59,914 bases of DNA, taken from Candidatus Vecturithrix granuli (GTDB lineage: Bacteria > Moduliflexota > Moduliflexia > Moduliflexales > Moduliflexaceae). Positions within the stretch are counted from its first letter, which is position 1; every line of letters starts with the position of its first letter. The translations under genes were made by a program, and so were the position numbers. Below, in pieces: positions 1-59,914 of the stretch. A model generated the notes under the pieces. It was given only the letters and a program-made list of their open reading frames with translations, did no database searches and was not told the DNA's origin. The stretch spans positions 837,680 to 897,593 of the forward strand of contig DF820466.1 of NCBI GenBank assembly GCA_000739535.1. Direction: 5' to 3'.

Positions 1-56
1 CCCCTGAACAGAAAATTTTCATTCGCCGTGGTGCGTTTGCCAAAACGAATGAATAA
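1..56 (+). CDS. 3' end of an unidentified gene (partial, enters from left edge)
   Basis: A short open frame runs in from the window edge and stops with TAA at 54-56. Its last residues read PEQKIFIRRGAFAKTNE, which has a natural, coding-like composition. The RRGA-type ending is somewhat like the tails of AlbA/Schlafen-type ATP-binding regulators, but 17 residues are far too few to assign a family. It would converge on the dppC gene, with a palindromic repeat between them. It could equally be chance. Confidence 0.3.
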   Translation, partial: PEQKIFIRRGAFAKTNE

Positions 57-68
57 CTCCTATGAAAC

Positions 69-132
69 TGTAGCGCGAAACTCCAGTTTCGCGCATTGTT
101 GACAGCCGCGAAACTGGAGTTTCGCGGTACAT
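69..132. repeat. Dispersed palindromic repeat, family A (GCGAAACTGGAG type)
   Basis: Two small hairpins built on GCGAAACTCCAG/CTGGAGTTTCGC face each other. Related copies lie at 2036-2146, 7204-7266 and, as one arm only, 38641-38669. The flank after this copy (137-178, CGCCGGGTGAGC ... GCTCATG) recurs near 7155-7200 and 7274-7313, so the mobile or duplicated unit is larger than the hairpin itself. Confidence 0.85.
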
Positions 133-224
133 TGTATTTTCATTGCGCCGGGTGAGCCTACGCTCATGTGAACTCCTCTAAACGTTCGGTTGCATAAGTT
201 CGGTTTAATATGTTCGTTCATCTC

Positions 225-1061
225 TTACTGTCTTAAGCGCGGGTCGAGTACGTCGCGCAGGCCGTCGCCTAATAAGTTAAATCCCAGGCAGGTGATTAAA
301 ATCGCCAGACCGGGGAAATAGGCCATGTAGGGGGCGGTTTGCAGATAATTTTTGGCTTCGCTCAACATGCTGCCCCATGATGGGGTCGGCGGCTGGATGC
401 CTAAACCTAAAAAGCTCAGGGTGGCCTCGCTAATCACGGCCCCGGCAAAATTCAATGAGGCGTAGATGATAATCGTGGGAATGATATTAGGCAGCACATG
501 GTCCAGGATAATCCAGACGTGTTTGGCGCCCATGCAGCGGGCGGAGATAATGAATTCCTCGTGCTTGACGTTTAAGGTCGCGCTGCGCACAACTCGCGCA
601 AAACTGGGAACCATCACAATGCCAATCGCCAGCATGGCGTTAAATAAGCCCGCACCCAGCACAGCCATCATGGCGATTGCCAGCAGCACATAGGGAAAGG
701 AGAACAGCGCGTCCATGATGCGCATCATCAGGGCGTCAAAAAAGCCGCCGAAATATCCGGCGAAAATGCCGAGCACGGTTCCCAGAAACGCCCCGATCCC
801 AACAGCAATCACGCCGACCATCAAGGAAATACGACTGCCATACACGATGCGCGAGAAAATGTCGCGGCCATAATCATCTGTGCCCAACAGATGTCCTTCT
901 TCCCCGGGTTTGGCGAAGATATAGGCAAAATCCATGTCATCCACCGCATGGGTAGCGATCAAAGGGGCAAACAGAGCCAGGATGAGATTGATCAGCACAA
1001 TACAGGCCCCTACCGGAATTTGTTTGCTTTTAGCCAGTCGCTTGAAAAAGACGATATCCAC
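225..1061 (-). CDS. dppC: Dipeptide/oligopeptide ABC transporter permease, DppC/OppC type
   Basis: Inner-membrane permease subunit of a peptide-class ABC importer, 278 residues, normal length for the family. A transmembrane segment at about 17-37 is followed by the typical DppC periplasmic loop containing HLLGTDDYGRD (about 57-67). The EAA-type cytoplasmic loop that contacts the ATPase is seen around SARCMGAKHVWIILDHVLPN. The C-terminus GDGLRDVLDPRLRQ is typical of DppC. The start is GTG at 1059-1061, with GGAG placed in the 3' end of dppB; only two bases separate the genes, so translation is probably coupled. No ATPase genes (DppD/DppF) follow before the window edge; they may lie elsewhere or be shared. 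Confidence 0.93.
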   Translation of the reverse strand: MDIVFFKRLAKSKQIPVGACIVLINLILALFAPLIATHAVDDMDFAYIFAKPGEEGHLLGTDDYGRDIFSRIVYGSRISLMVGVIAVGIGAFLGTVLGIFAGYFGGFFDALMMRIMDALFSFPYVLLAIAMMAVLGAGLFNAMLAIGIVMVPSFARVVRSATLNVKHEEFIISARCMGAKHVWIILDHVLPNIIPTIIIYASLNFAGAVISEATLSFLGLGIQPPTPSWGSMLSEAKNYLQTAPYMAYFPGLAILITCLGFNLLGDGLRDVLDPRLRQ

Positions 1062-1063
1062 GG

Positions 1064-2020
1064 TTACGCACTCCTGTATGATTGGCGGATTTTGGGGTTG
1101 ACGAAGGCATAGAGCACATCAACCACCAGATTGACAAAAATATAGACAAAGGCGATAAACAACACTTCGCCCTGTACCAGCAGAAAATCGCGGCGGAAGA
1201 TGGCATCTACCATCAATTTTCCCAAACCGGGCAGGGCAAAAATGGTTTCCGTTAACACAGCGCCTGCCAGAAGATTTCCTAATTGAAGGCCGACAACCGT
1301 GATCACCGGCACTAAGGCATTACGCAGGGCGTGGCGGAATAACACCAATCTGGCGCGTAAGCCCTTGGCCATTGCGGTGCGGATGTAATCCTGCCGCAAG
1401 ACTTCCAGCATACTTGAGCGCGTAAAGCGCGTAATCGTTCCGATCGACAGGATTCCCAGGGCCAGGGAAGGGAGAATCAAATGACTGACCACATCCCAAA
1501 TCCCATTCTTCAGATTCCCGAGTCCGACGGCCGGCAGCCAGCCTAAATTGAGCGAAAAGAAGACAATTAGCACCATGCCGAACCAGAAAATCGGCACTGA
1601 GATTCCGATTAAAGCCAGCACGGTGATAATCAGATCAAGAAAGGTGTTTTGTTTGGTCGCTGCCAGAATGCCGAGAGGAATGCCCAAAATGACGGCAAAT
1701 AACAGGGCCAGAACGCTTAATGTGAGCGTGGTCGGAAAGCGTTCCCAGATCAGCGACAGCACATCTTGTTTATAAATCAGGGATTTGCCAAAATCTCCAG
1801 TGACAATGCGTTCAACATACAGGCCAAACTGGATCGGCAGCGGCTGATCAAGTCCCAACTGCGAACGCAGGCGTTCAATATCTTCTGCGCGGGCTTCAGG
1901 GCCAAGCAGTACTCTTGCAGGATCGCCGGGAATCAACTTCATGAGCAGAAACACGGTGAGCAGCACAAAGCACAATGTTGGCAACACTTGCAGTAAGCGC
2001 CGCAGCAGATATTTTCTCAC
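1064..2020 (-). CDS. dppB: Dipeptide/oligopeptide ABC transporter permease, DppB/OppB type
   Basis: Partner permease of DppC, 318 residues, full length. The N-terminus MRKYLLRRLLQVLPTL is the standard first membrane helix of DppB. It is followed by IPGDPARVLLG and a periplasmic stretch with LGLDQPLPIQF, both family hallmarks. The EAA loop reads AMAKGLRARLVLFRHALRN (about 217-236), and the conserved ETIFALPGLGKL motif lies near 265. It sits between the binding-protein gene and dppC in the usual order (binding protein, B, C), all on the minus strand. A family A repeat fills the 150-bp gap to the binding-protein gene, which may lower downstream expression relative to the binding protein. Confidence 0.94.
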   Translation of the reverse strand: MRKYLLRRLLQVLPTLCFVLLTVFLLMKLIPGDPARVLLGPEARAEDIERLRSQLGLDQPLPIQFGLYVERIVTGDFGKSLIYKQDVLSLIWERFPTTLTLSVLALLFAVILGIPLGILAATKQNTFLDLIITVLALIGISVPIFWFGMVLIVFFSLNLGWLPAVGLGNLKNGIWDVVSHLILPSLALGILSIGTITRFTRSSMLEVLRQDYIRTAMAKGLRARLVLFRHALRNALVPVITVVGLQLGNLLAGAVLTETIFALPGLGKLMVDAIFRRDFLLVQGEVLFIAFVYIFVNLVVDVLYAFVNPKIRQSYRSA

Positions 2021-2035
2021 AAATCTCCTCTGAAA

Positions 2036-2146
2036 ATGTAGCGCGAAACTCCAGTTTCGCGCATCGTTGACAGCCGCGAAAGATGTAGCGCGAAACTCCA
2101 GCTTCGCGCTACATTGACAGCCGCGAAACTGGAGTTTCGCGGTACA
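2036..2146. repeat. Family A palindromic repeat, compound copy between binding protein and dppB
   Basis: Three or four hairpin arms of the GCGAAACTCCAG/CTGGAGTTTCGC type are strung together with the spacer TTGACAGCCGCGAAA. It lies inside a transport operon, between the substrate-binding gene (upstream) and dppB, a position typical of REP-like elements that stabilise upstream mRNA. That role is inference. Confidence 0.85.
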
Positions 2147-2170
2147 TCAGACTCCACTGGAATGTCTGCT

Positions 2171-3712
2171 TTATTCCTTGACCCACACATTTGTTCCGGG
2201 GGCGTAGAGACGGATGGTCATATCCGGCGATACTTTGAAACCTTGCACTTTCTTATTCACACCCATCACGACCATTTTGTGATACAAGGGATAGTACACC
2301 TGATCAGCCATGATGAGTTTTTCAGCTTCGCGATAGTAACCTGTTCGCTCTTGCTGATCCGCAGAAGATTCCCCTTTGGCGATAAACGCATCAACCTCAG
2401 GATTGTTATACGCGCCGCCATTGCCATACGTGCCTTTACGGGAAGAATGGAACATATAGAACACATAAAATTCAGGATCAGGATACCAGGTCCAGCCGAT
2501 GGTATAAAGGTCCGCATCCCCTTTTGAGGTGACTTCGGTAAAACTCCCCCATTCCAGGGATTGAACTTCCAGTTCTATTCCGACTTTTTTCAGCATGGAC
2601 TGGATAATCACCGCGGATTTTCTCCTGTTCGGATCTTCCGGCGTATAAATCGTCATTTTGGGAATTTCTCCGATTTCCGCAACCAGGGCTTGAGCTTTTT
2701 CAGGATTGTATGGAGTATAAAACTCTTTTACATCAGGATTATAGGCCCAGGAACCAGGAGGAATCGGGCCATACGCGGCGACTCCGGTCCCGTTCGGGAA
2801 CAACACTTTCGCGATCTGCTCCACATCAATGGCGCGAAAGATGGCTTCACGCACTTTAGGATCGATGGTGGGGCCTTTTATCGAATTCATGTACACAGCG
2901 TAGATATTGCAGCCAGGCACCATCTGGGGATCAACATTCGGATCAGCCTGGACTTTAGGCACATCCTGATCCAAAATATCAACCGTAATATCCACTTCCC
3001 CGCTCAGTAAAGCTACCGTGAGCACAGATTTATCGGGGATGAATTTGTAAGTCAATTCTTTCAAATAGGGTTTTTCGCCCCAATAATCGTCATCACGAAC
3101 AAAACTCATGTGGTCGTCTTTCACCCATTCACCCATTTTGAACGGACCGGTTCCGACCGGGTGCAGCGTAAATTCCTCGCCCCAGCCTTCGGTTTCCTCT
3201 TTGGGCACGATTGCTGCGCCGATGTCCGTTAACACCGTGGGAAAGGGAGCGTACGGGTTTTTCAATGTCACTCGCACAGTGTAAGTATCAACCACTTCCG
3301 TTTTCTCAACCATGTACAGGCGCACCATGCCAGAAATTTCAATCTCACGATCAAAACTGTATTTCACATCTTCGGCTGTGACTTCACGTCCATCCTGAAA
3401 TTTTCCCTTTTGGAAATGCACCCCTTTTTTCAGCGTAAAGGTCCAGACTGAAAGATCCTCAGACACTTCCCAGGATTCAGCCAATAACGGTTTAATTTCT
3501 TTGACTTCCGCATCATAAGCCACCAGGGTTTCAAACACATTGCGCATGACTTGCGCCGAGGCTAAATCCTGATATAAGGCCGGGTCCATCGTGGTCGGAT
3601 TCTGATCCGATCCAACGCGCAGGGTTGATTCATAGTTCTCGGCGACGGCCATTGCAACCAGAGAACCGATGAGCAGCACACAGAGCAGACTAATTATGGT
3701 GAGTCGTTTCAT
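2171..3712 (-). CDS. ABC transporter substrate-binding protein, family 5 (peptide/nickel type)
   Basis: Periplasmic solute receptor, 513 residues. A signal peptide covers about 1-24 (MKRLTIISLL core, likely cut after AVA). The mature protein begins with the family 5 signature LRVGSDQNPTTMDPALYQD. The lobe-I motif LAESWEVSEDLSVWTFTLKKGVHFQKG (split here as LAESWEVSEDLSVW and TFTLKKGVHFQ) is diagnostic, as are PVGTGPFK and the C-terminal IGWTWYPDPEFYVF. The start is supported by AAGGAGG eight bases upstream. It heads the transporter part of the operon. With AroM and DUF1177 upstream, the ligand may be a peptide or modified amino acid; the sequence does not show which. Confidence 0.93.
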   Translation of the reverse strand: MKRLTIISLLCVLLIGSLVAMAVAENYESTLRVGSDQNPTTMDPALYQDLASAQVMRNVFETLVAYDAEVKEIKPLLAESWEVSEDLSVWTFTLKKGVHFQKGKFQDGREVTAEDVKYSFDREIEISGMVRLYMVEKTEVVDTYTVRVTLKNPYAPFPTVLTDIGAAIVPKEETEGWGEEFTLHPVGTGPFKMGEWVKDDHMSFVRDDDYWGEKPYLKELTYKFIPDKSVLTVALLSGEVDITVDILDQDVPKVQADPNVDPQMVPGCNIYAVYMNSIKGPTIDPKVREAIFRAIDVEQIAKVLFPNGTGVAAYGPIPPGSWAYNPDVKEFYTPYNPEKAQALVAEIGEIPKMTIYTPEDPNRRKSAVIIQSMLKKVGIELEVQSLEWGSFTEVTSKGDADLYTIGWTWYPDPEFYVFYMFHSSRKGTYGNGGAYNNPEVDAFIAKGESSADQQERTGYYREAEKLIMADQVYYPLYHKMVVMGVNKKVQGFKVSPDMTIRLYAPGTNVWVKE

Positions 3713-3827
3713 AGAGCCAACCTCCTTGTGAGTTATACGTTGACATGAACGAATTGGTGAGACAGATACATGAAAAGACAGAGATTGAGGATTCTGTCAA
3801 ACAAATTTCTTGAGAAAATACCGATAA

Positions 3828-3905
3828 AACCCTACAACGGATTGAAGAATTAAACGGATTTGAGAAAAAAATTCGATCCATTCTAAAATCCGTTGTAGGG
3901 TTGAG
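3828..3905. repeat. Long inverted repeat, family F (CCTACAACGGAT ends)
   Basis: Outer arms AAACCCTACAACGGATT and AATCCGTTGTAGGGTTGA enclose degenerate inner arms. Related copies lie at 53033-53110 and 56225-56300, each about 76-78 bp and each with a variable interior that is itself self-complementary. Here it sits between hicB and the binding-protein gene. Confidence 0.85.
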
Positions 3906-3922
3906 CATCAGAGGATTGAAAC

Positions 3923-4252
3923 TTATTGGCTTAACTTCGCGCTGGCGAGACGATTCAAACTCACTCCTGACTCTGCGGCCTGAATTACAAGATGGCGATG
4001 TATCTCCGGAGGGACACGTACCAGGAATTTCCCACTATATTGTTTGCAGGCAATAGGTTCAGGAATCGTCTCTCCCTGAGCTTGCATATCCTCAACAACC
4101 TCTGCAACAACATTGCGGATACCTTTCAAAGCAGCTTCAGGACTTTCTTCCAGCCAACTCAAACTCGGAAATTCCACACATAACCCCACATACTCCTGAT
4201 CCTCTTCCGACCAGGTGATGCGATAAGTATAGCGATCATTTTTCAGTGTCAT
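3923..4252 (-). CDS. hicB: HicB-type antitoxin
   Basis: Antitoxin partner of HicA, 109 residues from the chosen ATG. The first ~75 residues form the HicB RNase-H-like fold, seen in the series YRITWSEEDQEYVGLCVEFP, WLEESPEAALKGI and VVEDMQAQGETIPEP. The tail VRVPPEIHRHLVIQAAESG is the ribbon-helix-helix DNA-binding segment that lets HicB repress its own promoter. The start at 4252 (MTLKND) overlaps the hicA stop by 17 bases; an in-frame ATG seven codons earlier lacks homology-like sequence. The order toxin-then-antitoxin with overlap is standard for hicAB. Confidence 0.88.
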   Translation of the reverse strand: MTLKNDRYTYRITWSEEDQEYVGLCVEFPSLSWLEESPEAALKGIRNVVAEVVEDMQAQGETIPEPIACKQYSGKFLVRVPPEIHRHLVIQAAESGVSLNRLASAKLSQ

Positions 4253-4496
4253 AATTTGTCTCCAGGCGTTCAATAGCTCTAATAACTTGTTTTACTTGAT
4301 ACGCTTTGGCCTTGCCTTTACTATTTTGAATATTTACTCGCGGATCGCCATTCCAGGGCGTCTTATAGACACGATGGCTGCTACCCTGTTGTCTAGCTTT
4401 GCCGAAATACACATCACATACTTTACACAGATCACTGAAACGAACATCAGTAGGATTCTGTCTCATCTGCATAAGAATTTCTTCAATTTTTTTCAT
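4236..4496 (-). CDS. hicA: HicA-type mRNA interferase toxin
   Basis: Small double-stranded-RNA-binding-fold ribonuclease, 86 residues. The catalytic histidine lies in GSSHRVYKTPW, followed by DPRVNIQ and the helix VKQVIRAIERLE, all typical of HicA. The start at 4496 (MKKIEEIL) fits homologues; an upstream in-frame ATG at 4529 would place the start before the promoter -10 element. The module is inserted between aroM and the peptide-transporter genes and has its own promoter, so it appears to be a later arrival in that operon. Confidence 0.87.
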   Translation of the reverse strand: MKKIEEILMQMRQNPTDVRFSDLCKVCDVYFGKARQQGSSHRVYKTPWNGDPRVNIQNSKGKAKAYQVKQVIRAIERLETNYDTEK

Positions 4497-4500
4497 AACT

Positions 4501-4529
4501 ATAGTATTGTTATTGATACTATTTGTCAA
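4501..4529 (-). promoter_or_regulatory. hicAB promoter with overlapping palindromic operator
   Basis: On the minus strand the sequence is TTGACA (4524-4529), a 17-base spacer, then TACTAT (4501-4506), a near-consensus sigma-70 promoter. The palindrome ATAGTAT...ATACTAT occupies 4501-4522, exactly spanning spacer and -10, and is an obvious site for HicB autorepression. The -10 ends only four bases before the hicA ATG, so the transcript would be leaderless or nearly so. Confidence 0.7.
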
Positions 4530-4623
4530 GAGATGTTCTTGATTTTAAAGAATGGACATTATCCTGCTCAAGCTTTCCGCATGGTATTCTTCGTTCTGTG
4601 CAGAACACGATCTCCCCCTTTAG

Positions 4624-5301
4624 TTATGACAAAAGTTCACGAAGTATCTGCGCGACCAGTGAACGTGCCAGAATAACAGGTTTGCCTGTGATATTTTTTA
4701 CTGTCTGTTTCATGGCAAGCGTATATCCGATACAATGGAGCACGCTCAATTCAACCTGTTCCTGTCGGAGTTGTTCGGCTGCCAGAGTAATTTCATTGGA
4801 GGAGGTATAGGGAGAAGCGGGAACGACAATCACATTGTCGGTTGCATTTGACAGATGGGATTTTGCCTGAGTCACTTGTTCTGCCAGCGGAATTAAGATG
4901 CCGACTTTATGCTGTGTGCCTGTCAAGGCCATGATGAGATTATCCGTGATCTTTTGGGGTTCAATCAGCAGTACCGAAGATCGAAATTCAGGGAAATGAC
5001 CGGTACATAAGAGGACAATCAGGTCAACCTGTTGTTGCGTAAGCGCATCAACACACGCCTGCATGAGCGGGAGAATGGCGTGCTTTCCGATTGTTACCGC
5101 TGTTCCGTCCCGCATTCTGGTGTGTAAGATATAATCCCCTGCCTGCGGCGTGTATGCCGATTGTACATCCTCAAGGGACAACCCATCTAAGGCCCCCATT
5201 TCAAGAATTTCCACATCACATCCTATCAGCGGACGTATTTCCGGGATCACATCCACTCGTGGAGATTGGCCAATCGTAATTGTTCCAATTTTAGGTTTCA
5301 T
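4624..5301 (-). CDS. aroM: AroM family protein
   Basis: Cytosolic protein of the AroM family, 225 residues, full length. The family start KPKIGTITIGQSPRVDV is clear, followed by EMGALDGLS, VLLCTGHFPEF and the C-terminal LHCIGYT motif, which resembles the aspartate/glutamate racemase-type fold with paired cysteines (here in LLCTGHF and LHCIGYT). Its biochemical activity is not established for the family. It overlaps the preceding DUF1177 gene by four bases (ATGA), so the two are translationally coupled. AroM and DUF1177 commonly occur together beside peptide transporters, which fits the Dpp genes downstream. Confidence 0.9.
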   Translation of the reverse strand: MKPKIGTITIGQSPRVDVIPEIRPLIGCDVEILEMGALDGLSLEDVQSAYTPQAGDYILHTRMRDGTAVTIGKHAILPLMQACVDALTQQQVDLIVLLCTGHFPEFRSSVLLIEPQKITDNLIMALTGTQHKVGILIPLAEQVTQAKSHLSNATDNVIVVPASPYTSSNEITLAAEQLRQEQVELSVLHCIGYTLAMKQTVKNITGKPVILARSLVAQILRELLS

Positions 5302-6239
5302 TGCTCGTTTGACGGAAGAGTTTGCAAGTGTTTCATGGAGCCATACAGTTGTACCAGTCGTTGAAATTCGCCTTCATCGTAGAATTGACAAAGACCTGCT
5401 CCAAATTCTTTGGCGACTTCAATGCAAAATCTCACGGCAACTTCTATATCAATGACATGACTTGCGCCTGAGGCGCATCCAGGTACGATGGTTGCTGTGG
5501 TCATCGCAACTCCCACCACCGGAACATCGGTCGCCACAGAGGGCTGCATGATGCTGTTGATATGGAACACATCATTGCCATAAGGGGTGATATCCTGCAT
5601 TGTAATCGGGAGAATCACGGCTGGTTTTCCGCTCGTGATTTCCATGATACGCACCAGATCTTCACTGATTCTCAGAATATACCCTTCTTTGACCGAAGCG
5701 GAAATGGCAAAACCTTTGACGTTCAGAATCCGATTACCTTTCGTGGTGTCAATCGAGAGAATAGCGTCCATTTGAGGATCAACTTCGTGACAATTCATAG
5801 CCTGCATGTCAACCGGCGAATCCATAAAATCCACCGGCTTATGGGGGATCACAGGCGCGTCCGGACAGATGTGGGTTCCAATGATCACATCTCCGGGCAG
5901 GGAATCGCCTTTGCGCTGCATGTCAAGCAATTTTAAAGCCGCCGCCAGCGCTGTGACAGCCCCGTCGCCATCGGAAACCAGTCCGATATGTTCAGGTCGC
6001 GCGCCAATCCCGCCTAAACGCCCCAAAATCCCCAGGGTTCGGCTTGAACCTCCGCCTTGTTTGCCCCGTGTACCCGGAATGATAATTTTAAGAAAATCAG
6101 TTGTGCCTTTTTGCCCTTCGATCGTGGTAACTTCTACTTGGTTGGCTCCTCGTGCTTGCAGCAGATCAGCAACCATTTTGCCGGTTACAACAGCGCTATC
6201 AAGGAGTTCGTAGATTTCCAAAACTTGTTGTAATGCCAT
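5298..6239 (-). CDS. DUF1177 domain protein
   Basis: A 313-residue DUF1177 protein. It starts MALQQVLEIYELLDSAVVTG with AGAAGGAA placed upstream; an in-frame start 18 codons earlier has no ribosome site. Conserved-looking blocks include IPGTRGKQGGGS, LGRLGGIGARPEHIGLVSDGDGA, HICPDAPVIPHKPV and the C-terminal CIEVAKEFGAGLCQFYD. The metal-ligand-like residues (THICPD, HEVDPQMDAILSID) suggest an enzyme, but no activity is known. It is the first gene of the aroM operon and overlaps aroM by ATGA. Confidence 0.85.
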   Translation of the reverse strand: MALQQVLEIYELLDSAVVTGKMVADLLQARGANQVEVTTIEGQKGTTDFLKIIIPGTRGKQGGGSSRTLGILGRLGGIGARPEHIGLVSDGDGAVTALAAALKLLDMQRKGDSLPGDVIIGTHICPDAPVIPHKPVDFMDSPVDMQAMNCHEVDPQMDAILSIDTTKGNRILNVKGFAISASVKEGYILRISEDLVRIMEITSGKPAVILPITMQDITPYGNDVFHINSIMQPSVATDVPVVGVAMTTATIVPGCASGASHVIDIEVAVRFCIEVAKEFGAGLCQFYDEGEFQRLVQLYGSMKHLQTLPSNEQ

Positions 6240-6263
6240 GCTGTGTATTCCTTCTTTTATTGG

Positions 6264-6456
6264 GTAGTGGTTAAATAGTAAGTAATGACTCATGCTTCAC
6301 GATGTGGTCAGGAGTGGTCAGGAGTGCGACGAGGTCGTTGCAACGGCATCAGCGATACCGCGCCTGTCAGGGCGTTGCCCTGATGCGATGACCTCATCGC
6401 TCTCCTGTCTGTTGAGCAGTGTCCCAGGTACCCATCACTTACAATTTAACCACTAC
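6264..6456. repeat. Compound inverted repeat upstream of the DUF1177 gene
   Basis: Imperfect terminal arms, GTAGTGGTTAAAT...GTAATGA (6264-6288) and CATCACTTAC...AACCACTAC (6433-6456), enclose further self-complementary blocks: GGTCAGGAGTGCGACGAGGTC against GATGACCTCATCGC, and CAGGGC/GCCCTG. The whole 193-bp unit folds on itself and has no coding capacity. A second short hairpin (CCTGTCAGGGTTT/AAACCCTGGCAGG) follows at about 6471-6500. The remainder of the 6240-6685 gap shows nothing further. Confidence 0.7.
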
Positions 6457-6685
6457 CTTTTATTGCAATCCTGTCAGGGTTTGAAACCCTGGCAGGGTTC
6501 GGTTCACAGGTGAATAATATGTGATGTGACCATCTATTCAGATTTATTGTTTAACCTTGTGAAAGCGTCACATCTTACATGAAGTTTTTTCATACATACC
6601 AGGTTTTTCTGCTAGCGGAACCAGGAGTTCCGGTTTCCAGAGGCCGGTTTTGGGAGCATGGTACAACGGTGCTGAAAATATACCC

Positions 6686-7054
6686 TTAATTTCCCTGGTG
6701 TGTCTGCTGTTTATGATATTCCAGCGCAAGCACGGCGAAGCGGGCATAGGCTGCGGCAGGCCCACCGCCCATTTCAATCGCCACATCAATGGTCTCAAAA
6801 ATCTCCTGATCCGTAGCCCCGGCCAGATACGCTTGCTGCACGTGCCATTCCATACAGGGTTCGCATTTGGTGACAATCGAAATGGATAAGGCCATCAATT
6901 CTTTGACCTTTTTACTCAATACCCCCTCGCTGAAAGCGTGTTTTTCTAATTCTAAGAACGAAGGGTAGGTTTTGACATTCTCTACAAATGTCTGGTGGAC
7001 GACTTTTCTATCACGAACACTCTGGGCAATTTTCTGCTGAATGAAATTTTCCAT
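6686..7054 (-). CDS. Carboxymuconolactone decarboxylase family protein, AhpD-like
   Basis: All-helical 122-residue protein of the CMD/AhpD family. The motif KELMALSISIVTKCEPCMEWHVQ contains the CxxC pair (CEPC) with the following histidine three residues on, the arrangement used for thiol-based peroxide reduction in AhpD-type members. It is followed by AGATDQEIFETIDVAIEMGGGPA. The start is supported by GAGGAGG seven bases upstream. It appears to be a single-gene unit. The true substrate is unknown; many members of this size are annotated only at family level. Confidence 0.9.
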   Translation of the reverse strand: MENFIQQKIAQSVRDRKVVHQTFVENVKTYPSFLELEKHAFSEGVLSKKVKELMALSISIVTKCEPCMEWHVQQAYLAGATDQEIFETIDVAIEMGGGPAAAYARFAVLALEYHKQQTHQGN

Positions 7055-7068
7055 AATGCCTCCTCTTG

Positions 7069-7156
7069 TGAAACTACATGGATTTTCTGTAGGAAGGATG
7101 GGATTTCGAGCTCATTTCCACTCCTATCCTCCCTACACAAAATCCTTGTAGTTTCA
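7069..7156. repeat. Inverted repeat with GAAACTACA ends
   Basis: TGAAACTACATGGATTTTCTGTAGG is matched by CCTACACAAAATCCTTGTAGTTTCA, with a loosely complementary interior (AGGAAGGATGGGA against TCCTATCCTCC). A half copy (GAAACTATATGGATTTTATGTA) starts at 7316. It lies immediately upstream of the AhpD-like gene and may overlap its promoter. Confidence 0.8.
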
Positions 7157-7203
7157 TTATGCCGGGCGAGCGGCTACGTTTATCTGAATTCCTCCTCTGA
7201 AAA

Positions 7204-7266
7204 TGTAGCGCGAAACTCCAGTTTCGCGCATTCGTTGACAGGCGCGAAACTGGAGTTTCGCGCTAT
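7204..7266. repeat. Family A palindromic repeat
   Basis: Copy of the GCGAAACTCCAG/CTGGAGTTTCGC double hairpin, near-identical to 69-132, with the same GCCGGGTGAGC...GCTCATG type flank following at 7280-7305. Confidence 0.85.
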
Positions 7267-7349
7267 ATCTGATTTTCATTGTGCCGGGTGAGCATCAGCT
7301 CATGACAACTCCTTTGAAACTATATGGATTTTATGTAAGTACGAATTTG

Positions 7350-7793
7350 TCAAGAAGGCTTCGGTTTGCGCTTGATAACAAGCAGCCGTTTCACATCCGT
7401 AAGCACCTCTTCGCTATCCACGGCGACAGCGAGCCATTTTCCGTCATGATAGGTCGTGGCTGAGAGATAATCCTCACGAACATGCGAGTTTAACTTCGGC
7501 AGAATCAGTTCAGCTTTTTGGCGTTCCACTGCCCCGAAAACAATCAGAAGTAGAAACTGATTCAATTCCGGGATCAGGGTACAAAAAGATTTGGACTTTT
7601 TGAAACGCAAACTCCAGCCATGTTTTTTGCCGCCGAATAGCCACTCAGGCTGAAAAACGCCGGGATAATTCGTCTCAATAAACTCGAGGGTCGAGACCCA
7701 GCGTTGATAGTTTTCTGGGCCGATCCAGGCTGTCACACTTTGCGGGTCCGGTTCTTTGCCTCGATCAACCATTCTTTCTCCATGTTCACTCAT
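7350..7793 (-). CDS. DUF3788 family protein
   Basis: A 147-residue DUF3788 protein. It starts MSEHGERMVDRGKEPD with the usual block order: WIGPENYQRWVSTLEFIE, WLFGGKKHGWSLRFKKS, FCTLIPELNQFLLLIVFG, ATTYHDGKWLAVAV and a basic end KRLLVIKRKPK. The family is found in many anaerobes; function unknown. The start at 7793 has GGGA eight bases upstream. The reading frame stays open further upstream only because a family B repeat (7803-7864) lies there, so the longer form is not believed. It may share a transcript with the C_GCAxxG_C_C gene upstream. Confidence 0.85.
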   Translation of the reverse strand: MSEHGERMVDRGKEPDPQSVTAWIGPENYQRWVSTLEFIETNYPGVFQPEWLFGGKKHGWSLRFKKSKSFCTLIPELNQFLLLIVFGAVERQKAELILPKLNSHVREDYLSATTYHDGKWLAVAVDSEEVLTDVKRLLVIKRKPKPS

Positions 7794-7802
7794 ATACATT
7801 TC

Positions 7803-7864
7803 CCGGAGTGCGAAAGCTTTGCTTTCGCGTGTGACGCGGCGAAAGCAGAGTTTTCGCACTCCGG
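7803..7864. repeat. Family B palindromic repeat (GAGTGCGAAAGC type)
   Basis: CCGGAGTGCGAAAGC...GCTTTCGC and GCGAAAGCAGAG...CGCACTCCGG form a double hairpin. Related copies lie at 12137-12185, 12273-12321 and 22455-22503. It spans the short gap between two minus-strand genes. Confidence 0.85.
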
Positions 7865-7867
7865 AAT

Positions 7868-8296
7868 CTACGTCTGACAGAAAACCTGTTGAACAAATTC
7901 AATATTGAAGCATACGGCGTCGCACGTCAGGGTTTCGCACAGATGAGGCGGATTGTCCGAGTGAAACCCTTCAGGACGCAAATCCCGACACAACAAACTT
8001 GAAAACTGCTGTTCAAATTGTCGTGCAAAGCATCGGCAAGCTTCCACAATCCTGTCGTCCGGAATGTTCTGAGCTCTGCCCAGGATTCCGAGAAACATCA
8101 ACATGCCTTCGACTAATCCGCACTGTGCGCCATATTTCCCGGCTCCGTGCATCCCTAAAGCCGAATCAATGACTTGCGACGATAATTCGATCCCAAACCG
8201 CTCGGATAAAATCTTGAGCGTTGTAGTCGCACAATTGACATCATCCTCCCAATAGTACTCCTTGACTCGTTGTTGTACAAAATCTTGCAATTCCAT
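7868..8296 (-). CDS. C_GCAxxG_C_C family redox-type protein
   Basis: A 142-residue protein of the family named for its cysteine pattern. Visible elements are the early Cys in VNCATTTLKIL, the GAGKYGAQCGLVEGMLMFLG block (the GCAxxG-type motif, here with GAQCG), and the late pair SLLCRDLRPEGF and LCETLTCDAV. Family members are thought to be redox or metal-cluster proteins, some encoded beside electron-transfer genes; the actual role is not established. The start is preceded by AAGGAAGAAG. It overlaps no other gene and precedes the DUF3788 gene by about 75 bp. Confidence 0.85.
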   Translation of the reverse strand: MELQDFVQQRVKEYYWEDDVNCATTTLKILSERFGIELSSQVIDSALGMHGAGKYGAQCGLVEGMLMFLGILGRAQNIPDDRIVEACRCFARQFEQQFSSLLCRDLRPEGFHSDNPPHLCETLTCDAVCFNIEFVQQVFCQT

Positions 8297-8395
8297 AATC
8301 TTTCTTCTTCCTTTTATGATCTCAAAACGATGGAGGAAGGGTTCTGCGAGAATACTCAGGATATATTTAGTATAATCAGAAGTGCATACGAATAC

Positions 8396-9709
8396 TTACG
8401 CAAAAACTCCTTTTTCATCTCTTCTACTTGCAGTGATCAGTTCAAAACACCGCTCTGCGGCTCCTGCTTGCGACTCGATCACCTGTTGGGCCTGTTGACC
8501 AAGTTGTTTGCATTTTTCTGGATTGTCGAGGAATTCAAATAATTGGGCGCGGAATTCTTCTGTATTCTTGACCGTGAAAGCAAAACCACGCCGTAAAAGA
8601 TCGATGGCTTCCGGAGAATTATCATAAAGAGGACCAAAAATGACCGGCAACCCCATGACCGCAGGCTCCATCACATTATGGACACGCGGCCCAAATCCTC
8701 CGCCAACATACGCCAGGGTGCCAACCGAATAGAGTGCAGACAGGACGCCCACGGTATCTACAAAAATGATCCTGGGAGCCTGCGTCGGATGTTCTTGTAA
8801 GGTCGTCAAGCGTTCACCGGGAAAATCGTGGAAAAAGGTTTCGCCATTCTGCAAATACTCTTCTGTCGGTTCATGCGGAACGATGATCAAAAATACATTC
8901 GTATAGCGTTGTAACGCTTCTTTCAGGGGCGGGAAAATTTGCACGTCATCCGATGTTGAACTGCTGCCAACAACAATCACGAACTTGTTCTGAATATAGG
9001 CCGGCAGTTTCGGCGGCGCGAGCGTTCGCTTGCGAGCGATCACGCTGTCAAAACGAGTATCTCCAAGCACCTGAATGTTAGGATGTTCCGGGTTTGTCGC
9101 TAAAAATCGCTGTTGATCGTTTTCAGTGACCGTAAAAATTCCATTCAGACAGGCATATAACGTGCGATACAACGACCGCGCAATCGCTGAAGTTAAGCGT
9201 TTGGAGCGGGGTTGAATCGTCGCAGAAATAAGATATTGCGGGATTCCGGCTGCATACGCCTCCCAGATCAGATTCGGCCACAGGTCATAATTGACATAGA
9301 CGATGACGGCCGGCTGAAGTTTTTGTAGTAATCGCCGCATATTACGAGCAAAATCAAGCGGTAAATATTCAATGACCACCGGACGTTGAGAGCGAAACCT
9401 ACTCTTTTGAATCCATTTATAGCCATTGACAGACATGACCGTTATTGCACACTCAAAACCGTGCTGCATACAGCGTTCAAACACGGGCTGCGCCTGAAGA
9501 AATTCACCAGCGCTGGCAACATGAAACCAGACCAGGGGTTTCTGCTGATCGCGCTGAACAAGTTGAGCGTCAAGACGCTGCCATAATCCTTTCCTTCCGT
9601 CCAGACTTTCTTTGAGCGTCTGGTTTTTGAAAGCCAATAACTGCCCGACGAGCCATCCGAGAGGACAGGCAAACCAGGAATAACAGAGACGCCAGATACG
9701 CTGATTCAT
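8396..9709 (-). CDS. waaA: 3-deoxy-D-manno-octulosonic acid (Kdo) transferase
   Basis: Membrane-anchored GT30 glycosyltransferase that moves Kdo from CMP-Kdo onto lipid A; 437 residues, slightly above the usual 420-430. An N-terminal hydrophobic anchor is followed by the acceptor-side motif WFHVASAGEF, whose glutamate is the catalytic base in the family. Further markers are VYVNYDLWPNLIWEA, GDTRFDSV, VVGSSSTSDD and the donor-site block YVGGGFGPRVHNVMEPAVMG. It shows the organism makes an LPS-type outer membrane. kdsB, which makes its donor, lies 1.7 kb away on the other strand. Confidence 0.95.
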   Translation of the reverse strand: MNQRIWRLCYSWFACPLGWLVGQLLAFKNQTLKESLDGRKGLWQRLDAQLVQRDQQKPLVWFHVASAGEFLQAQPVFERCMQHGFECAITVMSVNGYKWIQKSRFRSQRPVVIEYLPLDFARNMRRLLQKLQPAVIVYVNYDLWPNLIWEAYAAGIPQYLISATIQPRSKRLTSAIARSLYRTLYACLNGIFTVTENDQQRFLATNPEHPNIQVLGDTRFDSVIARKRTLAPPKLPAYIQNKFVIVVGSSSTSDDVQIFPPLKEALQRYTNVFLIIVPHEPTEEYLQNGETFFHDFPGERLTTLQEHPTQAPRIIFVDTVGVLSALYSVGTLAYVGGGFGPRVHNVMEPAVMGLPVIFGPLYDNSPEAIDLLRRGFAFTVKNTEEFRAQLFEFLDNPEKCKQLGQQAQQVIESQAGAAERCFELITASRRDEKGVFA

Positions 9710-9732
9710 AATTTCACCATTTCGTCATGTTT

Positions 9733-9820
9733 GTTGTTTCGAGAATGGAACACTGTGGAATTCCCGAAATGAATACCAGAGAATTTCGGGAATTCCACAG
9801 TGTTCCATTCCCGAAACAAC
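9733..9820. repeat. Long inverted repeat, family E (GTTGTTTCGGGAATG ends)
   Basis: Arms of 38 bp (9733-9770 and 9783-9820), matching except at one or two positions, enclose a 12-base loop. Related copies are at 11276-11356 and, as one arm, 23923-23953. In this copy the element lies in the divergent waaA / 10-kb-gene intergenic region and would cover any waaA promoter there. Confidence 0.9.
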
Positions 9821-9925
9821 GCAAAGTTCTCTTCCTTACGGAATTTTGTCAAGATTTCTTGACAAAATCGATCTCAGTCTATCTGATAATGGTAAACGCT
9901 GACAATGATTCTCCAGGATTGATGC

Positions 9926-10028
9926 ACCCTCACCCCCGGCCCCTCTCCCAAAGGGCGAGGGAAGCAGATATCATCCAGTAACTAGCTACCTCCCCTCGCC
10001 CTTTGGGAGAGGGGCTGGGGGTGAGGGT
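9926..10028. repeat. Inverted repeat, family C (ACCCTCACCCC ends)
   Basis: Arms ACCCTCACCCCCGGCCCCTC...GGGCGAGG and CCTCGCCCTTTGGGAG...GGGTGAGGGT, about 37 bp each, surround a roughly 30-base AT-richer centre. Close relatives lie at 14153-14253 and, interrupted, at 14256-14422. Together with the family E repeat it fills most of the 9710-10073 gap. Confidence 0.9.
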
Positions 10029-10073
10029 ATGTAAGCCCTGTTCTCTAACAATAGTCAAGTAAGGAGGATAGAA

Positions 10074-11291
10074 ATGTGTCTTGATTATGCGTTTATCGAA
10101 AAACTCTATGAGAGCTTTGGTGCCCAAACAAAGCACAGGATCGATCAGGTTGTTTCAAAAATCGTTCAGACCAAAAAGCAAAACGGTCATGTCGTGGTTG
10201 TGACTGGCAGCGGCCCCAATATCCACGAAGGGGTGACGACCTTGATCGCTGAACTGATTAAGAAAGATCTTATTGATGGCGTGATTACCAGTTCTGCAGT
10301 CATTGCGCATGAAATGGCCGGCAGTCTCGATAAAGTCAAAAGAGTCAAAGGAAAGGAACTTCCCGGAATTCAACCTGAATTTCTCCCGCGAGGATCAATC
10401 TTCGAAGTTACCTTGATGGATAACACGGTATTACATGAATTACAAGAAGAGATGATCATTGATACGGAGCTGATTGAGCGGGTTTTACAGGCTGAAGGTA
10501 CAGTTATCATAAAAGCCGCGGGAAATATGGCGTATCCTATTGGACTAAGAACTGAAAGAATTGCGGCCGAGATCGAAGCCCTCGCTCAACTTGCCGGGAA
10601 ACCCTTCGAGTATATCGCGGGACTGGGAGCCGATCAGCGGACAATGATTGGCGCGGGAGCGCGTAAACAGGTTCCGGTGTTAGTTTCAGTTCCGCAGTTA
10701 ATCGGAGGCGGGAGAGTCGGGTTAGCGATTGGAGATAGCATCCCACTCAAACAACGTTCAAGACTCATCGCTCAAATGCTCGCTCAGGCAGAGGTGATCA
10801 TCGAATCCGGAGTCGCTCTGACTCAGGAAATTCACGATGGCCCCTTTGAAACTTACACCGGCCATGGCATCTGGTCAGCCTGGGAAGGGATTGAAACGTT
10901 CAGCCTTCAAGAGAAAACCCTGGCTCGCATTGATCTTGATCCGAATCTTGAAGAAGTCTGGCGTCTGGAAAAAAGCGGCGGAAGTGTGCAGAAAAGTATT
11001 CACGAAGGTATGCCAAAAACAAAAACGTTTAAAGTGCCGTTCCGCATGGAAATGTCAGGTTTTGCCCGCTTAGAGAGCAGCATTCCCATCGTCGGTGATC
11101 TTGGCGTTGTGTGGCCGATCATTGCAGCGCATGTTTCTCAGCAATTAGGGATAGAATTGGATTTTTGTTCTTATCCGCAGGAGTCTGAGCAAGGGAAACA
11201 GATGCGAGAGTGGATTGTTCAGAATGTGAAGATGCTTAATAAAAAAAGGATGTTGGAATGTATGCAGGGTAATGTGTTGTTTCGGGAATGA
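10074..11291 (+). CDS. Conserved protein of unknown function, possible deoxyhypusine-synthase-like NAD-binding domain
   Basis: A 405-residue soluble protein that I do not recognise as a named family. The N-terminal block GHVVVVTGSGPNIHEGVTTLIAELIKKDLIDG then VITSSAVIAHEM (at about 38-82) recalls the VTGPAVVHTGA.ALA.LI..GYVDALL.GNALAVHD segment of the deoxyhypusine-synthase-like (ArgZ/LOR-SDH) domain; this is a remembered similarity, not a search. Later blocks GLGADQRTMIGAGAR and SVPQLIGGGRVGLAIGDSIPL look like a nucleotide or phosphate site. The start has AAGGAGG eight bases upstream. The last codons (LFRE and stop) fall in a family E repeat. It is 94 bp upstream of kdsB on the same strand. 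Confidence 0.6.
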   Translation: MCLDYAFIEKLYESFGAQTKHRIDQVVSKIVQTKKQNGHVVVVTGSGPNIHEGVTTLIAELIKKDLIDGVITSSAVIAHEMAGSLDKVKRVKGKELPGIQPEFLPRGSIFEVTLMDNTVLHELQEEMIIDTELIERVLQAEGTVIIKAAGNMAYPIGLRTERIAAEIEALAQLAGKPFEYIAGLGADQRTMIGAGARKQVPVLVSVPQLIGGGRVGLAIGDSIPLKQRSRLIAQMLAQAEVIIESGVALTQEIHDGPFETYTGHGIWSAWEGIETFSLQEKTLARIDLDPNLEEVWRLEKSGGSVQKSIHEGMPKTKTFKVPFRMEMSGFARLESSIPIVGDLGVVWPIIAAHVSQQLGIELDFCSYPQESEQGKQMREWIVQNVKMLNKKRMLECMQGNVLFRE

Positions 11292-11356
11292 GTCTTCGAA
11301 ATTCCCGAAATGTTTCCTGTTTCGGGAATTCCTCTGTGCTCTATTCCTGAAACAAC
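11276..11356. repeat. Inverted repeat, family E, overlapping a gene end
   Basis: GTTGTTTCGGGAATGAGT...GAAATTCCCGAAATG pairs with TTTCGGGAATTCCTC...CTGAAACAAC. The first arm encodes the last residues and stop of the upstream gene, so the element was inserted at, or has replaced, the original 3' end. Confidence 0.85.
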
Positions 11357-11385
11357 TTGAAGAGCCTGAGAAAGGAGATATTTGT

Positions 11386-12123
11386 ATGAAAGCAGTCGGC
11401 ATTATTCCGGCGCGATACCATTCAACCAGATTAGAGGGAAAACCTCTGATGGACATTCATGGCAAACCGATGATCCAGTGGGTCTATGAAAATGTCATGA
11501 AAGCTGATGTTCTCGATGAGGTGTTCGTAGCGACGGATGATCAGAGAATTGTCGAGGTCGTGGAACGCTTTGGAGGAAGAGCCATGATGACCTCCAGGGA
11601 CCATACCACGGGCACCGATCGAATCGCAGAAGTGGCAAAAAACTTAGATGTCCAGGTTGTGATCAATATTCAAGGCGATGAACCATTCATCACTCCAACT
11701 ATGATCAACGAAGTTGCGACGCCGCTCTTAGGTGATCAGGATATCCCCATGTGTACTCTGATGCATGAAATTACTGAAGAGGATTTTCATAACCCCAATG
11801 TTGTCAAAGTTGTTGCCGATTCATCTGGCTTTGCGTTATATTTTTCGCGTTCTCTGATTCCTTATCCAAGAAACAAAGAGGGGCATCAGGCGTTTGAGCA
11901 TATTGGTATCTATGGATATCAAAAAACCTTTCTTCTCAAACTCAGCACGCTTCCTCCAACTCCTCTTGAAAAAACTGAAGCTCTTGAACAACTCAGAGTG
12001 CTTGAGAATGGGTATAAAATCAAAGTGATTTCCACCGCAGCAAAAGATTATATTCCCTTGAGCATTGACACCAAAGAGGATTTGGAACGAGCCAGGGCGA
12101 TCATCAGATCGTTACGTGCTTGA
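11386..12123 (+). CDS. kdsB: 3-deoxy-manno-octulosonate cytidylyltransferase
   Basis: Cytosolic enzyme activating Kdo to CMP-Kdo with CTP, the donor for WaaA; 245 residues, standard length. The nucleotidyltransferase start GIIPARYHSTRLEGKPL, then VATDDQRI, TTGTDRIAEV, NIQGDEPFI and IGIYGYQKTFL, are the textbook KdsB signature series. The start at 11386 follows AAAGGAGAT; an in-frame start 38 codons upstream would run through the family E repeat. The last 45 or so bases are part of a 136-bp tandem duplication, so a decayed second copy of the kdsB 3' end lies just downstream. Confidence 0.95.
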   Translation: MKAVGIIPARYHSTRLEGKPLMDIHGKPMIQWVYENVMKADVLDEVFVATDDQRIVEVVERFGGRAMMTSRDHTTGTDRIAEVAKNLDVQVVINIQGDEPFITPTMINEVATPLLGDQDIPMCTLMHEITEEDFHNPNVVKVVADSSGFALYFSRSLIPYPRNKEGHQAFEHIGIYGYQKTFLLKLSTLPPTPLEKTEALEQLRVLENGYKIKVISTAAKDYIPLSIDTKEDLERARAIIRSLRA

Positions 12124-12343
12124 GCTAAAGCTCACAGGAGTGTCAAAGCTCTGCTTTGACAGCGAAAGCAGAGCTTTCGCACTCCGGTTTTTCTATTATC
12201 CCTGATACAAAAAGGATTTAGAACGCGCCAGGGCGATCATCAGATCGTTACGTGCTTGAGCAAACACTCACAGGAGTGTCAAAGCTCTGCTTTGACAGCG
12301 AAAGCAGAGCTTTCGCACTCCAGCTTTTATTTATCCCTGATAC
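12074..12343. repeat. 136-bp tandem duplication spanning the convergent kdsB and dctM 3' ends
   Basis: Copy 1 (12074-12208) and copy 2 (about 12210-12343) share GGATTT.GAACG.GCCAGGGC, the ATCATCAGATCGTTACGTGC run, one family B repeat (12137-12185 and 12273-12321) and TTATCCCTGATAC. Copy 1 carries the true kdsB end plus a remnant of the dctM end; copy 2 carries a remnant of the kdsB end plus the true dctM end. The copies differ at several positions, so the duplication is not brand new. Confidence 0.9.
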
Positions 12344-13623
12344 CCGGCCATGCGCGGTAGCCAGAGCACCAAATCGGGAATATAGGTAATCAAAAAAAGA
12401 GCGATAAATTCAAACCCGATAAATTTGAGCATTTCTTTGATAACATCAGAAAGGGGAGTGCCGCTAATTGCGCTGGTGATAAAGGTGGTTTCGCCATACG
12501 GGGGAGTATCCAACGCAATCATTAAATTGAACACCGTGACCACCCCAAAGTGAACCAGATCGATGCCGGCCGCCTCGACCAACGGTAACACAATCGGCAC
12601 AATAATCAGGAGAATCGCTGATACATCAATGAAACAGCCTAAAATGATAAACAACACATTTAATGATAGCAGGACACTCCATTGGCTATTCATAAGCCCC
12701 AAACCCAGGAAGGCTTTTGTAATCAACGCCGGAATTTCTTCGCGGGCCACAACATAACTAAATAGAAATGAGCAGGCAACGATGAAGCTTACAAACCCGG
12801 TTGAAACGACGGATTCGACAAAGACCTTATACAGAGATCGGAGTCCAAGCGAACGATAGACGTATAATGCCAGAATCATGACATAGACGCTCACAACCCC
12901 TGCCGCCTCGGTGGGTGTAAAAATTCCGCTATAAATGCCACCTAAAAGAATCACCGGCGCCAGGATCACAAAAAAAGAATTGAGAAAAACTTTTACGAAT
13001 CCCCTCAAGGATACCCATTCGCCCACCGGATAATTCCTTTTATGCGCCAGGATACTCACTAAGACCATCAAAACAACGCCCAGAAGGAGTCCGGGAATGA
13101 CGCCGCCAAGAAAGAGATAGCCGGTCGAGGCCCCCGATAGCGAGGCATAGATGACCATCGGAATACTCGGAGGGATAATCGGACCAATTGTCGCGGAAGC
13201 GCAAGTTACCGCACAGGAAAAAGGCCCATCATAGCCGGCGTCCTGCATGGCTTTGATCTCAACAGCGCCCAACCCGGCCACATCAGCAATTTCAGAACCC
13301 GACATTCCGGCAAAAATGATACTCGCGACAATATTAACGTGTCCTAATCCGCCTTTTACCGGACCGACCAACGCTTTTGCAAAATCGAATAACCTGTCAG
13401 TTAATCGGGCGGCATTCATCACTTTTGCCGTGAAGATGAACAGGGGAACGGCTAACAGCACAAACTGATTCTCAAACTGAATCACCATGATATCGAGAAT
13501 CGTCGTCAGAGCGATCCCTTTGAGAACAAAATATAACACCGAACTGACAAACATCCCCAGGGCAATTGGGTACCCCAGAGCAAAAATTGCCGCGAAAATG
13601 ACAAGCCATACGGTTACAGCCAC
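12331..13623 (-). CDS. dctM: TRAP transporter large permease, DctM type
   Basis: Twelve-helix inner-membrane subunit (430 residues) that moves the substrate using an ion gradient. Typical DctM blocks are seen: GMSGSEIADVAGLGAVEIKAM, GYDGPFSCAVTCASATIGPIIPPSIPMVIY (the central conserved region, written here in parts: CASATIGPIIPPSIPMVIY), LGGIYSGIFTPTEAAGV and the C-terminal TPPYGETTF. It overlaps dctQ by ten bases and ends in the tandem duplication shared with kdsB. With dctP and dctQ it forms a complete P-Q-M set beside a DapA-type lyase, suggesting import of an organic or sugar acid. Confidence 0.95.
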   Translation of the reverse strand: MAVTVWLVIFAAIFALGYPIALGMFVSSVLYFVLKGIALTTILDIMVIQFENQFVLLAVPLFIFTAKVMNAARLTDRLFDFAKALVGPVKGGLGHVNIVASIIFAGMSGSEIADVAGLGAVEIKAMQDAGYDGPFSCAVTCASATIGPIIPPSIPMVIYASLSGASTGYLFLGGVIPGLLLGVVLMVLVSILAHKRNYPVGEWVSLRGFVKVFLNSFFVILAPVILLGGIYSGIFTPTEAAGVVSVYVMILALYVYRSLGLRSLYKVFVESVVSTGFVSFIVACSFLFSYVVAREEIPALITKAFLGLGLMNSQWSVLLSLNVLFIILGCFIDVSAILLIIVPIVLPLVEAAGIDLVHFGVVTVFNLMIALDTPPYGETTFITSAISGTPLSDVIKEMLKFIGFEFIALFLITYIPDLVLWLPRMAGYQG

Positions 13624-14123
13624 GGCGGTACCTCCTCGGTATGAGTGTCCTTGCCTAGAAGCAAGGCAATATTAGTGTAGATTGACAGGCTGTTATGGAC
13701 AATGATGAGGCAGACAAACAGAGGAAAACAGAGCAGTAAATAGGTCCAGGGGATTCGTAAGGCTGAGGCCTTGATTCTGTAACTCCAAATTGTATATTCA
13801 ATGCTCGGATAGAGGAGCAGAAGCATGACAAACGTTGTCAGGCTGTCAAAACATATATCCACGATGGCGCGAGTTTTGGCTGAGAATTTCCGATACAGTA
13901 GATCAAAGCGGATGTGCTGATTATACCGTTTCGCCAGCGCTGCTCCCAGATAAATTGACCAGACAAAACTATAAATAGACAACTCGAAAAATTTTGGTAA
14001 TGGCCGGTTGAATCCGTAGCGTGATACCACTTGAACAAAAACGGTCATAATCAGGAGAAAAAAAATCGCTGTCGGCAGATATATCTCCAAAATATCCAAG
14101 AGTGCTTTCCCAAATTTTTTCAT
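13614..14123 (-). CDS. dctQ: TRAP transporter small permease, DctQ type
   Basis: Four-helix membrane subunit, 169 residues. Helices are visible around IYLPTAIFFLLIMTVFVQVV, FELSIYSFVWSIYLGAALA, SLTTFVMLLLL and YLLLCFPLFVCLIIVHN. The motif VVSRYGFNRPLPKFFEL followed by YLGAALAKRYNQHIRFDLL is characteristic of DctQ. The ATG at 14123 is preferred: GGAG lies six bases upstream, whereas the only earlier in-frame start is a TTG at 14141 that overlaps that site. Translation is coupled to dctM by a ten-base overlap. Confidence 0.92.
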   Translation of the reverse strand: MKKFGKALLDILEIYLPTAIFFLLIMTVFVQVVSRYGFNRPLPKFFELSIYSFVWSIYLGAALAKRYNQHIRFDLLYRKFSAKTRAIVDICFDSLTTFVMLLLLYPSIEYTIWSYRIKASALRIPWTYLLLCFPLFVCLIIVHNSLSIYTNIALLLGKDTHTEEVPPWL

Positions 14124-14152
14124 CCGCGGCTCCTTTTTCAATGAATTTTCAT

Positions 14153-14253
14153 ACCCTCACCCCCGGCCCCTCTCCCACCGGGCGAGGGGATCAGATAACA
14201 CTCGGTAACTGACTATTCCCCTCGCCCGGTGGGAGAGGAGCGGAGGTGAGGGT
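14153..14253. repeat. Inverted repeat, family C
   Basis: ACCCTCACCCCCGGCCCCTC...GGGCGAGGGG pairs with CCCCTCGCCC...GGTGAGGGT. It is immediately followed by a second, interrupted family C copy, so that repeats fill almost the whole gap between dctP and dctQ. Confidence 0.9.
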
Positions 14254-14255
14254 GC

Positions 14256-14422
14256 GTATCCCCTCGCCCTATGGGAGAGCAGGGCTGTTAAGTTCTCGCA
14301 AAATATAGCGTCTCGACTTCGCTCGACGTGCGGTGTTCCGGTCATCGAGCGGAGTCGAGATGACAAACATCAACAGAACTTAACAGCCCTGCTATAGGAG
14401 AGGGGTTAGGAGTGAGGGTGCG
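14256..14422. repeat. Family C repeat interrupted by a family D element
   Basis: A family C half (CCCCTCGCCCTATGGGAGAG) ends at 14279 and the other half (AGGAGAGGGGTTAGGAGTGAGGGT) resumes at about 14392. The 112 bases between are a family D element. The bases flanking D are CTATGGGAGAG (14269-14279) and CTATAGGAGAG (14392-14402), an 11-bp direct repeat with one mismatch, as expected of a target-site duplication. Confidence 0.85.
14280..14391. mobile_element. Family D short inverted-repeat element (MITE-like), nested
   Basis: A 112-bp element with 17-bp terminal inverted repeats CAGGGCTGTTAAGTTCT and AGAACTTAACAGCCCTG. The inner palindrome is TCTCGACTTCGCTCGA...GAGCGGAGTCGAGA. A second copy with the same ends lies at 22311-22421. 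No transposase is encoded; if mobile, it would depend on an enzyme elsewhere. Confidence 0.75.
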
Positions 14423-14437
14423 TCAATCCCGTTTCAA

Positions 14438-15454
14438 TTACTCCATTGCCTGAATTTTGGAGTACATCCCTGCTCCCCAGAGTTTCTCAAACTGCTCCTG
14501 GCTGTAAAATTCTCTGGCATGATCCATAAAGGCTTGCTTATCGGGAATGATAATCTCCATGCCAAACTCTTCCGCAAATTTCCCGATCAATTCAGCTTCC
14601 TGTTCCAGAACCATCATATTCTGATGGTAGCGGGCAACCTCCATGGCTTTCTTGATATACACTCGATATTTTTCAGGCATTTCCTGCCACAGCTTTTCAT
14701 TAATGATCGGCATAATGAAGGCAATCACATGGTCGGTCAGCACGATATAATGTGTGACTTCGTAGAATTTTTCAGAAAAATCAGTGGGCAGCGGATTATC
14801 CTGACCATCGATCGTGCCGGTTTTCAGAGCCATATAGACTTCTCCGAATCCCAGAGGCGTGGGATTCGCGCCTAAGGCTCGTCCGACATTCAACCAGGCT
14901 TCGGAATTCGGCATGCGCAGTTTCACGCCGTCTAAATCGGCAGGGGTGCGAACCTCTCCTGCATTTTTGGTTAAATCTAACTGCCGCGTCCCGAGATACC
15001 AGACATCCAGCACGCGTATTCCTGATTTCTCCGCAAGCTTGTCCCAATATCCCTGACCAAAAGCACCTAACTGCACTCGATACGCATGATCGATATCCCG
15101 ATAGACATACGCCGCTTCTAGCACCCCGATTTCCGGGAAATCGGCTAAGTCTGCGAACCATGCAGGACTCGCATCGCTGGACATTTCTAGAGCCCCTGAG
15201 CCTCGCATGATTCCTAAAATTGAGGTTTTCTGATCGGCTAACTGCCCGGAATGGAACACTTTGACCTCAATTTTCCCGCCGCTCAGCTTGCCGACCACAT
15301 CGGCAAATTTCTGCATTGACAACGTTTGCGGTTCGTTCGGGCCTCCTACGGTGTTAAATCGCAGGGTATATTTGGGGTCTTCCGCAAATCCCATGTTGGT
15401 CAGAAGGCCGATGGTCAAGACAATAACTATGAGTAACAATCCTTGATACTTCAT
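14438..15454 (-). CDS. dctP: TRAP transporter solute-binding protein, DctP type
   Basis: Periplasmic receptor of the TRAP system, 338 residues. A signal peptide (MKYQGLLLIVIVLTIGLLTN) ends near FAEDP. The mature domain shows the DctP core: RFNTVGGPNEPQTLSMQKFA, VFHSGQLADQKTSILGI, and KLRMPNSEAWLNVGRALGAN, where the arginine of KLRMP is the carboxylate-binding residue in characterised DctP proteins. It continues with PLGFGEVYMALKTGTIDGQDNPL. The start at 15454 follows AAAAGGAGAA; a longer in-frame start 43 codons upstream has no signal-peptide-like beginning. A carboxylate ligand is likely; which one is not visible. Confidence 0.94.
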   Translation of the reverse strand: MKYQGLLLIVIVLTIGLLTNMGFAEDPKYTLRFNTVGGPNEPQTLSMQKFADVVGKLSGGKIEVKVFHSGQLADQKTSILGIMRGSGALEMSSDASPAWFADLADFPEIGVLEAAYVYRDIDHAYRVQLGAFGQGYWDKLAEKSGIRVLDVWYLGTRQLDLTKNAGEVRTPADLDGVKLRMPNSEAWLNVGRALGANPTPLGFGEVYMALKTGTIDGQDNPLPTDFSEKFYEVTHYIVLTDHVIAFIMPIINEKLWQEMPEKYRVYIKKAMEVARYHQNMMVLEQEAELIGKFAEEFGMEIIIPDKQAFMDHAREFYSQEQFEKLWGAGMYSKIQAME

Positions 15455-15622
15455 AACCTGTTCTCCTTTTTGAATAGTTAACTGGTTGTTAATACTCTCT
15501 TTCCGACAACCGTCCGTACCTTTTGATTCAAAAGAATTCCCACCCCCTTTCGATAGCCGCGTTAAGTCGCGCGCATGTATCACGCCGGGCCTCCATGCCC
15601 GGATGACATGTCTCTTTAAGGA

Positions 15623-16510
15623 TTATAACAGGCGGAGACGTCTCAAATCGCACTCCAACACGTCAAACTCTTCCGTTGTGATGTTTCTCAATGGCGGCTT
15701 CACCTGGCCGGTTTCAATTCCTCTTAACTGCAAAATAGCTTTGAAGTAACACAAGAGGGTTCCATCTTTAAAAATCGCTCGTAATTCATCTAAAAGAGCC
15801 TGCTGGCGAGCGGCTTCTTGAAAATCTCCTTGAACAAAGGCGTTATAAATGCCTGTGATCACTTCGGGATAACAGGAGGCCGGTCCGGAAACACAGCCAT
15901 TTGCGCCTTCGAACAATGCCGGCAGAATCATTTCATCGGATCCGATAAAGAGCTGAAAATCTGCGCCCATTTTTTTGCGATATTCCCGGAAGCGAAGGAG
16001 ATCGTTGCTGCTATACTTGAGGCCGATAATGTTGTCGGCCTGAGTTGCAAGTCGGAAGAGCAGCGCAGGGGAAATATCATTATTCGTCATCGCAGGAAGA
16101 TTATACAGAAACATGGGAAGGGGCGCAACTTCTTTTGCTACGATTGTAAAAAAATCGAAGAGCGCGTTGTCCTCAAGATGACGAAAAAAAGGAGTCATCA
16201 CCGCAATGGCGTCCGCCCCGATGTCCTGAGCATGGAGGCTGAGTTCGACTGTATCCACAGTTGTTAACATACCGGTGTGGACAATAACCGGGATCCGTTT
16301 ATTGGCATGTTTCACAACTGTTTCAGCAACCTCTTTACGCTGTTCTTTGGACAGATACGGTCCTTCGCCGGTTGTTCCCAATGGAAGGAGGCCGGAGATG
16401 CCTTTTGAAAGAAGAAAACCACACAATTTTTTGATGCGTTCCTGACTAATCGTACACTGTTCATCTGCGTATGGTGTAACCATTGCAGCGATGACGCCTT
16501 GAATTTTCAT
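15623..16510 (-). CDS. DapA-type aldolase (dihydrodipicolinate synthase / N-acetylneuraminate lyase family)
   Basis: Class I TIM-barrel lyase/synthase, 295 residues. The phosphate or carboxylate loop GTTGE is at 45-49, the catalytic tyrosine at 136 (FLYNLPAMT) and the Schiff-base lysine at 165 (IIGLKYSS). The family covers DapA, NanA, 2-keto-3-deoxy-gluconate aldolase and others. The neighbourhood (TRAP transporter, dehydrogenases, SIS protein and sugar kinase, rather than lysine genes) favours catabolic cleavage of a 2-keto-3-deoxy sugar acid or related compound. The start has AGGAGAAATTATCC upstream. A family G hairpin separates it from the Fe-ADH gene. Confidence 0.9.
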   Translation of the reverse strand: MKIQGVIAAMVTPYADEQCTISQERIKKLCGFLLSKGISGLLPLGTTGEGPYLSKEQRKEVAETVVKHANKRIPVIVHTGMLTTVDTVELSLHAQDIGADAIAVMTPFFRHLEDNALFDFFTIVAKEVAPLPMFLYNLPAMTNNDISPALLFRLATQADNIIGLKYSSNDLLRFREYRKKMGADFQLFIGSDEMILPALFEGANGCVSGPASCYPEVITGIYNAFVQGDFQEAARQQALLDELRAIFKDGTLLCYFKAILQLRGIETGQVKPPLRNITTEEFDVLECDLRRLRLL

Positions 16511-16525
16511 GGATAATTTCTCCTA

Positions 16526-16557
16526 AGAAACCGGGTTTTTCGAAAAACCCGGTTTCT
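16526..16557. terminator. Hairpin of family G (AAACCGGGTTT), terminator-like
   Basis: A near-perfect stem AGAAACCGGGTTTTT/AAAAACCCGGTTTCT with a CG centre lies between two minus-strand genes. Similar hairpins occur at 38596-38632, 38688-38722 and 48745-48780. The stem plus flanking T/A runs could terminate transcription, but the recurrence shows it is also a dispersed repeat. Confidence 0.6.
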
Positions 16558-16574
16558 CTGCTTGACTCCTTAAT

Positions 16575-17738
16575 TTAGCGACACAAATTCAGAATCTCAA
16601 TAATAACCTCTTGCGTATAGCCCTTGAGTTTCCATAATATGGCGGCCTGTTCAGCGTTTGCGGCAATTTGAGGAATCTCTTCGGCAGGAATATTCCCGGC
16701 AGAGAGGGTGGTTGGGCCGCCGATTTTCTCAAACCAGGCTTTCAACATTTCAATACCTTTCTCTGCTGTTTTTGCTGTAGAGTCTTCGTGAATCCCGAAG
16801 ATTCGCTTTGCAAATTGGGCAAATCGCGTCGGAGATTGCTGGCACATATATTTCATCCACCCGGGAGTGACAATCGATAACCCCGCCCCGTGAGCAATAT
16901 CATACATTGAACTCAATGAATGTTCGATCATGTGCGTTGGAAACTCGTAATACCCGATTCCCGCTGTCAGCAATCCATTTAATGCTAAGGTAGATGCCCA
17001 CATTATTGTGGCCCGCGCTTGATAATCTGTCGGAGTCTTGAGCAACGTTTCGGTGCACTCCATGACCGTTTTCACAAGTCCTTCCGTAAATCGATCCTGA
17101 ATCGGTGTCCAGGTATCCTCACATGTGAAATAACCTTCGGTTGCGTGCGAAATAATATCTATCGCCCCATAAGCAGTGTAATTTTTAGGTACGCTGTAGG
17201 TCGTTGTCGGATCTAAAATTGAGACCTTTGGAAAAATCCAGGGCGTATCAATCGCATATTTTTGCTGAGTGGCTTCATTGGTAAGCACAGACGTGAAATT
17301 CATTTCAGAGCCTGTTGCGGCTAAGGTCAGAACAGCTAACACCGGGAGAGCATCCTCGATCGTGGCTTGATAGATGTAGAAATCCCAGACATCCCTGTCA
17401 GTTTTGGCACCCGCCGCAATCGCTTTGCCCGTATCAATGACGCTTCCGCCGCCGACCGTTACAATCAGATCGACCTGTTTTTGTTTCGCATAAGCGATTC
17501 CTTTCTGGACATGTGAAAGTACCGGATTTGATTTCACTCCTGAAAATTCAACCACCTCTAATTGTGCAGCGCGTAACGACTTGAGGACTTTGTCATACAC
17601 TCCGTTCTGTTTGATGCTGGATTTGCCGTACACCAGTAAGGCCTTTTTTCCAAATTTTTGAGCTTCCTGCCCAATCTGCGAAATCGTATCCTGTCCAAAA
17701 ATAATTTTGGTCGGATTCCAAAATTCGAAGTTTTTCAT
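16575..17738 (-). CDS. Iron-containing (group III) alcohol dehydrogenase
   Basis: NAD(P)-dependent alcohol dehydrogenase of the metal-dependent group III, 387 residues. The N-terminal FEFWNPTKIIFGQDTI is typical of the butanol-dehydrogenase/YqhD branch. The dinucleotide motif TVGGGSVIDTGKAIAAG lies near 95-111. Metal ligands are expected in AIDIISHATEGYF (Asp and His), THMIEHSLS and DIAHGAGL, all present. The start at 17738 has AAGGAG eight bases upstream; the ATG two codons earlier is too close to it. It probably reduces or oxidises a small aldehyde/alcohol intermediate released by the lyase next door. Confidence 0.92.
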   Translation of the reverse strand: MKNFEFWNPTKIIFGQDTISQIGQEAQKFGKKALLVYGKSSIKQNGVYDKVLKSLRAAQLEVVEFSGVKSNPVLSHVQKGIAYAKQKQVDLIVTVGGGSVIDTGKAIAAGAKTDRDVWDFYIYQATIEDALPVLAVLTLAATGSEMNFTSVLTNEATQQKYAIDTPWIFPKVSILDPTTTYSVPKNYTAYGAIDIISHATEGYFTCEDTWTPIQDRFTEGLVKTVMECTETLLKTPTDYQARATIMWASTLALNGLLTAGIGYYEFPTHMIEHSLSSMYDIAHGAGLSIVTPGWMKYMCQQSPTRFAQFAKRIFGIHEDSTAKTAEKGIEMLKAWFEKIGGPTTLSAGNIPAEEIPQIAANAEQAAILWKLKGYTQEVIIEILNLCR

Positions 17739-17758
17739 ACGCATGACTCCTTTATGGT

Positions 17759-18817
17759 TTACGGCCAGGTGATGCCGTTTCCTTTTCCCATGATTCCACG
17801 TCCCATAAGTACGCGTTCATCAAGATCGGTAATACCTCGCATGAATGCTGAATATACCGCAAACCATTGTAGCGGGATCATCAGTGCGAACGGCGCGAGC
17901 AGCGGATGAATATCAGGATATTTCGCCATGTCATACACGATCAAGGGCACCTCCTGGGATCGTAAAAGATCGATCACCCGCGCAACAACCATCCGGCTTT
18001 CATCGTTGCCCTGAAGAATAACAAACGATGGTTTTGCGCGATCGAGCATTTCCGCGGGTCCGTGTCGGAACTCCACTGCGTTCATGAAGGATCCGTGGAC
18101 GCGCATATTTTCCATAAAGACAGTAAGTCCGAATTTATAAGCCAATCCATAGAGCACCCCGCTGCCTAAGGTGTAAAAAATGGTTTCCTTTTTAAATTGT
18201 TCCGCCAGGTTCTTTGCAGGTTCCTTTTCTTCAAGATATTGCCTTTTCAGAAGGTTCGGCACTTTATCCAAATCACGAATAATCGGTTCAACCTCCGTAT
18301 TTCCCTGTAATCGGGCAAGCTCTAAGGCAAAAAGATACGCGGCGGCCAGGGGAAGAATATACAAGGCTTTTGATTCGTACGCAAAGACTACATCCGCTTC
18401 TTTGCCCATTAAGCTGTCAGCTTTATTGACCAACACAATCGTTTTCGCGTTTTTTGCTCTGGCATGTCGCAATGCGACGACCGTATCTTCGGTCGCTCCT
18501 GAAAAAGATGCCAGAAACACCCAGGATTTCTCGGACAGTCTTTTCGGATTACTCCATACAAACTCATAAGACGTAAAACAATCGCTCGGAATGTCGGAAA
18601 ATTTATCCAGAAGGTATTTGCCCGAGAGCAAATTTATCTGAGAATTGCCGCTTCCAACCCAATAAATATGAGTAACTTTTTCTTCGACTGCCTGTTGCGC
18701 TAACTTGCGCAAAGCCTGTCCCTGTTGCTCTAAAAATCTTTCCAGATCCGGGCCTAATACCGGAGCTGTAAAAAGTAGACTGTTTATGCCTTGTTCAACA
18801 AGTTTTTCAAGATCCAT
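17759..18817 (-). CDS. SIS-domain sugar-phosphate protein (AgaS/FrlB/GlmS-C like)
   Basis: Cytosolic protein with two SIS (sugar isomerase) domains, 352 residues. The first domain (about 35-170) shows YWVGSGNSQINLLSGKYLL and LASFSGATEDTVVALRHAR. The second (about 195-330) shows LGSGVLYGLAYKF and the diagnostic NAVEFRHGPAEML, as in fructoselysine-6-phosphate deglycase and AgaS-type deaminases. It therefore probably acts on an amino-sugar phosphate or Amadori compound phosphate. A PfkB kinase encoded 2.5 kb away could make its substrate, the same SIS/kinase pairing as FrlB/FrlD. The start follows AGGAGGATGAA. Which isomerase or deaminase reaction it carries out cannot be read from the sequence. 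Confidence 0.88.
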   Translation of the reverse strand: MDLEKLVEQGINSLLFTAPVLGPDLERFLEQQGQALRKLAQQAVEEKVTHIYWVGSGNSQINLLSGKYLLDKFSDIPSDCFTSYEFVWSNPKRLSEKSWVFLASFSGATEDTVVALRHARAKNAKTIVLVNKADSLMGKEADVVFAYESKALYILPLAAAYLFALELARLQGNTEVEPIIRDLDKVPNLLKRQYLEEKEPAKNLAEQFKKETIFYTLGSGVLYGLAYKFGLTVFMENMRVHGSFMNAVEFRHGPAEMLDRAKPSFVILQGNDESRMVVARVIDLLRSQEVPLIVYDMAKYPDIHPLLAPFALMIPLQWFAVYSAFMRGITDLDERVLMGRGIMGKGNGITWP

Positions 18818-19023
18818 TTCATCCTCCTGATTTTATAAAATTCCTGGTTACTCTTTAGCTCATCTTTTTGCCATAGGCGATGGAGTATTGTAGCCAAAGA
18901 TTCTCTACTTTTTTCGCCGTAGGTGATCCACAACCGCTACGCGGCAGGCAGGGAGATGATGAGAATGATTGTTTCGTTCCTACAATACTTAAAGCACTAC
19001 GTGCTAAATAAGTTAGGTTACTG

Positions 19024-20040
19024 TTATTCATTCATTATGACCATCAGTTTCAGCGTCTCCCGGCCTCCAAACAACTTAAAGACCTCAAGATAGTCGTTGA
19101 GCACGATTCGATGGGAAATCAGATTATCAACTCTGATCTTTCTGGATCCAAGCATTTCAACCGCCCTTGCCGTCGCAAATTGATTATTGAACGAGCCGCA
19201 AATTTTCAATTCATGTTCATTAATGATAAACGGATTGACCTCGACCAACCCATTCTGAGGACTGCAACCGAAAAATACAATTGTGCCGCCTTTCCGAACC
19301 AGTGAAATACACTGTTTTTGGGCGTTCAGGTTGCCAGCGACTTCAAACACGATGTCAGCCCCGATCCGTTTTATATTCTTCAGTTCGCGTTCAAGATCCT
19401 GATGCAGAGGATCAATAACATGGGTTGCGCCGTTTTCAATTGCCCGTTCCCGTCTGAGTGCAATCGGTTCACTGACAATGACCCGGGCTGCGCCGGAATG
19501 AACAGCGCATTGCGTAATCAGATTGCCCATCCCTCCTGCACCGATGACCAACACGGTGTCTCCGACCTTAATGTGCGCCAGATCAGTACCATGAATGGCA
19601 CAGGCCAGGGGTTCGCAGAAAGCGGCTTCTTCATAGGCAAGGGCGTCAGAAATACGATACACATTACTTTCCGGCATAACGCAATATTCAGCGTCCGCGC
19701 CATGAATATGAACCCCCATTGAGCTTAAATGTTCACAGAGATGTTCATAGCCTGCTCGGCAATAGTCGCAGGTATGACAGACTTTGTTCGGATCAGCCGT
19801 CACCCGATCGCCCGGCGTGAATTTCGTCACTTCTGCTCCGATTTCCACGACATCCCCTGAAAATTCATGTCCGACAACAACAGGATAGTTTCCGGGGTAT
19901 TCGCCATGATACAGGGCATTATCAGTTCCGCATACGCCGCATGCTTTCACTTTGATCAACACATCCTTTTTGTCCGGTTTGGGGATATCAAGTTCTTGTA
20001 TCTTTATATCTCCGGGCTTATATAATACAGCAGCTTTCAC
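19024..20040 (-). CDS. Zinc-dependent medium-chain alcohol/polyol dehydrogenase
   Basis: MDR-superfamily NAD(P) dehydrogenase, 338 residues, sorbitol/threonine-dehydrogenase-like. The catalytic zinc region is KACGVCGTDNALYHG and GHEFSGDVVEIG, with the structural-zinc cysteines in CHTCDYCRAGYEHLC. The cofactor loop VLVIGAGGMGNLITQCAV is present. The start is GTG, with AAAGGAGGG just upstream, and it overlaps the DeoR stop by four bases (GTGA). Together with the Fe-ADH it gives this cluster two unrelated dehydrogenases, implying at least two redox steps or an oxidation-reduction epimerisation. Confidence 0.92.
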   Translation of the reverse strand: MKAAVLYKPGDIKIQELDIPKPDKKDVLIKVKACGVCGTDNALYHGEYPGNYPVVVGHEFSGDVVEIGAEVTKFTPGDRVTADPNKVCHTCDYCRAGYEHLCEHLSSMGVHIHGADAEYCVMPESNVYRISDALAYEEAAFCEPLACAIHGTDLAHIKVGDTVLVIGAGGMGNLITQCAVHSGAARVIVSEPIALRRERAIENGATHVIDPLHQDLERELKNIKRIGADIVFEVAGNLNAQKQCISLVRKGGTIVFFGCSPQNGLVEVNPFIINEHELKICGSFNNQFATARAVEMLGSRKIRVDNLISHRIVLNDYLEVFKLFGGRETLKLMVIMNE

Positions 20041-20879
20041 GCTTGCCCTCCTTTGTTTGCGCTATCGGACGATCTGTTCGATTTCTTTGCAGAACTTTCA
20101 AGAATATCAACGATGTTGAGCTGGATATTGGCTGAAGAAAAAAAATCTCTAAAATCCTTGCCGATCGCGCTGTCTGTGACAACCCGATCAATCACATTCC
20201 AATCACAAATTTTATACGTCGCATCCAGGCCGAATTTTGAGGAATCAGACGTCAAAATCACTTCATCGCTAATCGCCATCATCCCCTGCTTGACGGCAAT
20301 TTCTTCAGGCTGCAGCGCTGAAATTCCGCGTGTGATGCTTGCGGCGTCCAGCCCCAGGAACGCTTTATGGGCTTTAAGCTGTTTTAAAAATTGTTCCGTA
20401 AAAAGTCCATAGGCCGTATAAAATGATTTCCGCAATATCCCTCCGACGACAAGGACATTAATGCCGGGATGCGGACACAATTCTTTTCCGATCATTAAGT
20501 CGTTCGTAATGACCGTCACATTATTGAGTTTCGAATTTTTGAGATGCCGCGCAATACAGGCTGTCGTCGTCCCTGAATCAAGAATAATCGTGTCGCCTTC
20601 TTCAACAAGCTTCGCGGCCGCAATCCCGATGGCTTGTTTTTGTTCGGAATGGATATAGGCTTTGGTTTCATACAATGGTTCGACAATTCCATCTATATAA
20701 TCAGCGGCCGCAACGCCCCCATGCTCTAATGTGATTAAACGCTGATGACGCAGAGCCTTTAAATCCCGCCTGATTGTCACAATGGAGACATGCAAAAGTT
20801 TTGCTAATTCGTCGTTCCCTATAAATCCTCGCTCCTTTACGAGCTGCAAAATATTGGCATGCCTTTCAATTCGATTCAT
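20037..20879 (-). CDS. DeoR family transcriptional regulator
   Basis: Sugar-phosphate-responsive repressor type, 280 residues from the chosen start. The N-terminal winged helix reads ERHANILQLVKERGF...NDELAKLLHVSIVTIRRDL (about 4-40). The C-terminal effector domain has the DeoR motif DTIILDSGTTTACIARHL and later VVGGILRKSFYTAYG and ISRGISAL-like residues (ASITRGISAL). The Met at 20879 matches the usual DeoR beginning; a Met seven codons earlier is possible. It is first in the minus-strand catabolic operon and divergent from pfkB, so it probably controls both directions. Confidence 0.92.
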   Translation of the reverse strand: MNRIERHANILQLVKERGFIGNDELAKLLHVSIVTIRRDLKALRHQRLITLEHGGVAAADYIDGIVEPLYETKAYIHSEQKQAIGIAAAKLVEEGDTIILDSGTTTACIARHLKNSKLNNVTVITNDLMIGKELCPHPGINVLVVGGILRKSFYTAYGLFTEQFLKQLKAHKAFLGLDAASITRGISALQPEEIAVKQGMMAISDEVILTSDSSKFGLDATYKICDWNVIDRVVTDSAIGKDFRDFFSSANIQLNIVDILESSAKKSNRSSDSANKGGQA

Positions 20880-20959
20880 GTTTTTTCCGCTGCGCTCCAT
20901 CCCCGAAACAACAACATAGAAACAAAATCATAACAGATATTTTGTTATTTTTTTGTTCG

Positions 20960-20987
20960 TTTATATTCACTTCATGATTCTTGTCAA
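20960..20987 (-). promoter_or_regulatory. Predicted promoter of the deoR-led catabolic operon
   Basis: On the minus strand TTGACA (20982-20987), a 16-base spacer and TATAAA (20960-20965) give a near-consensus sigma-70 promoter about 80 bp upstream of the deoR start. AT-rich TTGTT repeats lie downstream and could hold operators. On the plus strand TTGTCA (20981-20986) and TTATAT (21003-21008), 16 bases apart, form a weaker divergent candidate for pfkB. Confidence 0.5.
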
Positions 20988-21010
20988 CATTTTTATGATT
21001 TTTTATATGG

Positions 21011-21070
21011 GGAACTACAAGAATCGCATATAGGAAAGAATTCTTTCCTATATGCGATTCTTGTAGTTCC
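21011..21070. repeat. Perfect 60-bp palindrome with a half copy 200 bp away
   Basis: Arms of 30 bp (21011-21040, beginning GGAACTACAAGAATCGC, and 21041-21070) are exact reverse complements with no loop. A single arm with a few changes, TTCTTTCTTATATGTGATTC..., occurs at about 21277-21304, just before the pfkB start. It lies in the deoR/pfkB divergent region. The rest of the 20880-21329 gap is AT-rich and shows nothing else. Confidence 0.95.
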
Positions 21071-21329
21071 ATAATGGTCACGGAAGAGTAGTGCTGAAGA
21101 ACATAAAAATCATAAATGAATCATATAATCAACTTATAATGATCATTTTTTCATTGACTTCATACAAATATATATCAATAATGCCGACACCTTTAAAAAT
21201 TAAGAATCATCTTATGTCGTTATTCTTTCCACGTTTGATTTGCGAAAAGCTCAGGTATTCGGCAAAAGTCCAAATATTCTTTCTTATATGTGATTCTTGC
21301 AGTTATTTGGCATAGGGGGTTCGCTAAAA

Positions 21330-22322
21330 ATGCAGAAAGACGTGAGTTACGCCAGAAAAGCCTGCCTTATCGGTAATTTCAATATTGATTTAATTATCAG
21401 AAATGTCCCCAACTTGCCGGTCTGGGGACAGGAGGTTGCGGGAAATAATTACATGCAGGTCTCGGCCGGACAGGCAGCGTACACGGGATTTGCGCTGCAT
21501 TCGTTGGGGGTTCCGGTCAGTGTCATCGGGTACGTGGGCGACGATCTGTATGGGCGTCAGATCAGGGATGATCTGATCAAGAGCGGGATCGAGATTTCAG
21601 GTCTTGAGATGGTTAAGAGCGCATGCACAGCAATTACTGTCGCGATTGTGCGCCCCGACGGAGAACGAGCCTTTGTCTCAGATTTTAGTTTCCAACGAAA
21701 AGCGGATGAATCCATTATTCAACGGCATTGGCAAGAGGTGAAACAAGCAAAATATGTCGGTATTTTGGGGATATTTTGCCTCCCGGGTTTCAATCTCGCC
21801 AGTATTGCCTCAAAGATGGATGCCCTGCAATCTCAAGGAAAAATTACTGTACTCGACACCGGATGGGATTCGACGGGATGGCCCCCGGAACATATTGATG
21901 GTATTAACACACTTCTGAAACATACGACGATTTTTATGCCGAATCTGGATGAAGCGCAAGCCTTGACCGGATATAAATTACCGGAAGATTGCGCCGCAGA
22001 ACTGCGCAAAAGAGGCGCAGAACTCGTGATTGTGAAGCTTGGGAAAGACGGCAGCTACGCCCATATTGACAAACAAACATATTGCCAGGAGGCTCTTCCT
22101 GCGAACGTCTATGATGCTGTTGGTGCAGGCGACGTTTTTAACGCGGGATTTCTGTATGCCTTTGAAAACGGATGGGAGATACCACACTGTTTGATTTTCG
22201 GAAATGCTGCTTCGGCCATCTATATTTCCAGATCAGAAAACCGCTTTCCGAACCAGGAAGAGGTCTATGACTATGCAAAACGTTATTATGAATTACCCCC
22301 TCTAAATACCCAGGACTGTTAA
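21330..22322 (+). CDS. PfkB (ribokinase) family sugar kinase
   Basis: ATP-dependent sugar kinase, 330 residues. The N-terminal KACLIGNFNIDLIIRNVP and the substrate motif SAGQAAYTGFALHSLGVPV are typical. The C-terminal family signature DAVGAGDVFNAGFLYA contains the catalytic aspartate. The start ATG has AGGGGG about ten bases upstream; this is not certain. The last codons (QDC and stop) are the first 12 bases of a family D element (22311-22421), so the original C-terminus was altered. It is divergent from the DeoR operon and leads a plus-strand trio with the amidohydrolase and YjbQ genes. Confidence 0.9.
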   Translation: MQKDVSYARKACLIGNFNIDLIIRNVPNLPVWGQEVAGNNYMQVSAGQAAYTGFALHSLGVPVSVIGYVGDDLYGRQIRDDLIKSGIEISGLEMVKSACTAITVAIVRPDGERAFVSDFSFQRKADESIIQRHWQEVKQAKYVGILGIFCLPGFNLASIASKMDALQSQGKITVLDTGWDSTGWPPEHIDGINTLLKHTTIFMPNLDEAQALTGYKLPEDCAAELRKRGAELVIVKLGKDGSYAHIDKQTYCQEALPANVYDAVGAGDVFNAGFLYAFENGWEIPHCLIFGNAASAIYISRSENRFPNQEEVYDYAKRYYELPPLNTQDC

Positions 22323-22421
22323 GTTCTCGTCAGAAATGATGTCTCGACTTCGCTCGACGTCCGGGTTTCCGGTCGTCGAGCGAAGTCGAGATGAGAAAAT
22401 AAGCAGAACTTAACAGCCCTG
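22311..22421. mobile_element. Family D short inverted-repeat element (MITE-like), at the pfkB 3' end
   Basis: Ends CAGGACTGTTAAGTTCT and AGAACTTAACAGCCCTG and inner palindrome TCTCGACTTCGCTCGA...GAGCGAAGTCGAGA match the copy at 14280-14391. It supplies the pfkB stop codon. The 11 bases on each side both begin CTCTAA (22300-22310, 22422-22432) and agree at 8 of 11 positions, a weaker direct repeat than at the other copy. Confidence 0.75.
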
Positions 22422-22426
22422 CTCTA

Positions 22427-22553
22427 AGAAGCTGTTTTAAAAGTTTGCAGGTGAGGAGTGCGAAAGCTCTGCTTTCGCTGTCAAAGCAGAGCTTTGACAC
22501 TCCTGTTCACCTCTCTCGAAATGCCCGTTGCATGGACTTTTAAAACAGCTTCT
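22427..22553. repeat. Inverted repeat carrying a nested family B element
   Basis: Outer arms AGAAGCTGTTTTAAAAG and CTTTTAAAACAGCTTCT are exact. Inside, at 22455-22503, sits a family B double hairpin (GGAGTGCGAAAGC...CACTCC). This is the second case in the window of one repeat family lying inside another. Confidence 0.85.
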
Positions 22554-22594
22554 AAGTACCTGAAGCAATTGAAGTACGTAAAAAGGAGGATATC

Positions 22595-23452
22595 GTGATC
22601 GATTTTCACACACATCCAGTCATGATTAAAGAACTCATCAATGCAGATGAGTTGTTAGGCTCTCATGTCCGTAATGTTTTCGGGTTATATTTCCCTCCTC
22701 AGCCGCTTGATATTTTTCTGCATGAACTTGATGAAGCGGGCGTTGAAAAAGCCGTTCTGCTCCCTATTGATTGCACGACAGCCCATAATTGTCGAATTGT
22801 TTCGAATGAACAGGTCTCTGAGTTGATGAATAAACATGCTCGTTTTATAGGTTTTGCTTCTGTTGACCCCGCCTGTCACGGCGCGCCCCGTATGCTAGAA
22901 CGAGCAGTCAAGCAGCTCGGACTAAAGGGCTTGAAGCTCGATCCTGCGCTCCAGCAATTTTATCCGAATAACAAAGAAATAACATACCCGGTGTATCAAG
23001 CCTGCGCAGAACTTCATATTCCTGTCATGATTCATTGTGGGATGAGCTGGGCCATGCGAGGACTTGAAAAATACGCCCATCCTCTTCAATTGGAAGAGAT
23101 TGCCATTGATTTTCCCGACCTGTCAATCATTATTCCACACTTTGGCTGGCCCTGGATTCATGAGACGCTGATGATCGCCATGAAATATAAAAACATCTAC
23201 ATCGATACCTCTGTTATTTATAGCGGAACCCCTAAAGAAGTGTTACACCACGTATTGGCAGAGCAGATCGGAATACACGTTTTAGAACGCAGTCTCCCTG
23301 AGCAAATCCTCTTTGGCAGCAATTATCCCCGTGCAGACATTCGGAGAACGGTGAGAGGCATTCGCGCCCTGGGTATGAGTCCCGCATTACAAGACCATGT
23401 GCTGCATAAAAACGCTTCGAAACTTTTAGGTTTGGGAGAAAACAAGTCATGA
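22595..23452 (+). CDS. Amidohydrolase family (TIM-barrel, amidohydrolase-2 type) protein
   Basis: Metal-dependent hydrolase or decarboxylase-type barrel, 285 residues. Metal ligands are expected in DFHTHPV (5 and 7), VMIHCGMSW and IIPHFGWPW. The late aspartate that normally appears in LFGSDYP is asparagine here (ILFGSNYPRAD), a variation seen in parts of the family and possibly important for activity. The start is GTG with AAAAGGAGG seven bases upstream. It overlaps the YjbQ gene by four bases. The substrate is unknown; the context suggests a ring-opening or hydrolytic step in the same pathway as the adjacent kinase. Confidence 0.88.
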   Translation: MIDFHTHPVMIKELINADELLGSHVRNVFGLYFPPQPLDIFLHELDEAGVEKAVLLPIDCTTAHNCRIVSNEQVSELMNKHARFIGFASVDPACHGAPRMLERAVKQLGLKGLKLDPALQQFYPNNKEITYPVYQACAELHIPVMIHCGMSWAMRGLEKYAHPLQLEEIAIDFPDLSIIIPHFGWPWIHETLMIAMKYKNIYIDTSVIYSGTPKEVLHHVLAEQIGIHVLERSLPEQILFGSNYPRADIRRTVRGIRALGMSPALQDHVLHKNASKLLGLGENKS

Positions 23453-23880
23453 AAAGCATTATCACTCGTGTCACAATAAACACCTGTCATGAAACGGAAT
23501 TGATCAATATTACCGACAAGGTTCATTCGGAAGTAAAAAAATCAGGTGTGCTTTCCGGAACGGTCTTTGTCATGTCGCTGCACACAACGACTGGTTTAAC
23601 GGTCAATGAAGGGCTTCCGGATCTGGAAGCCGATATTGCCAATTATCTTCAGCGCCTTGTTCCCGAAAATTACCCGTATCGTCATGCCAGATTCCTGCAT
23701 TCTGATGGTCAAATGGCGATTAATGCTCCTTCCCATTTGCGCGGAGCGTTGTTGGGATTTGAAGCCTTCTTTCCGATTGAGCATGGCGTGATCGTGTGTG
23801 GTGGACGCCAAACGATCTATTTTGTCGAGTTAGACGGTCCCCAGGAACGAACCTATCTTATCCAAATTCTGGGGGAGTAA
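23449..23880 (+). CDS. YjbQ / UPF0047 family protein
   Basis: Small 143-residue protein of the YjbQ family (annotated as secondary thiamine-phosphate synthase enzyme in some pipelines). Conserved segments are MSLHTTTGLTVNEG, HSDGQMAINAPSHLRGALLG and LDGPQERTYLIQILG. The biochemical role is weakly established. Its ATG overlaps the amidohydrolase stop (ATGA), so the two are co-translated and probably function together. The family is usually a free-standing housekeeping gene, which makes its coupling to a catabolic hydrolase mildly unusual. Confidence 0.9.
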   Translation: MKSIITRVTINTCHETELINITDKVHSEVKKSGVLSGTVFVMSLHTTTGLTVNEGLPDLEADIANYLQRLVPENYPYRHARFLHSDGQMAINAPSHLRGALLGFEAFFPIEHGVIVCGGRQTIYFVELDGPQERTYLIQILGE

Positions 23881-23922
23881 GAACAATAGTTCGGACAAAT
23901 GCCTCAATGACAGGTTATTTTG

Positions 23923-23953
23923 GGAATTCCGAAGACTCGTTCCCGAAACAACG
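23923..23953. repeat. Single arm of a family E repeat
   Basis: GGGAATTCCGAAGACTCGTTCCCGAAACAAC matches one side of the copies at 9733-9820 and 11276-11356 (key parts GGGAATTCC and CCCGAAACAAC). It lies between the yjbQ-type gene and the convergent receiver-domain gene. Confidence 0.65.
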
Positions 23954-24020
23954 GAAAATAGGGCGGGTTTGTAGGTCTTGCTTTAGCGAGTCCTTCCACC
24001 TGACGGAATTTTTTGTTTTA

Positions 24021-25736
24021 TTACGTGTTCAGTTTCCAATTGGTCATATCACGCACCACCACTAACACTTGATCCTCCAGAAACGGAAATACCCGTACTT
24101 CCTGATATTTACGTGGTTCATCTCCTGTCGCCGGCATCCAAAACGTCACAGCGGCTGGCTCTTTGCTTTTCAGTACCCGCGCAATCGCTGCATCAAACTG
24201 ACGTTCGATCTCTTCGGGTAATAATTTTGCCGCCCATTTGATGATAAACGTTCTGGATAAAGGCGCTTCTGCTCCCTGCTCCACTTTATAATCCAGCAGA
24301 CTGCCATTCGCGCTCAGGCGAAAATATTCATCCGGCAACGATTGGAACACGGTTCGCAGTTCCGTGCTGATCTGGTGGAAACGTTCTTCTGTTTGCTTGT
24401 GCAACAACGCGCCACCGATGCTTGTAGCGGCAACAGATAAAATCGTAGTTTCTTCCTCACGCCACAGTCGCGCTTGCTGACAAGTATCAAAGCCCATTCC
24501 GCCCCAAAGCTGCTCATTCATGATGATCGGCACAAGCAGGGTCGAAATCGTACCCTGCGAGGTTAAGAACGCTTGTTCTGTCACCGGAAAATCTTTCGTC
24601 AGTCCACTGATCACCCGGCTTTCACTCAAGGTCTTATACCAGCGCCTCAGGCGATCGTTGTAAGACAGATTTTGCCACTCAGGATTTTCAATCTGAGTGT
24701 ATGTTGATTTGTGCACCCATTCAAATAGGCGGCTCATCGCTGGCTCTCGCGTGTCAGGATGGGGATGCGTTTTAAAAATATAGACGCGATCTACTGCTGT
24801 TGCCGCCCCCAGGATTGCCAACGCTTTCGTAACGCCTATCTGAAAATCTGGCGCGATCAACAAGACATTCAAGGCATTAGCAACCTTATTTAACAACATC
24901 CTCTGATAGAGTTCGGCATTTTCCCACTGTTTGCGTTCGCTAATATCATTAATCATGAACACGGCAAAACTCTCTTTTTTCTTGAGGGCTTTGCGAGTAC
25001 CTGCTTTTATCGGTCGAAATTGCAGATGGAGATGACGGTGTAAGATTCGATCTTCAACTTCATGTTCGACAGATTTTCCCTGAGCAACTTTTTCTAAGGC
25101 CTGGCGTAGAAAACCTTGAAAGTAACATTCCGGGTCAGGACAGAGCGCGTGCAACAATGCATGCGCGGAAGTGCCTTTGATCGAAAGGACTTTGCCAAGC
25201 TGCCATTGTTCAATGGCTTTGTTGGCTCGCACAATAATGCCCTGACTATCGAGCAAACACACGATTGAGGTCAGCGAATCGGCCGTGGCCTCCCATTCCT
25301 GTTTGGCCTTTTCAATTTGGACAAGGCTGGGTTGCAAGGCTTTCAAGGCTTGATTCCGTTGATACAACCGTTGCAATTCCTGGTCTAAGACCATAAGTCG
25401 CACCTTCAACAATTCTGCACGTACTGGGGCTATAAGATAATCGTCGGCTCCGGCCTCAAGGATCGACTTGAGGATCTGAGGTTCTTCATGCTCGGTCAGC
25501 ATCAAAATCATACAGGCATTGCCATTACGAAGGGTCCGCAACTTTCGACATAGATCCAGCCCGTCCATGTCTGGTAGTTTCTGATTCAGCAGAATCAGCA
25601 AAAACTGCTGCTGTTGAAAATGTCCCAGGGCTGCCCGGGCGGTTTCACACCTTGTTGCTTCATGCCCAAATACCTTGAGTTGCGTGCTCAAAAAAAGACA
25701 ACGTTCCTGGTCTGGTTCCACTATAAGTATTTTCAT
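24021..25736 (-). CDS. Degenerate receiver domain with PAS, GAF and PAS modules
   Basis: A 571-residue cytosolic signalling protein. Residues 1-118 form a receiver domain (KILIVEPDQE...KLPDMDGLDLCRKLR...EAGADDYLIAPV), but the phosphoacceptor aspartate is replaced by Asn51 (LLILLNQK) and the conserved lysine by Ala103 (LIAP), so phosphorylation as in normal receivers is unlikely. A helical linker (110-150) leads to a PAS-like domain (150-270, ending in MINDISERK), a GAF domain (about 280-440, with VPIIMNEQLWGGMGFD) and a final PAS-like domain (about 445-571) that ends in VVVRDMTN. There is no kinase, GGDEF, EAL or HTH output. The start follows AAAGGAAC. It may act as a scaffold or partner-regulated sensor. 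Confidence 0.88.
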   Translation of the reverse strand: MKILIVEPDQERCLFLSTQLKVFGHEATRCETARAALGHFQQQQFLLILLNQKLPDMDGLDLCRKLRTLRNGNACMILMLTEHEEPQILKSILEAGADDYLIAPVRAELLKVRLMVLDQELQRLYQRNQALKALQPSLVQIEKAKQEWEATADSLTSIVCLLDSQGIIVRANKAIEQWQLGKVLSIKGTSAHALLHALCPDPECYFQGFLRQALEKVAQGKSVEHEVEDRILHRHLHLQFRPIKAGTRKALKKKESFAVFMINDISERKQWENAELYQRMLLNKVANALNVLLIAPDFQIGVTKALAILGAATAVDRVYIFKTHPHPDTREPAMSRLFEWVHKSTYTQIENPEWQNLSYNDRLRRWYKTLSESRVISGLTKDFPVTEQAFLTSQGTISTLLVPIIMNEQLWGGMGFDTCQQARLWREEETTILSVAATSIGGALLHKQTEERFHQISTELRTVFQSLPDEYFRLSANGSLLDYKVEQGAEAPLSRTFIIKWAAKLLPEEIERQFDAAIARVLKSKEPAAVTFWMPATGDEPRKYQEVRVFPFLEDQVLVVVRDMTNWKLNT

Positions 25737-26060
25737 ACGCTGTTCCTTTATTTAACAATAACGATCGGTGTCCGCTCCTCCTTCTGAAAAACCATCATTT
25801 TCACAGAGCTATTTTTAGCAAGCAATATTGTGATATAGAATACCATTCTGACCAACAATGGATGCGAGGAATAACTAACTGTTATATCCAAGGTATTCGA
25901 ATTATACTGACATACGGGGAACAAAAAAAAGCGTAGAAATTTTGTGACTATTTAGCAAGAATATGCACTAATGCGATTGAAGATAGAGATCGCCTCAAAG
26001 ATGGACTCTATCTGGTTCAATACATATAAATGATATTGTACCCGGGTTTTTCAGAGAAAA
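25737..26060. other. 324-bp intergenic region, no feature recognised
   Basis: AT-rich sequence upstream of the minus-strand receiver gene and downstream of the kinase gene. I see no open frame, long palindrome or repeat-family copy. It presumably holds the promoter of the receiver gene, but no convincing -35/-10 pair stands out. Confidence 0.5.
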
Positions 26061-27569
26061 TTACCAGGGTAAATTCAGCCCAAGTTCCTGTTCGATTTTG
26101 CGAGCTTCGGCTTCTGTCAATTGCAGTGCCTGCCGTTTGATTTTCAACACCAGATATTCGTTTGGGGAGAGTTCTTTGTCAATGATCGCAATTTTGAGCA
26201 ATTCACGATATTTGCTCAGGCGAGCCTGTTCATCTTTTTCCTGAGCTTGTAACGTTTGGAGCAGGTCTTTCACCGTTTGAAACCGTTTGGCAGGGTCTTT
26301 TTCTAAACAGCGCAAGACGATGGCGTCAATTGATGGCGAAATGCCAGGGGCTTCCGGCGCACTATACAGATGATGGTAAGCAATGTCTCCCTGAAGAAAC
26401 GGCGGGCTTCCGGTCAGCATTTCATAAAGTACAATCCCCACAGAGTACAAATCTGAGGCGGCCGAAAGCACTTCACCGCGCACCTGTTCCGGCGACATAT
26501 ACGGCAACGTGCCAATTTGCACTGAAAGTTGAGTAAATGCTTGTTGTTCCAGGTTATTCATAAAGGCGATACCAAAATCTCCAAGCTTGATGATATGTTT
26601 TTGGGTGATGAAAATATTAGCCGGTTTGATGTCCCGATGTAAAACCCCGGCCTCGTGCGCCGATTGCAAGGCACGGCACAATTGCAGCAAAATCGTTCTG
26701 GCCTGGGGAACAGCCAACCGTTTATAATGGGTCAGCAAATCGCGCAATGTACCGCCATTGACAAACTCCATGGCAATGCACTGGGCTTCCGGATCGACGT
26801 CATAAATCTCAATGATATTTGGATGATCCAATTGCGCCGCCAGGCGAGCCTCGCGCAGATACTGTTCGCTGTCGACCGGATTCCGGTTCGCCTGCTGGTA
26901 TAACACTTTCAAAGCCACATCGCGTTTGAGTTTCAGGTCAATAGCCTGATAAACGATCCCTGCGCCGCCGCGTCCTAATTCACGCACAATTTCATAGCGT
27001 TCCTGCAAACGGGGATGGAACGTTTGCTGAACAGAGGTCACGGTGGCGGCAGTGGAAATTTTTGTCTTTTGATTCTTTTGCTCCGTCAATTTGGCGAGGC
27101 GTTCTAAGGCATCACGGTAAAAATAATCGGACGCCAACACCCGTTCGTAATACTCTACCGCTTTTTCCCAGGCCCCCTTTTCTTCAAAGCAGGTTCCCAG
27201 CAGATAGAGCGACTCTTTTTGAAATTTCGGATTTGTACGTGTGACTCGTAACTCGGTAATCGCATGACTCCACATCTTGCGATACAGATAAATTTGGGCG
27301 AGTTGAAAGCGCGTCGCCATATCTAACACGCTTTCTTCAACCGATTCTTCCAAAAACGGCAAAAAATCGTAGATCATTTCGCCGTTATCACGTTCATATA
27401 CGCTGACTTTGCGTTCAGCCTGGAGCTGTAGCAGCACATCTTCCAATGCTTCGGGCGTGGCTGGAAGCTTCAACGTGCGAAAATCTCGCGCCGACAAATA
27501 GCCGTTATGGCGAAATGCATGAATGCGCAGCGACGTACAGATACGTTTGTAAACTCTATCCTGATCCAT
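26061..27569 (-). CDS. Serine/threonine protein kinase with N-terminal TPR-like region
   Basis: A soluble Hanks-type kinase, 502 residues. Residues 1-75 look like a winged-helix-type cap; 85-165 are TPR-like helices (MATRFQLAQIYLYRKMW, LLGTCFEEKGAWEKAVEYYERVL). The kinase domain covers about 191-445, with the glycine loop GRGGAG at 199-204, Lys221 (VALKVL), HRDIKPAN at 311-318, DFG at 331-333 and SPEQVRGE. All catalytic residues are present. A helical tail of 55 residues follows. There is no transmembrane segment or external sensor, so input is probably through the TPR region. It neighbours, but is not co-transcribed with, the STAND island. Confidence 0.95.
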   Translation of the reverse strand: MDQDRVYKRICTSLRIHAFRHNGYLSARDFRTLKLPATPEALEDVLLQLQAERKVSVYERDNGEMIYDFLPFLEESVEESVLDMATRFQLAQIYLYRKMWSHAITELRVTRTNPKFQKESLYLLGTCFEEKGAWEKAVEYYERVLASDYFYRDALERLAKLTEQKNQKTKISTAATVTSVQQTFHPRLQERYEIVRELGRGGAGIVYQAIDLKLKRDVALKVLYQQANRNPVDSEQYLREARLAAQLDHPNIIEIYDVDPEAQCIAMEFVNGGTLRDLLTHYKRLAVPQARTILLQLCRALQSAHEAGVLHRDIKPANIFITQKHIIKLGDFGIAFMNNLEQQAFTQLSVQIGTLPYMSPEQVRGEVLSAASDLYSVGIVLYEMLTGSPPFLQGDIAYHHLYSAPEAPGISPSIDAIVLRCLEKDPAKRFQTVKDLLQTLQAQEKDEQARLSKYRELLKIAIIDKELSPNEYLVLKIKRQALQLTEAEARKIEQELGLNLPW

Positions 27570-27746
27570 AAGCTGGTTATGTTATCAAAGGGTAGGTAAC
27601 CCCTTTTTTCAATATTCTTTTATGGTATATATTCAGCAGGGGAATACGTCAAGCAATTTATATTGTGCACACAAAATCTTTTCTGAAACCCCTTGGCGGA
27701 TTTTGAGTTCCTGCTTTTCAAAAATTGATTTGCCAATCTTCTCCGC

Positions 27747-28088
27747 TTAACAGCCGATATGAAATGCCCCAACAGTTCCTTTTGCCCCAATCTTATTATA
27801 CAATAAACAGGCTCTCCAGGTGGGTAGGGACACTAATTGGATGCCACAAGCCCTGACATACTCTTGCGTTTCGGATAAGACGCGTAAGCGCCCCGCGTTC
27901 CCTGTCCCGATGATCACATATTGCGGATGTTCGGCAATAATCGCCGACAAATCCGTAATGGTCACGGTGTGTTCCGAACTTCTCTGCCAGCCCCAGTCGA
28001 CATCAATCCGATCAGGATAAATGATCAAGTCTGTGACATAGCGCCGACGATTAATGATGATCTCACCGTACATATATGAATTAATCAT
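27747..28088 (-). CDS. Mth938-like (DUF498) domain protein
   Basis: Small 113-residue protein of the Mth938/NDUFAF3-like fold. The pattern INSYMYGEIIINRRRYVTDLIIYPDRIDVDW, read in parts as YGEIIINRRRY and LIIYPDRI, then PQYVIIGTGNAGRLRV and TVGAFHIGC, is typical. The function in bacteria is not established. The ATG at 28088 has AGAGGT six bases upstream; the ATG two codons earlier is too close to that site. It stands alone between the kinase and the sigma-like gene. Confidence 0.85.
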   Translation of the reverse strand: MINSYMYGEIIINRRRYVTDLIIYPDRIDVDWGWQRSSEHTVTITDLSAIIAEHPQYVIIGTGNAGRLRVLSETQEYVRACGIQLVSLPTWRACLLYNKIGAKGTVGAFHIGC

Positions 28089-28407
28089 GTACATACCTCT
28101 GAAAGCATGAAGTGCCTATGTTCTACGTATCATCACTGTTCCCTTTTATTATAAAAGAGTAAATCTTTGGATCATTTCGACATATAAAAAAATTTTTTAT
28201 GAATGTGTGTTTGGTCATTGTATGTCTTGACTCGCCATCCACAAGAAGAGGTAACCGATGAATCCTTCCGACATGAGCATCAACATTTTTTATCGTATAT
28301 TTGGCGCGAATTTATTTTCTTGACGCACGACTTTTATGGACTGATATAATGAGGGAAAATAACGGAGATCTTGAGATAAAGCCCTTCATGATGATGGAAC
28401 AAACGGT
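28089..28407. other. 319-bp intergenic region, divergent start region
   Basis: It lies between the minus-strand Mth938-like gene and the plus-strand Cys-rich gene and must contain promoters for both. No palindrome or family repeat is present, unlike most gaps of this size here. No convincing promoter pair is evident. Confidence 0.4.
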
Positions 28408-29169
28408 ATGGCAATTGACTTGATCGCAAAGTACTGCCAAACATGTCAGCATTATATCCAGGTCACGCAGGAATGTTGTTTGCTCAAAGAGAACCGATTG
28501 GAGGTCATCTTTGCAATAGGTCCGTGTCAGCCTGCTGAAATGGTGAGACAAGTGGTAAAATCGCTGCTTTCTAAACGCCGAAATGAGCGGAAGAATCTTA
28601 CTCAGGATATTCTTTCGACCGCGTTTGAACTGACCGAATTGCTGAAGCAACAGCGTTTGACCAAACGCTTTACCATTTATGCCCTGAAAAGTTATCTGAC
28701 CAAAACGATTCGTGAGCGATTACTCCCTCGCCTCCATTGTGAAGATTGCAGCTATCTTTCCTTGACAAAACCAGCAATCTGTCAACGCGAGACGATCATA
28801 AGTGCCAATGGGGAGGTCGTGAACCCGAATTATGGAAACAAGCGTTTCCCGTCTGATCATGCCTGTACTGGATTCGAAGCGTTGGCGCCGTCCGGTTCCG
28901 CAGAAATAAATTCTGAAAACAAGATATTGCTGCTGCTTATAGCGGATGCCTTATCACAGCGGGCAGTACATGCAAGAGATCAAAATAAAGCAGAATATGA
29001 GCGTCACTATCTGGTATTCAGTTTGTTGGTTCAATGGTGTGAGGAAGAAGATTGCTCCTGGCAGGAATGGAAGCAATACACAGCGAGCTTATTTCATAAG
29101 ACAGTACGAACGATTGAACGAGATCTCGATAAAATGATCAAATTTTTACAAGAGAGTGATGTCATTTAA
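28408..29169 (+). CDS. Cys-rich protein, possible sigma-factor-like regulator with two zinc knuckles
   Basis: A 253-residue protein I cannot place firmly. Two cysteine sets are seen: C10, C13, C23/C24, C40 and C111, C114, C125, C153, both of CxxC-x10-C-xn-C form and likely zinc knuckles. Between them, LTQDILSTAFELTELL then FTIYALKSYLTKTIRERLL (64-105) recalls sigma region 2. The C-terminal part SWQEWKQYTASLFHKTVRTIERDLDK (217-242, read in parts) recalls the helix-turn-helix of region 4. The following gene encodes a zinc-finger anti-sigma-like protein 54 bp downstream, which supports the idea. The region 2/4 match is by eye and weak; a zinc-binding adaptor is the alternative. Confidence 0.4.
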   Translation: MAIDLIAKYCQTCQHYIQVTQECCLLKENRLEVIFAIGPCQPAEMVRQVVKSLLSKRRNERKNLTQDILSTAFELTELLKQQRLTKRFTIYALKSYLTKTIRERLLPRLHCEDCSYLSLTKPAICQRETIISANGEVVNPNYGNKRFPSDHACTGFEALAPSGSAEINSENKILLLLIADALSQRAVHARDQNKAEYERHYLVFSLLVQWCEEEDCSWQEWKQYTASLFHKTVRTIERDLDKMIKFLQESDVI

Positions 29170-29223
29170 TGCCCCAAATTTCCTCTTCTACCTATAGAAG
29201 GGAAGTCAATTGAGGTGAAAAAC

Positions 29224-29859
29224 ATGCCAAATAAGAATATACAATCTCAAGAGGATTTCGTGGCGCTTCTCAAGCAAGACATCCAGACGGATGAATACCG
29301 CCGGTTGAAAGCCATTGAAAGCCAGACCCCTCATCCAGCACAGGAGAGACTTGCTGAATATGCGGCTGGGCGCCTACCAGAGGCCGATATAGAGGTCATC
29401 TGTAAACATCTGTTCTTTTGCAAGAGTTGTGCAAAACACGTCGCAGGATGGATGCGAAATCAAACGCTGAAGGATATTTCTGGTATTCTTCCAGAGTCGA
29501 TTTTAGCTACTGAATATTGGCAACCCGATTATGCCGGATTGCAAGCCACTGCCGCCGATATTCCTCAGCAAAAATATACGTTTCACCTGAGTGAAGGCGA
29601 TATTCAAGTGACCTGTAACTGGGGCGGCCCTCAGGGCAGCGACCCGGCGTTTATCTGGCTGAAATGGCAGGCGAATATTGAGGAAGAACGCGAGTTTTAT
29701 GCACAGTTTGTCGATCCGGAAACCCAGACCATTCGTTATGCGGCTCGTCTGGGAACCCACCTGGAAGGCGAGGAAACGTTTAGCAGCCGGGAATTGGGCT
29801 TTGATCCGTCCCACGAACGCTGGGCGGTGGCAATCGTATTGAAAGAAGCGGGAGAATAA
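29224..29859 (+). CDS. Putative anti-sigma-type zinc-finger protein
   Basis: A 211-residue protein. The segment HPAQERLAEYAAGRLPEADI followed by CKHLFFCKSC (about 37-69) fits the zf-HC2 zinc finger of anti-sigma factors, with ligands Cys/His-x3-Cys-x2-Cys. The remaining C-terminal ~100 residues (YTFHLSEGDIQVTCNWGG...FIWLKWQAN...FVDPETQTIRYAARLGTHLEG) look like a beta-sandwich domain and contain no membrane helix, unlike most anti-sigma factors. The ATG at 29224 has GAGGTG upstream. It is followed immediately by a short overlapping frame and then the STAND gene. Confidence 0.6.
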   Translation: MPNKNIQSQEDFVALLKQDIQTDEYRRLKAIESQTPHPAQERLAEYAAGRLPEADIEVICKHLFFCKSCAKHVAGWMRNQTLKDISGILPESILATEYWQPDYAGLQATAADIPQQKYTFHLSEGDIQVTCNWGGPQGSDPAFIWLKWQANIEEEREFYAQFVDPETQTIRYAARLGTHLEGEETFSSRELGFDPSHERWAVAIVLKEAGE

Positions 29860-29947
29860 TGGCGAAGTTGGTTTACTCTCAATTCTGGCCGATTGCACTG
29901 TACCAGAATATGCTTGAGGAAGATGAATATGTTAAAGGAAAGAATGT

Positions 29948-32900
29948 ATGGATGAACATGTTGCATTTGACCAGACGAAGAAAAATGATGGCTCATCATC
30001 CCTGTCGGTACCCATCCGTCATTTTGCTTATCCTAACGTTAAAATCAGTCAGAATTCTTTCATCGGCTGTGGGCGGTATCTCGCCATACTGCCTGAAGAA
30101 GTATCGGAAGGCCAGCGGTATGAATTAATCGCGGCAAAGGTCATTGATTTCACTGCAAATGTGTATACGGCTGTGGCGAAGTTTGCGCCGGAATCCTCGG
30201 CGTCCAAAAAGAAAATTTATGAACGCAAGGATGTCTTAGAGGCGAAGTACTTCGGTCCCTCGCAAAATCTCGCGTATTTTTTGGCCTTAATTAGCCGCTC
30301 CAGACCGCTCAAATTGCAGGGGATTCGGGGCGACATCTGGTGCACCGGGGCGCTTGAGTGTAGCAATGGCAACCAGATGATATTGGAAGGCGTCAATGCG
30401 ATAGGATTTGACATTAAGGTTCGTGCGTTTCTTGCAGACAAAAATTCGGATACACTCTTCTTGATCCCGGAATCCGATGCCCAAACTCTTAATGAAGAAG
30501 AGGTCAAGGTACATCATGCCAGTCTGGTAGATTTACAGACGTTCTGCCATCGTTCCCCCCAGGAACATGCTGCGGGCAAATGGCTGATCCGCATTCGGCC
30601 TGAAGAACTCGGTCTATTGGTGAAGTTTCTTTTCGATAAACCGAAAATTCAACTTCCGGCACTGCCGATTCCCCCTAACCCCTATCGCGGCTTATTTGCG
30701 TTTCGGGAAGAGGATGCACTCTATTTTTTCGGCCGCGAAACCTTTATCCAACAGCTTGTCAACGCCGTCGAGCAGAAGCCGTTCGTGGCCGTTATAGGTC
30801 CTTCCGGTAGTGGAAAATCTTCAGTGGTCTATGCCGGATTGATCCCGTATTTACTAAGGCAAACAGACCCCTCTTTGGAAGGACCAGAGAGAGAAACTCG
30901 TGGTCAAGTTGATCACACAACGGCACAATGGCGCGTTGCCTCATTTCGTCCCGGTGCAGATCCGTTTTGGGGCTTGTCAACGGCGTTGATTGCCTTATGG
31001 CATCCGGAGTTGACGGAAGAAGGCAAACGTGTTCACATCAAGGAACTCCATGTCCGGTTGATAAATCGTGAAGTTCATCTGTCTGAGATGGTCAACCAAC
31101 TTCAAATATCCCAGCCCCAGATCCGGATGCTCCTGTATATTGACCAGTTCGAAGAATTATACACCCTGTGTTCATCCGAACAGGAACGGCGCTGGTTTCT
31201 GGATGAATTGCTAGCTGTGACCGGGACCTCTCATTTTTCAAAATTCGCGCCGCTCTCTGTCGTCCTCACCTTGCGAGCCGACTTTTTAGGCAAAGCATTA
31301 GCCTATCGTCCATTTGCCGATGCCTTACAACATACTGATCTTAAACTTGGACCGTTGAACCGGGATGAATTACGCACCGCTATTGAATGTCCGGCAACCC
31401 TTTTGCAGGTGGAGATTGAAGATGGGCTGGCCGATCGGATTCTGGACGCCCTGAAGGATGAACCAGGTACCCTGCCGTTATTGGAATTTGCATTGACTGA
31501 ACTCTGGCAGCACCAGTCATACCGCACATTAACTCATGCAGCTTATAGTGCGATCGGCAGGCTCAAACATGCGTTAGCGGCGTATGCCGAACAGGTGTAT
31601 CATCGCCTTTTGCCTGAAGCCCAGGACCAGGCGCAGTTCATCTTCATGCAATTAGTCCATCCTGGTGAAGGCACGGACGATACCCGCCGAGTCGCCACCA
31701 AAGCCGAGATTGGAGAAGCACGTTGGAGAGTGGTGACCATCCTGGCGGATGCCCGGTTGGTGGTGACCAGTGGGGATCAGGAACACGAGGAAACGGTTGA
31801 ACTTGTGCATGAAATTCTGATTCAAGGCTGGCAGCGTTTGCAGGAGTGGATCGCCGCTGACCGGGAATTCCGGCTCTGGCAGGAACGCCTGCGAACAGCT
31901 ATGCAACCCTGGAAACGAGAGGACCATGATAGGAACCTGCTGTTACAAGGAACCCCTCTCGCAGAAGCCGAATTTTGGTTAAACACCCGTGAGCATCACC
32001 TCAGTTTGGAAGAACGGCACTTCATTGAGGTCAGTATCTATGATCGTCACCGCAGGCAACGATTCAAACGATTGGGGATTACAGCGGCTCTGACGATCTC
32101 AATTTTTATCGCGGTCGTTCTTGGAGTTCTCAGGCAACAGGCGTTCAGGAATGCTGAAGAAGCTCGCCAACAAACTCAAATTGCAGATGAACAGCGTAAA
32201 AAAGCTGAAGTCAATCAAATAGAAGCCCTCAAACAGGCATCAAAAGCAATGTTTGTTTCTGGTGAAGATGATTTAGGCGCTTTGCTTATAGGAATAAAAA
32301 TAGCTAAAATGTCAAAATATCTTAAGCTGCCAATATCCTTGAATGTTCAAATAATTGAGAACCTTCGGGAAATCGTCTATGGCATTCATGAAAAAAATCG
32401 TTTAGCAGGGCATGTACATGATGTATCAAGTGTTGATTTCAGCCCAGACGGAAATTTGCTTGCCTCAGGAAGTTATGATGGTAATATTAAACTGTGGAAT
32501 GTTCGTGATGGGCATGAGATTGCCACATTACGAGGACATTCGGAAAGCGTGATTAGTGTCACGTTCAGTCCGGATGGAAGCCTGCTTGCTTCAGGAGACT
32601 ATAACGGTGAAATCAAGCTTTGGAATGTCAAGGGCAGAGATGAAATTATGAGTTTTGTATGCTCTTCTGAACATGATTTTGAAGATAACAACATGAAATT
32701 TGTACTCCCTTTTAGAGGACCTGAGCTGGATAAAACGATGGAAGTTGCGGGTCTTGTTTTCTCTTCCGAACCAGGAGCTTTACAATATCATGGAACAAAG
32801 GTTGTATTTAGTCCAGATGGAAAAATACTAATTGGAAGTTGTGGTAGTGATATCAAACTTTGGACTACTAATAATGGACATGAAATTATTACGTTACAAG

Positions 32901-34663
32901 GCCATTCTGGAGATGTGAATAATATTGTACTTAATCCGAAAGGGACCATCCTGGCATCAATCGCAAATCTTTATGACAGTAGTGAAATGAAACTCTGGAA
33001 TATTGAAAATGGAGATGAAGTCGGTAATCTACAGGATAAAATAGGATTTACAAGTCTCTCATTTAATCCGGATGGAACATTATTGGTAACAGGCACGATA
33101 GGTGGAAGCATTATATTTTGGGATCTGGAAAATGGACGTGCCTCGTTCGTGTTACACCATCCAGAAGAAGTGACAAGTCTTGCATTCAATCCTGATGGAA
33201 AATTGCTTGCTTCAGGGAGTACAGATCGAACGATTAAACTCTGGAATGTTATTGAGAGACGTGAAGTCAAAACATTGAAGGGACATTTAGATAGAGTGAC
33301 AAGTATTAGGTTCAATCTGGAAGGCAGCATCTTGGCGTCAGCAAGCGCTGATCGAATCGTTAAACTCTGGAATATTGTTGATAGACAAGCAACAGTAATC
33401 TTGAAAGGACATTCTGGGAGTGTTAACACTCTCAGTTTTAATAGAGATGGCAGACTCCTAGCATCAGGAAGTGATGACAAAACTATTAAACTCTGGGATA
33501 TTGCAAAACAATCTGAAATTACGGCATCAATGAGTCATCAGAGAAGAGTTACAAAGGTTGCATTTCACCCAAATGATACATTACTTTTTTCAGGAGATAC
33601 AGGTTCAAACGCTGAACTTTCAGGTCCCGTTTTAGGGACTAACATTTTAATGAGAGGAGGGAAAAATTGCGAGTGGCCCGATGAGAAGCTGAACAAGCAA
33701 ATACTTAATCCCCATTTGAGGTTAGGATCCTTTCCTCAAGGAACGATGAAATTTTGGAATATTCTCGATAAATCTGAAATTACAACAATAAATCGTTCGG
33801 ACTGGACAAATTTCATAATCAGTCCTCTGTGGAAGTTTCTTGCTGCAAAAGGTCCTGGCACTGTAAAGATGGTGAATGCCACAAAAACATCCCCAGAGAT
33901 TGGGGAGCATTTAAACTATTATGATGGGGTGTTTCCTCTTACTTTTAGCCCAAATGGAAAACTGCTTGCTTCAACCCATTATGGTCCTATTACGCTTCAT
34001 AAAATTCCTGTTGAAGTTACTGAATTCGGGTTTAAGAATTTTGATGAAGCTAACTTTTTGACATTGTGGAAGAAATATGATGCTTGTGATGTGACTGAAT
34101 TTATGGGCAGTCCAGATGGCGGGATGATGGCTTTAGGAGATAACTCTATGGCTATTAAAGTTTGGAATGTTGAGGATGGGCGTGAGCTCTTAACTTTGCC
34201 AGGACATTCCATGATTGTCGAAAGTCTATCGTTCAGTCCGGATGGCAAGTTGCTCGCATCAGGAAGCGCTGACCGAACGATTAAACTTTGGAATATTGCT
34301 GATGGGCGTGAAATTTTCACTTTGCAAGGACATTCTATGTCTGTTGAGAGTCTCACATTTAGCCCAGATGGAAAGTTACTTGTATCAGGAAGTGCTGACA
34401 ATACGATTAAATCTTGGAATATTAGTGATGGACAGGAGATTTTCACCTTGCGAGGACATTCTGATCGCATTAACGATATCACATTCAACACTGATGGAAC
34501 ATTGCTTGCATCTGCTAGTTCTGATCACACAATAAGACTTTGGAATTTTGATATAGATGATCTGCTATTCCAGGGATGTGATTGGGTGCGAGGCTATTTG
34601 AAGAATAATCCTAATGTCAATAGTGAAGATCACACATTGTGTGACGATATTCTGAAGCGTTAA
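29948..34663 (+). CDS. Lon-protease-like domain fused to STAND (nSTAND1) ATPase, membrane segment and WD40 repeats
   Basis: A 1571-residue multidomain protein. Residues ~40-235 resemble the Lon (S16) proteolytic fold: FGPSQNLAYFLALIS then WCTGAL, and IGFDIKVRAFL then TLFLIPES. They would give a Ser105/Lys157 dyad like that of Lon. Residues ~243-690 are an nSTAND1 ATPase: NPYRGLFAFREEDA, FFGRE, Walker A GPSGSGKS (284-291), LLYIDQFEELYTL and a winged-helix region ending in ELVHEILIQGWQRL. A transmembrane helix follows at about 707-727, then a coiled coil (728-760), then about 15 WD40 repeats (818-1540), enough for two propellers. The tail GCDWVRGYL...LCDDIL is typical of STAND-WD40 proteins. 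Base composition falls sharply in parts of the WD40 half. Confidence 0.88.
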   Translation: MDEHVAFDQTKKNDGSSSLSVPIRHFAYPNVKISQNSFIGCGRYLAILPEEVSEGQRYELIAAKVIDFTANVYTAVAKFAPESSASKKKIYERKDVLEAKYFGPSQNLAYFLALISRSRPLKLQGIRGDIWCTGALECSNGNQMILEGVNAIGFDIKVRAFLADKNSDTLFLIPESDAQTLNEEEVKVHHASLVDLQTFCHRSPQEHAAGKWLIRIRPEELGLLVKFLFDKPKIQLPALPIPPNPYRGLFAFREEDALYFFGRETFIQQLVNAVEQKPFVAVIGPSGSGKSSVVYAGLIPYLLRQTDPSLEGPERETRGQVDHTTAQWRVASFRPGADPFWGLSTALIALWHPELTEEGKRVHIKELHVRLINREVHLSEMVNQLQISQPQIRMLLYIDQFEELYTLCSSEQERRWFLDELLAVTGTSHFSKFAPLSVVLTLRADFLGKALAYRPFADALQHTDLKLGPLNRDELRTAIECPATLLQVEIEDGLADRILDALKDEPGTLPLLEFALTELWQHQSYRTLTHAAYSAIGRLKHALAAYAEQVYHRLLPEAQDQAQFIFMQLVHPGEGTDDTRRVATKAEIGEARWRVVTILADARLVVTSGDQEHEETVELVHEILIQGWQRLQEWIAADREFRLWQERLRTAMQPWKREDHDRNLLLQGTPLAEAEFWLNTREHHLSLEERHFIEVSIYDRHRRQRFKRLGITAALTISIFIAVVLGVLRQQAFRNAEEARQQTQIADEQRKKAEVNQIEALKQASKAMFVSGEDDLGALLIGIKIAKMSKYLKLPISLNVQIIENLREIVYGIHEKNRLAGHVHDVSSVDFSPDGNLLASGSYDGNIKLWNVRDGHEIATLRGHSESVISVTFSPDGSLLASGDYNGEIKLWNVKGRDEIMSFVCSSEHDFEDNNMKFVLPFRGPELDKTMEVAGLVFSSEPGALQYHGTKVVFSPDGKILIGSCGSDIKLWTTNNGHEIITLQGHSGDVNNIVLNPKGTILASIANLYDSSEMKLWNIENGDEVGNLQDKIGFTSLSFNPDGTLLVTGTIGGSIIFWDLENGRASFVLHHPEEVTSLAFNPDGKLLASGSTDRTIKLWNVIERREVKTLKGHLDRVTSIRFNLEGSILASASADRIVKLWNIVDRQATVILKGHSGSVNTLSFNRDGRLLASGSDDKTIKLWDIAKQSEITASMSHQRRVTKVAFHPNDTLLFSGDTGSNAELSGPVLGTNILMRGGKNCEWPDEKLNKQILNPHLRLGSFPQGTMKFWNILDKSEITTINRSDWTNFIISPLWKFLAAKGPGTVKMVNATKTSPEIGEHLNYYDGVFPLTFSPNGKLLASTHYGPITLHKIPVEVTEFGFKNFDEANFLTLWKKYDACDVTEFMGSPDGGMMALGDNSMAIKVWNVEDGRELLTLPGHSMIVESLSFSPDGKLLASGSADRTIKLWNIADGREIFTLQGHSMSVESLTFSPDGKLLVSGSADNTIKSWNISDGQEIFTLRGHSDRINDITFNTDGTLLASASSDHTIRLWNFDIDDLLFQGCDWVRGYLKNNPNVNSEDHTLCDDILKR

Positions 34664-34805
34664 ACGTTTGAAATGCGTGAAGACACAGCCTAAGGAGATT
34701 TCGAAGACAATGAATCATTTGATCCCTTGTGAAGGGAGTAACTTCCTTATGACTCTTGCTCCGAGGAGAGCAGAGTTCATTCGGAAATGTTGCCAGACAT
34801 AATGT

Positions 34806-35672
34806 ATGTTCGGTTTACCGCTGTTTACGGTAGCGATAATGATTTTGACAGTCGCGGTCAGTTTGGAAGGTTTTTATCGTCCTGAACTGGTCTCAAAATA
34901 TTGGTTTGAGCCGAAACGCATTCTGGAGCACAAAGAGTATTATCGGCTGTTCACGAGCGCACTGGTGCATGCGGATGTCACCCACCTTGCGTTCAATATG
35001 TTTACCCTGTTCTCCTTTGGAAGTAAGCTTGAAATGGCGGCGCCTGCGGGGACTTTCGCCTGTGCTCTCATCTATGCGGCCAGTGTGTTGGGGGGCAATC
35101 TGTTGGCCTTGTATCTGCACCGCCACCATGTCTATCGGGCCTTAGGGGCCTCAGGCGGCGTGTGTGGGAGTATTTTTGCTGCTATCATGCTGTTTCCGGG
35201 CATGTCCCTGTATATGTTTTTCATCCCGGTACCGATTCCGGCGAGTCTGTACGCTCTTCTTTTTGTGATCTTTTCTGTCTGGGGTATTCGTACTCGATTC
35301 GGTCATATCGGGCATGACGCCCATCTGGGCGGCGCGATGATCGGTCTCCTGGCGACCGCCGTGTTCTATCCTGCAGTGATTCTGCGCCATCTGCTTCTAT
35401 TTTGCGCCATTTTAGGCGTTTCTGGGGCGGGGCTGGCCTACCTGTATCAGGCCCCCGGGTTTTTGCCCAAATCGCATGGTTTCAGCCGAACCTCCTGGAA
35501 GGGTTTTTGGTCCAAACAAAAACGACGCCAGCAGACGAAACAGTGGATAACGGATGAAGAAGCTATTGATCGTCTGTTAGATAAAGCAATCGAGTTTGGC
35601 ATGGAGAGCTTAACCGATTGGGAGCGGCAAGAATTGGAACGCCTTGCTCAAAAAAGACGTAAACGCCAGTGA
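34806..35672 (+). CDS. Rhomboid family intramembrane serine protease
   Basis: Six-helix membrane protease, 288 residues. The family blocks are complete: HADVTHLAFNMFTLF (about 55-69), GASGG with Ser116, and HIGHDAHLGGA with His173, giving the Ser/His dyad. A soluble C-terminal tail (about 215-288) contains the DRLLDKAIEFGMESLTDWERQEL segment, read as DRLLDKAIEFGMESLTDWER, common in one rhomboid subgroup. It follows the STAND gene by 142 bp on the same strand and precedes an HExxH protein. Rhomboids can release membrane-tethered regulators; a link to the membrane-anchored STAND protein is inference. Confidence 0.93.
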   Translation: MFGLPLFTVAIMILTVAVSLEGFYRPELVSKYWFEPKRILEHKEYYRLFTSALVHADVTHLAFNMFTLFSFGSKLEMAAPAGTFACALIYAASVLGGNLLALYLHRHHVYRALGASGGVCGSIFAAIMLFPGMSLYMFFIPVPIPASLYALLFVIFSVWGIRTRFGHIGHDAHLGGAMIGLLATAVFYPAVILRHLLLFCAILGVSGAGLAYLYQAPGFLPKSHGFSRTSWKGFWSKQKRRQQTKQWITDEEAIDRLLDKAIEFGMESLTDWERQELERLAQKRRKRQ

Positions 35673-35713
35673 ATAATCTGAAATAATGGAGATGAGGAGG
35701 TCATAGACAAACT

Positions 35714-36721
35714 ATGGAACATCTGATTACTTGTGAAGTGTGCGGCGCCCGGAATCGGGTACGATCCCATTCGAAGCCGCGCCAACCCATTTGCGGCAAA
35801 TGTCATGCGCCGCTGAAGGAAAAACTGTTTGACCGCGTTATGCAGACTGTCGGAACGGTAGTGTCTGAGGCCGGACAGATCCTCACGGATTTGACTGCCG
35901 CTTCGTCTTCTCCACAGCCGCCTCAGCGGGAGACTCCGCCGACTGATCAAACGATCCCGGGGTTTTCCTTTGATCCTGAACTGCACCAGGTGTTGAGCCA
36001 TCTTGCGGAAGTGGCCTGGACCAATCCTAATAGATCGCCAGAGGGATTTCTGCTTATGCCGGACCGTTTAGGATGCCCGACGCTGTCCCAGGAAATCCGG
36101 CAAACCTTTGACCACTTGTATGCGCATGTGCGGACCTGGGCGCCGGGCTTCAATGTCCCCTACAGTCTCCCGGAGATCAAGATTGTGCGGATTGATGACT
36201 ACAAAACGGCCGGACAGTTTGCGATGGGGGAGCATCCGGTGGTGACAGTGGCCGAGAAATATCTTGCCACGCCTTCGGTCTTGCGCCTGATTTTGGCTCA
36301 TGAAGCCTGCCATCATATTTTACACCTCTCATCCCTTGAGGATCCGAATCGCCAGGCAAATGAGCGCAAAACGGATTTGAGCATGTTTATTTGCGGGTTT
36401 GGAGAGATTGCACAGCAAGGATACACAACGGTACATCGCCAATTTTTGACCACACACATTCTGCACTTAGGGTATCTCCAGGCCAGAGAATACCAACAAG
36501 CCTATAAATGGGCGCGCCAACGGCGAGATGAATTGTTCCGCAATATTGATCGCTTTCCCGGCGCAGAAGCCCAACTCTATAGACGATTACTTACTATTGT
36601 GCACGGAGATCACCAGGCATTGGAGCGCTGGCGAGACCGGGCCGCCAACCGGTATCCCCGCTTAGCCACCGTCGAACTGTACCAGACCATGCTCGACGAA
36701 TACCAACGTGATAATCGGTAG
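35714..36721 (+). CDS. Zinc-ribbon protein with HExxH metallopeptidase-like domain
   Basis: A 335-residue soluble protein. A zinc ribbon at the N-terminus (CEVCGARNRVRS...CGKCHAPL, Cys7/10 and 27/30) is followed by a linker and a helical/peptidase-like region. The motif LILAHEACHHILH places His196, Glu197 and His200 as a catalytic HExxH, with Glu217 or Asp221 (NERKTDLSMFICGFG) as a likely third ligand. Related sequences with ERxxD after HExxH are seen in minigluzincin-type peptidases. The final 100 residues contain TPR-like helices. No signal peptide. It lies 41 bp after the rhomboid gene and is probably co-transcribed. Confidence 0.65.
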   Translation: MEHLITCEVCGARNRVRSHSKPRQPICGKCHAPLKEKLFDRVMQTVGTVVSEAGQILTDLTAASSSPQPPQRETPPTDQTIPGFSFDPELHQVLSHLAEVAWTNPNRSPEGFLLMPDRLGCPTLSQEIRQTFDHLYAHVRTWAPGFNVPYSLPEIKIVRIDDYKTAGQFAMGEHPVVTVAEKYLATPSVLRLILAHEACHHILHLSSLEDPNRQANERKTDLSMFICGFGEIAQQGYTTVHRQFLTTHILHLGYLQAREYQQAYKWARQRRDELFRNIDRFPGAEAQLYRRLLTIVHGDHQALERWRDRAANRYPRLATVELYQTMLDEYQRDNR

Positions 36722-37048
36722 ATAGAGGTATCTATGAAGACTCAGAAAGAAGTTGAAGATAGTGAGTTGAAGAATACTTTGGAACCTGGCTGACCCCAAA
36801 ATTATATGCCGGATTTCGCAATTATCCGCCACAACCACCCTCTGAGTGCGACTCAGATGAGACCGGAAAAGTATAGCAGCGATTCACAGCATCTCGCCTA
36901 TTTGCTTGCCCTGAATAAGAGAAAAATATGAAAAAGTCAGATTTCGTCAACAAGAATCCTCTTGACAAAGAATGATTTACTTGTTTTGGTATCAAGTACA
37001 AATTATGGGTGACTCCTTTTTTCAAGCTATTCTTGCTATGGTTGATAA
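36722..37048. other. 327-bp intergenic region upstream of the DUF4129/MoxR operon
   Basis: No repeat-family copy or long palindrome. A TTGACA occurs at 36962-36967 but lacks a good -10 at 16-18 bases. A short in-frame-looking stretch (ATGGGTGACTCC, from about 37004) runs into the next gene start; it may be a leader or chance. Confidence 0.4.
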
Positions 37049-37966
37049 ATGATGCCTTTACAAACACAATCCAGCACAGCGACGCTGAAAATTCTGCTGC
37101 TGGCGGGGATGGTTCTGCTGATTTTCATGGTGCTTGCAAGTACCCTTTCTTCGGTAGAGCTTGCTCCCGGGGATTCTTCGCTTTTGCAGCAATTGTTGCA
37201 ACGCCTGAAACCGCAGGCTGAAGATGAACAAATGACCTCGCCAATCGGGAGTATGCTGGTCCTGGGCATTTTGCGTTTCATGATCTTGTTCATGATTATC
37301 GGCCTCCCCTTTGCCGCGATCTATTTCGTCATTTCGCCGGAATTTCGACGACAGGTCATGCGGCAATCTGTCAGAGCCGGGATGCTGCTGGTCGGATTGT
37401 ATTTGATCATCCGCTTACGCTTGCTGCATTCACTTGATAAACTGTGGGATCATTCTCTGGCCGACAGAGAAATCAATGCTGACGCCGCTCAAATCTTGAA
37501 AGCCCTTGATGCGCTCAGCACCGATCCTCCGCGCTGGATTATTCTGCTCTCCAGTTTTCTACTGGCCTTGCTGTTGTCAGCAGGAATCTTATGGGGAATA
37601 CAATTTCTCCGGCGGCGCGGACAGCCTGCGCCTGAAATCGCATTTGAGGAACTGGCCGATGTGGTCCAGAGTGCAATTGTTACCTATCATACTGGCGGAA
37701 GCTTTAAAAATGTCATTATTCGTTGCTATGTGGAAATGAGCGCGGCTGTGGAAAAATACCGGGGCATTCAACGCCAGGATACGATGACGCCGCGGGAATT
37801 TGAAATGCAATTAACCCAGATCGGGTTTCCCCCGGAACCAATTCGATACCTGACCAGAATGTTTGAAGTTGTCCGTTATGGCACCCAAATCCCTGGCGAG
37901 GCTGAAGAGCAGCAAACTATGTACAGCCTCGCCGCCATCATTAACGCCTGTCAACAACATTCATGA
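37049..37966 (+). CDS. Membrane protein with C-terminal DUF4129 domain
   Basis: A 305-residue protein with about four membrane helices (near 14-34, 72-96, 108-124 and 165-187). The C-terminal domain (about 205-300) has the DUF4129 pattern IIRCYVEMSAAVEKYRGIQR, then MTPREFEMQLTQIG and RMFEVVRYG. In many bacteria this domain is encoded in MoxR-DUF58-DUF4129 operons, sometimes on a transglutaminase-like protein. Here it heads exactly such an operon, without any transglutaminase domain. The ATG at 37052 is an equally possible start. It overlaps the next gene by four bases. Confidence 0.85.
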   Translation: MMPLQTQSSTATLKILLLAGMVLLIFMVLASTLSSVELAPGDSSLLQQLLQRLKPQAEDEQMTSPIGSMLVLGILRFMILFMIIGLPFAAIYFVISPEFRRQVMRQSVRAGMLLVGLYLIIRLRLLHSLDKLWDHSLADREINADAAQILKALDALSTDPPRWIILLSSFLLALLLSAGILWGIQFLRRRGQPAPEIAFEELADVVQSAIVTYHTGGSFKNVIIRCYVEMSAAVEKYRGIQRQDTMTPREFEMQLTQIGFPPEPIRYLTRMFEVVRYGTQIPGEAEEQQTMYSLAAIINACQQHS

Positions 37967-38634
37967 ATATTATCGCATTCCTCAAACGCAAACAAAGAGT
38001 ATGGACGTGGATTCAGATTCTCATCCTGGCAGCCTTCTTCATGTGGTTTGTTCAGGATCTGGCGCGTCAAACGATTGCTGTTTCCCTGGTTTCTTTGCTA
38101 TGGGGGGCAAAACTCCTTTTATACACCCTGCCGCAACCGCTCATCTGGGGCGTCTTTTTGGTGATCGGGACATATATTTTGTTGAAAAGTCTGATTCCTT
38201 CGCAACTTTTTCAGTCTCAAAAGGGGGGAACAGTTTCTGAAACCCATGGGAAAGTCGAGAAATTAGCTGATCTGTTTCAGCTTGCGAACCAGAGCGAGTA
38301 TTCACGCCGAAAACTCGCGCAATATTTGACCACAGTGACGCTTGACATTCTGGAGTTTCAAAGGCAAGAATCGCGTGAACAGCTTTATCGGGCATTGCAA
38401 ACCGGAAGCCTTGAGATCGATCAAGAATTGCGACAGTATTTTCAAACAGCTCTTGCAAAGAAAACTGTGAGTTCTTCTACCGGGCTATGGGCTAAAATTC
38501 ATGAGAGATTTGCTGCGCAGAAACAACAGACTCCGCTTGACCTGGAACCGGTCACGATTATTCGTTTTTTAGAAGACCAATTAGAAGGGGGCGGTAAGAA
38601 AAACCGGGTTTCCTTGAAGAAACCCGATTTTTAG
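37963..38634 (+). CDS. Conserved membrane protein of the MoxR/DUF58 operon
   Basis: A 223-residue protein with two N-terminal helices (about 14-36 and 45-75) and a soluble helical C-terminal part (KLADLFQLANQSEYSRRKLAQYL...). No named domain recognised. The start overlaps the DUF4129 stop (ATGA). Its last dozen residues (KNRVSLKKPDF) are encoded by a family G hairpin (38596-38632), so the C-terminus was remodelled by a repeat. Its position between DUF4129 and MoxR suggests a structural role in the same complex. Confidence 0.75.
   Translation: MNIIAFLKRKQRVWTWIQILILAAFFMWFVQDLARQTIAVSLVSLLWGAKLLLYTLPQPLIWGVFLVIGTYILLKSLIPSQLFQSQKGGTVSETHGKVEKLADLFQLANQSEYSRRKLAQYLTTVTLDILEFQRQESREQLYRALQTGSLEIDQELRQYFQTALAKKTVSSSTGLWAKIHERFAAQKQQTPLDLEPVTIIRFLEDQLEGGGKKNRVSLKKPDF
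38596..38632. repeat. Family G hairpin forming a gene 3' end
   Basis: AAGAAAAACCGGGTTTCC...GAAGAAACCCGATTTTT lies in frame at the end of the 37963 gene, immediately followed by its TAG. A half family A arm (38641-38669) and another family G hairpin (38688-38722) follow within 90 bp. Confidence 0.85.
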
Positions 38635-38687
38635 ACATACATGCGCGAAATACAATTTCGCGCTACATTTTAGAGGGGAACAGTAAT

Positions 38688-38722
38688 AAAAACCAGGTTT
38701 TTTCGAAAAAAACCTGGTTTTT
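38688..38722. terminator. Family G hairpin before moxR, terminator-like
   Basis: AAAAACCAGGTTTTTTCG/AAAAAAACCTGGTTTTT is a strong stem followed by T residues on both strands, 17 bp upstream of the MoxR gene start. It could attenuate transcription between the first two genes and the MoxR-DUF58 part of the operon, or be only a repeat. Confidence 0.55.
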
Positions 38723-38738
38723 AAGGGAGAGCACGAAT

Positions 38739-39704
38739 ATGAAGGCTTGTGATGTCTCAACTTGCACGAATCGTGTTATTGAAGAAATCGAACGGGTGGT
38801 GGTGAGTAAACGGCAGGTATTAGAAACACTTATGACTGCGATGTTGACCCCGGGCGGACACGTGCTGTTAGAAGATTATCCCGGATTGGCGAAAACCCTG
38901 ATCGCCAACAGTTTTGCAACAGTTTTAGGATTGTCATTTAAACGCATTCAATTCACGCCCGATTTGTTGCCCGGCGACATTACCGGCGGCTATGTGTACG
39001 AACAGGCGCAGAACCTATTTACCCTGCGCAAAGGGCCGATTTTTGCCAATATCATCCTGGCGGATGAAATCAACCGCGCCTCGCCCAAGACCCAATCCGC
39101 CCTGCTGGAAGCGATGCAGGAATATCAGGTCACGTTGGAAGGAGAAACCCTGAAACTTCCGGAACCCTTCATTGTGATCGCCACCCAGAACCCGATTGAA
39201 TATGAAGGTACTTTCCCCCTACCGGAGGCGCAACTTGATCGCTTTATGATGAAATTGTCAATCGGCTATCCAACCGTGGAGGCTGAACAGGAAATTTTAC
39301 GCCGCCGCCGGGAGTGGCGCAGCGATAGCTTACAATTACATCAGGTCACGAATACGGAGGAATTGCTGGCTATGCGGCAGGCGATTGAAAGCGTGCATGT
39401 TGAACCTGATCTTGAACGCTATATCGTTGAACTGGTTGGTGAGACTCGCCAACGCACGGAAATTGCGGTAGGTGCCAGTCCGCGCGGATCCTTAGCACTG
39501 TTGAAATTGACGCGCGCCTGGGCCGCGATGCAAGGTCGGGAATATGTGATCCCTGATGATATTAAAACCTTTGTCAGACCAGTGCTGAGGCATCGCCTGA
39601 TCCTGGAACCGGATTTATGGATGAAGCGGCACGCTGCTGATAAAGTCTTAGAGGATATTCTGCACTCGGTTCGTGTTCCGGTGCTGACTACGGAAGCATC
39701 ATGA
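38739..39704 (+). CDS. MoxR family AAA+ ATPase
   Basis: A 321-residue MoxR-type chaperone ATPase. The Walker A region reads HVLLEDYPGLAKTLIAN, Walker B ILADEINRASPKTQSALLEAMQE (read as LADEINRASPKTQSALLEAM), then sensor-1 FIVIATQNPIEYEGTFPLPEAQLDRF in parts (ATQNPIEYEGTFPLPEAQ). The lid contains VGASPRGSLALLKLTRAWA. Such proteins work with DUF58/vWA partners, remodelling protein or metal-containing complexes. The start follows GGGAGAGC, and its end overlaps the DUF58 gene by ATGA. Confidence 0.95.
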   Translation: MKACDVSTCTNRVIEEIERVVVSKRQVLETLMTAMLTPGGHVLLEDYPGLAKTLIANSFATVLGLSFKRIQFTPDLLPGDITGGYVYEQAQNLFTLRKGPIFANIILADEINRASPKTQSALLEAMQEYQVTLEGETLKLPEPFIVIATQNPIEYEGTFPLPEAQLDRFMMKLSIGYPTVEAEQEILRRRREWRSDSLQLHQVTNTEELLAMRQAIESVHVEPDLERYIVELVGETRQRTEIAVGASPRGSLALLKLTRAWAAMQGREYVIPDDIKTFVRPVLRHRLILEPDLWMKRHAADKVLEDILHSVRVPVLTTEAS

Positions 39705-40987
39705 AAAGATCATTATTCATCAGTATTCTGGTGTATATCATTCTGTTGGCCGGGCTTGCTACCCTGGATGGACATCTGCTATCCCTGGGTATTCCTCTGT
39801 TACTCTATCTGGTCTCAGGCAGTGTGTTTCGTCCACAGAGCCTCGATTTGCAGATCAGCCGCACCATCAGCGATGAAAGCGTGACTCCGGATTCCCCTGT
39901 CACGATAACTCTCAGGGTGCTCAATAACAGCGGATATCTTGAAGAAGTGTTTATACAGGATGTGCTTCCGTCTGAATTAACGCTGATTCGGGGGAACTCG
40001 CAGTGTTTTACGTCATTGGCGCCGGGTGAGACCATCGTTATGGAATATGCCGTGCGAGGTAAACGGGGGAGTTTTGAATTTGGCGCAGTTCAGGTCTATG
40101 CTAGTGATTCCTTTGATCTGGTGCACCAGCAGAAAAGCTTTTCGGTTCCGGCGCGTTTGCTGATCTTGCCGGAAGTTCGGAAATTAGGTCGGTTTGCGAT
40201 CCGTCCGATGCGTACTCGTTTTTATGCAGGACAGAATCTTTCCCGGCAAAGCGGTTCGGGCACCGATTTTTTCGGCGTGCGCATGTATCAGCCGGGCGAT
40301 CCCTTACGCACAGTCAACTGGCGTATCAGTGCGCGTCACCCGCGCTGGATCTTTGCCAACGAATATGAATCTGAACGGATTGCTGATGTGGGCTTGATTC
40401 TGGATGCCAGAAAGCGTAACGATGTGCAAACCGACCAGGATTCACTTTTTAATCACGCCATTCAGGCGACCGCATCGTTGGCAGAAGCGTTTTTAAGCGA
40501 TAGTAACAGAGTCGGCTTGCTCATTTACGGCGGGACGTTGGCGCGGACTTTTCCGGGCTATGGCAAAATACAGCGCGAACGTATTTTGCGTGCTCTGGCT
40601 CAGTCTCAAACCGGGGATCATCAGGTTTTCAAAGCTCTCAGTTATCTGCCAACCCGATTTTTCCCGGCTAAATCGCAACTGGTGCTGATCAGTCCACTGT
40701 GTCCCGAAGACCTGCCGGTGCTGCAACATTTGCGAGCCTTTGGCTATCATCTCATGGTTCTCAGCCCCGACCCGATTGCTTTTGAATACGCCAAACTACC
40801 GGCAGGGCCAGAGATTGAACAGGCCGTTCGGATTGCATATCTGGAGCGAAAGCTTCTGCTGCGTAAACTGAGGCGCATGGGGATTCTGGCAGTTGATTGG
40901 CAGGTTGACACCCCTTTGGAACAGACTGTGCTGGCATCGCTGAAGCGTTTGCCACACTGGCTGCGCACGACGGAGACTGCCCTATGA
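39701..40987 (+). CDS. DUF58 domain protein (vWA-like)
   Basis: A 428-residue protein with two N-terminal membrane helices (about 5-35), a beta-rich CARDB-like segment (VTPDSPVTITLRVLNNSGY) and the DUF58 core VRMYQPGDPLRTVNWRISARH then VGLILDARKR, a vWA-type fold. This is the standard partner of MoxR. It is translationally coupled on both sides: ATGA with moxR upstream and with the 162-residue gene downstream. The cellular role of these systems is diverse and cannot be read here. Confidence 0.93.
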   Translation: MKRSLFISILVYIILLAGLATLDGHLLSLGIPLLLYLVSGSVFRPQSLDLQISRTISDESVTPDSPVTITLRVLNNSGYLEEVFIQDVLPSELTLIRGNSQCFTSLAPGETIVMEYAVRGKRGSFEFGAVQVYASDSFDLVHQQKSFSVPARLLILPEVRKLGRFAIRPMRTRFYAGQNLSRQSGSGTDFFGVRMYQPGDPLRTVNWRISARHPRWIFANEYESERIADVGLILDARKRNDVQTDQDSLFNHAIQATASLAEAFLSDSNRVGLLIYGGTLARTFPGYGKIQRERILRALAQSQTGDHQVFKALSYLPTRFFPAKSQLVLISPLCPEDLPVLQHLRAFGYHLMVLSPDPIAFEYAKLPAGPEIEQAVRIAYLERKLLLRKLRRMGILAVDWQVDTPLEQTVLASLKRLPHWLRTTETAL

Positions 40988-41472
40988 CATGGACGTTCCG
41001 ACTGTTACGCTATGCAATCGTGCTGGCCGCAGGAAGCCTGACCCTGGGATGCCTGCTTAGTGGATTATGGGCTGGAGTATTCCTCAGCGCCCTTCTTGGA
41101 GCACTCTGGTGGGTTGAAGTTCCCCGAACACGCGAATGGACGGGAACCCTCTTATTTCTGGGGTATGTCCTTATCGCTGCTGTTGGCGTGAAATGGAAGG
41201 TCGGGATCGGTTGGCTGCTTTTTGGAGTGCTCTGGTCGCTCTCAGCCTGGGATTTGCAGCATTTTGAGCATCGCCTGCGATTTGCGGAACAGCAGGCCGT
41301 GCCTGCCCTGGAACGCGCTCATCTGCGAAGGCTGATCAGCGTAAATGTCCTCAGTGTTGTGCTCACCATCGTTGCTCTGACGCTGCGCGTCAAGATCGGA
41401 TTCGGAGTGTTGTTACTTCTGACTGCAATGATTATTGTCAGTCTGAATCAATTTTACCGTCACTACTTATGA
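40984..41472 (+). CDS. Small membrane protein of the MoxR/DUF58 operon
   Basis: A 162-residue protein with four to five predicted helices: AIVLAAGSLTLGCLLSG, LWAGVFLSALLGALWW, LLFLGYVLIAAVGV, WLLFGVLWSLSAW, and a pair near the C-terminus (LISVNVLSVVLTIVALTL, FGVLLLLTAMIIVSL). No family recognised. It overlaps both neighbours by four bases, so it is made with the DUF58 protein and the transporter, and probably sits in the same membrane complex. Confidence 0.75.
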   Translation: MTWTFRLLRYAIVLAAGSLTLGCLLSGLWAGVFLSALLGALWWVEVPRTREWTGTLLFLGYVLIAAVGVKWKVGIGWLLFGVLWSLSAWDLQHFEHRLRFAEQQAVPALERAHLRRLISVNVLSVVLTIVALTLRVKIGFGVLLLLTAMIIVSLNQFYRHYL

Positions 41473-42365
41473 ATATCAAAGCTATCATCTCGCTCGGCAT
41501 TTCTATTATCGCCTTTGGCATTTCTCATATTACCGACAAAGTGGGGGTAAATAGCGGATTAGATCCCTGGAGTTTTGCGATTACCAGAGTATTCATTGCC
41601 GCGTTGATTGTCGGCGCAATCTGGGTCCGAAAAGCACGCACGGAACACCTCAAACTTCGTCTTCACATTTTAAGAAATTTAGCCGTGATCGGGATTGGCG
41701 CGTCCGGGCTGGTCGTCTTGTTAGGACTTTTGGCAATGTCCTCGACAACAGCCACCAATAAAGGCGTGATGCAGGGGATGTACACAGCGGTCACCATGAT
41801 TTTTGCCTATTTTATGGTGCACGAACGTCTGCCCCGTCTTTTTGTCCTGATTTTTGCAACCATGGTGACTGGCCTGGTGCTGCTTACGACCAAAGGAGAT
41901 TTGACGTTACCGAATCCGGGGGATTGGTTATTATTCCTGACAATTCCGATTATTGGCTTTGCGAATGCCTACGCTAAAAAAACCATGAAAGGCGTTCAGG
42001 CCTTGACGGTTTCCTTTGGCCGCCTTTTTTTCGGCATCTTATTTCTGCTCTGTTTCTTGCCCTTTATGACCTGGGAACAATGGCAGACCCTGGCTTCAGG
42101 ATTCAAATGGGTGCTGTTCTCAGGTTTGTTATCGGCAGTGTCTATTGTCACCTTTTATGAAGGCGTGGAATTAGTCGGACCGACTCTGGCTGCCGCCATG
42201 ATGACTATTTCACCGGCGATTACGGCGATGATCGAATGGCTGTTTCTGGGGCAGCGCTTTACCCTTATTCAAATTGTGGGTCTGACGCTGATTCTCGGGT
42301 CCGCCATGCTTTTGACGAGATTACAGGTGAGTTACGCTGTTCCGCCGAGCGCGGTGGATAGTTAG
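41469..42365 (+). CDS. EamA/DMT-family transporter
   Basis: Ten-helix drug/metabolite-transporter-type protein, 298 residues, with two EamA repeats. The first repeat shows DPWSFAITRVFIAALIVG and MSSTTATNKGVMQGMYTAV, the second LFSGLLSAVSIVTFYEGVELVGPT (read in parts) and the end TLIQIVGLTLILGSAMLL. EamA members export amino acids, nucleotides or other metabolites; the substrate is not visible. It is fused by ATGA overlap to the preceding MoxR/DUF58 operon, an unusual companion for that system. Confidence 0.9.
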   Translation: MNIKAIISLGISIIAFGISHITDKVGVNSGLDPWSFAITRVFIAALIVGAIWVRKARTEHLKLRLHILRNLAVIGIGASGLVVLLGLLAMSSTTATNKGVMQGMYTAVTMIFAYFMVHERLPRLFVLIFATMVTGLVLLTTKGDLTLPNPGDWLLFLTIPIIGFANAYAKKTMKGVQALTVSFGRLFFGILFLLCFLPFMTWEQWQTLASGFKWVLFSGLLSAVSIVTFYEGVELVGPTLAAAMMTISPAITAMIEWLFLGQRFTLIQIVGLTLILGSAMLLTRLQVSYAVPPSAVDS

Positions 42366-42395
42366 GGTTTCGCCGCGATCCAGGTAAGGAAACCT

Positions 42396-43331
42396 CTATG
42401 CGGCGTCGAGCAGATAAGCGGGCGCCCACCAGTAATCATACAGTGGACGGGTAGTGATGGTGGTGAAGCCCGCGGCCCGGCATTCTTCGACCCAGGTTTG
42501 AATTGGCTGTTCGTAATTGGTTCGGGCCCTGCTGCGATCAAAATAGCCAAACATGACTGGCAGTAAAAACCCCTGTAAAACCGCCTCATTGTCAGAGTAT
42601 TCTGCAAGCCCTGTTTCGTAATGAGAAAGAACATATTCGACCCATTCCGGGGCATACATCCCTGTAAATTCTGGCACGTTAAATTCTACTATGATCAGGC
42701 GCGAGCTATGTTTGCGCAGCCACCGGAATACAGCCGGGCGTTCCTGAGGTGGCAGGGATTGCAAGCTGAAGGTTGCCTGGATGAGGTCGCGCGTTTCGCT
42801 GTCAGTTTTGATAAATTCCTGTACCGGGCAGCAAATCGCCTGATATCTGATGTTCTGGCGATCCAATTGCCTACAGAGCGACTCAAGCATGAGGGCTGAC
42901 GGCTCTAACAGATCGAGTTGGGTGATATTCGGCGTTAAAGCCGGGAGCATCGCCCGGCCTTCGCCGACGCCAATATCCAGCAAATGTAAGTTGTCATATT
43001 CCTGATAGACTGTTTGTAATGCTGCGCTTACGTGCTCATACAGCGGGATATTGCCGCCACCGCGAATAAAGGCGGAAAATCCCTCGCCTGTCGCATAGAC
43101 CGGCTGTTTTCCGGTGTGCAGCATCCGTTCCAAATACATTGCAGCCTGGGTAAAAACCGGATGATCCGGCTTGTAAGCAGAAACCTGGCGGGCATAAGTC
43201 AACGCGCCCTCAATATCTTGTTCCCCAAACGCCAGAATCGCCAGATAAAAGGCTTCAACAGCGGTTTGTACAGGCTGACTTTTCACCGCCTCATAGCCCT
43301 GCTCTTGATAGATTGACCATAAATGGTTCAT
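42396..43331 (-). CDS. Class I SAM-dependent methyltransferase-like protein with TPR-like N-terminus
   Basis: A 311-residue soluble protein. The N-terminal ~90 residues are helical, TPR-like (AFYLAILAFGEQDIEGALTYAR, read in parts). The methyltransferase domain starts at HLLDIGVGEGRAMLPAL (motif I GxGxGR) and continues LDLLEPSALMLESL with an acidic end of strand 2. The final part (IEFNVP-like, AAGFTTITTRPLYDYWWAPAYLL) resembles class I methyltransferase tails. The ATG at 43331 is preferred because an earlier start would lie upstream of a terminator-like hairpin; its ribosome site is poor. The substrate is unknown. Confidence 0.75.
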   Translation of the reverse strand: MNHLWSIYQEQGYEAVKSQPVQTAVEAFYLAILAFGEQDIEGALTYARQVSAYKPDHPVFTQAAMYLERMLHTGKQPVYATGEGFSAFIRGGGNIPLYEHVSAALQTVYQEYDNLHLLDIGVGEGRAMLPALTPNITQLDLLEPSALMLESLCRQLDRQNIRYQAICCPVQEFIKTDSETRDLIQATFSLQSLPPQERPAVFRWLRKHSSRLIIVEFNVPEFTGMYAPEWVEYVLSHYETGLAEYSDNEAVLQGFLLPVMFGYFDRSRARTNYEQPIQTWVEECRAAGFTTITTRPLYDYWWAPAYLLDAA

Positions 43332-43341
43332 ACAACTAAAA

Positions 43342-43361
43342 CCTGACGCTTGAGCGTCAGG
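43342..43361 (-). terminator. Hairpin at the end of the maoC-type gene
   Basis: CCTGACGCT/AGCGTCAGG with a two-base loop, followed on the minus strand by TTTT. The maoC-type stop codon (43357) lies inside the stem. Confidence 0.55.
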
Positions 43362-43827
43362 ATTGATCGTCATGTTCAGGTTTACGCTGCATCATGACGA
43401 CATGTTCTCCTTCCGCGACAATCTCATCGCACTGATTGATAAGTTGCACGGTTTCCCAGATAATGCCGCGATCAGTTTTGCTCGTTTCCCGTTTTTGGGA
43501 AATTCTCCAGCGTGCATGCACAGTATCGCCAATTAATAACGGATTCTTAAAACGCCAGGTCCATTCCAGCGAGGCAATAGCTGTACCTTCAAACAGTCCG
43601 ACCCGAAATTTTAAACCTTCCACCAGCGCCAGCCCGAATAAGCCATGCGCGATGCGGGCGCCGTAGATGCTATGCTGTTTGCAATATTCTTCGTCCGTAT
43701 GGATCTGATTATAATCTCCTGATAACCAGGCAAACATCATGACATCAGTTTCAGTGATCGTTCGACCAGGAGAGCGAAATTCTTCGCCAATCACAAAATC
43801 TTCAAAATATTTTCCTTGTGGTTTCAT
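43357..43827 (-). CDS. MaoC-type dehydratase family protein
   Basis: Hot-dog-fold (R)-specific hydratase-type protein, 156 residues. The family signature is complete: LSGDYNQIHTDEEYCKQHSIYGARIAHGLF (read in parts; Asp and His in SGDYNQIHTD are the hydratase residues), followed by GLALVEGL and FKNPLLIGDTV. The start at 43827 has AAAGGAAA upstream. It probably hydrates or dehydrates an acyl-CoA. The CoA-transferase and enoyl-CoA hydratase genes are 4-5 kb away on the other strand, so a functional link is plausible but not shown. Confidence 0.9.
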   Translation of the reverse strand: MKPQGKYFEDFVIGEEFRSPGRTITETDVMMFAWLSGDYNQIHTDEEYCKQHSIYGARIAHGLFGLALVEGLKFRVGLFEGTAIASLEWTWRFKNPLLIGDTVHARWRISQKRETSKTDRGIIWETVQLINQCDEIVAEGEHVVMMQRKPEHDDQS

Positions 43828-44143
43828 TATGTTTTTTCCTTTTCTTTGAGGGACAATATCACTCAATACAGCGAAGAAATCGGAAAAACCCGATTTCCTT
43901 GCCAGACTTCATCCGGTTAAGAAACCAGGTTTCTGACAAAAATCCGATTTCCTTGCCGGACTTCCAGAGAAAGTACTTACCGCTCAATTTTGTCAATAAG
44001 AGTTTTGAACAAATACGAAAATTTATGAAAATCTATCAGAAAAGGCTTGACACTCATGCTTAGGATCATTAATTCTCAGTCCGTCTTTCTGAACGCTGTT
44101 TTACAGCATTATTACGATATACACTACAAACAGGAGGGTACTT
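43828..44143. other. 316-bp divergent region with degenerate family G hairpins
   Basis: Two degenerate hairpin blocks occur at about 43876-43960 (AAATCGGAAAAACCCGATTT, and AAACCAGGTTTC/AAATCCGATTTCC), separated by CTTGCCAGACTTC-type direct repeats. A TTGACA lies at 44047-44052 but its -10 (TAATTC) is poor. The region must drive both the maoC and the second TRAP operons. Confidence 0.5.
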
Positions 44144-45133
44144 ATGAGAAAGTCTGTCACGATTATTGCGGTCATCAGTCTTACAATATTTTTCGCCATG
44201 CCTTTTATTGCAACGGGTCAGGAGCCGATCAAGCTGATCGGGGCGACTATGTTACCCCAAGAACATGTGTATTTTCGGGTCTTAGAAAAATTCAGTGAAG
44301 TTTTGAAAGAAAATTATGATGGTCCCCTTGAAATAGAATTGCACCATTCAGCCGATATTGGAACAGAAAAGGATGCGTTCGAGTACATGATGCAAGGGGT
44401 CTCCATCGATTTTAGCATTGTTTCCCCGGCCTGGATGGCGACCTGGGATAAATCCGCGCCGTTTATGGACGCGCCGTTTTTGTTTTCCAGCATCGAACAT
44501 TGGGAAAAATGTTTGAATGCCGGAGTATTTGATCCAATTGCCGAAAATATCAAAAACAAAGGCGTACGCTTTATTGGCTATGGCGGCGGCGGCGTTCGCA
44601 ATCTGATCCTGAATAAGCCGGTGTATAAAACTGAAGATTTACCGAGTGTGGAAATGCGGGTTCAGGGATCGCCGCTGGCTCAAAAAGTATTTAGCGCCAC
44701 GGGCATTCAGGCCACACCGATGGATTACATGGAAGTCTATAACGCCATCAAAACCGGGGTACTTGATGGATTGGAAAATGAACCGGCCGGCATGGAACAA
44801 ATGAAATTTTATGAAGTCGCCCCGTATTATATTATGTCGCGTCATGCCATTACCATTCGCTTGCTCTGCTTCAGTGAATCGCGATTCCAGAGTTTCCCAC
44901 CAGCGCTTCAAGAAGCGATCTTGAAAGCCGGAGAGGTTGCCGGGAAATTCCATCGTGATACCGAGTTCGCCGAAGGCGATGGAATTCTCAAGAGATTAGT
45001 TGAGGAAGGCAAGCTTAATGTGATAGAATTTGATAATACGGAAATGCGAAATCGGGCGCTGCCGGTTGTGGAAGAATATGCCAAAGAGATCGGGGCTGAA
45101 AAAATTTTGGAAGCTGTGAAGAGCCTGCAATAA
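44144..45133 (+). CDS. dctP: TRAP transporter solute-binding protein, DctP type (second system)
   Basis: Periplasmic receptor, 329 residues. A signal peptide (MRKSVTIIAVISLTIFFAMP) ends near FIATGQ. The core is DctP-like: HSADIGTEKDAFEYMMQG, GVRFIGYGGGGVRNLILNKPV (in parts), and SVEMRVQGSPLAQKVFSATG, with the ligand arginine in MRVQG. Then DYMEVYNAIKTGVLDGLENE. It differs clearly from the first DctP, so the two systems import different carboxylates. The start follows CAGGAGGG. A palindrome follows before dctQ. Confidence 0.93.
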   Translation: MRKSVTIIAVISLTIFFAMPFIATGQEPIKLIGATMLPQEHVYFRVLEKFSEVLKENYDGPLEIELHHSADIGTEKDAFEYMMQGVSIDFSIVSPAWMATWDKSAPFMDAPFLFSSIEHWEKCLNAGVFDPIAENIKNKGVRFIGYGGGGVRNLILNKPVYKTEDLPSVEMRVQGSPLAQKVFSATGIQATPMDYMEVYNAIKTGVLDGLENEPAGMEQMKFYEVAPYYIMSRHAITIRLLCFSESRFQSFPPALQEAILKAGEVAGKFHRDTEFAEGDGILKRLVEEGKLNVIEFDNTEMRNRALPVVEEYAKEIGAEKILEAVKSLQ

Positions 45134-45158
45134 ACTGAACTGTTAAACTCACCCCTCA

Positions 45159-45198
45159 AATTGATGAATAATTGACAATTGTTAATTATTCATCAATT
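45159..45198. repeat. Palindrome between dctP and dctQ of the second TRAP operon
   Basis: AATTGATGAATAATTGACAA/TTGTTAATTATTCATCAATT is a 40-bp near-perfect palindrome flanked by CACCCCTC and GAGAGGTG, so the whole 45150-45230 stretch folds. A comparable in-operon position (after the binding-protein gene) is used in the Dpp operon at 2036-2146. Confidence 0.85.
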
Positions 45199-45287
45199 CC
45201 CCCTCCTGAGAGGGATGAGAGGTGGGTAAAATAGCCTGATTACAAACATGTCGCTCATAAGGAACTAAAATTTGAAGAGGAGGTCCT

Positions 45288-45767
45288 GTGATATTTCGAA
45301 TTATTGATATTTATGCAAACATCCTGACAAAACTCATGACGTTTCTGATGTATGTGTTGCTCTTTGCCGTGACCATACAAGTCATGGGAAGATATATCCC
45401 CTTCATTCCCCGCTATTTATGGCCTCTTGAATTGACAAATTTTGCGCTGATCTGGCTTATCTTTCTTGGCTCGATACTCGGCATCAAGGAAAAAAAGCAC
45501 TTTTTTGTCGATCTATTTGCCAATTGTTCACAGGGTATGGATCGATTTCTGAAAGTGTTGTACTATGTTGTCGTTTATACGGTGTGCTTCATTTTTATTT
45601 TCTTTGGATACCATTACTTTACGAAGTGGGGGCTTATTCAGGCCTCCGAGCTGACCGGCATGAATCTCGGGTTTGTCTATTTTTCCGTGCCCTTTGCCGG
45701 GGTGTCCTGGTTTATTTTTCTTACGGCTGATCTCTATAAAGAATTTTTTATGAACCCGAATAAATAA
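45288..45767 (+). CDS. dctQ: TRAP transporter small permease, DctQ type (second system)
   Basis: Four-helix membrane subunit, 159 residues. The motif TIQVMGRYIPFIPRYLWPLELTNFALIW, read in parts as VMGRYIPFIPRY and ELTNFALIWLIFLGSI, is DctQ-like and is followed by GIKEKKHFFVDLF. The start is GTG with a perfect AGGAGG seven bases upstream. It is 116 bp before dctM in the P-Q-M order. Confidence 0.92.
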   Translation: MIFRIIDIYANILTKLMTFLMYVLLFAVTIQVMGRYIPFIPRYLWPLELTNFALIWLIFLGSILGIKEKKHFFVDLFANCSQGMDRFLKVLYYVVVYTVCFIFIFFGYHYFTKWGLIQASELTGMNLGFVYFSVPFAGVSWFIFLTADLYKEFFMNPNK

Positions 45768-45883
45768 CTACAAGGATTTCTCATAAGCAAGGATTTCTGA
45801 AATTATGTGAAAGTAGACTCAAATTACAGGACTAACATAATGATTTATAACCACTTACCACGGAAAAGAAACAAGGATACTTT

Positions 45884-47185
45884 ATGACGCCGACGTTTAT
45901 TGCTATTGTCATGTTTGCTTTGCTGCTCGGGCTTATTGTTTTGCGTGTTCCTGTCAGCTTTTCGCTGGCCTTTGCAGTGATTCCCATTCTGCTCATCTTT
46001 CCGCGAGTGACTCCGGTGATGCTGTTGCATCGCATGATGACGCAATATGGTTCATTTATTCTGCTATCTATTCCTTTTTTCCTTTTAGCCGCCAATATTA
46101 TGAACCAGTCCGGAATTACAAATAAACTGATCAGATTTTCCAAATCCCTGGTAGGGTCGTTCCCTGGCGGTTTGGCGCATGTGAATGTGCTGGTGAGCAT
46201 GTTATTTGCCGGGATTTCCGGTTCTTCAAACGCCGATGCGGCTGGAATTGGCGGGGTGCTTATCCCGGCGATGGTCAAAGAGGGCTATGATAAAAATTTT
46301 ACAGTGGCTGTCACCGCGTGTTCGGCCGTGATGGGCGTCATTATTCCGCCAAGTATTACGATGGTCGTCTGGGGCAGCGTGATGAGCACCTCGGTCTCTG
46401 GCTTGTTTTTAGCAGGTTTTATTCCGGGGGTGATGATTGCAGGGTTTCAAATGATCCTGGTTCTCATCTATGCCTGGAAACGAAAATATCCCACTACCGC
46501 CGGATTCTCATTGAAAGAAGTGGGCATAAGTTTCAAAGATTCTCTGCTTGCGCTGTTTACCCCGCTTATTATTGTCGGCGGAATTGTTGGAGGCTTGTTT
46601 ACCCCGACGGAAGCATCGCTTATCGCGGTGCTCTATTCGCTTATTTTGGGCTTATTTATCTCACGCACCCTGGCGTTTCGAGATGTATCGCCTTTACTGC
46701 TTCAAACCGCCAAACTTTCTTCCATCGTGCTGTTTGCCGTAGGCACAGCCTCCATCTATGCCTGGGTGTTGGCCTACTTCAAAATTCCACAGTTTTTGAT
46801 TGATATCATTGGTTCCCTGACTACATCGCCTACAATCATGTTATTTATTTTTGTGATCATTTTTCTCATCGTGGGAACATTTATGGATGCAGTCCCGGCC
46901 ATTGTCATTTTAGGCCCTCTTTTCAAACCCCTGGCAGAGTTTGTCGGTATTCACCCACTTCACTTCGCCATCGTCGGTGTTGTGACGCTGGCCTTTGGTT
47001 TAGTCACGCCACCTTACGGACTCTGTTTGTTGATTGCCAGCGAGATAGCTGGTATTAATTGTATGCGAGCCATGAAGGAAGTGGGGGCCTTTCTGTTCGT
47101 GATGCTGCTTGTCCTGGTGTTAATTGTTATCTTTCCAGAGTTAACCCTCTGGATTCCCAGGCTTTTCATGCCAAATCTCTTTTAA
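45884..47185 (+). CDS. dctM: TRAP transporter large permease, DctM type (second system)
   Basis: Twelve-helix transporter subunit, 433 residues. Blocks GISGSSNADAAGIGGVLIPAM, GYDKNFTVAVTACSAVMGVIIPPSITMVVWG (in parts), GIVGGLFTPTEASLI and LVTPPYGLCLL are canonical. The start has AAGGA upstream. It precedes the CoA-transferase gene by 21 bp, so import and CoA activation of the substrate are likely coupled. Confidence 0.95.
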   Translation: MTPTFIAIVMFALLLGLIVLRVPVSFSLAFAVIPILLIFPRVTPVMLLHRMMTQYGSFILLSIPFFLLAANIMNQSGITNKLIRFSKSLVGSFPGGLAHVNVLVSMLFAGISGSSNADAAGIGGVLIPAMVKEGYDKNFTVAVTACSAVMGVIIPPSITMVVWGSVMSTSVSGLFLAGFIPGVMIAGFQMILVLIYAWKRKYPTTAGFSLKEVGISFKDSLLALFTPLIIVGGIVGGLFTPTEASLIAVLYSLILGLFISRTLAFRDVSPLLLQTAKLSSIVLFAVGTASIYAWVLAYFKIPQFLIDIIGSLTTSPTIMLFIFVIIFLIVGTFMDAVPAIVILGPLFKPLAEFVGIHPLHFAIVGVVTLAFGLVTPPYGLCLLIASEIAGINCMRAMKEVGAFLFVMLLVLVLIVIFPELTLWIPRLFMPNLF

Positions 47186-47206
47186 CCTTTTTCCGGGGAA
47201 ATAATC

Positions 47207-48733
47207 ATGAGAAACAAAGTCGTGGCAGCCGAAGAAGCTGTGAAATTGATCAAAGATGGCGACTGGCTTGCTATTCAAGGTTCAGGCGGCGGCGTGGGCG
47301 AACCGGGGTTGTTATTAAAAACTCTTGGTGAACGGTTTCAACGAGAAGGTAATCCCAGAAATTTAACGTTGTGTCATTCTACGGGGATAGGCAATCAAAA
47401 GGATAGCGGCACTGATTATCTCGCGCTGTCAGGTCTGGTGAAACGCGACATCGCCGGACATCTTGGCATGGCGCCCAAAATGGGGCAGATGATCTTACGC
47501 AATGAACTGGAAGCTTATAATTTCCCTCAAGGGGTGCTCTCGCGCATGTACAGTGCGGTTGCCGCGAAAAAACCCGGAGTCATTACCAAAGTTGGCTTGC
47601 ACACCTATATTGATCCTCGCCTTGATGGCGGCAGAATGAATGACATCACGACCGAAGAACTGGTCAAAATTCTGGAAATTGAGGGTGAGGAATGGCTCTT
47701 TTTTCCCCGTTTTCATTTTGATGTTGCTTTTGTCAAAGGAACGACTGCCGATACCAAGGGAAACATTACATCCGAACAGGAAGGCGCGTTCCTGGAAAAT
47801 CTGTCAATCGCCCAGGCTGCGAAAAATAGCGGGGGCATCGTCATCGCGCAGGTGAAATATCTGGCGCAGGCTGGTACATTGAATCCGCAGCATGTCAAAA
47901 TTCCTGGCATTTATGTTGATTATATTGTCGTGGATGGACACCAGACCCAGACTTGTTTGGATCTCTATAATCCGGCCTATTGCGGGCATGTAAAAGTGCC
48001 GCAGGAACATTTCAAGCCATTGCCGTTAGACGAGAAAAAAGTGATCGCCCGGCGTGCGGCTCAAGAAATCAAGGAGGAAGCGGTCGTAAATCTTGGATTT
48101 GGCATTCCCTCGTATATCGTGCCCATTGCTGTTGAGGAAGGGCGCATTGATGGATTCACGCTGACGGTTGAACAAGGGGCGATTGGCGGGATGCCGGTTG
48201 GCGGCGTGATTTTTGGCGTGGCCAATAATCCAGAGGCCATTATTCCGATGGACGCTCAGTTTCATTTTTATGACGGCGGCGGCCTGGATGTGGCTTTTTT
48301 AGGTATGGCTCAGGTTGATGCTGACGGCAATGTTAATTCCAGCAAAGTGGGCAAAAATATGCTGGCCGGCTGCGGCGGATTTATTGATATTACCCAAAAC
48401 GCCAAAAAAGTCGTCTTTTGCGGCACGTTTACTGCAAAAGGGTTGTGCTGTGACGTTGGTAACGGACGTTTGACCATTACGCACGAAGGTTCTGTGCACA
48501 AATTTGTGGAACAGGTCGATCAGATTACGTTTAGCGGTCAATATGCCCGAGAACTCCGGCAACCGGTGTTGTACGTGACAGAACGCGCTGTATTTGAATT
48601 GACGGAAACCGGCGTGAAACTGCTTGAAATTGCTCCGGGGATTGATCTTGAGCGAGATATACTCGCCCATACTGAATTTCGCCCGATCTTCCCAGATCAT
48701 CTTAAACTTATGGATGCAAATATCTTTACCTGA
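47207..48733 (+). CDS. Acetate/propionate-type CoA-transferase (family I)
   Basis: Two-domain CoA-transferase, 508 residues, fused alpha and beta halves. The N-terminal domain has GDWLAIQGSGGGVGEPGLLL; the C-terminal domain has VNLGFGIPSYIVP and the catalytic glutamate Glu322 in TVEQGAIGG. The length and arrangement fit YdiF/propionate CoA-transferase. It moves CoA from a donor acyl-CoA to a carboxylate; here the carboxylate is probably what the adjacent TRAP system imports. The next gene encodes an enoyl-CoA hydratase/isomerase, consistent with a short acyl-CoA route. A family G hairpin follows the stop. Confidence 0.93.
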   Translation: MRNKVVAAEEAVKLIKDGDWLAIQGSGGGVGEPGLLLKTLGERFQREGNPRNLTLCHSTGIGNQKDSGTDYLALSGLVKRDIAGHLGMAPKMGQMILRNELEAYNFPQGVLSRMYSAVAAKKPGVITKVGLHTYIDPRLDGGRMNDITTEELVKILEIEGEEWLFFPRFHFDVAFVKGTTADTKGNITSEQEGAFLENLSIAQAAKNSGGIVIAQVKYLAQAGTLNPQHVKIPGIYVDYIVVDGHQTQTCLDLYNPAYCGHVKVPQEHFKPLPLDEKKVIARRAAQEIKEEAVVNLGFGIPSYIVPIAVEEGRIDGFTLTVEQGAIGGMPVGGVIFGVANNPEAIIPMDAQFHFYDGGGLDVAFLGMAQVDADGNVNSSKVGKNMLAGCGGFIDITQNAKKVVFCGTFTAKGLCCDVGNGRLTITHEGSVHKFVEQVDQITFSGQYARELRQPVLYVTERAVFELTETGVKLLEIAPGIDLERDILAHTEFRPIFPDHLKLMDANIFT

Positions 48734-48744
48734 AATTTCAAGGC

Positions 48745-48780
48745 AAAAAAACCGGGTTTCTTCGAAGAAACCCGGTTTTT
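48745..48780. terminator. Family G hairpin after the CoA-transferase gene, terminator-like
   Basis: AAAAAACCGGGTTTCTTCG/AAGAAACCCGGTTTTT is a strong stem followed by five T on the plus strand. It lies 12 bp after the CoA-transferase stop and 11 bp before the enoyl-CoA hydratase start. If it terminates, expression of the downstream genes would be reduced; it may instead be a repeat with no such effect. Confidence 0.65.
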
Positions 48781-48791
48781 AAATACCTCAA

Positions 48792-49568
48792 ATGAAAACG
48801 CATGTCATTTTTGATTCTCATGAAAACATCGGTCGTTTAACCTTTGCAGCGGAAGTCCCCAATAAACCTCCAACGCTGGATTATGACGTGTTGGATGAAT
48901 TGGAAGGACATCTGAAAAATATATCCAGCCAACAAGCATCGTTCGATGCCATTATTGTCCAGAGTCAGTCGTCGAAATATTTTGTTGTCGGCGCGAATCT
49001 CCAGGCCTTGCAACAGATTGACAAGGATTCGATTCTGTCCTGGATCAGGCGCGGACACGAAGTTTTCAATCGCCTGGAAGATTTGCCCCTGCCTGTTATT
49101 GCCAAAATTACCGGCTACGCCCTGGGCGGAGGACTTGAACTGGCGCTGGCTTGCGACTTCATTGTAAGTTCGCATAACGCCTCCTTTGGGCAGCCGGAGA
49201 CCGGGCTGGGATTTATTCCCGGCTGGGCAGGGAGTTATCGCCTTCCACGACGAATCGGGGAAGCCAGAGCCAAAGAGTTGGTTTTTACCGGAAAAACTGT
49301 TTCGGCCGAAGAAGCGTATCGAATTGGATTGACGAATTTTGTCGGAACCGATCAAGAGCTTGAACACTATCTTTTGTCAACACTTCAGGCGATTTCGAAA
49401 AATAGCCGTTTAGCAAATTCGCTGGTAAAACCTATTATCAAAAATAGTCTGACATCCTCGCTTCAAACCAGTTGCTATGAAGAGAGTGTGGCATCAAGCG
49501 TCTGTCTGGCGTCTGGCGATACGCAGCAGCGTCTTAAAATGTTCTTTGAAGCCCGTACTCACAAATGA
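48792..49568 (+). CDS. Enoyl-CoA hydratase/isomerase family protein (crotonase fold)
   Basis: A 258-residue crotonase-family enzyme. The oxyanion and active-site blocks are ANLQALQQID, GYALGGGLELALACDF and GQPETGLGFIPGWAGSYRLPRRIG (in parts), which include the GLEL glutamate and PETGLG glutamate positions of the hydratases. The start has no clear ribosome site because a family G hairpin sits directly upstream. It should act on an acyl-CoA made by the preceding CoA-transferase. Confidence 0.92.
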   Translation: MKTHVIFDSHENIGRLTFAAEVPNKPPTLDYDVLDELEGHLKNISSQQASFDAIIVQSQSSKYFVVGANLQALQQIDKDSILSWIRRGHEVFNRLEDLPLPVIAKITGYALGGGLELALACDFIVSSHNASFGQPETGLGFIPGWAGSYRLPRRIGEARAKELVFTGKTVSAEEAYRIGLTNFVGTDQELEHYLLSTLQAISKNSRLANSLVKPIIKNSLTSSLQTSCYEESVASSVCLASGDTQQRLKMFFEARTHK

Positions 49569-49586
49569 TTCACGAAAGGAATGATG

Positions 49587-50231
49587 ATGACAGAAGCTAT
49601 GATTACGAAAGATAAAGTACTGCAATGGATTTCCGCCTTACAGTCCGCATATAGCGAAAATAAAGCATATTTAACCCAATTGGATTCTGCGATTGGCGAT
49701 GCGGATCACGGCATTAACATGGATCGCGGATTCACGACTGTTAAGGTTGATCTTGAAAAAACTTTGCCGCAAGACATCGGAGCAATTCTGAAAACTGTCG
49801 CCATGACCTTAATTCGGACGGTTGGCGGCGCATCCGGCCCCTTGTACGGCACTTTTTTTCTGCGAGCCAGCACGATATGTCCCAGTAAAACGGAAATTGG
49901 CGCGGCTGAAGTTGTCCAGATTTTTGAAGCAGGGCTTGAAGGAATCATACAACGCGGAAAAGCCCGCTTAGAAGACAAAACCATGGTTGATGCGCTGACT
50001 CCGGCGGTCAATGCGATGAAACAGGCATTACAGCAAGGCAACGATTTGGGAACAATCTTGCAGAAAGGCGCGGACGCTGCAGAACAGGGAATGAAAGCCA
50101 CCATTCCGCTGCAAGCCAGAAAAGGTCGGGCCAGTTATCTGGGAGAACGAAGTATTGGCCATCAAGATCCCGGCGCAACCTCCGCCTATTTCTTAGTCAA
50201 AACAGCGGCCGACACACTGGGAAAATTCTGA
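49587..50231 (+). CDS. dhaL: Dihydroxyacetone kinase subunit DhaL (ADP/ATP-binding)
   Basis: An all-helical 214-residue DhaL-type protein. The nucleotide and Mg-binding aspartates are in LDSAIGDADHGINMDRGF, the DhaL signature. KTMVDALTPAV, ARKGRASYLGERSIGHQDPGATSAY (in parts) and the C-terminal helix complete the fold. The ATG at 49587 has AAAGGA six bases upstream. DhaL normally pairs with DhaK, which binds the ketone, and is rephosphorylated by DhaM; no dhaK gene lies in this window, and the gene directly upstream is a crotonase. Confidence 0.93.
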   Translation: MTEAMITKDKVLQWISALQSAYSENKAYLTQLDSAIGDADHGINMDRGFTTVKVDLEKTLPQDIGAILKTVAMTLIRTVGGASGPLYGTFFLRASTICPSKTEIGAAEVVQIFEAGLEGIIQRGKARLEDKTMVDALTPAVNAMKQALQQGNDLGTILQKGADAAEQGMKATIPLQARKGRASYLGERSIGHQDPGATSAYFLVKTAADTLGKF

Positions 50232-50289
50232 GACGAGAGGATATAATTGGCGCAGAAAGTTTTCAAAGTTCATACTACTGCTGTGGGAT

Positions 50290-50379
50290 AGAAGTTTTTC
50301 CTAACAAACCTTGTCGGACTTTGCCAGACAACTCAGACTCGTCCGACAGGACCGACAAGGTTTGTTAGGAAACACTTCT
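50290..50379. repeat. Long inverted repeat between dhaL and dhaM
   Basis: AGAAGTTTTTCCTAACAAACC...TTGTCGGACT pairs with GTCCGACAGGACCGACAAGG...TTTGTTAGGAAACACTTCT, about 31-39-base arms. No other copy seen in the window. Confidence 0.85.
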
Positions 50380-50417
50380 GTTCTAATGCACTACTAACCT
50401 GATTTATTAATGTTGAT

Positions 50418-53003
50418 ATGGTAGGTCTGGTTCTCGTTTCACATAGCCGCAAACTCGCTGATACGCTGATCGCGCTCATCCAACAGGTGAGCGCCGCGAC
50501 AATTCCAATTGCCAGAGCCGCAGGGGTTGGCGAAGATCATCAGGATTTCGGAACAGATGCAATGGAGATTGTCGAAGCGATCCAGTCAATCTATAGCGAC
50601 GATGGCGTGCTGGTGTTGATGGATTTAGGCAGCGCGCTTTTGAGCGCGGAAATGGCGTTGGAACTTCTGCCGGAAGAGATGCAGACGCACATTCGTTTAT
50701 GTTCCGCGCCGTTTGTCGAAGGTGCGATTTTCGCTGCTGTGCAGATTAGCATTGGCAGCGACCTTGATTCTGTGGATCAAGAAGCCCGCCAGTCTCTACT
50801 TCCTAAAATTGACCAATTATCCGCTTCAGGAAAACCAATTGAGAACCTTCAACCCGAAATCGCTCCCTCACCAGCCCCAACTTCCTCAAATAAAGTTCAA
50901 GCTCCACAACAAATGATTTTGACGATCATGACCAAACATGGACTTCATGCGCGTCCGGTCGCGAAATTGGTGCAGATGATCAAAACCTTTGATGCAGACG
51001 TTGAGGTTGCGACGCTCCTTCCCGCCGAAATGACTGAGGCAGTAGAAGAAATTCGCATTGCCAGAGGACCGGTGCCGGCAGCCAGTTTGAATCGCCTGGC
51101 AAGCTTAGGCGTGGTACAGGGAGATCGCATTCTGGTGTCGGCGCATGGCCGTATGGCGAAAGAGGCGTTACAGGCGATTCGCCTGTTAGTCGCTGAAAAT
51201 TTTGGAGAAAAGGATGGTGAAATTGAATCTGAAGCTCAACCGGAATTTCAGCAGAAACCCTCAGAAGCAGGGGCAATTTTTTCCGAAAAGGCATTGACAG
51301 GGATTCCCGTTTCCGAAGGCATCGCCATTGGCCCCGTCTTTCATTATCATCAAGCACGCATAGAAATTCCTCAACACGACGACGTTGATCCGCAGACCGA
51401 ATGGAACAGCCTGTTGCGGGCGATCGCTCTTGTTCAGAACAATATTGTGCAGCGACGGCGACAGGTGCAGAGTTCTTTGGGAGAAGCCAAAGCCGCCATT
51501 TTTGATGCCCATCTGTTCATGTTAGAAGACGTTTCGCTTTTAGAGCGCGTTCGCCGGCAAATTTTTGAACAGCATAGCAATGCGGCAGCAGCATGGGATC
51601 GTGAAATGAAAAAGGCGGCCGATTCCTATCGTGCGACCCCGAACCTTTATCTGCAACAACGCGCAGTAGATGTTGAAGATGTCGCCATGCAAGTGTTGTC
51701 GGTTCTCTTAGGAAAGACGACAACGGCCTTCCTGACTTTTCCTGAGCCGGGCGTCCTGATCGTTGAAGAATTGACGCCGACCTCCATTGCCCAATTAGAT
51801 AACTCCAAAATTCGAGGTATTGTGACAGTCATCGGCGGCCCAACCTCGCATAGCGCTATTTTAGCGCGAGTATTGGGGATGCCAACAATTACAGGGATTC
51901 ATCCTTCAGTTCTCATGCTCCCGGAAGGCATTATAGTCGCTATTGATGGATTTCAGGGAAAGATGTGGATAGAGCCGGATGTTAACGTACTCAATGAATT
52001 GCACAGGCGTCAAACAGAATGGCTGACGACTCGTGAACAATTATTAGCTTCCAGTCATCAACCCGCTCTGACCCGTGATGGAAGGCGGGTAAAAATCGCT
52101 GCAAATGCGGGCAGTGAATTGGATGCTGCTATGGCTGTGAAGAATGGGGCTGAAGCTATTGGGATTTTGCGCACCGAATTCCTGTATTTGACCCGCGACA
52201 GCGCGCCGACAGAGGAGGAACAGAAAGAGACATTGACTCGAATGGGCGAGATCATGGGCGAGCGCCCGATCTATGTCCGCACCTTAGATGTCGGTGGCGA
52301 TAAAGACATTCCATACCTTCATTTACCTGTAGAAGCCAACCCGTTTCTGGGGGTACGTTCTCTGCGCTTTTCCTTCAAAAAACCGGATATTTTTCTGACC
52401 CAACTGCGGGCGATTTTACGCGCAGGCGTTCAAGCCAATCTGCGCATTATGCTGCCTATGATCAGTCAGTTGGATGATCTCATCCAGGCGCAACGTTATG
52501 TGGAACAGGCGCATCAGGCGTTGGAACAAGAGGGAATTCCGCATCGCTGGCCGCTTGAAGCGGCGATGATGGTGGAAACCCCCTCAGCCGCGCTGCTGAC
52601 CGCAGCGTTTGCCAAACATCTGGATTATTTCAGTATTGGCACCAATGATCTTACCCAATATACGCTGGCAGCAGAACGAGGGAATCCGGAACTGACTTCA
52701 TATCATGACGGGCTTCATCCCTCGGTTTTGTACCTGATCCGTAAAGTCGTGCAGGATGCCCATCAATTTGGAAAGAAAACCGGAGTGTGCGGCGAATTGG
52801 CGGGCGATCCAACGGCCGTTCCGATTTTAGTCGGCCTGGGCGTGGATGAACTCAGCATGAATCCAGGCAGTATTCCTCGAGTAAAAGACATTATTCGCCG
52901 CTTGGAGTTACCTTCAGTTTCACGTTTAGCAGAAAATGCATTACAGGCAGAAAGCGCAATTGACGTGCGCTGCATGGCTGAAAAATTTCTTTCGACGTTG
53001 TGA
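50418..53003 (+). CDS. dhaM: DhaM-type EIIA-Man / HPr / Enzyme I fusion phosphotransferase
   Basis: An 861-residue PTS fusion. Residues 1-130 form the EIIA(Man)-like DhaM domain with active His9 (LVSHSRKLA). A linker leads to an HPr domain (about 165-262) with His177 (KHGLHARPVAKL), containing a ten-residue insert before the RGPVPAASLNRLASLG block. Enzyme I follows from about 290: N-terminal domain with His478 (GGPTSHSAILAR), then the PEP barrel with EFLYLTRD, GVCGELAGDP and the Mg-binding residues. All three phosphotransfer histidines and the catalytic Cys are present. It should take phosphate from PEP to DhaL. The start lacks a strong ribosome site and follows an inverted repeat. Known E. 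coli DhaM has a truncated EI; here EI looks complete. Confidence 0.94.
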   Translation: MVGLVLVSHSRKLADTLIALIQQVSAATIPIARAAGVGEDHQDFGTDAMEIVEAIQSIYSDDGVLVLMDLGSALLSAEMALELLPEEMQTHIRLCSAPFVEGAIFAAVQISIGSDLDSVDQEARQSLLPKIDQLSASGKPIENLQPEIAPSPAPTSSNKVQAPQQMILTIMTKHGLHARPVAKLVQMIKTFDADVEVATLLPAEMTEAVEEIRIARGPVPAASLNRLASLGVVQGDRILVSAHGRMAKEALQAIRLLVAENFGEKDGEIESEAQPEFQQKPSEAGAIFSEKALTGIPVSEGIAIGPVFHYHQARIEIPQHDDVDPQTEWNSLLRAIALVQNNIVQRRRQVQSSLGEAKAAIFDAHLFMLEDVSLLERVRRQIFEQHSNAAAAWDREMKKAADSYRATPNLYLQQRAVDVEDVAMQVLSVLLGKTTTAFLTFPEPGVLIVEELTPTSIAQLDNSKIRGIVTVIGGPTSHSAILARVLGMPTITGIHPSVLMLPEGIIVAIDGFQGKMWIEPDVNVLNELHRRQTEWLTTREQLLASSHQPALTRDGRRVKIAANAGSELDAAMAVKNGAEAIGILRTEFLYLTRDSAPTEEEQKETLTRMGEIMGERPIYVRTLDVGGDKDIPYLHLPVEANPFLGVRSLRFSFKKPDIFLTQLRAILRAGVQANLRIMLPMISQLDDLIQAQRYVEQAHQALEQEGIPHRWPLEAAMMVETPSAALLTAAFAKHLDYFSIGTNDLTQYTLAAERGNPELTSYHDGLHPSVLYLIRKVVQDAHQFGKKTGVCGELAGDPTAVPILVGLGVDELSMNPGSIPRVKDIIRRLELPSVSRLAENALQAESAIDVRCMAEKFLSTL

Positions 53004-53032
53004 AACGGGAATTTTAGCGGGAGGACATCTCC

Positions 53033-53110
53033 TAAACCTTACAACGGATGAAAGAATGGAACGGATTTCCCCTTTAAATCCGTTCCATTCTTTCATCCGT
53101 TGTAGGGTTT
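53033..53110. repeat. Inverted repeat, family F
   Basis: AAACCTTACAACGGATGAAA...ATGGAACGGATTT and its complement ending CATCCGTTGTAGGGTTT, about 34-base arms. Convergent genes (dhaM-type and epimerase) end on each side, so it could act as a bidirectional terminator. Confidence 0.9.
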
Positions 53111-53115
53111 GATTT

Positions 53116-54069
53116 CTACGGCAAGATCACTTCATGCTGGATAAGCCATTGTAAGGCTTCGTAAATTGCCGCTAACGATGTATAGCGCGGCTGATAATCC
53201 AGAAGTTTCCGCGCCTTGTCAATGCTGCAATTGGGGCTGTGTTCAAGGTGTTCCCAGGTTTTTTCAATATCTGTCGCCGAGAGGCCGGTTTTCCATTCAT
53301 CGCCAGCCAAAAACTTCAGGTTGGGTTCTTGCCCGAACCAGGAAGCAACGGCTTCGGCGTAGCCTCGCAGCGTCAAAGCCGCGCCCGAGGTGACATGAAA
53401 ATCTTCGCCAACTGCTGTGCTCCAATGTGTCAGGGCATGTTCAAAAGCCTGAGCTACATCATCCGCGTGCACATGGTGCAGGGTTTCCATGCCAAGCGTG
53501 GGAAAAGCCAGTTCATCCCCGCGCGCTAAAGTTGTAAATACCTGCGGATTGAAATTGCCCAGAGGATTCACCGGAACCCAGCCAGGACCAACAATATGAC
53601 CCGGGTGCAGCACTGTAATTGGCATACGATTGCAGCGAGCTTCATCCAGCAGATACGCCGTCATCTGCTCTTTTTGAATGCCGTATTCTTCAAAAGCGTC
53701 GCAATTCTGGGATTCCTCTGTGGGAACCTGGCTGCTGCGGCCATGAATCCAGATCGTTCCACATACCAGAAGATGCTGAACTCTGCCGCGCAGGGCCGTG
53801 ACTAATTGTCTGGCGCTTGCGGGGGTGAAACAGATCATATCAATCACCGCATCCGCTTCAAATTCCTGAATCCGTTTGCCGAATTTGCCTTCTCGTTCTT
53901 CAGTTTCCCGATTCAAGGTCACACGTTGTACCTGTCCCCAGGCGCTGTGAAATTGATAGGGTTCACTCTCCCCGCGACTGACACAGATCACCTCATGTTT
54001 TGCCTCAACAAGCCTGGGAACCAGATAGGTGCCAACGTGGCCGGTTCCTCCGATCATCACAATACGCAT
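53116..54069 (-). CDS. NAD-dependent epimerase/dehydratase family protein
   Basis: Extended short-chain dehydrogenase, 317 residues. The N-terminal RIVMIGGTGHVGTYLVPRL is the NAD(P) glycine motif (GGTGHVG). The catalytic pair is likely in the YGIQK segment (YxxxK), about residue 135. The C-terminal sugar-site-like TDIEKTWEHLEHSPNCSIDKARKLL, read in parts, and DYQPRYT are typical of nucleotide-sugar epimerases. The substrate is not evident. The start follows AGGAGG and lies nine bases after the AP2-like gene, so they are probably co-transcribed. Confidence 0.88.
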   Translation of the reverse strand: MRIVMIGGTGHVGTYLVPRLVEAKHEVICVSRGESEPYQFHSAWGQVQRVTLNRETEEREGKFGKRIQEFEADAVIDMICFTPASARQLVTALRGRVQHLLVCGTIWIHGRSSQVPTEESQNCDAFEEYGIQKEQMTAYLLDEARCNRMPITVLHPGHIVGPGWVPVNPLGNFNPQVFTTLARGDELAFPTLGMETLHHVHADDVAQAFEHALTHWSTAVGEDFHVTSGAALTLRGYAEAVASWFGQEPNLKFLAGDEWKTGLSATDIEKTWEHLEHSPNCSIDKARKLLDYQPRYTSLAAIYEALQWLIQHEVILP

Positions 54070-54078
54070 ATTTTCCTC

Positions 54079-54540
54079 CTATTCTTGTTGATCAATTTCT
54101 CGTTCTTTCTGCGCTCGAAATTCACAAGCGGCTCGAAAAGCCTCTTCTTCGCTTGCATACTGGCTAATGTAAAAACTTTTGGTTTTCGGGTGGTAAGGTT
54201 CCGGCACCCACGACACATTGAAACACCAGAGAGGCTCTCCTTTCCCTCCTGATGAACGATTGAAGGTTTTGCTCACGCCAACCCGCCCGGAAGTATTGTT
54301 TTTCGGAGGTTTTTTTCGATAACGAAGAGGTGTAGGGCGCAATTCTTTTGGAATAACCTGGGCGTCTCTCCACTGCCGGGCATGTGCTAAGGCTTCTTCT
54401 TTTCCACCGTACTTTTTATCACTAAAGAGTTTATTGATGACCCGACGGTCTTTCAGATACACTCGCGCAAACCAGCCATGGGTATGTTTATGATCTATAC
54501 GACTAATTCCCCGCCATTGAGGGTCCTTTTGCTTTGCCAT
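54079..54540 (-). CDS. Protein with two AP2-like DNA-binding repeats
   Basis: A 153-residue basic protein. Two AP2-type segments are seen: WRGISRIDHKHTHGWFARVY then GGKEEALAHARQWRD (about 9-58), and GRVGVSKTFNRSSGG then LWCFNVSWVPEP and ASEEEAFRAACEFRAQKE (about 85-147). AP2 domains in bacteria are usually attached to homing nucleases or integrases; here no nuclease domain is present. It lies between genes for a zinc-ribbon membrane protein and an epimerase on the same strand. The start follows GGGAGAAGG. Function could be DNA binding in regulation or phage/mobile-element derived. Confidence 0.75.
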   Translation of the reverse strand: MAKQKDPQWRGISRIDHKHTHGWFARVYLKDRRVINKLFSDKKYGGKEEALAHARQWRDAQVIPKELRPTPLRYRKKPPKNNTSGRVGVSKTFNRSSGGKGEPLWCFNVSWVPEPYHPKTKSFYISQYASEEEAFRAACEFRAQKEREIDQQE

Positions 54541-54578
54541 ACCTTCTCCCCAACTAACAATTCTATCTGGTTATTTAC

Positions 54579-55823
54579 TTACTCTTGTTTTGAGATCAGA
54601 CGCTGAATTAAGAGCGCGGTCACTTTGGTATTTCGCTCAACCTCAAGCGTCAGGGCGATAATATTGCTGACGATGATGCATGCAAGCGACAGCAAAAATC
54701 CGACGCCGGCAGAAATGCCAGCATAGGTCATGCGCTGCGTATCTGTCAACACTTTTGGCAGCGCAGGAGCAGGCATGACATAATAAATATATACCCCCAG
54801 CAAAATTCCGCCGGCCAGGAACACAAAACCTAACCATTGCATAATCCGTGAAAATTGCGTAAACCAGCCAAAAGGGTTTTCCAGGGTTTTAATGTCATCT
54901 TGTAACGCGCTTGAGAGTTCTCGCAAGGATAGATTTGGCGACCGTTGTTCACGGGCCTGTAAAGGCAGACCCGCAAATTCCAGCGACAGAGACGCCTTTG
55001 GTTTTGAGGGTGGTTGGGGTTCCTGCTGTTCTTGCGGCTGTTCCGCTCCAGCTTGCGGCGAAGGTTCCGGCTGGGGTGCGGCTTTGGGGATAAAATCAAC
55101 CAGGGGTTTTTGACACATCACGCAAAACTGTGCACCTTCAGAGTTCTCATAGCCGCAATGCGGACAGGGATTTGTCTTGCGTTGTTCCTTCGGGACGAGC
55201 GGCTTCGGCTTTTCGCGCTGTTGGACGGTGATAATGTTTTGACATTTCACGCACTTGGTTTTTGCACCTTTCGGGCTGATTTTGGCGTCATCAACCCAAT
55301 ATACCTCGCCGCATTGATCGCATCGGAATTTCATCCAGGTGATCAATTGGAACCAGAGTTGCCTGGTATAATCTTCATACAATTGAAAATCAGGATAGCT
55401 GATCATCTTTCTGGATTTAAGGAATTCCAATGTGTATTCATCAACATACACGGAATCGGTCTTGTTAATGAGATACAGAAAAAACGCATAAAAATTATCT
55501 TTTGAACGCTGAGAAATTTCTGGTAGAAATTGACGGTAATTAATCACTTTCTGCGAAAGACGAAAGGGAGTTTCCTGTCCATAAACAAACAGTTCCATGT
55601 ACCAGGTGTCCGGGTCGCTATCCAAACGAAACGCCAGCAGCAGCGACATATCGGTAAATTTGACCAGGCCGCCATCTTGCCGATTCAGATTCAGGCCATC
55701 TTCCAGGGCCGTGACTCTGGTGGTCGGATAAGCGATAGTGACAGGCGTGTCTTTCCCGGCTGCTTTGGGTTTGACAATTCTAAGTTTCTGACGAACATCG
55801 TCTAACGTAAGCGCATGAGCCAT
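54579..55823 (-). CDS. Membrane protein with two zinc ribbons
   Basis: A 414-residue protein. The N-terminal ~165 residues form an uncharacterised soluble region (PDTWYMELFVYGQETPFRLS). An MJ0042-like zinc finger follows (FRCDQCGEVYW...TKCVKCQ, about 167-197) and then a DZANK-type ribbon (CPHCGYENSEGAQFCVMCQKPL, read in parts, about 219-240). A proline/glutamine linker follows, and two C-terminal helices (WLGFVFLAGGILLGVYIYYV and SAGVGFLLSLACIIVSNIIA). The protein is probably anchored in the inner membrane with its ribbons inside. No known function. The start follows AGGAGG. Confidence 0.75.
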   Translation of the reverse strand: MAHALTLDDVRQKLRIVKPKAAGKDTPVTIAYPTTRVTALEDGLNLNRQDGGLVKFTDMSLLLAFRLDSDPDTWYMELFVYGQETPFRLSQKVINYRQFLPEISQRSKDNFYAFFLYLINKTDSVYVDEYTLEFLKSRKMISYPDFQLYEDYTRQLWFQLITWMKFRCDQCGEVYWVDDAKISPKGAKTKCVKCQNIITVQQREKPKPLVPKEQRKTNPCPHCGYENSEGAQFCVMCQKPLVDFIPKAAPQPEPSPQAGAEQPQEQQEPQPPSKPKASLSLEFAGLPLQAREQRSPNLSLRELSSALQDDIKTLENPFGWFTQFSRIMQWLGFVFLAGGILLGVYIYYVMPAPALPKVLTDTQRMTYAGISAGVGFLLSLACIIVSNIIALTLEVERNTKVTALLIQRLISKQE

Positions 55824-56322
55824 TGTTGCTTCCTCCTGGTCCCCCTCACGGGAGAGAGCAAAGGTAGATGAATTGCGTCTTTGTGAGAATATGCCTTCCG
55901 GCTGGTATGCGAAAAAATCATTTCTCCGTCAAGTTTTATTTTTTCTTCTCTGTCTGACGAACCGACTCTTTTAAATGTGACAAATTTTTCAGATGCAACG
56001 ATAGCATCTTATGTGTCATCATTGTTCAAAAAATTCGATCTGGGCAAATAAAAATCTTGAAAAAAGAGGGAACAAGAGTCAAGAAAAATTCAGGTTTGTA
56101 TATTTTAAAGTTGCTACAAGCTATGAAAAAGTTGACAGACTCCACTGAAAGTAATAGTGTGTGGTAAGTTATTGAAAATTTTTCCGGGAAATTGCAATGA
56201 TTCAAATGATATTGAACACCCTGGAATACTACAACAGATGTGAGAATGGAACGAATTTCTTGTTTTCATCCGTTCCGTTCTCACATCCGTTGTAGTATTT
56301 GACATCAAAGGAACAGTCAGCT
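55824..56322. other. 499-bp divergent intergenic region upstream of recQ
   Basis: AT-rich. It contains a family F repeat (56225-56300) and otherwise nothing recognisable: no second palindrome and no open frame of note. It holds the promoters for the zinc-ribbon gene (minus) and recQ (plus); none stands out. Confidence 0.5.
56225..56300. repeat. Inverted repeat, family F, upstream of recQ
   Basis: AATACTACAACAGATGTGAGAATGG...AACGAATTT pairs with CATCCGTTCCGTTCTCACATC...CGTTGTAGTATTT. The interior differs from the copies at 3828-3905 and 53033-53110 while the complementarity is kept, so the arms co-vary. Confidence 0.85.
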
Positions 56323-58515
56323 ATGCATCATGAGGCGCACACCCTGTTAAAAGAGGTGTTCGGATACGAGAGTTTTCGCCCTCTGCAACAGGAAATTATC
56401 ACGAATGTCCTGAATAAACGCGATACCCTGGTCGTCATGCCGACCGGGGGCGGAAAATCGCTGTGCTACCAGATTCCGGCTTTGATCTTTCCCGGATTAA
56501 CGGTTGTGGTGTCTCCGTTGATCTCCTTGATGAAGGATCAGGTCGAACAACTGCAAGAAGTGGGTGCCGGGGCCGTGTTTTTGAATAGTTCGCTTTCTTA
56601 CGATGAGTACCGCCATAATGTGGCTTGCATCATGCGCGACGAAGCCAAGCTGCTCTATGTGGCCCCTGAAACCCTGCTGATGCAGAAAACCCTGGCATTG
56701 TTGGATTCGAAAACGATGGACTGTCTGGCGATTGACGAAGCCCATTGCATCTCGGAATGGGGACACGATTTCCGTCCCGAATACCGGCAGCTTGCTGGAA
56801 TTCGCTCACGCTACCCACACGCCGTCAGCATGGCCCTGACCGCCACTGCTACCCCCAGAGTGCAGAATGATATTAAGAATTCGTTGAACTTTGACGCCTC
56901 AAATGAATTCATTGCCAGCTTTAATCGCAAAAATCTCTTTCTTGAAATGGCCGCCAAAACCAATCCGATGCTGCAAACGGTCGAGTTTGTCGAACAATTT
57001 CCGAATCAATCCGGTATCATCTATTGTTCGACCCGGCGTCAGGTAGATGAACTGGCCGCCATCCTCATCGGAGAAGGGTTTTCTGCGACTCTCTATCATG
57101 CCGGGTTGTCCGATGAAGAACGTCGCCGCAATCAGGAGCGGTTCATCCGTGACGACGTGCAGATTATCGTGGCGACTATTGCCTTTGGTATGGGCATCAA
57201 CAAGCCCAATATCCGGTTTATTGTCCATTACGACCTGCCCAAAAATATCGAGAGTTATTACCAGCAGATCGGACGAGCCGGGCGCGACGGCTTACACGCG
57301 CATTGTCTGCTGTTGTATAGTTATGGCGATATTCGCACGATCAACTATTTTATCGAACAGAAAAGCCCGGAGGAACAACGGATTGCCACGATTCATTTGA
57401 ATGCGATGGTCGGTCTGGCTGAAACCGATGTATGCCGGCGTATTCCTCTGCTGCGCTACTTTGGCGAACAGTACGAAGCGCCCAATTGCGGGATGTGCGA
57501 TAATTGCACGAACACCGGCCAGGAGCTTGTGGATATTACCATTCCGGCTCAGAAGTTTTTATCCTGCGTCAAACGCACTGGCGAACTCTTCGGCGCGGGA
57601 CACGTTATTGACGTATTGCGAGGGTCGCAAGCGCAAAAAGTTCTCCAGCACCGTCATGATCAATTATCAACCTACGGCATCGGCCTGGAATTCTCGAAAA
57701 AACAATGGTTCCACCTCTCGCGTCAATTTCTGCAAAAAGGATTGATGACTCAGGATCTGGAGTTTGGCAGTTTGAAACTGACATCCAAAGCCTGGGAGGT
57801 GTTCCGGGGCAACGAAAAGGTGATGGGAAAAATTGAAGCAGAACGCCGCTCTGACGAGTATACCGCCCTTTCCGACCAGGAATATGACGCGACGCTGTTC
57901 GAATTGCTGCGCAAGAAACGCAAAGAACTGGCCGACGCCGCTAACATGCCGCCCTATATCATTTTTCCCGATACAACCTTAATTGACATGGCCACGTATT
58001 TCCCGCAAAGTTCGGAAAGCTTGCTGACTATGCAAGGCGTCGGGGCCGTCAAGCTGGAAAAATACGGCGACATCTTTTTGACCCTGATCCGCGACTATTG
58101 TGCCGCCCACGAGATTGCTGAAAAACCCAAACGTCAGTGGAAAAGTCCTTTAGCAAAAGCGAACGCCAGTGGCACGCGGCGGCATATCGCCGTAGGGGAA
58201 GCGTATAATGAGGGCAAATCTATTCAGGAGTTGATGATACAGTTCGGAGTGAAGCAGCGCACCATCCTTGATAATTTGTCCAAATATCTCAAGGACGGCC
58301 ACAGCCTGAATCGCGCCGACGATCTGCTCAAGGCGTCAACCCTTGCCCCTGAACAGCAGCAGCAGGTCTTGCGCCTCTTTGACCAGCTTGGGGCAGAACG
58401 CCTCAAACCGCTCTTTGACGCCTTGCATGAGAGTATCAGTTACGACGAACTGAATATCCTGCGCTTGTATTATCTCACTCAAAAGGGGAATCACTATGAA
58501 AAAGTGGGGAGCTAA
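56323..58515 (+). CDS. recQ: RecQ-family ATP-dependent DNA helicase
   Basis: A 730-residue RecQ helicase for DNA repair and recombination. Walker A VMPTGGGKS lies at 38-46, DEAH at 138-141 followed by CISEWGHDFRPEYR, and motif VI QQIGRAGRDGL. The RecQ zinc site (CRRIPLLRYFGEQYEAPNC...CDNC, in parts), winged-helix RQC, HRDC (PPYIIFPDTTLIDMA) and a C-terminal HTH domain (AVGEAYNEGKSIQELMIQFGVKQ, in parts) are all present, so it is full length. The ATG at 56323 with AAAGGA upstream is preferred over an earlier TTG. Confidence 0.95.
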   Translation: MHHEAHTLLKEVFGYESFRPLQQEIITNVLNKRDTLVVMPTGGGKSLCYQIPALIFPGLTVVVSPLISLMKDQVEQLQEVGAGAVFLNSSLSYDEYRHNVACIMRDEAKLLYVAPETLLMQKTLALLDSKTMDCLAIDEAHCISEWGHDFRPEYRQLAGIRSRYPHAVSMALTATATPRVQNDIKNSLNFDASNEFIASFNRKNLFLEMAAKTNPMLQTVEFVEQFPNQSGIIYCSTRRQVDELAAILIGEGFSATLYHAGLSDEERRRNQERFIRDDVQIIVATIAFGMGINKPNIRFIVHYDLPKNIESYYQQIGRAGRDGLHAHCLLLYSYGDIRTINYFIEQKSPEEQRIATIHLNAMVGLAETDVCRRIPLLRYFGEQYEAPNCGMCDNCTNTGQELVDITIPAQKFLSCVKRTGELFGAGHVIDVLRGSQAQKVLQHRHDQLSTYGIGLEFSKKQWFHLSRQFLQKGLMTQDLEFGSLKLTSKAWEVFRGNEKVMGKIEAERRSDEYTALSDQEYDATLFELLRKKRKELADAANMPPYIIFPDTTLIDMATYFPQSSESLLTMQGVGAVKLEKYGDIFLTLIRDYCAAHEIAEKPKRQWKSPLAKANASGTRRHIAVGEAYNEGKSIQELMIQFGVKQRTILDNLSKYLKDGHSLNRADDLLKASTLAPEQQQQVLRLFDQLGAERLKPLFDALHESISYDELNILRLYYLTQKGNHYEKVGS

Positions 58516-58521
58516 TGACTT

Positions 58522-58746
58522 TTATTCGACCTCATGTTTTTTCGTAGGCTGACGATGCGGTTGTTCACACCACACTGTCCCTTTGAACGGCCTTCCTGCT
58601 GCCAATGCCATCTCCCTGGCGATTTTCTGCATGTTGATCAGCATGGCAATTTTCAGATCGAACGGCAATGCAGCCAAATTTTTCCTGTGATGCTTCTTGA
58701 TGACTTCAATATTTCGATTTCGCTCAGGAATCTCCTGTTCATTCAT
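58522..58746 (-). CDS. Small conserved-looking protein of unknown function
   Basis: A 74-residue charged protein. Its central part, LAALPFDLKIAMLINMQKIA, and REMALAAGRPFKGTVW have the look of small bacterial proteins in which a helix ends in a conserved GRP..VW motif; the function of those is not known to me. GGAGA lies about 11 bases upstream. It converges on recQ, six bases away. Upstream, at 58750-58835, a minus-strand frame (VRTKNRGITVRYYKEMETIQR) is coding-like but has no start, possibly the remnant of a partner gene. Confidence 0.55.
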   Translation of the reverse strand: MNEQEIPERNRNIEVIKKHHRKNLAALPFDLKIAMLINMQKIAREMALAAGRPFKGTVWCEQPHRQPTKKHEVE

Positions 58747-59349
58747 CGCTGAATTGTCTCCATTTCTTTGTAATAGCGCACCGTAATTCCCCTATTTTTT
58801 GTCCGTACGATTCTGTCAAGCTTGACATCAGAAACCTCAAGAAACTATAGCCAGAACGTTTGTGATGCGCCTGTAACTTCTTCACGGCTCAAAATCCTTA
58901 TCCACGCCGACCATCATCATCCCCTTCGCGGCATTGCGGCAAATCAGGCACGATTTGTTTTGATGAACCTATCTTTTGCTTTATCACATACGTTTTCATT
59001 GCTGTGTAACTCCTTTGAGTTTGTGGCCTCTCCTCTTTACCTGGAAGAGCAGTTTCTTATTACTTTAACGTGAGTTCGGGATAAGCTTTTAAGCCCCAAC
59101 GGGGCGGAATCTGGTAGCCCAGGGTGCCAGCCAGCCCTGGGACAAGAAGCGGGTTCCCTCCTCCCCTCCCCGCGTTCCGCCGCCGCGAGCGGCGGCGGAA
59201 CGCGGGGAGGGGAGGGGAGGACACACACGTCGGATTTTCAGCCCCAGGGCTACCATATCCCGTCCCTTCGGGACGTTTACGGCGTTTTTCTTATCCCGAA
59301 CTCACGTTATTTTAGTCACTTTAGCTCACTTTAGTCACTTACAAACTTC
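58747..59349. other. 603-bp gap holding a gene remnant and a MITE-like element
   Basis: 58750-58850 contains a short minus-strand coding-like stretch without a start. 58850-59065 shows nothing definite. 59066-59309 is a terminal-inverted-repeat element. After it, TTTAGTCACTTTAGCTCACT repeats in near-identical 10-11 base units up to the restriction-modification fragment. Confidence 0.5.
59066..59309. mobile_element. MITE-like element with 20-bp perfect terminal inverted repeats
   Basis: Ends TAACGTGAGTTCGGGATAAG (59066-59085) and CTTATCCCGAACTCACGTTA (59290-59309) are exact complements. Inside are several hairpins: GCCCCAACGGGGC, AGCCCAGGG/CCCTGGG, a 62-bp palindrome with a GCGGCGG stem at 59159-59220 and CCCGTCCCTTCGGGACG. 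No coding capacity. Much more G+C-rich than its surroundings, so probably acquired. Confidence 0.8.
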
Positions 59350-59914
59350 TTATGACTTCCCCTCCACAAGCCAAATTTCTTCCTCTGTCAAACCGTACAA
59401 CTCATACACCATTCTGTCAATCTTTTGATCGGTCTGCTCAATCTGTTCTTGCAGGTCGAGAGCATGATTTTTTTGAGCTTCAAACAGATCCAGCAGGCCG
59501 AATTCCTCCTGTTTACTGAGTTTGACGTTCTGCTTTTTGAGTTCAGTGACAAACTCGCTGAAGTCGAGAGTGTGAAAGGCTTGCAGCTTAGTGGAAAGGG
59601 TTTTCGGGTGATAGCTGGATTCAATGAAGCGCAGGAATTTCTGTGTACCTGTATAGAAATGTTTGTTGAGTTCCAGCATATTTTCGGCTTTTATAATGAA
59701 ATTTTTTTGTGCAGATGAAATGATTAGAGGTAATCTTTCCACAAAAACTACTTTTACTTCAGCCAGAGGTTTTCCAACCATGTGGAAATTTTCATGCCTG
59801 AACACCCAGTTCAATAATTTGGAATTTATGATGGCTAATAAATATAGTAACTCACTTTACGCAGTAGATAAAAAAGTTCTTTGACAAATATCTTGTGATC
59901 ATGTTCAGATCCTC
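59350..59914 (-). pseudogene. C-terminal fragment of a type II restriction-modification enzyme (Eco57I/TaqI-like), frameshifted and cut by the window edge
   Basis: The frame from 59856 down to 59350 reads SELLYLLAIINSKLLNWVFRH then LPLIISSAQKNFIIKAENMLELNK, LQAFHTLDFSEFVTELKK and QIEQTDQKIDRMVYELYGLTEEEIWLVEG (in parts), the specificity/C-terminal domain of Eco57I-type enzymes. The frame is closed by a stop at 59857-59859, but the adjoining upstream sequence (to 59914) reads SKNFFIYCVK in another frame, which joins the same domain after one lost base near 59852-59856. The gene is therefore probably inactive. The methylase and nuclease parts would lie outside the window to the right. Confidence 0.75.

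Follow-up and report, generated by a model that had tools for sequence, protein, structure and literature searches.

The locus described here, in a large and little-known bacterium of candidate division KSB3, raises the question of whether a run of neighbouring genes for a sensor, three kinds of protease and putative regulators acts as a unit, and what such a unit might do. The preliminary description of the window (the whole stretch of DNA analysed, 59,914 nucleotides) proposed five consecutive plus-strand genes as a candidate for such a unit, in which a STAND/WD40 sensor triggers proteolysis and perhaps releases a sigma-like protein. All five open reading frames are real and occupy positions 28408-36721; they are listed here with the elements recognized in and around them.

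28320..28350, plus strand: promoter-like TTGACG / 19-base spacer / TATAAT upstream of ORF1, read from the sequence (the spacer falls outside the 16-18 bases accepted by the promoter scan)
28408..29169, plus strand: ORF1, 253 aa, Cys-rich, regulator slot
29215..29859, plus strand: ORF2, 214 aa with GTG as start codon, or 211 aa if the ATG at 29224 is used
29332..29463, plus strand: part of ORF2 that resembles the zinc anti-sigma (ZAS) factor ChrR and contains H-x3-C-x2-C (Pfam, NCBIfam, fold match)
29503..29856, plus strand: C-terminal beta-sandwich of ORF2, conserved in all module loci
29948..34663, plus strand: ORF3, 1571 aa, Lon-like peptidase, nSTAND1, membrane helix and WD40
30005..30667, plus strand: divergent Lon (S16) peptidase domain, ORF3 residues 20-240 (profile and model matches)
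30260..30262, plus strand: predicted catalytic Ser105 codon (GPS motif), invariant in 10 homologues, aligning to Ser582 of LonC
30416..30418, plus strand: predicted catalytic Lys157 codon, invariant in 10 homologues, aligning to the LonC/LonB lysine
30680..31933, plus strand: nSTAND1 signalling NTPase domain, ORF3 residues 245-662 (PF20703, E 6e-117)
32072..32128, plus strand: single predicted transmembrane helix, ORF3 residues 709-727, N-terminal side strongly basic
32420..34570, plus strand: WD40 repeat region, presumed sensor (PF00400, E 4e-114, 11 stretches)
34806..35672, plus strand: ORF4, rhomboid intramembrane protease, 288 aa (PF01694, E 7e-25)
35714..36721, plus strand: ORF5, zinc-ribbon HExxH protein, 335 aa (weak SprT-like match, HEACHH motif)

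The conserved unit is ORF1-ORF2-ORF3 only. Specifically, the order regulator, ORF2, Lon-like protein is kept at ten loci in three lineages (three in this genome and one in a KSB3 relative, five in another phylum and one in a third lineage); the intergenic distances, measured at nine of these loci, run from -49 to +201 bases. The scan of genome contigs returned only this KSB3 relative. With a Lon-like profile made from KSB3 sequences only, the best match in each of L035, L036 and L037 is the ORF directly following ORF2. Sought in distant genomes, the proposed gene order recurs for the first three genes; it does not for the rhomboid and HExxH genes in what was retrieved of the nine Lon-like loci tested for them.

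The N-terminus of ORF3, noted beforehand as protease-like, is on profile and model evidence a true Lon-type domain with a predicted Ser-Lys dyad, and the STAND ATPase and membrane anchor ascribed to the same protein were found as nSTAND1 and one predicted helix. More specifically, the profile of the Lon-like family retrieves the LonB proteases of PF05362 with Ser and Lys in register and matches LonC at E 0.002, while Ser105 and Lys157 are among just eight columns that stay invariant when ten very divergent sequences are aligned. The predicted model of the domain (pLDDT 84) finds A. fulgidus Lon as its best Foldseek match (E 3.8e-4) and aligns to Lon, ComM and RadA at Z about 13, with rmsd 3-4 over about 160 residues (VIA-align); BrxL is also among its structural matches. 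The domain is presumed to be proteolytic. CalpL chains (see below) are not among the listed sequence or fold matches, though they may be kin; no more Lon-like relatives were found in viral contigs and plasmids, and a Lon-like match in G134, in a histidine kinase region, was put down to chance. What follows the Lon domain differs between loci: nSTAND1–membrane helix–WD40, NB-ARC–TPR, TIR, membrane helix–WD40, or a membrane helix alone.

The anti-sigma-like character of ORF2, proposed on account of a zf-HC2 domain, has held up. The domain itself (PF13490) lies at the Pfam cut-off (E 1.4e-4, 22.3 bits against 22.2), the protein matches the ChrR family TIGR02451 of NCBIfam (E 1.6e-5), and its predicted model (pLDDT 77) aligns to ChrR of the SigE-ChrR complex (2z2s_F) at Z 8.8, rmsd 2.5 over 57 residues (VIA-align), a score that counts as modest, the domain being small and helical. 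A zf-HC2 with H-x3-C-x2-C is present in the ORF2 of L008 too. The C-terminal beta-sandwich has a MATH/TRAF-like fold (Z about 8, VIA-align on the predicted model). ORF2 is probably an inhibitor and the substrate of the protease. Some loci have XRE-like regulators and an ORF2 without the zinc motif, so that anti-sigma action is not strictly general.

The regulator slot is exchangeable across loci, being filled by sigma, Cys-rich or XRE-like proteins. ORF1 of the window had been called a Cys-rich, sigma-like protein; the first half of this stands, and both Cys4 motifs are kept in its sole paralogue (L008), but no library searched places it among sigma factors. A sigma family match was not obtained with Pfam, NCBIfam, PADLOC or profile-profile alignment; when a profile was built from the ECF factors of this genome, ORF1 did not score above shuffled controls, a profile from four regulator-slot proteins did no better than shuffles in the sigma test, and the comparison of ORF1 with the KSB3 relative gave a pairwise shuffle p of 0.12. 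Its identity as a sigma factor is not demonstrable. A PADLOC match of ORF1 to Cmr5 (E 0.0095) was taken as chance. In one other locus, L067, the gene at this position matches sigma70-ECF (TIGR02937, E 1.2e-10, 41.2 bits, just missing the curated cut-off of 42.9) and PF04542 (E 0.003), and is, judged by these matches, a genuine ECF sigma factor. At L067 both sigma and Lon are clear, but ORF2 lacks the zinc motif; in the window and L008 it is the Lon and zinc anti-sigma components that are clear, and the regulator cannot be shown to be a sigma factor.

Because the order recurs, the Lon dyad is invariant, ORF2 is ChrR-like and L067 has a sigma factor, the evidence on the first three genes favours above other readings a STAND/WD40 sensor that drives proteolysis and the release of a sigma-like regulator, as the preliminary description had supposed; extending this to all five genes is not supported. 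We give about an even chance to the proposal that ORF1, ORF2 and ORF3 are a three-component signalling module, in which a receptor-gated Lon domain cuts ORF2 and frees ORF1. ORF3 would, in the topology that we infer, be a membrane receptor whose WD40 and nSTAND1 NTPase parts sense a putative signal and probably oligomerise. This would then activate the N-terminal Lon-type Ser-Lys peptidase on the cytoplasmic side. The likeliest substrate of the Lon-type domain is ORF2, which would grip ORF1 through its zinc anti-sigma domain and dock onto the receptor through the MATH/TRAF-like beta-sandwich; once cut, it would free ORF1, and transcription would change. Against the proposal stand the sigma scores of ORF1, which do not exceed those of shuffles, the loci with XRE-like regulators and a zinc-free ORF2, and the examples of RadA, ComM and BrxL, in which a Lon fold does not imply proteolysis.

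ZAS anti-sigma factors often release their partners by conformational change, and the Lon-like domain might be structural or autoprocessing, with receptor oligomerisation sequestering or freeing an uncut ORF2. Lon folds without proteolysis do exist (RadA, ComM and BrxL, matched above), and the beta-sandwich, a separate domain, could serve for docking on the receptor; we nevertheless consider this unlikely, given that the predicted catalytic Ser and Lys account for two of the eight invariant columns, which in such divergent sequences is hard to explain without catalysis. Quite improbable, in our judgement, is a conflict system (non-self recognition or abortive infection), in which the activated receptor would unleash killing or dormancy, the regulator being there for control of the operon alone. 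It would suit the one paralogue in which TIR replaces STAND (TIR_2, E 2e-25), and the STAND and WD40 parts, which differ from copy to copy in the manner of the constant-variable systems that Kaur et al. described (PMC7159879, PMC8195603), but defence models match the module by generic repeats only, the window copy carries no recognisable killing domain, and phage or plasmid relatives were not found.

The gene layout bears on one further explanation, that all five genes form a proteolytic cascade, started by the Lon-like domain and completed by the rhomboid and HExxH proteins. The five lie on the same strand, with gaps of 142 bases between ORF3 and the rhomboid gene and 41 bases between the rhomboid and HExxH genes, and no terminator-like or promoter-like match was found between ORF3 and the rhomboid gene. 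Yet neither protein has a relative within what was retrieved of the nine other Lon-like loci tested, a search of 59 genomes gave no full-length relative of the HExxH protein, and the rhomboid relatives in KSB3 genomes sit elsewhere, which leaves the cascade with very little probability. Both proteins are otherwise much as first described: ORF4 matches the rhomboid family in Pfam, and in ORF5 the HEACHH motif is plain, the SprT-like family match being sub-threshold in Pfam.

The three-component module is best read as an apparently CRISPR-free counterpart of CalpL–CalpT–CalpS, a type III CRISPR system in which the Lon-SAVED protein CalpL cuts the anti-sigma factor CalpT and frees the ECF sigma factor CalpS (PMC12751052, PMC11417357). 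Each has three genes: one for an N-terminal Lon peptidase joined to a sensor, one for an anti-sigma-like protein and one for a regulator, a sigma factor in CalpS and a putatively sigma-like protein here, and in both an oligomerising sensor is expected to activate the protease. They differ in that the sensor is SAVED in CalpL and nSTAND1-WD40, NB-ARC-TPR, TIR or a membrane helix here, that ORF2 consists of ZAS plus beta-sandwich and the regulator is exchangeable, and that no CRISPR-type repeat array was found in the window; no cas genes occur among the flanking genes checked. The recurring trio suggests that genes may quite generally be switched on through the cutting of an inhibitor, for which CRISPR is not needed. 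A prior description of this module was not found in the open-access papers searched on Lon with STAND, sigma, WD40 or TIR. If the proposal is true, (i) control of transcription by protease release, as in CalpL-T-S, is not peculiar to CRISPR, (ii) bacteria pair such a module with many sensors, eukaryote-like STAND-WD40 receptors included, and (iii) bacterial STAND-WD40 proteins, whose outputs are mostly unknown, gain a testable job. More tentatively, there may be a hitherto undescribed family of receptor Lon proteases scattered among large-genome bacteria, in which swappable sensors gate Lon directly, Lon cuts an adaptor of its own, either anti-sigma or a MATH-like sandwich, and swappable regulators are freed, CRISPR CalpL-T-S being one specialised branch.

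Other systems share single features with the module. With LonB/LonC (S16) it has in common the peptidase fold and the Ser-Lys dyad in register, but ORF3 lacks the Lon AAA+ module and uses the peptidase domain as the N-terminus of a receptor. The N-terminus of ORF2 corresponds in fold and family to ChrR of the Rhodobacter SigE-ChrR pair; the sensor domain of ChrR is cupin-type, whereas ORF2 carries a MATH/TRAF-like sandwich and is paired with a gene for a protease. The Csx29-Csx30 system is linked to the sigma factor RpoE, and resembles the module in that a sigma-linked partner is cut by a protease. Csx29, however, is a TPR-CHAT caspase-type protease (PMC10028731) under an RNA-guided type III-E CRISPR effector, with no Lon, STAND or WD40. 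The EACC2-caspase systems likewise combine a constant protease with a variable part, with an ECF sigma factor and, as accessory protein, a DUF1822 protein alongside, but their peptidase belongs to the caspase superfamily and not to the Lon type, and Kaur et al. (2021), in whose paper the word Lon is absent, described neither a Lon domain nor a zinc anti-sigma partner (PMC8195603). The same paper states that MATH domains are absent from bacteria (PMC8195603); if the proposed role of ORF2 is right, a MATH/TRAF-like adaptor would, in contrast, stand beside a bacterial STAND receptor.

The recurrence in distant genomes by which the preliminary description proposed to check the five-gene order holds for its first three members, namely a regulator, the anti-sigma-like ORF2 and a Lon-like protein (a relative of the ORF3 N-terminus), which we call the module; it fails for the rhomboid and HExxH genes, relatives of either being absent from the sequence retrieved for nine other Lon-like loci (the G570 genome's locus is outside these nine). 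All five ORFs were confirmed at their given positions and on a single strand, as were zf-HC2 in ORF2, nSTAND1 and WD40 in ORF3, the rhomboid identity of ORF4, and the zinc-ribbon start and HExxH motif of ORF5. The region is laid out as follows.

26061-27569, minus strand: gene with TPR and Ser/Thr protein kinase, 5′ of the module
28408-36721, plus strand: ORF1-ORF5
37049-40987, immediately 3′ of the five genes: ordinary MoxR-type cluster (DUF4129 protein, small membrane protein, MoxR AAA ATPase with a weak bpMoxR match, DUF58 protein)

A kinase gene is also close to the module at the retrieved locus L067, possibly by coincidence.

The Lon-like N-terminus is present in three copies in the window's genome (8.4 Mb, the window sitting on an 898-kb contig) and in one copy in the closest relative with the module, a record named candidate division KSB3, a phylum of filaments with large genomes and many signalling genes (PMC4312070). 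All four copies follow the order regulator, ORF2, Lon-like protein. The contamination estimate of the bin is 10.75%, and lineage statements therefore rest on its three module copies together with the named KSB3 relative. With a profile of the four ORF2 proteins, relatives turned up in another phylum (two genomes), where the gene directly 3′ codes for a Lon-like protein that is divergent and carries a membrane helix; a Lon-like profile built solely from KSB3 sequences returned the gene after ORF2 as the top ORF in three retrieved loci (L035, L036 and L037). At L038 the same profile matched a histidine kinase of genome G134, which was judged a chance hit. Later searches extended the list by two module loci and an orphan Lon-like gene from a third genome of the other phylum, and by one module in G570, whose Lon-like gene runs past the contig end; G570 was reached via a different search centre and is counted as a third lineage, with no claim to the rank of a separate phylum. 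The total is ten module loci and one orphan (L044:4543-6711; Lon-like domain, membrane helix and WD40, with neither ORF2 nor regulator nearby). Across the nine loci measured, the spacing between module genes lies between -49 and +201 bases and several of them overlap, which suggests that the module's genes form operons.

The ORF3 N-terminus is a divergent S16-type domain with its dyad kept. Searching other genomes with a profile of ten family members retrieves ordinary LonB proteases, whose identity as PF05362 Lon_C was confirmed and in which the GxS serine and the lysine are in register; in the PDB the match was MtaLonC (E 0.002, Ser582 aligned). The best Foldseek matches of the domain model (pLDDT 84) are Lon structures; a second structural comparison gave Z about 13 to Lon, tied with the Lon-fold regions of ComM and RadA. 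Eight columns are invariant, the predicted catalytic Ser105 and Lys157 among them, and we infer peptidase activity. What follows this domain varies among loci.

Regions fused to the Lon-like domain
Window and KSB3 relative: nSTAND1, one membrane helix, WD40
L008 (paralogous locus, same genome): NB-ARC and TPR, without membrane helix
L009 (paralogous locus, same genome): TIR, without membrane helix
Other-phylum loci: membrane helix alone, or membrane helix and WD40

At L009:4554-7223 the TIR domain is joined directly to the Lon-like domain (TIR_2 E 2e-25), an unusual protease-TIR pairing. The membrane helix of ORF3 is basic on its N-terminal side, which probably places the Lon and NTPase parts in the cytoplasm and the WD40 part outside.

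Family match and fold both identify the N-terminus of ORF2 as a zinc anti-sigma domain, although its zinc motif survives only in the window and L008 copies. The part conserved at all loci is the C-terminus, a predicted beta-sandwich nearest to MATH/TRAF domains (Z about 8), a likeness that is suggestive only. The regulator slot is variable. ORF1, described earlier as a Cys-rich sigma-like protein, is indeed Cys-rich, but its sigma-like character is at most putative: no family was matched in family library searches, and sigma comparisons gave it no score above shuffled controls. Two Cys4 motifs are all that can be recognised as common to it and its L008 paralogue. The L067 regulator is a bona fide ECF sigma factor (TIGR02937 E 1.2e-10), that of the KSB3 relative is weakly sigma-like (E 0.004), those of L009 and the retrieved locus L087 are sigma-like by eye only, and four loci carry a small XRE-like protein, again by eye. 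At L037:4904-5392 a second XRE-like regulator, resembling the one preceding ORF2, lies immediately 3′ of the Lon-like gene.

In the type III CRISPR system CalpL-CalpT-CalpS, the sensor domain oligomerises, the Lon domain cuts the anti-sigma factor and the sigma factor is freed (PMC12751052, PMC11417357). The anatomy of the module fits the same logic, with STAND-WD40 in the window where CalpL has SAVED, and the window contains no CRISPR array. Lacking the SAVED sensor, the module falls outside that system. Caspase-based constant-variable systems adjoining ECF sigma factors have been described by Kaur et al. (PMC8195603); the word "Lon" is absent from Kaur et al. PMC8195603 and PMC7159879, and no description of this Lon-based module was found in the open-access literature searched.

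Full-length relatives of the HExxH protein were absent from the 59 genomes searched, and the rhomboid relatives that KSB3 genomes contain lie elsewhere. Both genes may be on the module's transcript, since no terminator-like site separates them from it; nothing shows a function common to them and the module.

Elsewhere in the window, a 47-base repeat with an internal inverted repeat (GCGCGAAACT...) occurs twice, head-to-tail, at 2033-2126, and an ORF at 10074-11291 has a borderline match to deoxyhypusine synthase, unexpected for a bacterium.
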